Source: Mactromeris polynyma
Taxonomy: Eukaryota > Mollusca > Bivalvia > Venerida > Mactridae
Assembly: GCA_032209605.1 (NCBI GenBank)
Contig: JASFXZ010000027.1
Coordinates: 6,467,372-6,531,371 of the forward strand
Reading direction: 5' to 3'
DNA: 64,000 nt
Every line of letters starts with the position of its first letter. The stretch's first letter is position 1. The translations under genes were made by a program, and so were the position numbers. This document shows, piece after piece, positions 1 to 64,000 of this stretch. Under the pieces are notes generated by a model. That model saw nothing but the letters and a program-made list of their open reading frames with translations. It was not told the origin of the DNA and did not search any database.

Positions 1-880
1 GTCTCTATGAATATAGACCATTAGACGTTATCATCGTATGCATTCCGTTTTGATGGAAACAAGGTAAGACCGGGTACGAGGTGTACTTATTATGTTAACA
101 ATTGGAAAACATTGGATGTGAGCGCAGAAACTTTCTCATTTAAGGTACACAAATCACAATTTGTTTTACCGTAGATCATTATTTAACTCTAAGAAAAATC
201 TTTTGAAATGAAGCTATGGTGCATTGTTTTTAAGTATGGCGTTTTGAAAATACATCGTACTAAGTGCATAGCTTGTCAGGTTTTATGGACGGTATAACGT
301 CGCAAAACACCCATACTTAATTTCAGCTATGTTTGAAATCATTTGACATATTGAATGATTCATTGAAAAGACTTGCTTGAGATTGATATACAAAATAAAA
401 TATCTAATACATTTTCTGCACAGTGTAATCATCTGCTGTAATTTCTATTTAAGAATGAAGTGAAGGTAAAAATCTTATTATGTTATATTCAATGCTTTCA
501 TACAGTTCAATCAGTAAACGAGAGGCGTCTATAGCGGTTTCTACAATTTCTATAACGACTAAACAAATTATAATGATAATTTATGGAAGAATTCAAATAT
601 CAACCAATATTTATCACAGCATGTATTTTGCATATCGCATTGGAAATCTTCCGTTTATGAAAGGAGCATAAATATGTTGGTCTCTAATAACTTATGATTT
701 TGGGCTATGTATTGAATTTTCAAGTTTACATAAATTTTGTAAAATCTGCAAAATAACTCTGCAAAGTCGAATAAAAGAATGCATTCAGACATTATATATT
801 AGTCGCGATAACACAAATAACCTCTAGTGAAGTTATTCAAATTACTGAAAGAATGTCTTGCCTACGGACATTCAATGGAG
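1..880. other. Intergenic, no gene recognised
   Basis: AT-rich sequence with stops in all frames. The one short open frame (480-671) has no recognisable domain and no splice context. I see no tandem structure here. Confidence 0.5.
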
Positions 881-970
881 AAATCTTCTCCAGTCCGGAA
901 TCTCCTCTAATCCGAACTTTATAGTGTATCCGAAGTGTGTTCGGATTAGGGAGTTTCTACTGTACATGTA
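880..970. repeat. pogo/Tigger-like terminal repeat remnant
   Basis: The stretch ends in a sequence whose reverse complement begins ACAGTAGAAACTCCCTAATC, and it carries an internal repeat of the 'TCCGAA' type (aatccgaac / ttcggatta). This resembles the CAGTAGAAC(T/C) terminal repeats of pogo/Tigger elements. Only one end is recognisable, so it is a relic or a short MITE. The assignment rests on end similarity only. Confidence 0.35.
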
Positions 971-1309
971 CAACTGTCAAGTAATTATCACGAAGTGCGA
1001 ATAACATGTGTCGCAAATCTTACCAGTCAACAAATATAAGTATATTAAACGGTCAATGAAAGGTGTGAATTATTGTTTTGTTCGACCTATCTATGGTGAA
1101 CAATAAAGTTATTGTTTGTAGAGGGTCAAGTCATGGAAAGTTTCTCTCCAGGACAAATTTATTTTTGTTCGTATATTTACGTGAAGTTTTGTGTCCAAAG
1201 TGATTAGTACATAAGTGTATACATGTCGGAAAAACACTGTCTAAAAAGGAACTTAAAAAACGGAAAAAGGTGAAAAAAACGAAAGGCAAGTTCATCTTTA
1301 GAATTATCA

Positions 1310-2331
1310 TTGAGTGACCGCCATGTTTTCACTACCGACACTACGTGTCCAAAACCAGAGAGCGTGACTAATACACATTTAGGCACAGACTTTTATAATA
1401 ACTCATATTCTTATGTATCGAGTGTTATGAATCCAAACACATCTCCCATTATGTATTTTGGACAGCAAGTTCCGTATGGATACAATCCGCAAACGCCAGG
1501 TATTTTTGCAGCTTCTACGCCGGTGACCGGACCAGAGGGCAACACACCCCCTCCATGGGCTGTTGAAATTATCATGGGTATTAAATCAGTTATTCCGAAG
1601 ATCGACAAAATAGATCAATCCCTAAATACAATCAATCGGAAAATATCTGAATTTGACAATAGAATGAGTGCAGTTGAGACCAAAGTCAATGACATTGAGA
1701 AATCGTGCATTTTTATCAGCGAAGAAAATGACGCGCGAAAATCAGAGTTTACTCAAATGCAACATCAAGTAAAAAATCTCGATACTTTGTGTAAAATGCC
1801 GAAGCAGCAATCAAATCATTTACAATCGATGCAGAAAAATCCAAAGATGAACTTTTGGATATAAAATATCTTTCGATGAGGGAGAATCTCATCTTCTACG
1901 GTATACCAGAGAACCCGGCCGGAAATACTGAAAATTGTAACGATCTTGTCAAAGACCTGATACAAACACACTTAGAACTTGATACTGACAATATGATTCT
2001 CGACCGTGCGCATCGCCTGGGTGCAAAAGCAGCAGGAAAGGTACGACCAATCGTGGTTAAATTCCACAACTACAATTCAAGAGAGACGGTGCGAGTTAAG
2101 TCGTTCGAGCCGGATGTTAAAACCGCTCTCAAAAACAACGACCCTGGAATCGGGATACAGTCACCACAAGAGTATAGCGACGCCCGGAAAGCGTTCTACC
2201 CACTAGTGAAGAAAGCCGAGGAGCTTGAAAAGACAGTACGAATCGTAGGAAACAAACTGTACATTAACAGAACTCTTACAAAAAAGTTTGTAAACGGCAA
2301 AATATGTGCCCCTTTTAACAGCAGTGCTTAG
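1310..2331 (+). pseudogene. LINE ORF1 (nucleic-acid-binding protein), frameshifted
   Basis: Two overlapping open frames make one ORF1. The first (1310-1864) has a polar, proline- and tyrosine-rich N-terminus and then a heptad-like coiled coil from about residue 85 on (IDKIDQSLNTINRKISEF). The second (1855-2331) carries an RRM-like segment starting RENLIFYGIPE, with a basic DRAHRLG motif, and a C-terminal domain with the DARKAFYPLVKKAEEL helix, as in L1-type ORF1p (Transposase_22 family). The frames are separated by what looks like a single-base deletion near 1795. Such proteins trimerise and coat the element RNA; here the break prevents this. Confidence 0.8.
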
Positions 2332-2360
2332 GACAGTCAAGAGAGGTCGGATCATAAAAG

Positions 2361-5300
2361 TTAAGAATTTTATCTTGGAATAAAAATGGCCTTTCCAGGA
2401 AAATTTTAGACAGTGAGTTTATAGATATAATTAATCAATATGACATTCTTTTCTTATCGGAAACATGGATTTCAAAACATAATTGTTTAAATTTAGACAT
2501 TGATAATTATCATTGTGAACATATAACTGGAAATAAGGCACGTAATACGAAGAAAGGCCGCTATAGCGGTGGTTTATCAGTATATTATCATCATTCATTA
2601 CGTAAATATTTTGAAATTGTTGAAAAAAACCAATATGGTATATTTTGGATAAAGTTATCGAAAGATCTATTTAACTTTAACGAAGATGCTTATATTTGTA
2701 ATACATATATCCCTCCAATCAATTCAAAAGTAAATGATCAGTTTGACTTTTTTGATGAAATACAACTAGGGTTTGAGAAATATTGTACGCTTGGTAAATG
2801 CTTTGCGTTAGGTGATTTTAATAGTAGGAGTTCTAATATCAATGATTTTCTTCCATTTGACAGATGTATTGACAATGACAATCACCTGTCAGATTTTGTA
2901 AACATTACACCACGTGCTTCTAAATATCACGTGCTCGATACGTATGGTAAACGTCTAATTGAGCTCTGCCAATCCACGTCCTTTATTATTGGTAATGGTC
3001 GACTGCACAGCGATCGCGGTGTAGGCAATTATACTTTTCATTCATCGAATGGAATGTCGGTAGTGGATTATTTACTATTAAAACCAGAGGATATTGACCT
3101 CGTTACGCACTTTCAAATACTAGATCCGAATGAGTTCTCAGATCATTCCGGAATATTTTTTACTCTTGATAAAAAAGACACACAAAATGTAAATTTAAAT
3201 GATAATTATGATAATAGCAACAACCAAAAACACATTAAATGGGATTCATCTAAAGTTGATGAACTGAATTATTTAGTTTCCTTACATAGTGAACAATTAT
3301 TAACGCTCATTGAAAGAATAAATTCTAACAATGATATTGATAATATTACAAATTAATTTATACAGATAATGCAAGACTCTGCTTCTTGTATGATAACAGA
3401 AAACAAGACAAAAACAAACAGAACATCTCACCCAAATAAAAAACCGTGGTTTAACGCAGACTGTTATAATGCCAGGACCAATTTTAAGAAAGCGAGAAAT
3501 AAATTTGTTCGTAATAAGGCTTGTGCCAATTTATGCTGTGAATATATTGTAGCGAAAACAAATTATAATAAAACGAAACGAATAAATAAGTATAATTACA
3601 ATGTAAAAGAAAAAGAAATATTAGCTAATTTAAGTAAATCTAAACCTAAAGAGTTTTGGAAAAAGGTAAAGCACCAGTATAAGAAGCGTACACAGACTGC
3701 TGAAAATCTCAATGTGTCCAATCTGTATGGTCATTTCAAAACATTATATAGTACCAACAGCGATGACAATAACTTTAACTTTCGAGAAAATATCAATGAT
3801 GAAGATCTCGATCAAGAAATTACTCTATCAGAGTTAAAAAATGCTGTATTCTCCCAAAATAACAATAAAAGTAGTGGCTTAGACAATATAACCGCAGAGA
3901 TATATAAGAGTACATTTACACATATATCAAATTTCCTCTTAAAATTGTATAATCATATCTTCATGTCCGTGAAGTACCCAAAATTCTTTGGGGAAGGAAT
4001 TATAGTTCCTATATTTAAAGGCGGGGATATTGAAGACCCAACGAAATATAGGGGAATAACACTCATTAATATTCTATCAAAGATCTATTCACAAATATTG
4101 TTAAATAGGCTAACAAAATGGAGCAGTAACAATGACAAAATCATTGAAAACCAATTTGGCTTTCAAAAAGGGAAGTCAACAATGGACTGTATATACATTC
4201 TACATTCCGTCATAGCAAAAACACTTTCTTTAAAAAATAAATTATATTGTTGTTTCATAGACTTTGAAAAGTGCTTCAATACAATAACGATATCACATTT
4301 TTTCTATAAATTAATAACTGAAAATGTTAGTACTCGTTTTGTAAAAGCTATACAGACAATGTATAAGCTGTCAAGGCGTGTGTACGATATAAAGCAAGCT
4401 TGTCTCCATCTTTTATATCAAATATAGGCATAAAGCAGGGGGACCCGAGCTCCAGTTTAATGTTTTTATTTTTTGTCAATGATATTTGATCTAATATCAA
4501 TCACAATATAGACTGCAGTATAAACGATGTCGAATTATTCCTACTGTTATTTGCTGATGATGCAGTTATTTTTGCCCAGACACCCGATGCATTACAGTCA
4601 ATGCTTAATGACCTTAACGTCTACTGTGACCAATGGGATTTAAAAGTAAATACAGCAAAATCTAAAGTAATCATATTTGAAAAAGGGAGAAAACCAAGTA
4701 TAACTTTACACTCGATAATACAAATCTAGAAATAGTTGAATCCTTTAGATATTTGGGTATAACCTTGTTCAAGAATAGCAACTGGAGTCGGACTCAAAAA
4801 CATATTGCACAACACTCCCTATATGCATTACACACTTTGTTTATTGTCTATAATCAATTAGACCTTAACATTAAAGAAAAAACTAAACTGTTCGATAGCC
4901 TAATTTGATCAATTCTAAATTATGGCTCAGAAATTTTCGGATACCATTCAGCAAAAGATATTGAGTTAATTCATTGTAAATTTATGAGAAAAATACTAAA
5001 TGTTAGAAAAAGTACCAACCTCTCAGCACTATATGGTGAATTGGGCAGGCACCCAATGGTAGTAGAACGTAAAATACGTTTAATAAATTATTGGATAAGA
5101 ATATTAAAATCAAATAATAACTCACTTTTAAATAAAATATATATAATGTTAAAACATGACGTTGGTAACAATAATACATACAATGGACTGAATTGGGCCT
5201 TTCATGTTAAAAATATATTGGATGAAATTGGTATGTCTGATAACTGGTACTCACAAGATATACAGACCATCTCAATTCATATCATAAAACAAAGAATCAT

Positions 5301-5733
5301 CGATATATATAAACAAACATGGAATGCAGATATTAACGAATCAAACAGATTAGAAACATACAGCTGGTACAAAAATGAACTTAATCAAGAAATCTATCTC
5401 GATGCAATACAAACAAATAAATTTAGAATAGCACTCACAAAATTTCGAGTTTCTTCACATGACTTATTGATTGAAACAGGAAGACACCACAACATACCAA
5501 GAACCGATATAATTTGTACGTATTGTAACATGAATATTGTTAAAAATGAATACCATTTCCTCTTGGTCTGTCCCAAATATAATGCATTACGACAAAGCTA
5601 TTTCAAATCTTATTTTTGCCATTGGCCTACGAAACAAAAGTTTATTACATTAATGTCATCGAACTGTAAAAAGAATATACAAAATGTTAGTAAATATATA
5701 TACCATGCTTTTCTGCTAAGATCAAGATCATAA
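2361..5733 (+). pseudogene. LINE ORF2 (endonuclease-reverse transcriptase), broken
   Basis: The frame opens near 2361 without an early ATG. The endonuclease spans about 2361-3180 with LSWNKNGL, LSETW, GDFNSR, and the catalytic SDHSGIF near 3139. A TAA at 3354 interrupts it, but the same frame continues at 3369 into the reverse transcriptase: PIFKGGDIEDPTKYRGITL near 4010, NQFGFQKGKSTMD near 4149, FIDFEKCFNT near 4255. A frameshift near 4390 moves the GIKQGDP segment to another frame, and FADDAVIF lies near 4551 (FADD in place of YADD). The C-terminal part (4984-5733) ends with a CTYC...EYHFLLVC Cys/His motif. There is another in-frame stop near 4906. It would nick target DNA and reverse-transcribe element RNA if intact. 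Confidence 0.85.
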
Positions 5734-5914
5734 TAAGACAACACTTATTCCATCTTTTTATAATTATGTAAGAACTGATGTTAAACTTCTCTGCTAACCA
5801 TGTATTTGCTCTTTACAAGGTATACAATGTATATTTTTATGGCTATAAATGTTGTAACATTTAATGCTGAATAAAACTTATGTAAAACTTATGAATGAAA
5901 TGATAGCTAGGGAC

Positions 5915-6075
5915 CACAAATCCAGTTCGAGTGTTCGCCCTATCTCTGTTCGAATGATCTACTGTTAGATAATATGAAATAAGAAGGGGTTTCGTCGGGA
6001 CTTAAGAACCTTGTCGAGGTATCTACTGTGTTCGAGCCAAAACTGTTCGAGGTTTCGAAGTTTTACTGTACATGA
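5915..6075. repeat. pogo/Tigger-like MITE remnant between two LINEs
   Basis: The segment has many 'gttcgag' motifs and ends with 'ttcgaagttttactgtaca', whose reverse complement begins with the TACAGTAAAAC signature of pogo/Tigger terminal repeats. A related end is seen near 960. The left end is degenerate. It lies exactly between the 3' end of the first LINE and the first recognisable codons of the second. Confidence 0.4.
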
Positions 6076-6559
6076 AAACAGCAGTCGACAGAATATGATA
6101 GAATCACATACTTTTGATAGATTAATGGATTCCATTACTATGTTAGATTCAAAATATGAGCATGGTATTAATTTAGTTTTGTGTGGTGATATGAACGCGC
6201 ATACTTCTGATGTGCCTGATTTTGTATCTAATGACGACAGTTTACATATGGATGTTTTACTTGATGTTTACATTACAGATGTAAATATGACTCGTTGTTC
6301 TCAAGATATATGTCGTATCAATGATTATGGGCTTATGTTGTTAGAGTTATGTAAACAAATATGTATGCGTATTTAAGCAAGGGCATTTCACGCATGTTGG
6401 TAAAAGAGGTTCGAGTGTTGTAGATTATGTCATAATTTATTTCAATCCGTGTGTATGTTCAGTGTACATGACTCTAATATCATGTCTGATCATTGTTTAA
6501 TTGATTTTTCACTTGTATTTGATAAACCACGTGATAATAAATGTACTGGTTATGATGAA

Positions 6560-6856
6560 CAGAGGTGCGTTTTTTAGAGGTAGGAAAAGTAGAATTCTAC
6601 CTAGCGCTAGGTAGGGAAAGTAGCGCTGCCGTTTCTTAAACGTAGGGAAAGTAGCACCTATCTTTAGATAGCTAGCGTGTTTTGACAGTGCTAGCTTTGC
6701 TAAACAAAATGGCGTCCATGCGGAACAGTGTCGTGTGGTCTGGCGCGCGCCATTTTGTAGCTAGCGAATCGTTCAAGCGTTTTTTAGACGGCTACCTTTT
6801 CTACATTGGCTAGCTTTTCTTGCTTATTTCCCCTACCTCTAAAAAACGCACCTGTG
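6560..6856. mobile_element. 297-bp MITE with 22-bp perfect inverted repeats
   Basis: Positions 6563-6584 and 6832-6853 are perfect reverse complements (start AGGTGCGTTTTTTAG, end CTAAAAAACGCACCT). With one mismatch the repeat extends outward to CAG..., an end type seen in hAT elements. Flanks read tgatgaa and tgatcgaa, possibly an 8-bp duplication with one lost base. The inside has short palindromes such as CTACCTAGCGCTAGGTAG (6597-6614). It has no coding capacity. It splits the second LINE between endonuclease and RT, so it is younger than that LINE. Confidence 0.8.
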
Positions 6857-7821
6857 ATCGAAAACATATATTTATTGAAGAGTTGTCTCTTGACTCGACT
6901 TTAAATAAATTTCATGTTTTTTACCAAAATGTTACAAAGGCGAGTACTATCGCTGATATTGAATTCTGTATTAATGAACTGTCAAATATTGTAGATGATG
7001 TAGTCTCAGCAGGTTTCAAAAAGAAACTGTTCACGCCAGAAGAAAACAAATATCAAACTAATAATTTTGATAAGTGGTTCACTGATGAATGCTTTGATAT
7101 GAGAAGAGATTTTTATAGAAAGTTGAATTTCTACAGAAACACGCAAACTAACTGCAGCTAGACATAAAAATGCTAAGTTATATTGGAATATGTTAAAACC
7201 ATCTGCTGGAATAAAACAAGCTACTATCTCCGCAGACGTATTTCAGCAATACTTTAAAAGCGTCAACAATCCGGATGATCATTTTTTAACCCGGATGATG
7301 ATGCGTTATATTTTCTAAAGAGGTACGAATAAAATGAATTTATTGTAATGTTCGAAGAATTGAATTTGCCGATTGGTAAGGATGCATTATTGAAAGCAAT
7401 TAGTCAACTTAACTCGAGTAAAAGTGGAGGGCCAGACATGTATATTAATGAGTTTTTTGAATGCATTGAAAACATATTATGTCACTTTTTTTACTAAGTC
7501 TTTTCAATAAAATATTTGATCTTGGCTATTTTCCAGAAGATTGGTCCGAAGGTTTTGTTGCTCCTTTACATAAGAAAGGTAGCGTCAATGATGAAAACAA
7601 TGGGGAATTACATTATTAAGCACACTAGGGAAATTATTTACACGCATTCTAAATCATAGATTATCGGATTGGGCTGAACAATACAGCGTTTACATTGAAG
7701 CTCAAACTGGTTTTCGATCAAACATGGGAACTATTGATAATATGTTTCTACTACATGGTATTATAAGTCACTTATTAAATACAGGTAAAATGTTATACTG
7801 CGCTTTTATAGATTTTACGAA

Positions 7822-8060
7822 AGCTATTTTTGGCCTATTAAGGCCAGTTGTCTTGACTTGTCCTGTGATCTTTTCCATCCATTAATTCCCACCTCCCCTT
7901 CCCTTACAGTCCACTTTGATTCTCCTAGTCATTCCTTGTGTGTACCGTTTGACCTCCTTTAGTACCTTATGTTTTGTGGATTGTTGTTTTTTCCGGAGAT
8001 CTGCGTGGGGAGGCATTGTCTTATGTATGTGGCTTTCCCTGTAGTTACGTATTCTCCTTC
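7822..8060 (+). repeat. Dispersed repeat family X, copy 1
   Basis: The copy starts GGCCTATTAAGGCCAG and carries the family core (TTATGTTTTGTGGATTGTTG, then a GGGGAGGCATTGTCTTATG box) ending near 'ttctcc'. The same order of blocks recurs at 23340, 30005 (reverse), 33340, 39735, 46490, 52258 and 54763. I see no A/B boxes, open frame or terminal inverted repeats. It interrupts the second LINE after the FIDFTKA motif. Confidence 0.75.
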
Positions 8061-8849
8061 TTTTATTACATTTATTTACGGATTACTTATTTGAAATAAT
8101 TTGTTGTAGTACTGATATACATGTTGTGTTAATGTAATATTTTTGTATTTGGTGATGGATTGATGTGTTCTTTATTATCAACATTATATTATGTATATAC
8201 TAGGCTCTAAGTCCCTTTCTTATCCTACATTTAGTTTCGGTAGGACATAGTCATAAGCGAATTTAGTTTGCCTCTTCATGTTCAATATCAGTCATGAAGT
8301 TTTACATACATGTATTTGTTAGAAGGTTATTGTTGTATTTTGTTTGTGACTGTGTATTTATAAATTGTTTGTGTGTTTGTGACTGTTTATACTGTCTACC
8401 TGTTTATAATGTTTACTATGTATGTTATAGTCGCATGGGTTTATGACCTTCTCGTTTTGGAAAAATAAAACTTGTCAAATAAAACTTTATACACAAAGTA
8501 GATTTGCTATAATTATCGATAAAACCGTATGTTCTTTCTTTCTCTTATTCAGGTTGGACATATGGGTCATTTGTGATACGTGGACATACGAGAGATGAAA
8601 TCTGATGAAACGTCGGATAGGATAAAAAGATGGACACGGTTCGTCAACGAAGAGAAACAAGTTACAGTTTACATGAACCTTAAACCACGCGACAGATACG
8701 TGACTGAGACGTGAACAAAACTAGTTAACGACTTATAAAAATAAGGATTAAAACGTAGATGATAACATTTCGTCTGTTTGAATTGTATGCCTAAGCGGTT
8801 ATATTGTACGTATATGACAATCTCAAAACATTTTATTTATTACGTTGAT

Positions 8850-9076
8850 AATGCTCTGCTCTGTACTGCTCTGCTCTGTACTGTTCTGCTGTGTTGTGCT
8901 GTGCTGTGCTCTGCACTGCTGTGCTGTGCTCTGCTCTGCTCTGCTGTGCTCTGCTCTACACTTTCTGCTCTGCTGCACTCTCTGCTCTGCTCTGCTCTGC
9001 ACTCTCTGCTCTGCAACGCACTCTCTGCTCTGCTCAACTCTGGTCGACTCGGTTCTGCTAGGCTCGGCTCGACTGC
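8850..9076. repeat. Pentamer microsatellite (CTSTG)n
   Basis: About 225 bp of CTCTG/CTGTG/CTGCT pentamers with interruptions that grow toward the 3' end. The open frames across it on both strands are products of the repeat (Leu/Cys-rich or Ser/Ala/Glu-rich) and not genes. Confidence 0.9.
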
Positions 9077-9079
9077 GGC

Positions 9080-10840
9080 TCTGCTCTCATAAGCCTATAA
9101 ATAATGCGCTAAACTCAGAACTATACTCGCACACTGGCACAAGTCGATATATTTACTATTGTTTTGCTTTTGTTTTTGGACGGTACCGCTCAGGTACCGT
9201 CTATAGTAGTGGCAATTTTGAGAGGCATACAACAATTGGTTCCCGCTTTCAAAACGCAAAACAGACTGAAAGCCGGTAACATGTCAAAATCATACACATC
9301 GACCTAATTACTATGCGAAAAGTAGTTTACCGACCTTGATAATATCATAAACGTTTCAATAAAATGAAATATTGAAAAGGTGACCTGCTAAAGTGGTTTG
9401 TGAACTAATTAGCTGTTTCTGTGGAGTTCAGATGGGTTAAAAGCAATGTATTAATACACACGAGATTGTTTACAGTTTTGGATTTATCGTAGATATGGTC
9501 TCGTTGTGCATTATCGGTGTCATCTTTCTACGTAAAATTAATTGGAAAATACTCCACTTGGCCAAACCAAATTGATCTCACGTTCGTCGGATTCCCGCAC
9601 CAAATTATCAGGATTTTATATATTTTAAATTGCGCTGGGTCGACATGTCCCGGTTCGAAAAAAAAAGTGAATTCCGTATTTGTCGGGGTTTTGTTTGTTT
9701 ATTATCATCCGCAAATGGAAGAACATGTTCCCAGCGACTACCGCGTTATCGTGTCGGTAGATGTCTTGCAGACCTGTAGCAACAGTTTGTTCGGTTAAAA
9801 TTTTGTAATTTTCGATCGCATTTAAAATCAAGCAAAGTTCAAAATGGCAGCGCTCTAGCTTGGAAAGTCATACAAATACTGAAAAATGCATACAGTAGCG
9901 AAAACGGATAATAGGAAATGAATCAAATTCGGATAGAATAAAGCGAGAATGGAGCTGTATAATATGTGTTTGGTCTGTCTATAAATCTGATAAACACATA
10001 TGTGTACGATTCGATGCTTCGTTATAAACGTCTTGATTGGGAAAATGCATTCATCTAGGATAGCATGGACGAATAGCTACACAACTAGAATTTAGAACAC
10101 ACAATGGTAAGCCCCCTTATTTAGTTTTAGTTTTACATTGTTCAGAATCAACCTGTCTGTCAGTGGTTGTGTCCAGATATAACATACATATTTCGTTGAA
10201 GGCAAGAAGTACTTAATCAGTTTTCAAGGAAATGTAACTTGGCAAACAGAAGCTACCAGAAGTGTAGATTATGTAAGCCATCTTTGAGGCATATCCACCA
10301 AGGCATTAAGTTTGCAGCCAGCATTGCTCAATGTTTTTGTTACTCAATAAATGGATAGAATTGGAGAAAAAAGCACTGTCAGTGAAATTTTGAGAACTAT
10401 AAGAAAAATAAAATGATAAAAAAAGACATGCCGCCTGTGAAATTTTGAGGAGTAAAAAAATACAAATACATATTTTGCTCGCTCGCCCCATCGTTTTCTT
10501 AAAAAATCTGAAGAACTAATGATCAATTTGGTGTGGCCAAATGGGCTTTTATTAAAGCCAGTAAAACACTTTACACATTTATAACATATATACGCAAAGG
10601 CTAATTAGTTTCAAACGTATATACAGGCATAACAAATTCTATAAAATTTACCTTTATATTGTCATTTGTCGCGTCTGTCTATCATATTTCCTTACTTTAA
10701 ATTTTGGCACTTAATTATCATATCATGATATCTATAGTCAGTTGTTGTGGTTTTCCTGTTGCATAGTTTTGATTACCCTTTTCAGCTTCATACTGATATC
10801 ATAATATACATTTTTTTTCACTCGCTTGAATAAAAGACAG
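9080..10840. other. Intergenic, no gene recognised
   Basis: The sequence is mostly unique within the window. A 93-codon frame (9517-9798) has no recognisable domain and overlaps an antisense frame. I see no tandem array or terminal repeats. Confidence 0.5.
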
Positions 10841-10844
10841 TTTG

Positions 10845-11790
10845 AAACTTATCAAAAGCAAATAAGGAATGAATTAGTAGCAAATAAGTAACAGGGTATC
10901 AGTCAAGCACAAAAACTGGAACATATGCGCTAACAATGGTTATTTCCACCCTACGAGAACAGAACTAACACCGGAGACAAAAGACTAAAGGAAAAGAAAG
11001 CATTTACAAGGTGCAACGTATAAAAAGCGAATTAGGAACGAATAAGTAGCGAATAAGTAACAGGGTATCAGTCGAGCGCGCAAAAACTGGTACATATGCG
11101 ATAACAAGGTTTTTTTCAACTCTACAAACCTAGAACTAACACCAGAGACATGAAAAGAAATCATTTAAAAGATGCAATGTACAAAAGGCGAATAGGGAAC
11201 GAATAAGTAACGAATAGGTAACAGGGTATCAGTCGAGTGCAGAAATTGGTACATATGCACTAACAAGGTTTTTTCATATCTACAAACCTAGAACTAACAC
11301 CAGAGATAGAAAAGAAATCATTTAAAAGATGCAATGTAGAAAAAGCGAATAGGGAACGAATAAGTAACGAATAGGTAACAGGGTATCAGTCGAGCGCAGA
11401 AACTGGTACATATGCGCTAACAAGGTTTTTGCAACTCTACAAACCTAGAACTAACACCAGGGACATGAAAATAAATCATTTAAAATATGCAATGTAGAAA
11501 AGGCGAATAGGGAACGAATAAGTAACGAATAGGTAACAGGGTATCAGTCAAGCGCAGAAACTGGTACATATGCGCTAACAAGGTTTCATCATCTCTACAA
11601 ACCTCGAACTAACACCAGAGACCTGAAATGAACTTATTCGAAAGGGTCAATGTAGAAAAAGCGAATAGGGATCGAATAAGTAACGAATAGGTAACAGGGT
11701 ATCAGTCGAGCGCAGAATTGGTACATATGCACTAACAAGGTTTTTTTCATATCTACAAACCTAGAACTAACACCAGAGACCTGAAAAAAG
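10845..11790. repeat. 158-bp satellite array, six units
   Basis: The box acagggtatcagt recurs at 10891, 11060, 11221, 11379, 11536 and 11694, giving unit lengths of 169, 161, 158, 157 and 158 bp. Units also share 'ctggtacatatgc', 'aacaaggttt' and 'aactaacaccagagac'. The first unit is the most divergent and longest, the later ones are homogenised. No open frame crosses it. Confidence 0.9.
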
Positions 11791-11915
11791 GGTCTCATTG
11801 GAACAACAACATTTTGTTATGCGTTGAAAAAGTTCCAATGATTCTTGCGTTGTCGCTCAAATAAGTCTAAAATGGACGTAAACGGTGTCTGTGGTCTCAC
11901 TGTTTCCTTTAAGAA
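11789..11915 (+). repeat. Dispersed repeat shared with 29431-29550 (inverted)
   Basis: From 'ggtctcattggaacaacaac' through 'aaatggacgtaaacgg' this matches the reverse complement of 29431-29550 with scattered substitutions. It abuts the end of the 158-bp array. Confidence 0.7.
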
Positions 11916-11999
11916 CGTGTAGAATTCAAAAATAGGGAATACAGTACCACATAGGATTGATTATGCCTTGTGTTTAATGTAAAATTGAGAACAAATACC

Positions 12000-13110
12000 A
12001 AAAATCACTGAAAATTATTAAGTCATTTAAATATATTTTTCGGAGATATTAATGCGCGAGAAAAATTCAAAGACAAAAAAGTAGTTGGCGCAGTGACACC
12101 TGTTAGGAGGTTTGACACTATACACTGTAAATATCATTAAGGGTATTGAGTTTAACAAAGTAGTGTAGCAGCCTGGTTGTTACATAGTTCCATACGCACG
12201 TTCATGGTGAACTCGAGTGACTGCACCTTGGCCAGACGGAAAAAAGTTAAGCAATATTTGTCAATGAAATGTTTCCGTCTGTAATTGGCTCTGCACAAAT
12301 TAATAAAATGAGTCCATATATGTCAGTTTACAAGCAGTCCGTTAAATATGAGAGAAAGATAATGTACTGATCAATGTTCGTTTTGATTCTTTTGCCAATT
12401 GGTGTTTGAGTTTTACATTGTTTAGTTGTTACATGAGGTAAAAATGGATTCTGTCCAATTATTTTCAGTGATATACCCACTTAAAGGTGAAATTGTTAAA
12501 CATACATTCAAATGCTTTTCTAATTGGTCACTTCTTGAATTGTCATATTCTTTCAAACAAATACACAGAAATATAACTTCACTCAATTTATGTGAGTTCA
12601 CATTTGCACACACCTCAATCTTCTGAAAGCACAAGCCCACACACGATTGTACAAACAATATCCTAATATATAGTTCTATCAAGATTGATAAGCAGCAGAA
12701 ATGTAGAGTGATTAATACGAAAAGTGTGTCAGTGTATATGTTAACATATTTTTGATCAGCAAATATTGATGTTTAGTTTTATCAGTATTTATATTTCATG
12801 TTATTTGTATGAATAAGTACACGAAGTAAGATTTAGTTTGGACGGGTGATGTTTTTAGTTACCCGACTGTGGACATGTAAACATTTATGTGATTCAAGTG
12901 CTTGTGATTAATCAGTACATACAGTGTATCTATCATAATATAAACGGATTAAATGCCATACAGCAGGTTCTAAATGTTGTGGTTATTGCAAATTGTTAAT
13001 ATATGCATCAATTTATATTGAAACTAATTGGTTTTAATTGCTGTTTATTTGAATTGAGATCGAATTCTGTCAAAAATCACATTCCAACATTACTTTGATT
13101 TTCGATTGGA
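12000..13110. repeat. Duplicated block A1 (partner near 30840-32270)
   Basis: Two stretches, about 12090-12245 and 12840-13105, align with about 30905-31085 and 31995-32270 (for example 'gcagcctggttgttacata' versus 'gcagtctggttgttacata', and 'gcatcaatttatat' followed by 'gttttaatt' in both). The intervening parts have diverged or been replaced. It looks like a segmental duplication and not a transposon: no terminal repeats and no poly-A. Confidence 0.65.
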
Positions 13111-13900
13111 TTCAATCAGTAAGAGCCGTTATTTTGTTAACTAGATACTTTACGCGTTAACCGCATAACGGTTATCTAAAAATGATATTACAATACATGT
13201 GTATATGAAATAATAAATTGCGTTGTTTGTATACTGGATACATGTTGCTTTGTGTACGTACCAACATCCAAAACTCAACTGTTTTACAATGATATATTTA
13301 TTTAAATCAAAAAAGCAAATAACAATAAAATGAAACCTAAATTTACAAAATCAAAACTCTTTATGATTAATGTACACAATAAATGAATATTTCATCATTT
13401 TGCGTCTAACCTGTTCATGCGTGATATTGAAATAATCACCAATTTCCCAACAAGTTCTTCAATAAACAAAATTTCCATACAAATCTAAAGTAGTACTGTA
13501 TTGTTACATGTATTCATTAAAACTTTTACCCGTATATGCATTACGTACTTATCATTGAGGCATATCTATTATTACAGTTGTTTTGCTTGTGCAGAGTGGT
13601 GGCCGCAGAAAGTCGCCCCGCTCTTGCATTAAATGCTGTTACCATGTCATCCATCAGATATAATACTTCTCTCTATGCATAACGTACTTACCATTGGGGC
13701 ATATAATGTTTATACATATCAACACAGTACATGAGAATAATAATACAGATTTTACAAACACAAACAAATAATGTACGCTATATCCCAAAATTAATAGGAA
13801 CGGGAACCAGCATTGTTAGAAATTCTATCAACCACATCAAATTTGCGGGAAAACTTGTTATGTACGTTAGACCTGAGCTTTACTGCAATGGTAATGTTAC
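13110..13900. other. 3' flank of the GPCR gene
   Basis: AT-rich, no gene recognised. Part of 13550-13720 weakly resembles the sequence near 28540-28590 ('ctatgcataa...ttgaggcat'). No poly-A signal for the GPCR gene could be fixed with confidence. Confidence 0.4.
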
Positions 13901-13906
13901 CACACT

Positions 13907-16900
13907 TTATAATATCGTTGACGATGTGCCACGGGATTTGCCATTATTGTCCGAATGATTTGCATTTGGTTCCTTCATGTGTGTTCGTCCAAAGAGCTCA
14001 CGGAACATTTCCATGACCCTACGGTTCAACACAAATGAAACCATAATGAACATTCCTTGTCCGGCATTTAGAACAGTGAAGATATAAGAAAGAGCAGAAT
14101 AATTCATCCAAATGTACAGAAACCCAAATATCCAACTTACTCCTGTTAGCGTGGCAAGTTTTGCAAAGATAACCAAATCATTGCGTTCATGCTTGACACT
14201 TTTACGAAGCCCAGAGGATTTTGTAACCCTACATACCACACACAAAAACAGACTTAAATTGGCACAAACAACCAGAAAAGTTGGCGCCGCAAATGTTATT
14301 AAAATCCTTTGTCGTGATGTAATGTAGCAGTACTTGCCACCATAACCAAGACCGTTAGATTCCAGTACTGAGATAAGAACATTTAGACCAACGAAGATCA
14401 TAGATAATACTAGAACGTAAACATGGTACGAAACACATTTCTTCACGTCAAATCGTTGAGAAGGTAGTTGGGAACGGGTCAGTGTGACGTAAATGTGATA
14501 TGTGCAGACATTCATCCAAAATACGACACACAACCAGCTAAAATGGATGATCAAACCAATTGTTTTACATACCGTGGAATACTGTTCAAAAGGACCAATG
14601 GTTCCAACAAGAAGCATTATTTGTGCCAAAAGTAAAGCCACAGATAGAGACAGGTTATTTTGTCCAGGAAGTGATTTGTGAAGCTTCGGGAATATTGAAA
14701 ATGTAATGATAGTAACCAATAGCGAGACAATGGACATACTACTGCACACAATAGACACAATCATTTCAGCATCCAGGGACCTCGAAGGTAAAAGATGCTG
14801 AACCAATTCTTCATATTGTTCCAAACACATCATGATATTTTGGTCATCGGTGAAATAAAAAGTACCCCGATCAATCTTCAGTTCATCCACAAAAATACCG
14901 TCATCGATGCTCGTCCATTTTATATCGTTACTAGATACATGTACCTTCGGGCATGATGCATAATTTAGAACAGGAATTTCCTTATCGCTCTCCATGCATC
15001 GACCAACTGAAATATCTGCTGAGTTGGGAATAATCATAAAACCATCAAGATCTGGAAATGCAAATTGAGACAGTATTTCAAGCCTTTCACTGGCGTACTT
15101 ATTATATAATAAACCACGAATTTTCCGTGTGGTATGGACAAGTTCTATCAAGTTAAACTGTCGTGTATCAAATTGTGTAAACACTATTTGAAATTCAAGC
15201 GGCACGTCATTCATTCCGTCAATTTGGAGAGTATAATGTCGCATTGCCAGAATATTATCAACGACCAGATTTGGACTTTGTAATCCTACCATTTTTGACA
15301 ACAACAATTTGATTCTGATATCAACATATGATAAACGTAATGAATTAGTGTTGATAGTATATCTTTGGGAATATATCATATCCGTTTTAAAAGCCATTTC
15401 TATAAAGCAGTATTGAAATCGTTTATCAACGAAATTAAATGCTTCACTTATTCCTTTAAACAAGTCACGTTCTACTGCTAATATTTCTTCTACAGTCGCA
15501 GCTGCCTTCGGCAGTAGTCGCATATCGACCACATACATCATATTTGACGTTAGTCCTTTAAATGTAGGGACGCATGACCCCCTGTGATAGTAAGTGTTTT
15601 CTGGGCATGAAATAGTCTTACATTGCTCCTGAAAAGAATAAGAACAAAAATCTATAAGTTCATATGCAACTATATTATGAAATTTTGAAAAACAAATGTC
15701 TTTATTTGACTAATTTCGCTCTCCGACTTAAAGATATACGTTGATGTAACGGTTGTGATTGATGTATATATAACATCAATCGTTCATCATTTGATTTATC
15801 TGCCCTTAAAACTAAAATATATTCCGTATACATGCATTGAAAGTGTCACTGTATGTTTTATCCAATTATCACAAATCATTATATCCGCATTTCAAAGGAC
15901 ATGAAATTTGAAATTAGATCTCGCCCAGGCTTCTGACTTGTATGTGGCATACGTGTGGTCTGCAAATGAAACTAATTGGGCAAGGACAGTCTATGGTCCT
16001 GTGTAACAGGATGCAAAATTTCGTTGTTCAAAGTAAAGAGTTTCACAAAGATAGCAAACAATTTGATTTCCAGCTTGTTAAGATTATCACGTTAATTGCA
16101 ATGTATACCTGTCAGGAAAGTGACCCGCCCCCTAGCAGCCATGTTTCTTTAGCGAATCACAAAATTAAACAATCTTGGTAAAGGGTTGCCTAAGGAATTA
16201 TTTCAAAATTGGGAATATCCAAAAGATATAAGAAATAAGTTGTCTTGTGTGTCATAATTTGTATGTAACCTGAATAAAAACATTTCGATCCTGAAATGAT
16301 TGCTATTTTTCTTTTTACTAGTACTGGTGATTTTTCGGCTTTGTTAAATAGTAATTGCATTTCTAACATCATGATATGAGAAATATATTAACCTCTATGG
16401 ATTGATTGTAACATTTCGCATGACATAATTATATTCTTCGTGTCACCCTCTCCATAAGTATGCAACATGTATATAAAACATCAAATATCATTATTTCAGC
16501 ACTCCACATCTACTTGCAAATTAACAAAAGTATATATGTTCTGTATACACTTAAAACTAAAAATGATATTCATAAAGTCCCCATTTCATGTCGGTGCATT
16601 TGTGTTGGAATTCGTGGGTACTTAACTGTACAAAATTACATTATCGTCTGTAATATCAGCAAAATCTTGACCACTTGATGATAATTAATTATGTGTATTG
16701 AAATAATAAATAACCTTTTAAAGGATTGTTGCAAGGTTGTTTGATGATACATCAATTAACCATGGGAGTGTCACTTGGTGGGTGTCGTGCGATAGAAGTT
16801 ATAACCACCACAACATTATTGGCCGATTTTTCAACTCTAACATTAACTCAGACTTAAACCAGTAATAGTTAAGCAATGGCTCAACCCATGTTCTAACAGC

Positions 16901-19197
16901 ATTTTACTAATACCCGGCGAGTATATTTGCAAAATATTAGCTTATCCTTCGCCACACACCATGAACCAGTTTATCAGTCATTGAAGCGTCTTACCCAATG
17001 TTACATTACGTAAAGGTGTAGGTGTTTTATACGAAGTGGCTACTTTGTATCGCTAGCCGACTAACATGCTCTGAATTCTTTAATTAAGTGATTGTTTCAC
17101 ATTCAGTACAAAATGTTAACATCGTGAAGCATATTTAAACATATGCCTAATTTGCATTATGCCAAGGGCCATAACTCTGGTGCTGGGCACTGCAACAAAC
17201 AAAACTCAGATGAACAGCTGCACATGCATGTTAACATGCATCTTAAGTTTCATGTCTCTGGCTCATATCTCCATAGCATTGACACGAGCTTCCATGTGTT
17301 CTATGCAAGTTTGAAGTACGTCAAGACCATAACTCTATATTACCAGCTTTTGTCCCAAATTCACAACATCACATATTCGTTAACATTCTTGTAATGTATT
17401 ATGACTCTGGCGTTCATACATTTTTAGATAAGCGCGAAACAATGTAGGCAATTTTACACTAAGTCAAGCCATAACTTTTCACATACTGGGCGAAGCAACC
17501 AAAGATTTACCACTTCACACGCTGGTTATGTAAGTTTTACACTGACTAATACACTTTTGTATATATGCGCGACACATGAGTTTGTGACTGACGGACGGAC
17601 GGACAAGGGCAAATATATATCATTCCCTTTCATAATTGGAGCCTAAATGTACCAAAAAGAACATCAATAACCATTATGTTAGAATATTGGATAACATATC
17701 AAATTATAGGACCGATATCTAAAATTTACTTACAAAAAGTACGTCAAATAACTGTTTGCTGCTGCAAGATGATTCTAGATCTTTTATCGTTGGTGGCTCT
17801 GTAGAAACAAGCGCTTGATCTGAATCAAGAGTCAGTAATCCAGAGAATCCAAACGCCCCGCTTTTAACAGGGTGGTTAGAATTACAGGTTACTCTCGGCT
17901 CGATCCCGTTACACAGAGCGCAGAAGACGTTGTTGTATATTACATCATAGTGATACATTTTTGAAGTATACAGCGAGCAAGCCATTTCAAACACAGGATC
18001 GTATGTTTCCCAAATACCAGTAACATTACATATGTCAATTACGTACTCACATTCATGCAATTCGATATCATTATTGACAAAGACTATATCACAATCAGTA
18101 TTTGAATATAATAAGGAAATCGCATCCTGAGCATGGGTCACGTTCTCAAAGTAAGACTGATTTAAACAGGAAAAAATCGGCATAAAGTTTACAATATCAT
18201 TGTCAGTCACAGCGTTACACTTTGCGCAATATTTGTTTCTGAATAGTTTTTGCGTCGTTCTGCATGAAACGGGCACACTATCTGATAAAACAGTTACTCT
18301 GGTGTATACCATAGTGCACAAATTCCGTAGTTCCGTATTGACTCCATCAGGACAAGTTGCAATCGCTTCGAATCCTGTCCCCGTTTGGTGAGATAAATGT
18401 TGTGAAACACAAGTGGTATCAGTCGTATACGTGTCTGTACTCCTTTGCTTCGACATCTTCGAATCAGTATCATTCGGAAGAGTGTATATATCTTCAGACA
18501 GGATACTTGGACAACATGTATTTTTTTCCACACATGTGTCGATATCGCAATCGCAAGCCTCACAGCAACTGAAAGCAATAGGCAAAGCGAACTCATCAAA
18601 ATTGCAAAGAGAAATATATGGGCAAAATTGCAACTGATTTTTCACTACTGTCCGCTGAATGCTATTTGTAAACTTAGCTAAGTAGTCCGTGAATTGTTTC
18701 ATTTTCATTACATTTTTCACATCGGAAAGGTATGGTTGATGTAATGTAACTTCATACTGCATAGTCCACAATTCTGTAACAAATGTCCTTGTGACAAATG
18801 GTAAAGTAAACGTACCAGTGATAAGTCCAGTAAAATGTTTTGAAGTACTGACCGTTCCGGGAAGTGTCGTCCCTGTTGAAGAGTGAACACTGTCGGCCCA
18901 ACTTACAGATGTTCCGCCATCATTGTGTTCTTCGTATTTATTTGAGGCGAAATGATTTGTATGTGTTGTATCTTTCCTTGACTCTGTTTGCACTGTTGTC
19001 GTAACAATATCTAAATGTTGAGATGACGCCGTAACGCCGTCTTCTTCCACAATTGTCCCGTGTGTACTATTTACAGTATTCAATAAATCATCGACGCTAT
19101 ATACGCTGTTTGTTCCACAGGTAATTACAAGAAATAACGTTTGGCAAACAACTAATTGCGAAAATGTTAAAGAAAAGCCTTTGTGAAAAGTATCCAT
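13907..19197 (-). CDS. Family-B (Methuselah/adhesion-like) orphan GPCR, two coding exons
   Basis: Coding exon 1 is 19197-17734 (488 codons, donor TTTTT|GTAAGT). The intron is 17733-15629. Exon 2 is 15628-13907 (acceptor TTCTTTTCAG|GAGCAA). The junction is phase 0, giving about 1061 residues. Residues 1-34 are a signal peptide, 40-125 are Ser/Thr-rich, and 192-230 form a cysteine-dense segment (SCCEACDCDIDTC, then NTCCPS). Two CxxCN motifs follow (NKYCAKCN near 321, NVFCALCNG near 423). Exon 2 adds an extracellular region and seven membrane helices from about residue 777; SLPGQNNLSLSVALLLAQ before and in TM2 and the TLTGVSWIFGF segment at TM6 fit the 7tm_2 family. I see no clear GPS cleavage motif. 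The C-tail is short and polar. Surface receptor; ligand and G protein unknown. The annotated start is the only ATG giving a signal peptide. Confidence 0.88.
15715..15770. repeat. Short dispersed repeat (also near 24965)
   Basis: The 'ctctccgacttaaagatata' box followed by 'cgttg(a/g)tg' is shared with 24965-25012. It lies in the GPCR intron and its identity is unknown. Confidence 0.55.
15925..16240 (+). repeat. Dispersed repeat in GPCR intron (also 33030-33270 and 27601-27690)
   Basis: The 5' part ('ttctgacttg...gtctgcaaatg') matches 27601-27690. The remainder, from 'tggtcctgtgtaacagg' through 'cagccatgtttctttagcga' to 'atttcaaaattggga', matches 33030-33270. These are pieces of one interspersed family with no open frame. 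Confidence 0.65.
17130..17610 (+). repeat. Dispersed 'gccataactctgg...gacggacggac' repeat in GPCR intron
   Basis: The copy has 'aagggccataactctgg' at the left and 'gacggacggacaagggcaaa' at the right. The same pair of blocks occurs at about 31610-31810. The 83-codon frame at 17143 lies inside the repeat and is not a gene. Confidence 0.6.
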
Positions 19198-19440
19198 TTT
19201 GTTTTCGTCGTTAATTATCCTGTTTATACTAACAACTAGTCCGTCTGAATAACAATTATTTCAAGTCACTCGTTTATTATAGTACAAACACAGATTTCTA
19301 TTAATTATTCATGTCGCTATCTACCACAATGAGAGATCATTAATCGAGTGATGTAATGGTCTCTGTGAAAGCTGAATTATCAATAAGGCTTCTTGTTGAC
19401 TTTATCGTGCACTTCATAATTTTCGGCACAGCCGTACTAA
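19198..19440 (-). promoter_or_regulatory. Upstream flank of the GPCR gene
   Basis: This is the only sequence between the GPCR start codon and the duplicated block A2. It must hold the 5' UTR or promoter unless an unseen upstream non-coding exon exists. No TATA box could be assigned. Confidence 0.3.
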
Positions 19441-19464
19441 CATGGTTTTGCTATTAGCATATCA

Positions 19465-20250
19465 GTGTTATGTAAACCAATCAAATCTTACGTTAACCAC
19501 CAAGACAATTTCTCTGAAACCGAACAAGGTTTGGAACATGGACGCGGATTGGGTTACCTTTCGATAAAGGGTACTTTATGTTACCGAAATCCACTGAATT
19601 ACGGTAAGTTTACCGAAATCCCTTTTGAATCTGGAGTGACCAACAAATGTTACATCTCGGTATTGTTTATGTTGCACAACGAATCTTAACCTTCAAATTG
19701 CGCCGACCACCTTTGTTTCAAGATATTCTTTTTTAACTATGGTCAAACAGACAAAAAGCTTTATCAAGATCATAAGAACTTCAAAATATGAAAACTTCAA
19801 TAAATGCATTTGTAACTTGATATATCATCCAAGTTGGTCACTATCACATATAATTCATTTGTGCCCATAACAGTACAACAGATTGCATTATAATCCATTC
19901 GATACACCTGGGGTAGATATCATCACTAGCTTTATGATGGAACTATATAAACAAATTTATCAGGTTTATAATGTCATAATGTTCGTAGATATCATTTCAT
20001 CAAGTGCATTGTTTCATCACTAACATTTTTCAACCCATATTGCAGCGATATTAAGCTTCGTTATTTTATTATTAGAAGTATGCTATTATATGGTATATCT
20101 TGACACTCGACAGCGAATCGATAGTGTCAAACTGAAATCAGTAATTTCCTCGGAAACGATATTTCGACGTCCATCACCTATTTCATATCTATGTAAGTTG
20201 TATTGGTCTCTTGAAACGACTAAACTTATAAGACACATATCATTTAAGTA
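19465..20250. repeat. Duplicated block A2 (partners 31210-31330 and 29590-29935)
   Basis: 19471-19570 matches 31221-31320 ('aaccaatcaaatcttac', 'ttaaccaccaag'). 19885-20220 matches 29605-29920 ('cattcgatacacc', 'atatttcgacgtccatcacc', 'atttcatatctatgtaag'). The order of these two pieces is reversed in the second region, so a simple tandem duplication is not enough. Confidence 0.65.
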
Positions 20251-20259
20251 TAAATTCTT
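20251..20259. repeat. Target-site duplication, left (TAAATTCTT)
   Basis: A 9-bp direct repeat identical to 22723-22731, immediately outside the fold-back element. Confidence 0.85.
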
Positions 20260-22722
20260 AGGTCTGTGCAGTTGGCTGTTAGTTGTTAGTTGTTAGTTGT
20301 TAATTCAGATGTTCGTTCCGGAATACACAGCTATTAGATGTTAGTTCAGATGTTTATTCGAAAAAACATAGCCAGAAGTTAGATGTGAGTTCGGATATGA
20401 TGGAATGAATACACAGCTGTTAGTTGTTTGTTCAAATGTTTATTTGCATATGATGAGGCGAATACATAGCTAGTAGTTGTTAGTTCAGATGTTATTCGAA
20501 AAAACATTGCGATAAGTTAGATGTGAATTCGGATATGATGGAATGAATACACAGCTATTAGTTGTAAGTTCAAATGTTTATTCGCATATGATGCGGTGAA
20601 TACACAGCTAGTAGTTGTTAGTTCAGATAATTATTCGAAAAAACATAGGCAGAAGTTAGATGTGAGTTTGGATATGATTGAATGAATACACGGCTATAAG
20701 TTGTTAGTGCAGGTGTTTATTCGCATAAAATTATGATGTAGCGAATACACAGCTATTAGTTGTTAGTTCAGATGTTAATTCGAAAATGCATAGCTAAAAG
20801 TTAGATGTTAGTTCGGATATGATATAGCGAATCCAAAGCTATAAGTTGTTAGTTCAGAAGTTCGACCCCGAATTGTGCTACACCGCTAAATATCGTCCGA
20901 GTTACTCATACATTCTATCAATGAGCAGTGAATCTTCTGCGACGTCTTCATTTATATACCAATGAACTAAGTTGGTGCTTATTGATATGTTATTATTCGC
21001 CATGTTTTAATTCCCCCCAAGTAAAGCAAATAGATTGTTGCATCCAAAGACTTATTCAGCACTCGTTTTCCGCCCATTACTTTCCCAGTCAAAATCATAT
21101 TTCCAGGTGTGTACTTAAAACATTTGACTAGCGTATATAGATCAAGTAATGTCATCTTTCTTGCCGTTTACTAAAATTCACTTATGGAATCAATACGGTT
21201 ATCTTATTAGCGTTCTTCAATCTTTACAACGAACCTGAGTGTGGGTCCGCAACGAACTGAAGGCCATGAGGTCGAAATCAAGTCGGGGCGGGGAATTTCT
21301 TAGCGACAATTTGAACCGTATGTATATTCGTCTCCCAAATCTGAGAAATAATGTGGGGAAATCAGTCAGTCGTTTGCAGTGGGGAAATCCAGTATTGACG
21401 TGTTGGTAAAGCAGGAGCAAGAATTAGATTGACGTACCGTCTATTCTTAGTTCAAATGTCGCTGAAGATGGGGGTAAAACAAAACAAATCAAAAGGTTTC
21501 GTAAATGTTTGATTGAGTTTTAAAACGCCAAATGGCTAACTTGGTTGTTATCTAAACCTCAAAAATTAGTTTCCGGGAGAAAATAATATATAAAAGCGAA
21601 TGCAAGCAAAAAGTGACAAAATAAAAAAAAAATTAAGACAAGGCATTTGTTTTTAGTCAATAGATGATGGTACCCAGAGTTTTATGATAAACAAACACTG
21701 AAATACTGTTTATTACGGTCTTAACTAATATCTGGCTATGAATTCAAACCTTCCATCTGGCTATTAATGTTTGAATTAACATCTGAACTAACAACTGTGA
21801 ATTGGGTAACGAACATCTAAACTAACAACTGATAACTGTGGATTAACTACATCATACACGAACTCAAATCTAACTTCTGAATATGCATTTTCGAAAAAAC
21901 ATCTGAACTAACATCTACTAACTGTGCATTCGCTACATCATGATATTATGCGAATAAACATCTGAACCCACAACTAATAGCTGTGTATTCATTCCATCAT
22001 ATCCGAAATCAAATCTAACTTCTAGCTATGTTTATTCGAATATATTATCTGAACTAACAACTTCAAGCTGTGTATTCGCCTCATCACATGCGAACTCACA
22101 TCTAACCTCTGGCAATGTTTTTTTCAAATAAACATCTGAACTAACAACTACTAGCTGTGTATCCATTCCATCATATGCGAAGTCACATCTAACTTCTGGC
22201 TAAATTCTTTCGAATAAATATCTGAACTAACAACTACTAGCTGTGTAGTCGCTATATCATATGCGAATAACTTTGAACTAACAGCTAATAGCTTTGTATT
22301 TGCTACATCATATCCGAACTCACATCTAACCTCTGGCAATGTTTATTTTCAAATAAACATCTGAACTAACAACTACTAGCTGTGTATTCGCCTCATCATA
22401 TGCGAAGTCACATCTAACTGCTGTCATTGTTTTTTCGAATAAACATCTGAACTAAAAACTACTAGCTGTATATTCGCTACATCATATGCGAATAAACATC
22501 TGAACTCACAACTAATAGCTGTGTATTCATTCCATAATATCCGAATTCACATCTAACTTCTAGCTAATTTTTTTCGAATAAATATCTGAACTAACAACTA
22601 CTAGCTGTGTATTCACCTCATCATATGCGAAAAAAACATCTCAACTAACAACTAATAGCTGTGTATTCGAAAACGAACATCTGAATTAACAACTAACAAC
22701 TAACAGCCAACTTCACAGACCT
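20260..22722. mobile_element. Fold-back transposon with tandem-repeat inverted arms
   Basis: The ends are inverted copies: AGGTCTGTGCAGTTGGCTG at the left, and at the right the reverse complement of AGGTCTGTGAAGTTGGCTG, each followed inward by (TTAGTTG)n. A perfect 9-bp duplication flanks them. The left arm (20260-20870) holds about five units of roughly 115 bp built from 'gttagttcagatgtttattc', 'gaagttagatgtgagttc' and 'gaatacacagctattag'. The right arm (21770-22722) holds the same units in reverse complement. The centre (about 20870-21770) is unrelated and shows no transposase. The 9-bp duplication and long arms fit Foldback or MULE-type elements. It is non-autonomous as seen. Confidence 0.88.
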
Positions 22723-22731
22723 TAAATTCTT
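22723..22731. repeat. Target-site duplication, right (TAAATTCTT)
   Basis: Identical to 20251-20259, directly after the element's terminal ACAGACCT. Confidence 0.85.
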
Positions 22732-22734
22732 CAT

Positions 22735-23260
22735 ATTCTTCATTTCCTGGTAGCGCCATTTACTGATTGTACGCGTTCCTCAAGCATGACTATTACATAA
22801 ATGTACGGTATTTGTATTTATCAACAAGCTACATTATAAAACTATAATTATAATGAATATTTTTTTTGACGATAAACGGGACAATAATTCTACACTGGAT
22901 GGGCTGAAGAGATTAGTCGCAATTCAATTGAACAATTCATAAAAACACAATCAAATCAGTTATAAAGGTTCTGGCCTATAATCTGTTCGAATAAAATATT
23001 CTCTTGTGGTCGTTTTCCATTGAAGAACGACTCACAAATTGATATCATCGCATTAATAATGAATATTGATAACCTTTATGATATGGAGAGCATTTAGTTC
23101 TTTGTAAATAACAGGTGTGGTCGATTGAGAATCAATTTAGAATAGTTGTTCTCGGGTCATGTCGTCCACACTGAAAGTGTCTTGTAGTCAGGCAGACTAA
23201 ACCAATGTTTTAATGTATAACAAATTATTATTTTAACCAAATCAGATGCATCTTTCATGA
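22735..23260. repeat. Duplicated block A3 (partner 30160-30580)
   Basis: The blocks 'gatgggctgaagagat', 'ttctcttgtggtcgtt' and 'gatatcatcgcattaa..aatgaatattgataacctttat' recur in order at 30225-30420 with substitutions. Together with A2 it brackets the fold-back insertion; the partner region lacks the element. Confidence 0.65.
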
Positions 23261-23337
23261 AATTCGATGATTTCAGGACCATTGTGGCATTGCCAATTGA
23301 CCTTTCAGAGATTTCCATAAAACATGTACTAGTAGGC

Positions 23338-23528
23338 CTACATCAATGCGGCCTATTGTTGCCAGCTGTCTTGACTTGTCCTGTGCCCCTGTTCCCTTGC
23401 GTAGGAGCCCTTGAGCCTCCTCAAATGCCTTATGTTTTGTGGATTGTTGTTTTCCCGGACGTCTGTGTGGGGAGCATTGTCCTGGCGTTCCCTGTAGCAA
23501 CTTATTTTCTCTCGTTTATGCATTGATC
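23338..23528 (+). repeat. Dispersed repeat family X, copy 2
   Basis: It begins 'ggcctattgttgccagctg' and contains the family core with a one-base loss in the GGGGAGCATTGTC box. It ends at 'ttctctcgttt'. The open frames across it on both strands are repeat-derived. Confidence 0.75.
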
Positions 23529-23569
23529 TCGTGTCTAAATTAATGATATGATACCTGGTATGATTAATA

Positions 23570-24342
23570 ACAAGAGGGCCGTTATAGCCCTATATCGCTC
23601 ACCTGAGTACACTGCCATGTTTTTTACGAAACTTCATAATTTATGCAATATTTGAAGAGGATCACTAGACAATGCTAAACACCAAATATCAAAGCTGTAG
23701 ACCTTATGGTTTCTAAAATCTATTTTTAACTCCCATGACCTACTTATGAATAGACCAAAATTATGTATGTTACTTTGGAAGATGACCACCTAAGTTTGGT
23801 CAAAATCCATTGAGTCGTTTAGGGAAGATGTTGTTTATAGTTTCTACTATATACATATAGGGAATACGGTCCCGCCCTGGGTGGCCATATTTTTTTACGG
23901 AACTTACTAATCCATTGAGTGGTTTAGGAGGAGATGTTGTTTGTAGTTTCCACTATATGGATATAGGGAACAGGGCCTCGCCCCTGGCGGCCATATTTTG
24001 ACGGAACTTACTAATTTATGCAATCTTGTAAGAGGACCACTAGACAATCCAACACACCAAATATCAAAGCTCTAGACCTTAGGGTTTTGGACAAGACGTT
24101 TTTCAAAGTTAACACTTTTAAAATCTATTCTTAGTTCCTGTGACCTACTTACGCAACAGACCGGAACTATTTATGCAATTTGAAAGAGGTCTACATAAGG
24201 ATCATTCCTATGAAGTTTTGACAAAATCCATTCAGTAGTATAGGAGGTTGTTTAAAGAAAATATTGACGCACGATCCACAATGCACGACGACGGACATCC
24301 AATGGTCCTAAAAGCTCATCATGGTGATCTAAAAATTGAACC
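23570..24342 (+). repeat. Dispersed repeat family Y, copy 1 (long)
   Basis: It starts 'agggccgttatagccctata..cgctcacctgag' and ends 'aaagctcatcatggtgat'. An internal block ('acttactaatttatgcaat', 'tagggaa') is partly duplicated. Shorter relatives with the same start or end are at 33500-33735, 35385-35632 and 38305-38665. I see no open frame. Confidence 0.65.
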
Positions 24343-24344
24343 TG

Positions 24345-24890
24345 TCTTTTTGAGACTACATGTATATCAAAGATATTAAACTTTCGAATCGATGAAGGCG
24401 TACATGGATTAGACAGTAGTTATCCCGTAGACCTCATTAGACTACACAAGTATAGAAAACAAGTCATATTAATCACTTTTGACTTTGTCTAACATAACAT
24501 TGATAAACATAAGTTTGTTTTATTTTTATGCATACAGTTCATAGATAGTTTAGTTCAAGATTGTAGGCCTTTAGCCCATGAATCACATGTATAATACAGA
24601 TAATATAGTATAAAGTCACATGTGTACACAGTACAAATAAAGTGCATACAACTGCGACAATAGTTAGTCGGTAATAAAAAGTCTAATTATATAGTCCGTA
24701 AGTATGTGTAGCACAATTTATTCATTCCAAGTCCAGCGTACTACGTGCAGATTTAATCAAATCGGCCTCCAGTTACAAAACTAAGTTCAGCTGTTCAAAG
24801 TTTGTTTCGCCTTTTAACTTAGAAAAGTCTGACTTTCGCACCGCTGTGACTCTTGTAGCAAAAGCGAGCGCAATAATGCTGCGCCGAAAA
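24345..24890 (-). repeat. Dispersed repeat family W, copy 1
   Basis: The reverse complement aligns with 63660-64000 through 'ctcgcttttgctaca', 'agacaaagtcaa', 'tttctatacttgt' and 'tttaatatctttgatat'. The two copies are inverted to each other. The second runs off the window, so full length is unknown. Confidence 0.6.
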
Positions 24891-24964
24891 ACAAAAAATA
24901 CTTAAAATGACTTAGGTACTGCTATGACACGTTGTACCTATTTTGCAGTGTGTTACCTTGATTT

Positions 24965-25012
24965 CTCTCTCCGACTTAAAGATATACGTTGGTGAAAGTT
25001 GCAATTGATGCA
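24965..25012. repeat. Short dispersed repeat (also near 15720)
   Basis: The shared box is 'ctctccgacttaaagatata' followed by 'cgttggtg'. It is close to the left edge of the second fold-back element. Confidence 0.5.
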
Positions 25013-26033
25013 TATTAGTTCAGTGCCCCTGCTGTAAAAAATGTAAATAAAGGGAGAAAATGCACAGAGATGATTTTGGCATAATTGTATTGTTTAATAT
25101 CTGCCGTGAATGGGAAAAAAGTAAAGGAAAATCCTACGGTGCGAAATGCTTTTTTTGGGGTAAAATGTACTAAAAGGTAATCAAAAGTATGAATTTCTGG
25201 AATTTGACTATATCAAAATTAGATTTAGCTATACAAATACCAGAATAACTGTTTTTAATAGACATTATATTGCACCATAACATACCTACAGTAAAGACAC
25301 ACCATATGTTGTGAACGGTGATTTTTGGGGTAAAATGGGGAAAAAATAAACAAATTAAAGTGGGAATTTCTGGAGTTTGTCAATAACTGGACGAAATTTA
25401 GCTATAAAATTACCTAAATAACTGTATTTAACAGATATTAAACTGCTCTACAAGATACCTCAGGTGCAGAATACCATACAATGAGAAAGGTTATTATTTG
25501 GGTAAAATAGTAAAAACTATAAGTGAAAGTGAGAATTTCTGGAATTTCCCAAATATATCTTAGACCAGTGGAAAATTAGGAGGAAAAATATGCACAGAAA
25601 TTGTTTTGATGGATTTGTGTCATATAAAGCACCACATTTAATATACTTAAAGTATAAAACTATCACACATGGGGTAAAATGGTTGAAAATATAAATAAAA
25701 ATGGGAATTTTTGGAATTTGCCTAAAACTATGTCAAATTATGCATTAAAACTACAAGAATTACTGTATTTAATAGACATTATATTACAGTACAAAATACA
25801 TAAAACATAGAAACATTGTTTCGTGTGAAATGTGATTTTTGGGGGCAAAAGTAAAAAACTATGTCAAATTTTGCAACAAAACTACCATAATTATTGCATT
25901 TAATAGATATTACATTACGGTACAAAATAATTAAGTACAGAAACATTGTATCGTGTGAAATGTGATTTTTGGGGTAAAACTAAACAATTGTGAAATGTTG
26001 GAATCGGTTCAATTTCCGTTCATTTTAGCTACA

Positions 26034-26480
26034 TAGATGCAGTTTCCAAGGAGGCCAGAACACGGTCAGAGGAACACGCATTAGTTTGCATATATGAAGG
26101 GGAGTCGGGGCAAAGTTTGAACAGTGTATGTTTTTTTACGTTTGTTGAAAAGGTTGCAATAACATCAATGTGGACCATATGTGGACCAAAAAAAATACCA
26201 CCTATGTCTGATGCATCTATATACCATAGTTTGTGGGTATTTCTAAAATACAGGACTGGAAAGGACATGATGATTTGGACCCGCTAGAATGGGGTTGGGA
26301 ACTACGTGGTAACAACTATATCCAGTGTCAACTGGAAGTGCGCCAGCTCCTGCTCACATAATGAAAGTTGTACGGTGCACTTGTCAAATTGGCTGCCTTA
26401 CAGTAGCATGCAGCTACAAGAATGTTGGATTTTAATGTAGTTCAGCCTGCTTCACATGCAAAGGAGTCAGCTGTGAGATT
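26034..26480 (+). pseudogene. Broken Cys-rich (CXC/tesmin-like) ORF tail
   Basis: Frame 1 gives a recognisable stretch, SKEARTRSEEHALV, then IPPMSDASIYHSLWVFLKY (26040-26250). After a frameshift the stretch LDPLEWGWEL follows (26276). Another shift leads to APAHIMKVVRCTCQIGCLTV, a stop, and SSACFTCKGVSCE (26335-26470). From recollection, this order (a YHS...VY block, 'DPxxWGW', then a CxCx4-5CxxxxCxC...CxxC cluster) matches the C-terminus of proteins repeated many times in aquatic invertebrate genomes. No function is assigned. At least two frameshifts and one stop are present. Confidence 0.55.
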
Positions 26481-27080
26481 GCCATCAGTCCAGATTTGGC
26501 ATTTGACTAAAACATTGTGCATATCTTATGCTGCATTAAGACACCGACATTGCTTCTATAATCAACTAAATACACTGTTTCATGCATGTGAACTTTTTGA
26601 ACCAATATTACATATTTTACAAACTTTAAGTTAAAATGTTTAAGTCAGTTTTATGAAAATATAGTATATGTGCAAATTCACTTTTAGTATAAAATATGAA
26701 ATATCAAAATGTTTCATATTTTGGACTTGTTTAATTGTTTTGTGATCAAAATAAATATGGCTTCCGGAAATCAGCATTTCCATTTATGTTTTCAGCACTT
26801 TATACCTCAAAACCACATTTCTTGTTTGATATGATAGCATAATATTATCATATGTCATATTGAAAGCTAACACGTACCTTATGTCATTTCTGTGACTTTC
26901 ATTGTTTATTTTTTTAATCCAGGTATAGGCAAAATATACCAGAAATTGCAACTTTTGGTTATTGCTTTTTTTATATATTTTTCAAAAAAATATTACATTC
27001 CGCATTATAAACTGTTTCTATGATTTAACGTATTGATTTTGCAATATGACATTAGTTAATAATAACTATTGTGAAAACTA
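26480..27080. other. Non-coding centre of second fold-back element
   Basis: AT-rich. A 70-codon frame (26422-26634) continues past the Cys cluster without further similarity. No transposase motif is visible. Confidence 0.45.
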
Positions 27081-27600
27081 AATAGTTAAAATGAACGGGA
27101 TATTGACAGATTCCAAAAATTCCCATTTTTTTAAAGTTTTATTCCAAAAATAACATTTCACACGATACAATGTATCTATACTTTAGGTATTTTGTACTGC
27201 AATATAATATCTATAAATACAGTATTTCTGGTCGTTTTATTGCAAAATTTGACTTAGTTATTAGCAAATTAGCAAAGTTTTACCCCAAAAATCACATTTC
27301 ACACGGTACAATGTTTCTATACTTTGAGTATTATGTACTGTAATATAATATATATTACATAAAGTAATGCTGGTGGTTTCATTGCAAAATTTTACATAGT
27401 TATTGGCAAATTCCATTTTTTGTTATCTTCTTTTAATTTTACCCCAAAAATCACAATGTTTCTATACTTTAGGTATTTTGTACTGTATGCAATATATCTA
27501 TTAAATACAGTAATTCTGATAATTTTATTGCAAAATTTGATATAGTTATTGGCAAATACCAGAAATTCCCGTTCTTATTTAAATTTTCAACCATTTTACC

Positions 27601-27690
27601 CCAGCCTCGCTCGGGTTTCTGACTTGCAAGTGGTAGAGAGAGATGCGGGCTGCAAATGGAACTAATAGGGGTAAGGACAGTCTCTTGTTG
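27601..27690 (+). repeat. Dispersed repeat fragment (matches 15925-15985)
   Basis: 'ttctgacttgcaagtgg' and 'ctgcaaatggaactaat..gg.aaggacagtct' match the left part of the intronic repeat near 15925. It truncates the right arm of the second fold-back element. Confidence 0.6.
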
Positions 27691-28580
27691 TTTAGATGAT
27701 ATTTTGAACATTGATAATGAATATTTTCCAGCTATGATGCATAATACATATCCAGAAGAGTTACCACTTTGGATACACATGCCTCGTTCCTGGACTTAGA
27801 TATTTCCGTAGATAAAAACATCATTACTACAAACATTTACGACAAACGAGAGTCCATTGAGATTATAAACTTTCCATCAATAGACTCTGATATTCCGAAA
27901 TCTGCCGCATACAGCATTTACCTATATCATCCTATAAGCTTTCTACGAATTAATAGTAACCTCGAGTACATTAATAAGCGTAACCTTCTTCTTACATGTT
28001 AACACATTAAATAAGGTTATCGTTGTCATAAATGTTACCATGTTATAGACAGGAATTATTAAACCAACCTTTTTATAGAAATTTTTCAAATTCGTAAAAT
28101 CCATAACAGTTGTAATTTTAATCAGTTGTTTGTAAAACTAGTAAATATGTTTATTAATAAGGGGTATATTCTTGCCGTAATGAAAAACTAAATGACTGAA
28201 CAGTTGGAATATTTTCGCAACTGTTTAACTGCACGTTGGTCACTTATGTTTTCAGACTTATCTAAGTTATATTTTTAATAAAAGACTTGAAATGGCAGGA
28301 TGAAATATTTTAGGGTTATGTTCCGGAGTTTGTGGGCATTAACGTTTGCTCTGGAACTAACTGAATGTGTTCCATGAAGTATCTTAGGGCTATAACACAA
28401 CCCGTTTGATATTGTGTTGTACTGTGGTGTCTATTGTTTTGGGTTTGTATTGATGTTTGTTACAGGTCACGCCGTGTATTATTTGTCGTATTAATTAGGC
28501 TGGCCAGTTCCCGTTTTTATTAAGCTGTCCTCCACTTATCTATGCATAATGTTCTGATCATTGAGGCATTTCTATCAAGC
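27690..28580 (+). pseudogene. Reverse-transcriptase relic (Penelope-like by memory)
   Basis: A first frame reads DDILNIDNEYFPAMMHNTYPEE (split by a frame change near 27765). 27769-28002 then reads ASFLDLDISV, TNIYDKRESIEIINFP and SDIPKSAAYSIYLY. After stops, FVKLVNMFINKGYI appears near 28127. This pattern (DDILNIDN, ASFLDL, IYDKRD.., FPxxDxDIPxSxxYxxY) is frequent in RT-like proteins of invertebrate genomes, which I recall as Penelope-type; the class is not certain. The rest to 28580 fits the decayed 3' part of the same element. Confidence 0.55.
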
Positions 28581-28589
28581 TTCTTTCTT

Positions 28590-29430
28590 TAATATGACGC
28601 CAGGTCAGGTAATACATATGTACATGTATACAATTTGGTAGTAGCAAGGAATATTTTCTCTTTTTTATGTCAAAACTTAATCCACCCTTAGTAATGTATA
28701 GAAGTAAATTTGTTTCGTTTTATCAATAAATGTCATTTTATATTTTATTCATATTTGTCATTATTTTAAATGGTTAAATTCCCTTTCCCTGTGACCATAC
28801 CTAAGATTATTTCTAATGAATAACTGATAAAACATTTCCGGTTGCCTCTACATAAGGTTATTTATTTAAGAGTTTGTGGATAGATTGCATTCTTATGTAA
28901 ATACTATAGTTACTAAGTGCACGCACAGTATATGTTTCTTCGTACTACATTGTGTATGTTATTGTATACGTACAGCTTAATTGATTTTAATGTTTAGTTA
29001 CTGCCTACTTTTCGTTTAAACATGTATGTTGGAAATCAATGACCATATATATGATAAGTGTGAGGATAGCTAGCTGCTTAAGATGTATGATAAGTTCCCC
29101 TATCCCAATGTGCAATTCTTGCACTTAATATAATATATCAAGAAGAACCACCATTGCTCAATGTTGCAAGCAATTGCTTATTGGACCCACAAACGGCAAA
29201 AATCGAGTCTAGTGCACCCGAACGCGAACAAATGTTTCTAAAATTTGTATACAGACAACCTTTTGTCAATATAAAGCTATACATGTGCCGTTGAAGTGGT
29301 AAAATACAGGGAGCGATACCACTATTCATAGAAGAAGAAAATTCGCCGATATCAACAATAAGCTTTGGAAAGTTATGCAAGTTCTAGACGATCAGGTTTA
29401 CTTTGGCACGTATAAACCTCTAAAAGGGAA
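28590..29430. other. Intergenic, no gene recognised
   Basis: AT-rich sequence with no open frame of note and no tandem structure seen. Confidence 0.45.
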
Positions 29431-29550
29431 AAAATAAGACCACACTCGCCGTTCACGTCCATTTTGGACTCATTGGTGCAACAACGCAAGAACCGTTGGA
29501 ACATTTTTAACGCATAGCAAAATGTTGTTGTTCCAATGAGACACAGGCGT
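29431..29550 (-). repeat. Inverted copy of the 11789-11915 repeat
   Basis: The reverse complement reads 'tctcattggaacaacaac..' through 'aaatggacgtgaacgg'. It marks the left edge of duplicated region B. Confidence 0.7.
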
Positions 29551-30004
29551 GTCATACATAATTCAATGGTGCTATTAATGACGCGTGCAACCGATTGAAT
29601 GATAAATCATTCGATACACCCGAGGCACTTAGTAATAGTTATTATCAAAAGCTTTATAATGGAACATCACACAATATTGATGATATTATCGGTAATGCTA
29701 TAATGTCCGTAGATATGATTTCATCTTTCGCAATATTTTATCATCAACATTTTCCCATCCATATTCTGTCTTAATTAATTATATGAAATGTGTAATTATT
29801 TAGTACAATAACTTGATAAACTTCACATCGAATCGAGAGTAAATTAGTTTCCTCGATATTTCGACGTCCATCACCTTCTACTATTTCATATCTATGTAAG
29901 CTGTAGTTGTCTCTGGAAAATGACTTATCAGCCGCATATTATATTATAACAAGTTCTGCATAATTATTAGTTTTACACATGGACGATATTTTCTACTTAT
30001 CAGT

Positions 30005-30155
30005 AACAGAGAGAAAGAAAGTTGCTACAGGGAACGCCACATATATAAGACAGTGCCTCCTGACACAGACCTTCGGGAAAACAACAATCCATTAAATATA
30101 AGGCATTTGAGAGGGCTCAAGAGAACAGGGGCACGAGGAATGGACTGGTAAGGCT
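30005..30155 (-). repeat. Dispersed repeat family X, copy 3 (reverse)
   Basis: The reverse complement has 'ggattgttgttttcccgaag', 'gtgtcaggaggcactgtctt', 'ggcgttccctgtagcaac'. It was inserted into region B after duplication, since block A lacks it at this point. Confidence 0.75.
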
Positions 30156-31604
30156 ACATTATAAAAATTGAATAATTAAGAAATATTGATTTTTTTACGC
30201 ACAACAAGCAATGAATAATACGTCGTCACTCGATGGGTTGAAGAGATGAGCCACAATTCCATTGAATACTCTACAATCGGTCTACAGGTTTGGCCTATCT
30301 GTGTAAAGGTTACGAAGTATTTTTCTATCAATATAATCTCTTGTGGTTGTTATGCAATGCAGAATGACTTTTATTAATTGATACCATCGCATTAACAATG
30401 AATATTTATAACCTTTATAATATCGACAACATTTAGCTCTACGAGTTCTCGGGTGATGTCGTCCACAATGAAGTTTCTTGTAGTCAGACATGCTGACTTT
30501 TTATGATCACCATCAATGTGTATTCAACAATTTTATACAAGATTTAAAATTATTTTAAGGAATATTTGATGCATTTTTCATGAAATTCAACGCGTTTCTC
30601 ACAGTTTAAAAGAGCTTCTGTTGTAGCATTTACGAGCCATGTTTTGTTCACGGTCTATTTCACCAACTTCATCAATATTATAATTTTAAGCGCTCACGGC
30701 CTGGGACTACAGATAAATAAATTGTTGATGTACTTACGTGGTATGTAGATCGAGAGACTTGTTTGTAAACAAATTATCACATTATCTAGTGTGTTTCCCT
30801 ATTATTTCAGTGGTAGTTTTACCATTTGTTTTACTGTGTGCAGACTATAGAAATCTTGTGCATCAGTGATTTTTGGTTATAACATTTTAGAAAATTAATA
30901 GACTACAAATAGTGCCAGAGTGACAACTGTTAACCGTTTTGAAGTTTTGACACTGTCCAATGTAAATATCATTCGTTTATGGAGTGAAACAAAGTTGTAT
31001 AGCAGTCTGGTTGTTACATAACTCCATAGGCATTAACATGATGAACACAAGCGACCTCACCAGGTCCAGATGGAATATAGTCCAGCCATATTTCTCATCA
31101 ATGTTATGCGTCAGTCTGTGCATTCTTCTGCAGAAATGAATCCGTTGAATTTTATAGAAACATATATACAGACAAGAATTGAACTGATCATGTATGCTTT
31201 GCTATTATAGTTAGATTTTTACATGTTTAAACCAATCAAATCTTACATTAACCACCAAGGCAATTTCTCCTCAAACGAACAACGTTTGTAAACCTTGATG
31301 CGGATTGATTAACCTTTCGTGCCGTTTTAAAGATTGTTAAGGTTTAAGATCAAACGGACATGCTTTGAGGGGTCCACTCATGTTCTTCATGCATACACAT
31401 ATTTAGTTCAAAATGAGCCTATTTCATCATGTGCTTGTGTTTTTCTTAAATAGAAAGTGCTAGAGACATCGAAAAAAGGTAGGTGGTACTTCATATGCAT
31501 ACAACCTCCTGTAAATGACGTTGTTTTTTTTGACACAGACAGTAAGAAATACCAATTATTAGATATAATATGGGTGACACAAGATTGCATACTCTGTAAG
31601 CTAT

Positions 31605-31812
31605 ATTTTAACTAAGTCAAGGGCAATAACTCTGCACTTACTGGACACAGCCAAACATGAAACCCTAGGTGCAACACTACATAGGCTAGTGAACATTCCT
31701 GTAAAGTTTTACGACTCTGGCTCATATTCTTTTGGAGATATGAGTGACTCAAGATTTTATGACGGACGGAAGACAAATCTATATGCCCCCACCCTCTTTC
31801 AGAGTGGGGGCA
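31605..31812 (+). repeat. Dispersed repeat (relative of 17130-17610)
   Basis: It begins 'agtcaagggcaataactctg' and has 'gacggacggaagac' near the end, then a short palindrome 'ccccaccctctttcagagtgggg' (a small hairpin). Confidence 0.55.
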
Positions 31813-31817
31813 TAAAC

Positions 31818-31905
31818 ATTTGGGCCTAGCGGGGATTTGAACCCAGAACCTTTAGCATGTAAGGCAAGAGGCTTAACACATAGACTAAGGAATGATATCG
31901 ACCAA
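31818..31905 (-). repeat. tRNA-like SINE head, reverse strand
   Basis: The reverse complement has a B-box-like 'ggttctgggttcaaatccc' and a degenerate A box upstream. It does not fold as an intact tRNA by eye, so SINE head or tRNA pseudogene. Confidence 0.45.
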
Positions 31906-32279
31906 GGTCTTCCAAATGATTCGAAATTTACATTCTCATTCGGGTGGCCTTAACTTAATTTTAGTTTTTCCAGAATTTATATGCAGTAGGGTTTTAGTCT
32001 GGGCAAGTAATGTTTTTAGCAACACGTCCGTGGACGAGTATAAAAGCACCCCAGACTAATCGTTAAATACGGTGTATTAGCAAAACTTAAAGGTTTAAAG
32101 GGATTAAATGTCATTCAGCATTCTAGATGTTCTGCTTATTACTGATAATTGATGTTTTGTTGTTTTATCATTAAAGCATCAATTTATATAGAAATTAACT
32201 TGTTTTAATTACTGTTCAGTTGAATTGAGGTTGACATCTGTCAAAATCACGTTCCACCAGTACTTTGGAGTACTCCGAG

Positions 32280-33030
32280 TTAAATACAACAGCCAGGGTC
32301 ATGTAGCGACTATTCCACCTCAGTATAAGGCTGGAGGAAACACTCGATGTAAACCTGGGTAGAACCACCGACATTCTGTAAGCCGGTTGGACGACTTCCT
32401 CACAGAAAAAATCTATATCCAAATGTTTTACAACAGGCGTACAGAATTTTGACTCAGTCTGACAGTGACCCGTTAGTCAGCGAAATGTGCACATATATGC
32501 TTATTTTGAACATGAACCATACTGGTATATTTGAAAAAAGAAATATATTTATCTTTACTGTAGATCTATATGATTATGCTCTGCATAAACGTCTTCAAAA
32601 ATATAAAAACTTTGAATTGTACATGGAATTTATTGAACTCTTCTGTCTTACTTCAATACAAAACTTGCAGTCACAATATCTCATGAATAACAACACAACA
32701 TAGAATATAAATGTACACTGCTATTTTATTAAAATTCACACATATTATTCTAAATATCACAGATAATATTCTAATTACTAGCAACTAAGTATGTTGTCAT
32801 AGAAACAAGGAAGACAATCAGAGAAAATAATCACTTAACATAACAGGTAATGCCATACAAGCAATTACTTAACCTGATATGATGTTCACAATTGATTTTA
32901 GAGCACGGACTTTCACATCCTGATAATGCTATCAAATCACATTCAATTCACGTTCAACCTTTGAAATCATATGGAGTTATAAGAATTTCAAATAATTTGT
33001 TTGGGAAGTAAAATAAATAATCAAGAGACC
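32280..33030. other. Intergenic, no gene recognised
   Basis: There are two short open frames (32216-32422 reverse, 32449-32703 forward) without recognisable domains or splice context. Confidence 0.4.
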
Positions 33031-33330
33031 ATGATGATCCTGTGTCACAGGGAGCAAAATTTATTGAAGTAAATATTCTAACAATGCAAAGAATTTGATT
33101 TGCAGCATGTTAAGAGTAATCACTTTAATCACAATGTACACGAGAAAGTGACTCTCACCTTGGCAGCCATGTTTTGTAATGAATCACACAATTTATACAA
33201 CTTTGGTAGAGGGTCACCAAAGGAACATTTGCATGAAATCATTTCAAAATTGGGACAATATTTTTTGAGAAGAAGACTATTGACTGTTCCACTATATACA
33301 TATAGGAAGTGAATCTGCATGAGTGGCAGT
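33030..33330 (+). repeat. Dispersed repeat (relative of 15975-16240)
   Basis: 'gatcctgtgtcacagg' through 'cagccatgttttgtaatgaatc' to 'atttcaaaattggga' aligns with the GPCR intron copy. Confidence 0.65.
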
Positions 33331-33339
33331 GTGTTTATA

Positions 33340-33490
33340 CATCCCAGTTCCCTTGCGTATGTACCCTTGCACCTGCTCAAATTCCTGATGTTTTATGGAC
33401 TGTTGTTTCCCCGGAGGTCTGTGTGGAGAGGCATTGTCTTATGTATGTGGCTTCCCTGTAGCAACTTAAATTATTCTCTCTTTGTAGAAG
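33340..33490 (+). repeat. Dispersed repeat family X, copy 4
   Basis: Family core with 'ggactgttgtttccccggagg', 'gagaggcattgtcttatg' and 'ttccctgtagcaact'. The 5' part is shortened. A family Y tail follows (33500-33735). Confidence 0.75.
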
Positions 33491-33499
33491 GTAACAAAA

Positions 33500-33735
33500 G
33501 GAACATATGATAAGAAGACGTTTTAAGTTTTTAATTTCTGTTGCCATGGAAACCAGAATTATGCGTGGAATGGAATTCTTGGAAATTTTTTGAACGGGGA
33601 CCACAAAAGGATTCTTTCTGTTAACTTTAGTCAAAGTTGGCCAAGTAGTTCATAAGGTGAATGGATGAATGGACAGACAGAGATCGTGATTGATCACAAA
33701 AGCTCATCATGAGCTTTTACTCAGATGAGCTAAAA
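33500..33735 (+). repeat. Dispersed repeat family Y, copy 2 (3' part)
   Basis: It ends 'aaaagctcatcatgagct..' followed by 'cagatgagctaaaaac', the family Y terminus, also seen at 35601-35632. Confidence 0.55.
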
Positions 33736-33805
33736 ACAATCAGTTGCTAATTCCCTGAATTTAGTATAAACGTCTATAGCAACTGAAATGTTACTGTAAA
33801 AGTAA

Positions 33806-33811
33806 TTTATT
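33806..33811 (-). terminator. Candidate poly-A signal of the methyltransferase gene
   Basis: AATAAA on the reverse strand, about 45 bp past the stop codon. This implies a very short 3' UTR if used. Confidence 0.45.
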
Positions 33812-33855
33812 TGATATAGAGACAAGTAACATACTAAGATAATTCTGTTAGCCAA

Positions 33856-36800
33856 TCACAGTAAGCTTAACTGGTTCTTTTTAAACAAATGTTGTGATAC
33901 TATCCATTCATTACCATCGGCAAATCCGAAAACTTCGGAACAAAATATAAAAAACAATCTCCAATTAAACAACTGTTGGTCAGCATCGTCACCGTAAGCA
34001 TCTGTCAATAACTTTTTCACCTTGTCATGATTTTGGTCCAATAGTGCAAGCCAGGCTTCCAATGTTTTACTGTAATTCTTGCCGTTAATAATCCAGTAAT
34101 CTTCTATTCTAACTCCATTCTACAAAATACAAAATACTATCACAGTATAGCCTCACTGTAATGTCATCTGTTCGTAACCACAACCAGTCTTATTTATTGA
34201 CGTTATTCATACATGATAGGTGTTTCAGTTAACATGGACTCCAAGTTAGAAGAACAGCGATCTGTCATTAAATTTCTACTGGCAGAAGGTGAAAAGTCTA
34301 ACCATATTTTCCAAAGATTACAGAAAAGGTTTGGGCATGACTGCATGTCACGTTCTACATTTAACAGCTGGGTTTCTGAATTTTGTGAAGGTAGAACTAG
34401 TCTGTATCAGGCTAATAAATGCATTTTAACACAAAATTTGGCTGCAGGTTTGACACAAACAGAAAACAACCTGTTTGAGAATGTTGTAGAGATTCGCTGT
34501 AAATATTGCCCCAGTTCTGTGGAGAGGAAAATAGAACACGTTTTAGGCAATCACTGTAAAGATCAACTAATCATCAGTGCCAGGTAAATATTGTATGACT
34601 AAACTTTATCACTACATACCTGGAAGTACAAATAAAGATCAGCAGAGGGCATGGTACCCCCAGTGAAGAAGTTCTTTGCCATCCACTCTGTATCTGATCC
34701 TGGCTTAGTGTCAAAAGCATATGGATGTTGTTTATGACACAAAACTTGAATAAACAATTTCCCAGATGGTTTCAGCCAGGACGACACTCGTTGCATCAAG
34801 ATTTCATAGTTCTTCATATGCTGAAAATAAAAGGGACATTGTAAGATAATTTAGAACAAATAATGAAACTGATCGATTAAGTACGTGGCAAGATACTGAA
34901 GATAATCTGTTCAATCTAGGGTACTCCTACTCTTGCGAGGGTTGCCTGCATTTAGAGCAGACACTGATCCATTTATACCACACCATCTGTTGTATCACGA
35001 GATCTGTCCAAAGGACACTGAAGCCCCCACTATGGGCTTTTCATTAGAATGCATATACTGTATTTGTAAAGGCTATACTCTTTTGAAGCAATGCGAAATG
35101 AATCCATCCACCCTTTCAAACATTATTGATTGGAAAACTATTGTTTAAGTAACTGTTATATCTTTAAAATTCAAAATTTAAACAAAAAATGACTAAGTTA
35201 GTTAAAACTAACTTTTTTGGCAAACAAAGCACGATTCATTCACAAAGTTTGCAGCAGATAATGTTCAATGATTTTTTCTTCACACATAACGCCACTGGAT
35301 AATATGCAGAACACATTTCTACAGTATAGTGGATCATTTTACTGCTTTCTTTTTATCCTTTACAGTAATAATGTCAAACAGACCATACAGAGAAACTAAA
35401 GGTCCATGATGGCCTTGTATATCACCTGAGTACCTGAGATATTTTGTAACTTGGCCAGGAATTCATTCATGAAGATCAACATAATGATCAGGTTTCATGT
35501 ATATCAGGTAGAAAATATGCACCCTAATGTGTTTACAATATCTTATTTCTATACTGACATGGATGCAGATGGATACTGGGAGATGACAATTGTTTCTCAT
35601 CTATACTTTGTGCTCAGATGAGCTAAAAACCCTGAATTCTGCCTTGATAAGAAGCCTTACCTCAAACATTTCAATTGATATAATTCTATCAAATCTTTTA
35701 GCAGTGGTGAAAACATTGGCATCAGCAGTAATACACTCTAGTCTACCCTGGAATCCTTGCTGTAAGGCTCGACCTTGTATAAGCTGCCTCTGAGTATTTG
35801 AGTTTGATACACAAGTTACGTTACATTTTGGAAACTTCTCACAGATGTACAGAGATAGGGAACCCCATCCACAACCTAAATCCTGCAGTGTAAAAAAATT
35901 CTGTGAATAATATATCAACAGGGGATAGTCTCACCCTTGATCCCTTTCAGAGTTTTCTCCCGTCTATAGTATATGACTATACACAGTGCTCTGTATCAAA
36001 CTCTTCCATTGAAAGGTTTTGCGCAAGATGTGAAAATTAATATTGAAACTTTATTCATGTCTGGTTTAAAGGGGTGTTTCATAATGGAAATATCCATTTT
36101 GGGCCAAAATTCTTGTTCGGTTTTCTGAGGGGGTTTCCGGATTAAAGGGGTAATTTATATAGTAAATAAGTTCAGACCGGACAATTTGTCTGGTTTAAAG
36201 GGGTTTCCAGATTAAAGGGGTTCTGGTTTAAAGAGGTTCCAGTGAATGTATATATTTAATTGTACATATACTATAGAAGGGATGACGGCAGAGAAATTGT
36301 GACAAACTCCTGTGGTTATATCAGCAGCAAGCAAATATTGTGAAGGGACCTAAGTGACAAAGTGGTTACTGTTGCTGGCTTCCAATCACTTACCCCTCAC
36401 CACTGTGAGTTCGAATCCCCACCCCTGGATGTAGAATTTGTACATGAGGAAGCCATCCAACCAGACAGCAGAAGGTTGGTGGTTCTACCTAGATGCCTGC
36501 CAAGCCTAACATAATGCTTTAAAGGGTATCTGGGGTCTTCTCCCAATCTTATAGCTGGCAGTCACAACATGACCCTGGCTGTTTATGAGACTTAAAACCC
36601 CAATACAAAAACAATTTGGTGAATTGTAAGCGCAAGTTGTCTTACATAGATACACCCAATGATTGAACTTCAATGAATATTTTAAGATCTGTCTATTAAA
36701 CTTTCTGAAAAAAGCCAGTACTTTTATTGTAGAGCTATGATCATGTTCTTGGCAACTCTCCTTTAGCATCATGTGCTTATTTAGATACCTTCAGGCAACT

Positions 36801-39800
36801 GATCAGGTTACAGGTTTAAATCCTGCAATGGTTTTATTCTATAATCTTCACAATCCATGTGCATCCTCGTGCATGCATGCATTATTTGTTCACAGATGAC
36901 TAGAGGCATATCAATTTGTGATTAATTTGAAAGCTCACTAAAACAACAAAATCCTTGCAGATTAGGACAGCCCTGCGTTCAGTTACAGCTATCAGCCCTA
37001 TCGTTTCGTAACGTTTTGCAATTTGGTTCCGTGTGCAGCCAATGTGATACGGTGGACAAGGGATAAAATACAAAACGTTCGCCACTGATAGCCGTTACTG
37101 CAGGGCTGATTTGTTGGTAGCGGCAGTTGTTAGTTCTAAATGCAAAGGGAAGCAACTGTTAAAAGGAGTTTGTCACTAATCTATTTAAGCCTTAAAAACA
37201 AAAAAATACATACCAGAATTGTTTGGCCATTTTCAACTCCAGCTCTCTCACATATCAACTTCAAAGACAAATCCTCAGCTAAAATTGAAAAAGCACTAAA
37301 TGTTTTAATAGCTGTATCCAATGGAAACAAAAAAGTATAGACCTTTTCAAATAAGTGTTTCTCAGATGTTCAGCATATGACTACTGCTTATCAGATGCAT
37401 TGAAATAATGGGAATATTGTTAATTACCTAGACATTATAAATATGAAAATGTAAGTAAAAAATATTAATATATTTGGTTGCCTTACGGGTTTTCGTGGTA
37501 TGTCAAAAAATTGTGGTATGCATTCATAAGCACTGTTAGCACATCAGCATGTTAAATTTGAAGAAATATGCTCTAAACAGCTTTAAACTCTCTCATATTC
37601 CTAAGTTTCTACTAAAAATAACAAAAAGCAGTCATAAAATGCACTAACTTTACTTTCTAGGATTATTTCCATTCATGATTTCATGTAGTTATTTAGCAGA
37701 TGGCAGTCATGTATTCTTTAGATAGGTGGAGCTATAATCATGTCACACGAGGTATGTTTCCAAATTTACTTGATTATCTCGAAATATTAACACAAAATAC
37801 CTTTAAAACTGCATGAAGATACGTCTGAAACGACCACCATGAAAACTTGTTAGTAATTTTTTTCATATGCACCTCTTACCTAGTTGTTAATAAGGGGCAT
37901 CAAAGACTTGAAAAAGAAGAATTTCACATCGAAACTAGCTTTAGTGAGTAGAATAATTATTATTACAGACACTTTGGTATGCACTTTATTTTTTAGAATA
38001 TCGGCCGATATCGTTAGTGACACGAAAATTGAGTGGACCATGATTTATAGAAATGAACACAAAATACACCTCAGCACCTCAGTACCTCAGCACCTCGGTG
38101 ACATAATTAAGTAGAAAAATTTACCTTCCTCTAATGTATTCACACCAACAGGCCATTCACAACCACTGTACTTCAATCTTTTACCAAGCACCTGTAGATA
38201 ACATCTCCAATCAATAACTTATTAACATGAGACAAGCTCATCAACCATAGGTTATAGGTATTATATTTAAATAAAAATATCTCTCTTTGTTGATAGTAAT
38301 ATTAAACAGGAGGACCAAGATGGTGCTATATCACTCAACTGAACAATACTGACACATTACGACTGTGCTAATATGGGAAATCAGTCTGATCTCATACCCT
38401 TTATTCTAGATCATTTCAACAAAATTTGAACATGGTTACTAAATAATCATTCCCCTGTTTGATCTGTCTAGATTTCGAACAATTGGCTTTAGATATTATT
38501 AAAATTGTTCAATACTGATGCAAAACCTACCTGTGTTCTGTGAGGACCTGATTCAATACAGATCGATTCGTTAAAGATCACCAAAGAATCATTACCATAA
38601 ATATTGTCAAAATTGGCCGACTGTTTCAGAGGAGAGCCTTATTAACAGAAATTGTTTGATGGCAGACAATGGGTAGCCACATAAAACTCATTGTAAGCCT
38701 GCAGCTCCAGGCACAGTGTTCACAAAGGATCAGTTATCAGGATCAGGATAAAGAGCTTTGAAAACTTTAATTAAACAAAACTGAATCTTTTATATAAGGT
38801 GATAATTGTGAAGACATTGAGATATCATGTTTATTAAAAAATATGGGGGTTTATAAGTTAAGATTCTAGAAAATGTATGCAGTTTTTAACAGTCATAAGG
38901 ATAATTAATTTCTCACATTAGGTGAAGATTTGGTTGCTTTCACAATGTAAATTAAACATTTCTAGGTGTTTTTGTGTTTGATTTTGAGAAGCGCTTTTCT
39001 AAAAATATATTTAATTGCTTTAAGAATGTTGCAAACATTTTTTATCCAGATCAGTTGATCCTTTGTGGACACAGGGTCTGAAGAGCTATAACACTGCAAA
39101 AGATAGCAGTTAACAATACTGTAACATCAGAGTTCATAATGGGTTTGAATCCAAGCAGGGCCCATGTTTGCTGTGATATATTCAGCATAATTAATTATAT
39201 TAATTAATGCAGGAAGTTGTCAGTTGCTTGCTAAAGAAAAGGTTAGTACACGAAGGAATTATGTAATCACTGGTTTATTCCACTCAAATTAAATAAGTGA
39301 ACTATCACACAGAAATAATACAAAACTCTTTTAATCAGTCTAATGTATGTGATTGACTTAAAACATTAAATATTTGGAAATTACCGTAAGGAAAAAATCT
39401 GTTGGAACTTCATAATGCTGTTCATTGGCTTTCTCAGTTTCTATGGCAACTGGTGAATCCCTGAGTCTTTGTATGAATTTTTTTTTGAAGAACGCTTGTC
39501 TTTCCAAGTCACCGCCACATTCGAGTTTCTTTATCCAAGCTTCAAGATTAGCACGAACACCTATAGAAAATTTCAAATTTCAACATAAATTATGATTGAT
39601 AAGATGTAGTAACTGGAAAATGAGAAAGAATAAAAAATTGTCACATGCTCCCGAACTTGTATACATTATACATAAGTCATAACATGTTTCAAACAAGCAC
39701 ACTATATTTTAATCAACACTAAAACTGCTTTCTGCTGATGTTTCCTGGATCTGTGTGGGAAGGCATTGCCTTTTGATTGTCGTATTCCCTGTAACAACCT

Positions 39801-40002
39801 TATGTTATTCTTCCTTAATGCTACTTGTCACAAATTTAAGCAGTTTAGCCCCCCCCCGCCTAAATCATTAAATCTAAACAGGAGGGATGCCAAACTTCCC
39901 CAGCAAAATAACATTTACAAACAACCATTAGCCATAACCGGTTGGAAATAATATTCTCGGTACTATTGCTTTACCGTTTCTGAGTGCTTCGTCAGATGCC
40001 AT
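33856..40002 (-). CDS. Coclaurine N-methyltransferase/CFA synthase-like SAM methyltransferase, seven exons
   Basis: Coding exons (reverse strand): 40002-39975, 39560-39385, 38191-38125, 37278-37214, 35882-35661, 34820-34620, 34119-33856. All junctions are GT/AG, phases agree (codons split after exons 1 and 3), and the sum is 1023 nt, 340 residues. The start is MASDEALRNG. The SAM-binding loop is ILDLGCGWGSLSLY, split by an intron between L and D. Other family marks are EQHYEVPTDFF, VLGKRLKYSG, EMFEHMKNYE, GGTMPSADLYLYFQ, and the C-terminal FGFADGNEWIVSQHLFKK. This block order is that of plant coclaurine N-methyltransferases and bacterial cyclopropane-fatty-acid synthases; length and C-terminus favour the former. 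It should be a soluble cytosolic enzyme that moves methyl from SAM to an amine or lipid. The animal substrate is unknown. Its start faces ATG12. Confidence 0.92.
34213..34587 (+). pseudogene. Mariner-type transposase N-terminal HTH fragment, in intron
   Basis: The ORF lies antisense in the last intron of the methyltransferase. Residues 10-65 (EEQRSVIKFLLAEGEKSNHI, then MSRSTFNSWVSEFCEGRTSL) match the helix-turn-helix (HTH_48/GVQW-like) that begins mariner transposases and SETMAR. The rest (to residue 124) lacks the second HTH and the catalytic DDE/D domain, though its end (QLIISAR) recalls the mariner 'KVSARWVP' region. It is a relic, or at most a free DNA-binding domain. Confidence 0.6.
35385..35632 (+). 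repeat. Dispersed repeat family Y, copy 3
   Basis: It starts 'aaaggtccatgatggccttgta..tcacctgagta' and ends 'gctcagatgagctaaaaac'. It lies in the methyltransferase intron between exons 5 and 6. The final bases run up to the donor side of exon 5 (ends 35661). Confidence 0.6.
35925..36322. repeat. Palindromic MITE family Z, copy 1, split
   Basis: The left half is 'ggatagtctcacccttgatccc..ttctcccgtctatagtatatgac' and the right half is 'acatatactatagaagggatgacggcagagaaattgtgacaaactcctg'. Between them lie repeated 'tggtttaaaggggt' motifs (36062-36235), probably a nested insertion. Confidence 0.6.
36335..36620 (+). repeat. tRNA-derived SINE, copy 1
   Basis: A-box region 'agtggttactgttgctggc' and B box GAGTTCGAATCCC (36408-36420), then a shared body ('ggatgtagaatttgtac', 'ggttctacctagatgcctgcc') and an 'aaaaccccaatacaaaaac' tail. 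The same body occurs at 43214. Confidence 0.75.
38305..38665 (+). repeat. Dispersed repeat family Y, copy 4
   Basis: It starts 'ggaccaagatggtgctatatcactcaactga', as family Y, with degenerate interior ('ttgtcaaaattggcc.actgtttcagaggaga'). It is in the methyltransferase intron between exons 2 and 3. Confidence 0.5.
39735..39830 (+). repeat. Dispersed repeat family X, copy 5 (short)
   Basis: Only the core survives: 'tgtgtgggaaggcattgcctt', 'gtattccctgtaacaacctta'. It is in the first intron of the methyltransferase. Confidence 0.6.
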
Positions 40003-40201
40003 GGTCAAAAAAACAAAATCAGTGACTTTTATCGCTCAGCTGATGGTCCAAAGTTCATGTTGTCTCACGATGGTAACAAAGTCAATCCGAATGAAATAAT
40101 TTGAACAGTCTGCAAGATGTAGTTCAGCCGACGGGACAAAACAGTAAAATAATTGTAAACCAGTCTGAAATACTTTCGATACACCTTTGTTCTTGTCCAA
40201 A
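40003..40201. promoter_or_regulatory. Shared 199-bp bidirectional promoter region
   Basis: It separates the two start codons of a head-to-head gene pair (methyltransferase leftward, ATG12 rightward). It contains both 5' UTRs and both promoters unless transcription starts are nested. No TATA box is evident, and none is expected for a housekeeping gene such as ATG12. Confidence 0.65.
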
Positions 40202-47975
<7,774 letters not shown>

Positions 47976-48408
47976 AAGACGACCATTGATTATGCTTGTT
48001 TTTTATTTCTTATGTTGAAAGTTGATTAATTTATTAGTCATGAGAGTAAACTGTATATAATGTGATATATGACATATAGGTGCAATTTAAAGAGAGCTCA
48101 GAATAATGATAAGATGGCCCTATCAGGATTTTTATTTTGAATGTGCTAACTTCAGAGAATCGTATTTTTCATTTGCTATTGGAAAACTGTTGTTATGAAA
48201 TCCGTCTGTGAAATTTCTTTGTTCTTTGCCCCAGTCATATTGTCACATTTCGGCTGCCACCTTGTTTAGCTTTCTTGTACATTTTGGCAGAATGTGGGTA
48301 CAACATGAGCAAGCGTGGAACAACGTAACTAATTCATGATTAAACGTGAACTGGAAATTTTAATTCTGGACATGTACAAAACTAGCTGCCCCTCCCCCTC
48401 ACGTCATA

Positions 48409-48512
48409 CTACAACGTAGCAACACCATGGCAAGAATGTGGTACAGTGTGGCTACAACATAGCAACACCATGGCAAGAATGTGGTACAGTGTGGCTACAA
48501 CATAGCAAAAAT
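48409..48512. repeat. 43-bp tandem repeat, about 2.4 copies
   Basis: The unit starts CTACAACATAGCAACACCAT; two full copies and a partial third, nearly identical. It lies in the probable ATG12 3' UTR or flank. Confidence 0.85.
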
Positions 48513-48619
48513 GTGACAGGATATAAACATAATGTTCTGTTGTGTTTTGTCTTGTGCTCCGGTATGCTTACTAAGTATCTTAAGATAATTTATTTCAGTT
48601 TTACTTTTCAATTAATTGA

Positions 48620-48625
48620 AATAAA
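48620..48625 (+). terminator. Candidate ATG12 poly-A signal
   Basis: AATAAA about 645 bp past the stop codon; the first clear one on this strand. Whether it is used is not known. Confidence 0.35.
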
Positions 48626-48924
48626 TTGTCTTGAATTAAGAAATTAGATGCAATGCAAATGTATTTAATTTACTTTCTTTATTTGTGCACAGTAAATCTT
48701 TTATGTGAGATTTTACCTGCTGTATTTTTGTGTGTTTTTTTGTCAGATATATATCGGACAATCCAATACATGTATTATCACAGATGATACAATTTCTTTA
48801 ATATACAAAATTAATTATATTTTATCATTTCTCCATTCAAGACAAATTATCATTTGATTTTACATTTTTTTGGCAATTGAAAAGAGATTGTTTGCATTTT
48901 TTTCTTCCCCTTATATATATGTAC

Positions 48925-49790
48925 ATGCTAGGCTGGTATCTTGTAAGTCATCGGATGTGCTAGCTGTTGAAAGCTTGTCTTGGACAGACACACACCATTT
49001 CAGAGATTTATGGGGTTTATTGTATTCTACAATTTTATCAAACAAAAGTGAATGATTTATCAAATCAAATGTCTTTGTTAAATCCAAAATGACTGTTCCA
49101 CAATTTTATTATCATTAATGGCATCAACCCAAGTGTCAACAACAGAAGTTAAAGCAGTTTCACATTGATTATTCTTATTTCAATGCAAGTTTTGAAAGTA
49201 ATATGATTGTTGGTGTATACAGATATACCTAGCAACATGACAACAGCATGTGGTGTAGATGGCAATTTGTGTCTAGATATGTGAATTAGCCAATATTAAC
49301 AGAATTTTAGGTACAACTGAGATATTGGATTTTGTGAACTGTGAAAATAAATGTCTTCAATATTACTGTTTCATCTTCTTGTTCCAATAATATTTGTTTA
49401 GAGAGCGTGAGAAAATGTTTGTTTTGCCCATCAAGTACTTCAATCATTGTAGCTTCAAAGCTGAAGTCAATGGTTATGATTTTTTATTGATATTGTCTGT
49501 AATTTTCCAATCCTGAAATATCTGTGATACTGTCTCTGATTTATATATTGTCTACGTTGCAGTAAAGCCAAACTGATGGAAATGTGTTTTGTTTAATGAT
49601 TGACTCCATAATGTGGTGTTCCACAATTGCTCTAATCAGTTCATGCTTTTCTTTTATTATTTCTCAGCTGAGCTTACATTTCTTCACATTACTCTGTATA
49701 TCTATATGTTCCTGTGAGCCAGTCCAGCCAAGCATGACTCTCTTGTTCATATTTAGTGTGGAAATTGTTTGCTTTTATCAAAGCAATTGA
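48925..49790 (-). pseudogene. LINE reverse-transcriptase fragment, reverse strand
   Basis: Reading leftward, CETALTSVVDTWVDAINDNK (about 49175-49115) is followed after a frame change by DLTKTFDLINHSLLFDKI and then LKWCVSVQDKLSTA (to about 48940). These are the typical RT segments '.CETAL..' and 'LDL.KAFD.v.H..L..KL'. Upstream (49260-49790) weak ENYR-like remnants suggest more of the same element. Stops and shifts throughout. Confidence 0.6.
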
Positions 49791-49801
49791 TTTCATTTTG
49801 T

Positions 49802-50041
49802 CTGGGGCGTAGATTCCTATTGGTCGATTTTTAAAAATTCGAAAAAAATAAAATGGCCAAAACTGCAATAAGACAGTTAATGTATGTTTTTGGTGTTATT
49901 GTAAGCATATGTACGAGAACGAAATATACACCAAAACGCACCTCTGATGATCAAGCCCCAAATATTTTTTCTTGGGGACCATGCTCCCGGACCCCCCTAA
50001 ATCTAGGTCTCCACATTAATTTCAGCTAAGCTACGCCCCTG
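49802..50041. mobile_element. 240-bp MITE with GGGGCGTAG ends
   Basis: It begins CTGGGGCGTAG and ends CTACGCCCCTG, inverted with one mismatch. The right part has 'ggaccatgctcccggacccc', common in animal hAT-type MITEs as far as I recall. Flanks do not show a clean 8-bp duplication. Confidence 0.65.
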
Positions 50042-50233
50042 ACTAACTATTTGTATTTTAATAAAACTTGTATTTAAATGTAGTGAACATTTCTTATTTC
50101 ACATGTGCATGTAACTATATATTGTTAATCCAATCACAATCAAATGTTTTGTTACAGATGATGTTGACTTTGTTCTTTAATAAATATTTGCGATATTCTC
50201 GTACTTCATCCTTGTTTTGTTCAAAAAAGACTT

Positions 50234-50533
50234 GAGGCATTGTGACTACGGTACACACGAGGCATTGTGACTACGGTACACACGAGGCATTGTGACTACG
50301 GTACACACGAGGCATTGTGACTACGGTACACACGAGGCATTGTGACTACGGTACACACGAGGCATTGTGACTACGGTACACACGAGGCATTGTGACTACG
50401 GTACACACGAGGCATTGTGACTACGGTACACACAAGGCATTGTGACTACGGTACACACGAGGCATTGTGACTACGGTACACACGAGGCATTGTGACTACG
50501 GTACACACAGGGCATTGTGACTACGGTACACAC
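50234..50533. repeat. 25-bp tandem array, exactly 12 copies
   Basis: The unit is GAGGCATTGT, then GACTAC, then GGTACACAC. Twelve units fill 300 bp with no indel; only units 9 and 12 differ at the first bases. Both ends of the unit resemble parts of the 51-bp unit at 46509. Confidence 0.95.
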
Positions 50534-50544
50534 TGAGATCCTGA

Positions 50545-50925
50545 TTGATATTTAACCTAAAACCTGAACACCTGAATAACTACCAGAATCCAAGCATTTC
50601 AATGACCCCCTGATAAGTACCAAATTCCCCTTATTTACATGACCCTAATAACTACCAGAATCCAAGCATTTCAAGAACCCCTGATAAGTACCAAAGTCCC
50701 CTTTAATTGACAGGACCCTTAATAACTACCAGAATCCAAGCATTTCAAGGATCCATAATAACTACCAAGTTCCCTTTATTTAATGAACCCTTAATGACTA
50801 CCAGAACCCAAGTATTTCACGGACTCCTAAAAAATACAAAATCCCCCATATTTACTGCATCCCTAGTACCTGCCAGAACCCCGGTATTTACAGGACCTCT
50901 TAAAGACACTGCAGGAAGTCTCTAT
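50545..50925. repeat. Degenerate 36-bp array with dimer (about 72-bp) order
   Basis: Two unit types alternate: 'aataactaccagaatccaag' + 'catttcaa.gaccc', and 'tgataagtaccaaattcccc' + 'ttattta.atgaccc'. About ten units, decaying rightward. The 86-codon frame at 50707-50967 is a repeat product. Confidence 0.85.
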
Positions 50926-50929
50926 TTAA

Positions 50930-52255
50930 AGTCTGGCATACTTAGATCAATATTGATATACCGGTAAATTTAATTGGAATATAAATCTGTATTGGATATT
51001 AAGTTTGCTAAACAAATTGATTTACAGCTAAAACAAAGTAAATCCATTAATTTCATTAGTTGATTATTGCTAAACTTAATTACTGAAGCCGCTTGAAACT
51101 AATGCAATACAGAACATCAATATGGAAAAATCTCATTAGATTTATATGACTGAATGTCTGTGCCTAATTGATTATAAGCTTCATTATATCATAAATCTAC
51201 CATTGAATTGACCTGAACAAATGGTTTAATTATTTCAGTTTATGTATAAGTATCACAAACTCTTCTGACATTTCAGATTGTTATCATGTTTTTTAAACAG
51301 ATGACAATTATTTTGGTCTGAACAAAGTTGAAATCCTGTAACAAAAGTCCTCGATTGTTGAACAATAGTTAGAACTATTAACCATAATTATGTCTTCCAT
51401 CATCACCTATATAATGCTCTGTAGCGAATGTCAGCTAAATTAGAAAAGTCATTAATGTCGGCGGTATTTATTCAGTCTTTATTTAGCTACAAAGGTAAAG
51501 TACTATACAGGGCAAACATTCTAATGTAACGCTCTTTATGCGATGCAAATTGAGACTGTTGAGGAGTGGTTATATACATATTGGTCCCATATTCCAGGAA
51601 AACTGGTTAGGTCGTCTGACCGCCATAATATATAAATGAAACATTGCGTTAAACTCATTAAAAACGAAAAAAACTAAATTAAAATGTGGAAGCATATAAC
51701 TGCAACAGAAAAAAAAACAAATCCGCATTTCGTTCTTCAGATCTGCGCAATTAGCCGGGATAATTTGATGTTAAAGTTTAGATTTTTAGATTATCTCCCT
51801 TGGTTTTTGAATTTTATCTTTTTCAACTGAATGCATCAAATAAAGCAAAAAATACATTTACTGGTTAATTCCATTTGTTTGTTACAAAATCCACAATTGG
51901 TCCAAGTTTTGTGAGGTGCCGTCCGACGAAATTACTGAAATGAGGAAAGTGATGCTACACTTTTGGAGTTCTGTATATCAAAGGGTGAAAGCAAAATTAC
52001 TCTACATGTATATATGCTTCTTTATTTATAAGTAGATAGACTAGTTTTGCTTTCGATATGTACAATACAACCTCTCCAGAGCCGGTTTCTCTTTAACAAC
52101 AGTATCATTTTTTCATGTAGTAATTACTTTACTATCAATTCAACCTCTTGAACAAACACCTCAATAACAGCAAAAATGTGTCTCTTTTAAATGTATGTAA
52201 TATTTCCCTGTGCAATTCTTTCACTTTATATAGTGTTCATATTTTTCCTGTCCAG
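50930..52255. other. Intergenic, no gene recognised
   Basis: AT-rich, no tandem structure and no open frame of note apart from the beginning of frame 52148-52636, which runs into the family X repeat. Confidence 0.45.
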
Positions 52256-52257
52256 TT

Positions 52258-52545
52258 TCGGCCTATCGTTGACAGCTGTCTTGATTTGACCTGTGATCCT
52301 TTCCATCCATTAATTTCCCCCCACCCACACACAAGTTTGTCATCTTTGATTCTCCTAGTTATTCCTTATGGTCTGCCAGGCCATTCCTTGCGCCACTGTT
52401 CCCTTGTGTATGTACCATTGAGCCTCCTCAAGTGTCTTATGTTTTATGGATTGTTGTTTTCCCGGTGGTCTGTGCGGGGAGGCACTGTCTTATGTATGTG
52501 GCGTTCCCTGCAGCGACTGTTTCTCTCTTCTATCAAACAGAGTTG
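52258..52545 (+). repeat. Dispersed repeat family X, copy 6 (longest)
   Basis: It begins 'cggcctatcgttgacagctg' and holds the fullest set of blocks: 'tcttgatttgacctgtgatc', 'ttgattctcctagttattcc', 'cttatgttttatggattgtt', 'ggcgttccctgcagcgactg'. Open frames on it are not genes. Confidence 0.75.
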
Positions 52546-52729
52546 GTCTGGGGAGGTTGTACTGTACACAAAGAGACTGAAAGTATGTACACATTACAGC
52601 CAACTGTTTATATTTCAGTATTTTTATTGCCTATAGTTACCCGTCTTGTTCATGTCATAACGCAGGAGTGTGTCCACCATCAAGCTTGTCAATATTACAA
52701 TGTTTGTCTACCTTCAATGGGATAATACT

Positions 52730-53900
52730 GTTAATACTTGACGATTGTTTGTAGTTTACTTAAAATGACATCCAATACTTGACATGACGGAGTAGAAGAG
52801 GAAATATTATGTCAGATGGAATCAGGTTCGTAATGGTATAGACTGTCTATACTGCTCGTATGGCAGAATTCACCAAACGAGACGTCAGTGATAAGGTTTG
52901 GACTAATATACTGGTCCCAGGTGATATATAGTCATGGAAAATACACTCATAAATGTATAAAGTCATAAAGTGTCACACATTATGTAAATAAAGAATTTAT
53001 ATAGTTACTGGCGTGGTGCATACTTCTGTACATATATTTCCGAATAGCTTGAATATTTGATACTCGAGTTCTTTCCAAATATTAGGACTCACAAAGTTCA
53101 CATCGGCCTAGATATTTCGTATTGGCCAGATTTAATGCTTGGTCACATCCACGTTCCTACTGCTCTACTTAAAATTACATCGGCATTTTCCGTCATATCA
53201 ACGTAACTACGATTATTTCCTAGTTAATTAACTATACATTTACTATACGTTTATTGGTACAATCTGCACATACAGTGCACATACAGTGCCTTTAACCATT
53301 AACAAAATAAACATAAATTTGAGATGGCCAAGATAATAAATATACATGTTACAAATACAATATCAAACATGTAATATAAGCAAACACAGAACAGAACAAA
53401 GATACTTGTGTATAAGATTAAATATTAAATATAAGCAGCAATGGAATAATATTTTAGTGTCTTAATTTTACTTGGAGGCAGTTTGTTGTGGCCTTATGTC
53501 CCACTGGGGATGAAGTGGATAAGTAAGTAAGTAAGTCTTAATTTTACACAATAGTAAATATCTATAACTATACGTGAGCAGGAGAAGATATTTTATTAAC
53601 AGAAAATCTTACTTTGGAGCAATTAATGTTAGTTGTCTTGTCTCAGTTTCATCGCATTAAAACCTAATTTAGCAGAGTTGACAATAACTGTGCTATTTTT
53701 ATTGGACATAATACTACATTGTATAAAATTTATTCAATGAAGGCCAGGAAGGATGTTTAAGGAATGTTGTACGGAGGTGCATTAAATGTTTGACAGCAGA
53801 TGAACAATTAACAATGGCTGTGTTTGTACACATAGTGCAGCTAGGTTCTTCATTGCTAATATCGCATTATTCGTTAATAATTGCAGTATAATACTCTTTC
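52730..53900. other. Intergenic, no gene recognised
   Basis: AT-rich. A short (TAAG)n run lies at 53520-53535. No domain or repeat partner was found elsewhere in the window. Confidence 0.45.
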
Positions 53901-53901
53901 C

Positions 53902-54052
53902 CACATGAGACTGTCAGGAGTTTTGTCCCTCTATTCCTTCTAGAGTTCTCTCCCTTTAGCAATTCTATATAGTACTATATATATACTAGAGAAGTGATAA
54001 AGGGGGGGGGGAGTTAAGAAGGAATAAAGGGAGAGAACTGGTGACAATCTCC
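53902..54052. repeat. Palindromic MITE family Z, copy 4
   Basis: The ends are 'caggagttttgtccctctat' and 'aactggtgacaatctcctg', with 'gttctctcccttta'/'aataaagggagagaac' facing each other around a TATA-rich loop. The right half has a G9 run (54003-54011). Confidence 0.7.
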
Positions 54053-54762
54053 TGAGCTCTTTCCAAAACCTTCGTTCGTAGTCATTGTCTCTCTCGCGTG
54101 TAACAAATATGATGCTAAGAGATGGTCATAGAAAAAAAGAAATATATAACGTTTCGACAGTTTTTGTCTCTCAGATGGCCATGTATAAATGTCAGCTGTT
54201 CCAAGTTGCGTATCATTTACAAAAAAGATCTGCTGTTAGTTTGATATTGATATATCTAAACCAGAAGCAGCCGGTTTCAGACATCAAAACGAAAGTAGGT
54301 AATTTTGACAAGTCTAAGAGGTCATCATATTTATCGTTTTGATTATATGTAATATCATCAGCTTTCATTACACCAAGAACGTTTTGCATATGTGGTTTCA
54401 TGTGAAATATCATTTGTGCCTAGAGTTCATTTTGTATACAAATTGTTAAGAGTTAAATGTCTTCTTCATTGCAAATAATGTCAAATTCAGCAAAAGTAAG
54501 ATATTTTTGTCGGTGAGAATGTCATTCCATCCCAAATATGAAAACACCTATGTAAACAGAATAATATCATAACATGCGTTATGTCGCTTTATAGAAACTG
54601 GTGCAACTATCATAGCGACAACACGTGATGTGATTGAAACTTGGATGGTGTGATATTGTAGTAACAATATGTACTGAATGTCTTAAACGATAAATCTGAT
54701 TTATTCGTAATTTGAAGCGCCAAGCTTAGAGGAAAACATCCTGTATTTAGAAACGGTGACTC

Positions 54763-54850
54763 ATGGATTGTGGTTTTCCCGGAGGTCTGTGTGGGGAGAC
54801 ACTGTCTTATGTATGTGGCGTTCCCTGTAGAAACGTATTCTCTCTCTTTT
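54763..54850 (+). repeat. Dispersed repeat family X, copy 7 (short)
   Basis: Core only: 'ggattgtggttttcccggag', 'gggagacactgtcttatg', 'ggcgttccctgtagaaacg', 'attctctctc'. Confidence 0.7.
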
Positions 54851-54859
54851 TACGATTGA

Positions 54860-55630
54860 ATGATGAATTTGTATGAAAATATGCACTGAAATCACCACTC
54901 ACGTTTTCTGTCAAAGTTGTAACATAAAAGTTCTCCTCTTATTTCAAAGTTCGCTTAAACTTATATAGGATATTTAATTGCGCATCTGATAAAGTTGTCT
55001 TGACATCTCATCCAGACGAAGTTCTGACGGCATCTGTAATAGACTTTACTGTGCTGTTAAGATTAAATAAATATTCAGACTGGGTTTCCTTGTTGAAATC
55101 GTAATAAAGACATTTTTAAGTGTCCAAACTATATACACAAGAAAACTCTTTTTCAGGAGGGGCAATCAAAAAGTACTCACACATACGCCTTATTTTTAGA
55201 ACAATTGCTTGACTGCTTCCCAGATTAAATCATTATAGCGATTACTGCGGAACGCCTCAAGTACCTCAAAGTAATCACCTTTTTGGCTGCCCATCTTTCT
55301 TATGACAGCATCTCGATTGCCGTTGCTTGGAAACCTTAATTAACACGTGCTCATGACGAAAGAATTCATTAAGGTTGTCAACCCAAAACCCTCTAGCTAT
55401 GTGTATTATAATTAGGAACCGAACGAATATCAAGGAACCATGACATCTATCTGTTATATTGGATATTGTGTTCATAAAGGCGATTATAGAAGATGGTTAT
55501 ATCTCCGGGGGCCAAACACTCTGCATAATTTTCTGTTGTGGACAATTATATGAGATTTATTGCTGATTTAGGATGAATTCATACATAATAACTGTCACGA
55601 GAATGTTTTCATAAAGTAAATCTTTAAATA
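54860..55630. other. Intergenic, no gene recognised
   Basis: No domain-bearing frame and no tandem structure. The 66-codon reverse frame at 55275-55475 has no recognisable domain. Confidence 0.45.
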
Positions 55631-55638
55631 AGAATAAT

Positions 55639-56503
55639 GTACGGGGTTATGTTTGTGACAGAGGTAACATGTACGAGGTCATGTTTGTGACAGATGTAAC
55701 ATGTACGAGGTTATGTTTGTGACAGATGTAACATGTACGAGGTTATGTTTGTGACAGATGTAACATGTACGAGGTTATGTTTGTGACAGATGTAACATGT
55801 ACGAGGTCATGTTTGTGACAGATGTAACATGCTCGATGTTACGTTTGTGACCGGATTGACATGTACGAGGTTATGTTTGTGACAGATGTAACATGTACGA
55901 GGTTATGTTTGTGACAGATGTAACATGCTCGATGTTACGTTTGTGACCGGAGTGACATGTACGAGGTTATGTTTGTGACAGATGTAACATGTACGAGGTC
56001 ATGTTTGTGACATATGTAACATGTACGAGGTTACGTTTGTGACCGGGGTGACATGTACGAGGTTATGTTTGTGACAGATGTAACATGCTCGAGGTTACGT
56101 TTGTGACCGGGGTGACATGTACGAGGTTATGTTTGTGACAAAAGTAACATGCTCGAGGTTACGTTTGTGACCGGGGTGACATGTACGAGGTCATGTTTGT
56201 GACAGATGTAACATGTACGAGGTTATGTTTGTGACAAAAGTAACATGCTCGAGGTTACGTTTGTGACCGGGGTGACATGTACGAGGTTATGTTTGTGACA
56301 GATGTAACATGTACGAGGTTATGTTTGTGACAAAAGTAACATGCTCGAGGTTACGTTTGTGACCGGGGTGACATGTACGAGGTTACGTTTGTGACAGATG
56401 TAACATGTACGAGGTTATGTTTGTGACAAAAGTAACATGCTCGAGGTTACGTTTGTGACCGGAGTGACATGTACGAGGTTACGTTTGTGACAGGGGTCCG
56501 GGG
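55639..56503. repeat. 32-bp satellite, 27 units, with 96-bp higher order
   Basis: The unit starts GTACGAGGTTATGTTTGTGA and is followed by CAGATGTAACAT. 26 steps of exactly 32 bp separate 55639 and 56471, with no indel. Three unit types exist: A (gtacgag..cagatgtaacat), B (gctcgag..acgtttgtgaccggggtgacat) and C (as A but ..caaaagtaacat). Units 18-26 run A-C-B three times (96-bp higher-order repeat); units 1-6 are nearly all type A. Confidence 0.95.
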
Positions 56504-56667
56504 TCATAAAGCTTGAGGTTTTAACTTCTTACTAAAATGTCATTTTTGTGTTTCAAGTTACTCAAGCATAAAGTACGTTAAGTATTTATTCGACCGAAGT
56601 AAACTGAGTATGAATATAAGAGTTGGGTATGGTGACTGGTCTTAAACTGTATAATATTTTAACACAG

Positions 56668-56790
56668 GATGTTGTATCGAGTTCTCTCCCTTTATCCCTT
56701 CTAGAGTTCTCTACCTTTCCCCTTCAGTAGTACTACATATACATACACTATAGAAGGAATAAAGGGAAAGAACTCGCGACAATAGCATGT
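56668..56790. repeat. Palindromic MITE family Z, copy 5
   Basis: 'gttctctccctttatccctt' at left, 'actatagaaggaataaaggg' + 'aaagaactcgcgacaatag' at right, separated by 'tactacatatacat'. Confidence 0.7.
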
Positions 56791-58540
56791 GTCTTGTACC
56801 AAGCGTTCAATGGAAAGTACACTTTTTCAATTTTCTCGAGACATCGTTTGAAGCAAATGTTTTTAAATCAGATTAATTCGCGTCGTGCCTTTCATACGAC
56901 AATTCGACAAGCAATGTTCCTTGTACCTCCAAGTCCTCTTATTATAGTGTTCTATGCTACTTATTTTCTGCTTGCTTTCTCCTTCTTTGAAGATCTGTCA
57001 CGCGATATTTGTACATTTTGCCTTGAACAAAATGCTTATCAGTAATTAATCTTGACTTTTAAAGCATAAGCTGCTGATTATTAGTTTATCATGGGGAGAT
57101 ATTCACGTCACGTATTGTTCACGTGGGTAAACAATCTCTCGTTATACTTATTCTCTGGATTTACTCCACAATCTGCTATTTTATTGCCTATCATGTTTTT
57201 TAAATTCACATTCCGTTGGAGACTTAAGTTTCTATTTAACTTTCAAAATTCAAGTGTTCAAGTATAAAGATAAAAAATATTGAGTTAGACTTTACATTAA
57301 AATTGCTACTAGGTGCAAAGTCGTTAGATTAGCTCTTCAAAATCTCATAGGATTAAACTCCCCAGAAATCCTTATTGACCGGTGTTTGAAACCCTTAATT
57401 TAAGGATTATCAGTTACTTCATTTTTTCAATACTAAAATTCGTATTTCATATTTTACCGGGGTGGCAAATTAACACTATTATAAAACGGACCGGTCGCAT
57501 GGCTGACTGGATAATTAGCAAACAATTACATTGCCGTTATAGATGTGAACGCGCTATACTATTACCGTTATGGTCACTGCTGACTGAAATGACTCGCCTT
57601 CACAGCTGTTTTGTTCTCATCGTATCGAACTACACAATCTCAGCCACGTACGCAGACGCTCCATCAATTTGAATTCCCCGTGCAGTTCTGCTAATTTAAT
57701 CACTGTTTGTTCCTATTGCAAACGCATTCATCGAAATTTCAAGGAGTCCCGAGGGAGATCGTGGCAAAATTGAAAATGAGTTGGTTTGACGGATCAAAAC
57801 ATGAAAAATAATACCGTCGAGCTTCGGTGTTTTACCATGTTTTCAAGAAGGCCTACTTAACGTCAAATGTAAATACGCAAAAACAACTTTAGAACGTCAA
57901 ACACATGACACAGTGTTAATATTATGTGATATACTAGTATTTGGGCTCACCACATATTGACCGCCCCTCTTTAAAATTTTACAGAAATTTTAATCACATA
58001 TGTTTCACATTGAAGCGCTCTTTCCAATTTTCCAGATAGGGGGGGGGGGAGGATTTTGATAAGAAAATATTTCCAAGTCGATACTAACACGGAATGTTGA
58101 ATGTCAGTGTATACGGCTGTCAGTGTATACGGCTGTCAGTGTATACGGCTAAATACAAACTCCCCTACTTTATCAGTCAATATTATTTTATCCGTAGTTC
58201 GTGATTAGACTAATCGAGAATTTTGCAGTATCAGAGATTTCACTCGAAATATCGGCGAAACTTGTAATCATAAGATTCTCAGATAATTATCTATTATTTC
58301 CCAGCAAATAAAATTTGATTACCCGAAGTGCTCACAATCGCTGAATGCTAGCAATATTGTGTACCCTTTCATGATTTGTATTGTTCAAAATCATTCTTAA
58401 AATTACAATAAACTAACATGAGAGTTACTTTGAATATATAATAAAAAAAACACCATCCCGGTTCAAGAAACAGATCGGAAGCATTACGATATGAATAAAA
58501 TGTGATTGACAAAATACTAACTGAATAGTCCACATGAGAT
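56791..58540. other. Intergenic, no gene recognised
   Basis: There are frames at 56794-57045 and 57382-57672, short and without domains. The only structure is the 16-bp repeat at 58103. Confidence 0.45.
58103..58150. repeat. 16-bp perfect tandem repeat, three copies
   Basis: GTCAGTGTATACGGCT three times without change. Confidence 0.95.
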
Positions 58541-58544
58541 ATCA

Positions 58545-58680
58545 TTTTAGAATGATCTCCCTTTTCCCTTCTATAGTGTATGTACTATATATATATATAT
58601 ATACATGTATAAGGGATACATGGAGAGAACTATGTAAGGGATATATAGGGAAAGAACTGGTGACAAGCTCCTGCGGACTA
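58545..58680. repeat. Palindromic MITE family Z, copy 6
   Basis: 'gatctcccttttcccttctatagtgta' faces 'tataagggatacatggagagaac', and a second copy of the right half follows ('aagggatatatagggaaag', 'aactggtgacaagctcctg'). The (TA)n loop is at 58579-58602. Confidence 0.65.
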
Positions 58681-59261
58681 GGTCGACTTTTTGAAATATC
58701 AAACGCATTTTCTGTAAAAACTTCTACCTATATTTGGTTATGTAGACAGGATATTGGTGTTTCTAATGTAGGCCCGAGTTTACATCCATCGGGCTTTCAT
58801 TAGACATTGATACAGCTCTTTGGCTTGTTCCAAATCCACACATTTAAACGTTTGAGATTGTCTATGCCTATATGAATAAAGCCATGAATTCTTATCCGCT
58901 TACATTTATGTTGAACACTTCACTGCAATGTTATAGAACAATAAAATGAAATGATGTGTCCTCACGGTTTCTTGCACAGCATATGCATGTCGTGTTTTTC
59001 ATACGTAATTCGTAAGCACAGTGTGTATGTTAAACGTATAAATTATACACTCCTTCGGTCCCGACACTGAAGACAATATGTAAGATAGCCGTCACTGTGA
59101 CTGTGTGGTGAAGGATGATATTGACTGAAAAAAGGTCCTTTGTCGGAAAGGTCCAGAGCGGCGAATCAAAGCGATTAATGTGATTAGGTCCTGATCGAAT
59201 TACTTATACCACTAATCCGGAGCAAAGCAATTCAAAAAGCATTTCTTACATTTATTGAACT

Positions 59262-59830
59262 TACTATTTAGAAGTTGTAATAATTGTGTAACTTAAATAT
59301 GATTGAAAATGAATATCACTTTCTACTAATTTGTCCAAAATACAGAAATCTTAGAATTCAATACTTAACAGGTTATTATTACACCTGGCCAAACATACAA
59401 AACTTTACGAATCTTTGTGTGGAAATCCAAAAACAACATGTAATCTTACAAAATATATTTACTTTATTTATGCAGAAATCAAATCAATGTTTGAAAATGA
59501 TGTAAATTTGTGATGCTCTTTGAAAATCCATGTATTTCTTTTACATTGTAAGTGTATAGAAGTATTGACTTTTGTTTGCTATAAACATTGGGCGGCACAA
59601 CATGTTTTATGCCATACATGTATTGTATTTATCTTATGATTTATACTTTTCTTGGATTGATCTCAAGTTTCAACCGACATTTTACTTAACTGAGTCTCCT
59701 TTCGCTTTCGTACTGTAATAGTGTACTAGACAAGATTACATCAAAGATGTGCCTGGTTCTATATTTTTTAATTTCCAGCTATTTTGTCATATTGTCACAT
59801 TTCAATATTTGACTGTGTATGTATATACCA
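59262..59830 (+). mobile_element. 5'-truncated LINE 3' end
   Basis: The frame 59284-59505 reads ENEYHFLLICPKYRNLRIQY then TWPNIQNFTNL, aligned with the C-terminal Cys/His part of the first LINE's ORF2 (EYHFLLVCPKY...HWPTKQKF near 5548-5640). A 3' UTR follows. It is a dead insertion of a related LINE, cut off shortly before this motif. Confidence 0.75.
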
Positions 59831-62800
59831 ATGACTATAGCAATATAATAATATAGGAGCAACTGTATAGGAATTTAAATCACTGCCACATATATCGTAC
59901 ATTTTTTGGTACATATAAATATGTTATGTATACAGGGCTCTAGAAATTCACTAGCCCGACGTCCTGAACAAGTCTAATAGCTTATTTGGACTACCGACAG
60001 TGGAGTTGAAGTTAGTCAAGGACAAGTATGTTTCGAAAGCCTTGACTCGATGCTATATGACACCCACAAAAGTCCCATGTCGGAAAAGTCATGTACATTA
60101 ACATGTAGTGTCGCTGTACAATCTGTTACGAAGACGCGTATAAAAGTCGGAGTACAGAGAAACGTATGCGGGGCTAATTAACATGTAAATTAGTCTGGGA
60201 TAAGTGTATTTTGAAAAAGATTCTAGAGCTTTGGTATATTTGAAAAAAACACACGAAACAATCTCTACATATTAAAAACTAAAGTGACCATGTGTGGACT
60301 TAGAAATATTGACAATTTTAAAACATTTTACCAGAGTTATAATGTACTATATATCTGGCATTGACTAACTTCAACAAAGCTTTCCCACCCTTTGTGCCTG
60401 TCGTGTTTTCTGTTGTATAGCATACTGCCGTACTGTACGAAACCAGACGAATAGATTCTGATAGAATCAAATATAGTTAACTCAGTGTCTGATGTCATTA
60501 CAGTTCTCTCATTTTTCCATAATGTCGGCAAAATTAATTCAACATCTCGTTCGTGCCGTGATCTATTCTGTCAGATAAAACGAGACTTACAATTATACGT
60601 CCGTTGACAAAATGACCACGTACAAAGACCAGAGTGCAAAAATGGTTATTCACTGAAGTAAAGAAGTCATTAATAGATCGTGACGAAAAGAAAGCAGAAC
60701 TAATCAAGCGAGAATTGAACAGCTTCGCACAGAACCAGTCTGTTGTCCGTCTTAAGTCCGGCTTAATGTAAATTTCGATATAACAGGAACCAGTAAAATT
60801 TTGCAATGAAAATGGGAATTATATTCTGGCGATAATCAGTGAGGAAAAGAATAATACACGAAATGATGTTGTCAATAGTCTCCCACAAATTAAAATAATA
60901 AATCCGATAGCTATATAATGTTCTATTACATCTAGTGATCGATAACTTCTCTCTTGAATAGAATTGTACGTTTCCATGGCAACATACCAGGTAACACGCG
61001 TCAACTGTAGTAAGTCGACATTAGCGAGTGAAAAAAAGACAACAATATCTTTAATGAACATAACAAGCCGTGATTTGTTGACAAATGACCAAAGGGATAT
61101 ATGGAGTCAGACGAAACGTAATTCGTCGTCTGCGGAAATGAAATAAGCAATAGGTAAGTCTATTTATTTCTATATTACGGGGCATTTTTGTGTCTAGCTA
61201 TTTTGTGTCTGAAATTTAGCGTAATCGGTGTTTTAAGTTTCTCTGAACCACCGATAAGTAATATAGGTCTACCAGGTTGTAAAAAAATATGTTCATAATA
61301 ATTATGGTAATAAAATATATCAGACAAAAGTGCAATGATTAGAATTGTTGATGTTTGAATTCTAGAAGAATTTAAACTGTTTGATACCTTTTTTTCTTAA
61401 CTAGATTTATAAATATCTGAGACTCTGGCAACACAGCAGAACATCACGGCAGTTCTAAAAAATGTAGTTTCTGATGTTAAAATAGCGATATTTGGGAGAC
61501 GGTCGTACCGCAATGGTACAATTTGTGTCACACGATTCGTTGTTTGTAGATTTAAAACATATTTCGTTTCAAAATATTCCACAGACAATGTACAAACTTC
61601 TAGAATTTAAGCTTTCACCACAATTGATTTAATTTTGTCAATATCTGAATAAATACTGCTTGCTAACTTTAGACACTAATTTTACGCCCTAGTTGGGAAT
61701 TCATTTAGCGCACATAATGGTCATTTGCTATACATGAACATATAGAATAAAAAAAATCACTTAAAGATGTATCTGGCTCATCTGTACATAAAATATTTCA
61801 ATTGTCTTTATCCAATATTGTTGTTTAATTTGCTAAATATCTCTAATAAGAACCATTGCAATGTATAACCGATTGAAAAAATCTTTTTTTATTATATTAC
61901 TAACAGTCAAACCCTGTAAAATAGCCTGATTGTTTAATGATGCACACACATCTTTCTTCATTCTTTGTTAATGCATATGTATTGATGTTTTAACTGTAGG
62001 AAATATATTCTTCACGTTTGGCTAGGTAAACAAATGAAAAAAATGAGCATAGTATTACTTGAAAGACTATCTCGAAAATAAGATTAACTCAGTGATATGA
62101 CTTCGCTCTGGGACCAGTATGTTGGTCCCAACTTCGATGTTGTAGATTTGTATGATTTGACATTATGATATGACTCGGTATTTTTTGCACGCGTTTATTG
62201 AATGGATAAAAGAGTCATAAAACACCAATTAGCGAATGTAACACTTGTCATAGTCACTTGACGCCTATGTCAGAATTGTGTTAATTGTTTGGTGTATAGC
62301 ATAATTCGGTACATCACGTGTATTAAATGCACGTTATTCAAACAATGTATGGTGGCAGTATAGCATTGAGAACATACCTCGCAATGTGATGACATGTTGA
62401 TAACACATTCCTTAGACGGCGGTTTTATGTATTAACACATTCCTAAGAGGGTGATATGAGATAGTATTAGCCTTAGAAAAGATATGAAATGGGAGGCGCT
62501 AGCAAGCAAAACACATTCATAGTCAGGTCTTTAATAAGCGCCTGCCGAGTCGCCTAATCAAGTCAATGGAATGCTTGTTAAATAATATCGACGTGAGATA
62601 TTTTTGATTTTTGATTGATAATACCCAGAAGGATGATATATAAAAAGATACATTAATATTGTTTGATATGTAATATTCAAAATAAACGCACGTTGAGTTG
62701 GGTGTAGTTTACGTCGATTCCTGTTTATTCAGAATTGAAGCATTACATATTAATGGTTTTAAATAGTTACTTTATACCCACATCTATCTACAAGGCTACA

Positions 62801-63655
62801 AAATAAGAATACTTGCAATGATTCAATAAACAGAATGGATTGATATAATCCTTTCTTACTTTGTATCGTCGTTGTCGGTAATTCAATATTTGAAGATAAA
62901 TTAGAAATTTTCTATTTCCCAGAATCAGTCGATATTTAAGGCCTTATTTGAAATAACGAGGACAGCTTTATACAACTGTCGTCATTGTAATTGTTAGATG
63001 AAGCACTTTACTTGTGAAACTAGAGCTTCGCATACAGCATGTTTCCGGTCAGTTTCAAAGGTTTCCTAGATCCAGCACATTACTTGACCGGGCAAGTCCG
63101 AAATTATTCCGAGATTGCGGGACAATACGTGACCGGTAATTTTCAACATGATTTCCGAGGTTTCTACGCAACATATGCCCTGCCAGTTTAGAAATTGATT
63201 GACAAGCGTAATAATTTAGTCTGACACCGCCATTGCTTCTGATGTGGTCGTTAATACGCATATCGTGTAAACGTTACAGATTTCTGCTTGCCAATTATAA
63301 CAAAAAATGAGCAAATTGCAAAGTACACATTACTGAGATTACTCGCATTTTTACAAACTTTCATTTAAAACCCGTATTTCTAACTTGAAAAGCAGAAACT
63401 AATTTAAACCATGCGGGACATGCTTGCTAATTTAGTTATCAAAATCGTCTGTTAGGTAATGGTTTGCCAATTGTTCCACAAAGAACGGCGACTATTTATA
63501 TGTTTTCCAATTCGAACAACACTGTCCGTTTTGTGACATAAATACAGAATATATTCGGTTGTGATGACAATGACATGTATTTATAGCTAGGGGGCAAATT
63601 GTATTACTAATCAACTAATAATTCTTTTCAACAGTCATCTGATATGTGTACCTTG
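59830..63655. other. Intergenic, no gene recognised
   Basis: No domain-bearing frame over 3.8 kb. Short frames at 60534-61146 have Lys/Glu-rich readings, and a strong donor-like AATAG|GTAAGT occurs at 61151-61156, so a non-coding first exon is conceivable but unsupported. No tandem arrays were seen. Confidence 0.4.
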
Positions 63656-63659
63656 ATCT

Positions 63660-64000
63660 TCTTGTTTAGCGCAGTCATATTGTGCTCGCTTTTGCTACAT
63701 GTGTTACGGTGGTGCGGAGTTTAAGCATACGTATTGATCTTTGATTGTGCTACATATACGTACGGATAAGAATATTCATTGCCGACGAATTATTGTAGCA
63801 ATTGTATGTACTTTATGCATAAGTTATGTGTATTAATCTTATGTTAATCAGACAAAGTCAACAACAATTTATGTTTTCTATACTTGTAAGTCAAACGTGG
63901 ACTATGGGATAAATATTGTCTAATTCTTTTACATCTTCGTCGATTCTAAAGTTTTAATATCTTTGATATTATACCTCACATCTTATATTTAATTTAGACA
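63660..64000 (+). repeat. Dispersed repeat family W, copy 2 (cut by window end)
   Basis: Aligns with the reverse complement of 24345-24890 over the blocks listed there. Confidence 0.6.

Follow-up and report, generated by a model that had tools for sequence, protein, structure and literature searches.

The described transposons closest in plan to the element reported here are Tetris of Drosophila virilis, Tm1 of root-knot nematodes, and Muta1 of Aedes aegypti, with Tetris the closest of the three. Foldback arms containing repeats are also a feature of Galileo and Foldback (FB) of Drosophila; the units and termini of FB differ from those of our element. As described in PMC4079207, Tetris, like our element, is non-autonomous, carries 8-10-bp target-site duplications (TSDs), and has yielded no autonomous copy. 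The two also share terminal inverted repeats (TIRs) composed of a terminal domain, variable tandem repeats, and an inner domain, a variable centre without apparent coding capacity, and the reappearance of a segment of the terminal domain (37 bp in Tetris, ~80%) within the repeat unit (PMC4079207). Compared by description, the Tetris unit is ~220 bp long, versus ~139 bp made up of three ordered monomers here; the same account reports that Tetris repeats also build kb-size satellite-like arrays, suggests a place for Tetris in Mutator, and cites extra transposase-binding sites in the arms of Galileo (PMC4079207). Galileo differs from our element in being described as P-type (PMC3169594). Tm1, as characterised in the latter source, resembles our element in its composite TIRs, variable repeat number, many non-coding copies, and 8-10-bp TSDs (most often 9 bp, in 45 of 53 complete copies, with some copies lacking a TSD); it differs in its ~14-bp repeat, its asymmetric 7-bp outer motifs, and one copy encoding a Phantom-type MULE transposase (PMC3169594). 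Muta1, termed a type 2 Foldback element, and other Aedes aegypti MULEs likewise combine an 8-9-bp TSD with a terminal motif, subterminal tandem repeats, and many derivatives with varied interiors; unlike our element, they have repeats of 9-15 bp, and Muta1, an autonomous element, transposes in yeast (PMC5225508). Rehavkus is described as having a 9-bp TSD, a PHD-finger transposase, and a 3' TIR preceded by a minisatellite (PMC6446971). In bivalves, a mollusc survey found every superfamily that it treated to be represented by one element or more (PMC10294476). A mollusc foldback element was not named in the open-access titles and abstract openings searched; tandem-repeat MITEs of the clam Donax trunculus are the subject of a paper outside that set. 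The element described below is a new family of a known element type, known from flies, mosquitoes, and nematodes. It provides a clear bivalve case in which foldback arms are ordered higher-order repeats and occur in the same genome as a similarly built MULE that carries a transposase frame, so that the origin of satellite-like arrays inside transposon ends can be tested by comparison within one genome.

In this study, we analysed a window of 64,000 nucleotides from Mactromeris polynyma, in which an insertion of 2,463 bp (20260-22722) is flanked on both sides by exact 9-bp copies of TAAATTCTT. The inverted termini, AGGTCTGTG(C/A)AGTTGGCTG, are located at 20260-20278 (+) and 22704-22722 (-), and when the window was searched for this terminal motif with up to three mismatches, only those two matches were found (none in 100 shuffles). 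The 9-mer TAAATTCTT occurs five times in the AT-rich window, versus 2.2 expected, and 6 of 100 shuffles contained five or more. Because the 9-mer is common, its mere presence proves little; what counts is that it exactly abuts both termini. As shown in Table 1, long inverted arms of tandem repeats surround a variable middle, which is the arrangement of a foldback element, and many inverted pairs were detected between the arms (e.g., 239 nt at 85%). The initial annotation, which had proposed a foldback transposon with clear ends, identical abutting 9-bp flanks, and tandem-array arms, was borne out, and the centre that it put at 0.9 kb measures 0.86 kb.

Table 1. Coordinates of the foldback element and its empty counterpart in the window.
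Feature	Position	Strand	Remarks
Left target-site duplication TAAATTCTT	20251..20259	+	Empty counterpart in region B
Left terminal block T (AGGTCTGTGCAGTTGGCTGTTAGTTGTTAG...), element end	20260..20320	+	Same end in relatives
Left arm array	20321..20872	+	Four X(42)-Y(44)-Z(53) sets followed by a single degenerate unit
Non-coding centre, 0.86 kb	20873..21735	+	Common to other copies; remnant of a longer interior
Inner part of terminal repeat	21617..21735	+	Inverted second copy by the other arm in longer relatives, lost here on the left
Right arm array, inverted	21736..22668	-	20 monomers (types X, Y, Z); inner units degenerate
Right terminal block T, other element end	22669..22722	-	
Right target-site duplication TAAATTCTT	22723..22731	+	
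Region B, diverged paralogue of flanks	29401..30600	+	Empty site ~29950-29958

Region B was then compared with the flanks of the insertion. When the window flanks were joined at a single 9-mer, they aligned through the junction with region B, with no large gap there, and the 2.5 kb is therefore an insertion. Region B lacks this insertion and contains, in place of TAAATTCTT, the single site CAAGTTCTG (6 of 9 positions identical). Given that 18 copies of the element differ from their consensus by only 4-8%, whereas regions A and B are 68-70% alike in their matching blocks, the element was inserted after the local duplication had occurred, in agreement with the order of events suggested earlier.

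Each arm begins with a terminal block T (54-61 bp), which is followed by monomers X (~42 bp), Y (44 bp), and Z (53 bp) in a prevailing X-Y-Z order, giving a period of ~139 bp. In the window copy, the left arm contains T and 12 monomers and the right arm T and 20, besides degenerate inner units. The arms had been described as ~115-bp tandem units; the inverted tandem arrays are indeed present, but the unit is the ~139-bp set of three monomers. X and Z have 38 of their first 40 bases in common, and a 20-bp motif, TAGTTGTTA[A/G]TTCAGATGTT, is common to T, X, and Z (T versus X, 19/20). With monomer consensuses derived from the window copy, the T motif scored 35 with X and 32 with Z, compared with a best score of 24 in 1000 shuffles for each; no significant sharing of this motif was found in Y, where 9 of 1000 shuffles scored as high. 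Mapping of the monomers in 43 stretches (L001 and L009-L050) revealed that T, where found, begins the array and that the X-Y-Z order is mostly regular. Arm length ranged from a few monomers to an array of ~4 kb (L026); one stretch (L024) contained no array, and T was absent from several arms. The arm of ~4 kb lends weak support to the suggestion that arm arrays could seed satellites elsewhere. The ordered three-monomer unit is an unusual detail of an otherwise ordinary element. In one stretch (L041; C223 near 37737845), T was observed amid a different copy's array, an arrangement suggestive of insertion of one element into the arm of another.

To place the window copy in its genome (793 Mb, 299 contigs), DNA searches were performed with the element, and at least 290 matches were obtained (40 of 539 candidates scored). 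The copy sample consisted of 24 stretches of 2.2-9.7 kb, mainly top matches, end pieces from 11 more places, and the window copy; shorter cuts of re-fetched places (L002-L008) were left out of all copy sets. Allowing up to four substitutions, the terminal motif gave 43 matches in the 43 stretches, and 42 of these, including the window copy's two, cap an array (the exception is in L012). At 29 positions, counted inward with the A of AGG as the first, the majority base was present in 84-100% of ends, but agreement fell to 35% just outside and was 28-58% over the 30 positions outside the end. Positions 1-19 were selected by the search pattern; positions 20-29, which were not, still reached 84-98%. 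The element thus belongs to a dispersed family in which many relatives share this sharp end. Three family copies (L017, L018, and L019; C235 at 1.05, 1.03, and 1.07 Mb) are only 0.018-0.036 apart, and two of them (L017 and L018) adjoin frames that, read by eye, resemble a leucine-rich-repeat/TIR receptor; these three probably arose when a local duplication took the element with it.

Target-site duplications were assessed in a two-ended set of 10 copies, in which both ends are free of indels, by comparing duplication lengths of 6-12. Exact 9-bp duplications were found in 5 of the 10 (TAAATTCTT, TGCCTCGAC, ATCTTGTAC, ACATATTAC, and TAATAACAC), and imperfect ones in 3 others (8/9, 7/9, and, in a 10-bp register in L012, 8/10), whereas two copies (L010 and L013) had none. 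When 430 mispaired flanks were examined as a control, 3 reached 7/9 and none reached 8/9. In three further copies (L015, L016, and L025), whose second end requires indels and which lie outside the two-ended count, the flanks matched by eye at no more than 4 of 9 positions; with these included, a duplication is present in 8 of 13. The copies lacking a duplication may have arisen by exchange between elements or by deletion. The earlier proposal would have failed had other copies lacked 9-bp duplications or coinciding ends; instead, the ends coincide and 8 of the 10 two-ended copies carry a 9- or 10-bp duplication, combining, as foldback transposons do, precise ends with a TSD. The lengths (9 bp in 7 of 10, 10 bp in one) fall within the 8-10 bp expected of Mutator/MULE elements. 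They also agree with the 9 bp given for Rehavkus; arrays are present here on both sides. The P superfamily has TSDs of 7-8 bp, and a 7- or 8-bp register, as would be Galileo-like, fitted none of the 10 copies.

The interior of the element varies among copies. Six longer copies (L010, L014, L015, L016, L019, and L020) contain an extra 1.0-1.4 kb between the centre and the other arm or inner repeat, and three more (L012, L013, and L027) an extra 0.3-0.7 kb after the centre. Moreover, the final ~119 bp of the centre (positions ~745-863) are repeated, inverted, beside the other arm in 7 of the 18 centre-containing copies (L012, L013, L015, L016, L019, L020, and L028). The window copy has neither the extra interior nor the inverted inner repeat, and we therefore interpret it as a product of internal deletion. 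With respect to coding capacity, no transposase domain was detected in the four frames scanned from the window centre, or when 34 interior frames of the element and its longer copies were compared with Pfam. These 34 frames were a selection from 17 copies, with at most five frames of at least 70 aa per copy; frames in L017, L018, and L021 with the appearance of host genes or simple repeats were left out, as were a few more. One weak reverse-transcriptase match was obtained (E 0.0028), and single matches to ArgoN (0.059), BEN (0.061), and a C5orf34-like domain (0.077) were dismissed as chance-like. Seven further frames also contained no transposase, their matches being RVT_1 at 0.077 (L014), the L020 endonuclease piece described below, and others that were chance-like. 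By reading, frames in L011, L014, and L015 resemble a piece of reverse transcriptase (the L015 frame without an RVT_1 match), and an old LINE fragment in the family ancestor is therefore likely. An endonuclease piece between arm and centre in L020 (4.6e-8) was read as a separate LINE insertion. The window gave nothing at gathering scores against Rfam and no match in a phage collection, and the terminal motif was not found in viral contigs.

MULEs of the same genome were also surveyed. The MULE domain gave at least 108 matches (150 of 204 candidates scored), from which nine loci (L051-L059; 4.4-6.2 kb each), representing best matches or long open frames, were inspected. Neither AGGTCTGTG ends, with five substitutions allowed, nor similarity to the element was found in these nine stretches, a search that would miss any ends located farther out; four gapped partial end matches in L051 and L052, seen when indels were allowed, were set aside as chance. 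Among the matches listed, no MULE lay within 20 kb of a family copy, the nearest being, by eye, ~40 kb away (C231). However, one locus (L054:471-4528; C224:8344970-8349027) proved to be a 4,058-bp element flanked by an exact 9-bp duplication, GGCGCTTGC, which occurs just twice in that stretch. Its termini are GG[A/C]CAGGTTTAAAACGCGGCC, its inverted arms repeat a 184-bp unit in tandem (4.8 and 3.0 copies), and it encodes a frame of 566 aa with Pfam matches to MULE (2.5e-10) and Transposase_mut (1.3e-4). This MULE resembles the window element in its 9-bp duplication, its inverted tandem-array arms, and a terminal inverted repeat external to the arrays, but differs in having unrelated sequence (no blastn match), a 184-bp unit, and a MULE frame. 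A second locus (L059; C168:3740400-3744900) contains a MULE frame (6.4e-8) that has inverted repeats on either side, in which ~21-bp units are arranged in tandem; long inverted arms were not found in the other seven stretches. Given that L054, in the same genome, shares both architecture and duplication length with the window family, a MULE is by analogy the likely mover of that family. The suggestion of a MULE-type element, made at the outset, thus gains support from a same-genome MULE whose arms are inverted arrays and whose 9-bp duplication is exact, but no transposase came from the window family itself.

Divergence among copies was measured for 18 centres, which excluded 7 of the 25 stretches (L023, L025, L026, and L029-L032) for want of a usable centre; in several of those retained, measurement was limited to the best block of the centre. 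The mean pairwise difference was 0.123 (K2P, 153 pairs), and individual centres were 0.043-0.083 from the consensus, in a sample of mostly best matches from which older copies may be missed. The smallest distances (0.018-0.036) were among L017-L019, neighbours on one contig. The family appears to be no longer active. For the X-Y-Z sets, likeness was 0.867 within the same arm, 0.859 between opposite arms, and 0.856 between elements, and homogenisation of the arms within an element was not seen over seven two-armed copies. In two copies, opposite arms were slightly closer to each other than to other elements (L015, 0.882 versus 0.866; L020, 0.877 versus 0.866). Position in the arm had little effect (0.873 versus 0.867; first position, 0.880). 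The nearest set lay in the same element for 22 of 77 sets, 16 of them in L012, which represents a local expansion of repeat sets. These star-like differences suggest that the arrays were near-uniform when the family spread and have decayed separately since, and they speak against continuing exchange between an element's two arms.

We consider it probable that the window element is a non-autonomous, internally deleted foldback-type DNA transposon that was moved by cut-and-paste by a MULE transposase acting in trans. Such a transposase, supplied by a MULE of which no own copy was found, would recognise the terminal block T and the 20-bp motif in X and Z, and the arm arrays would then be iterated putative subterminal binding sites. 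Unequal exchange may lengthen and shorten the arms, which would have been near-uniform at family spread before independent mutational decay set in. A 9-bp TSD also fits Merlin, and the same foldback element could have been moved by something other than a typical MULE, whether Merlin, a P-type transposase as for Galileo, or a Rehavkus-type MULE relative. We regard this as unlikely. The absence of transposase from the frames scanned leaves room for such a mover, but the duplications of Galileo are 7 bp, and a MULE of the same plan (L054) exists in the same genome. Moreover, in a survey based on automatic libraries, Merlin is reported as almost confined to cephalopods, while MULEs occur in all mollusc genomes analysed (PMC10294476). 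Foldback structure does arise in unrelated superfamilies, the transposase of Galileo being P-type (PMC3169594), and Rehavkus, as described, combines 9-bp duplications with a minisatellite before one TIR (PMC6446971).

Two other readings do without a cut-and-paste mover of this kind, and we give each hardly any credence. If a satellite array had been duplicated locally in inverted orientation, without transposition, the flanking 9-mers would have matched by chance; the excess of TAAATTCTT in the window noted above is in its favour, but the sharp ends are common to dispersed places, other copies have duplications of different sequence, and the paralogous site in region B is empty. A Helentron or Helitron with tandem repeats is an equally remote prospect in the face of the long inverted arms, common termini, and 9-bp target duplications found here; Helitrons are not known to make a target duplication. 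What recommends it is that such elements bear satellite-like arrays in the Pacific oyster, as reported in PMC7492417. Returning to the foldback transposon itself, we also raise the doubtful idea that X-Y-Z is a functional higher-order unit, such that fixed-grammar transposase binding would hold the arms in register and transposition would create and disperse satellite-like higher-order repeats. If so, nascent satellites would be seen in arms that reach ~4 kb, as in L026, and chromosomes would be rearranged by exchange between copies such as L010 and L013, which have two ends but no duplications.

Several other features were observed in the window. A second foldback-like arrangement is present at 25152-27603, with ~131-146-bp tandem units at ~25152-26003, inverted at ~27083-27603, around a ~1.1-kb centre. 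A tandem array with a 158-bp unit (~5 copies) is located at 10991-11787, and a dispersed ~100-bp repeat of SINE-like size was found in both orientations at 7938-8066, 23411-23519, 30008-30120, 33347-33481, 52402-52531, and 54764-54850. A LINE with endonuclease and reverse-transcriptase domains extends in several frames over 1795-5733. Finally, a receptor gene at 13907-15709 had as its closest protein, among three matches, one from Mactra antiquata (Venerida), with 53% identity.
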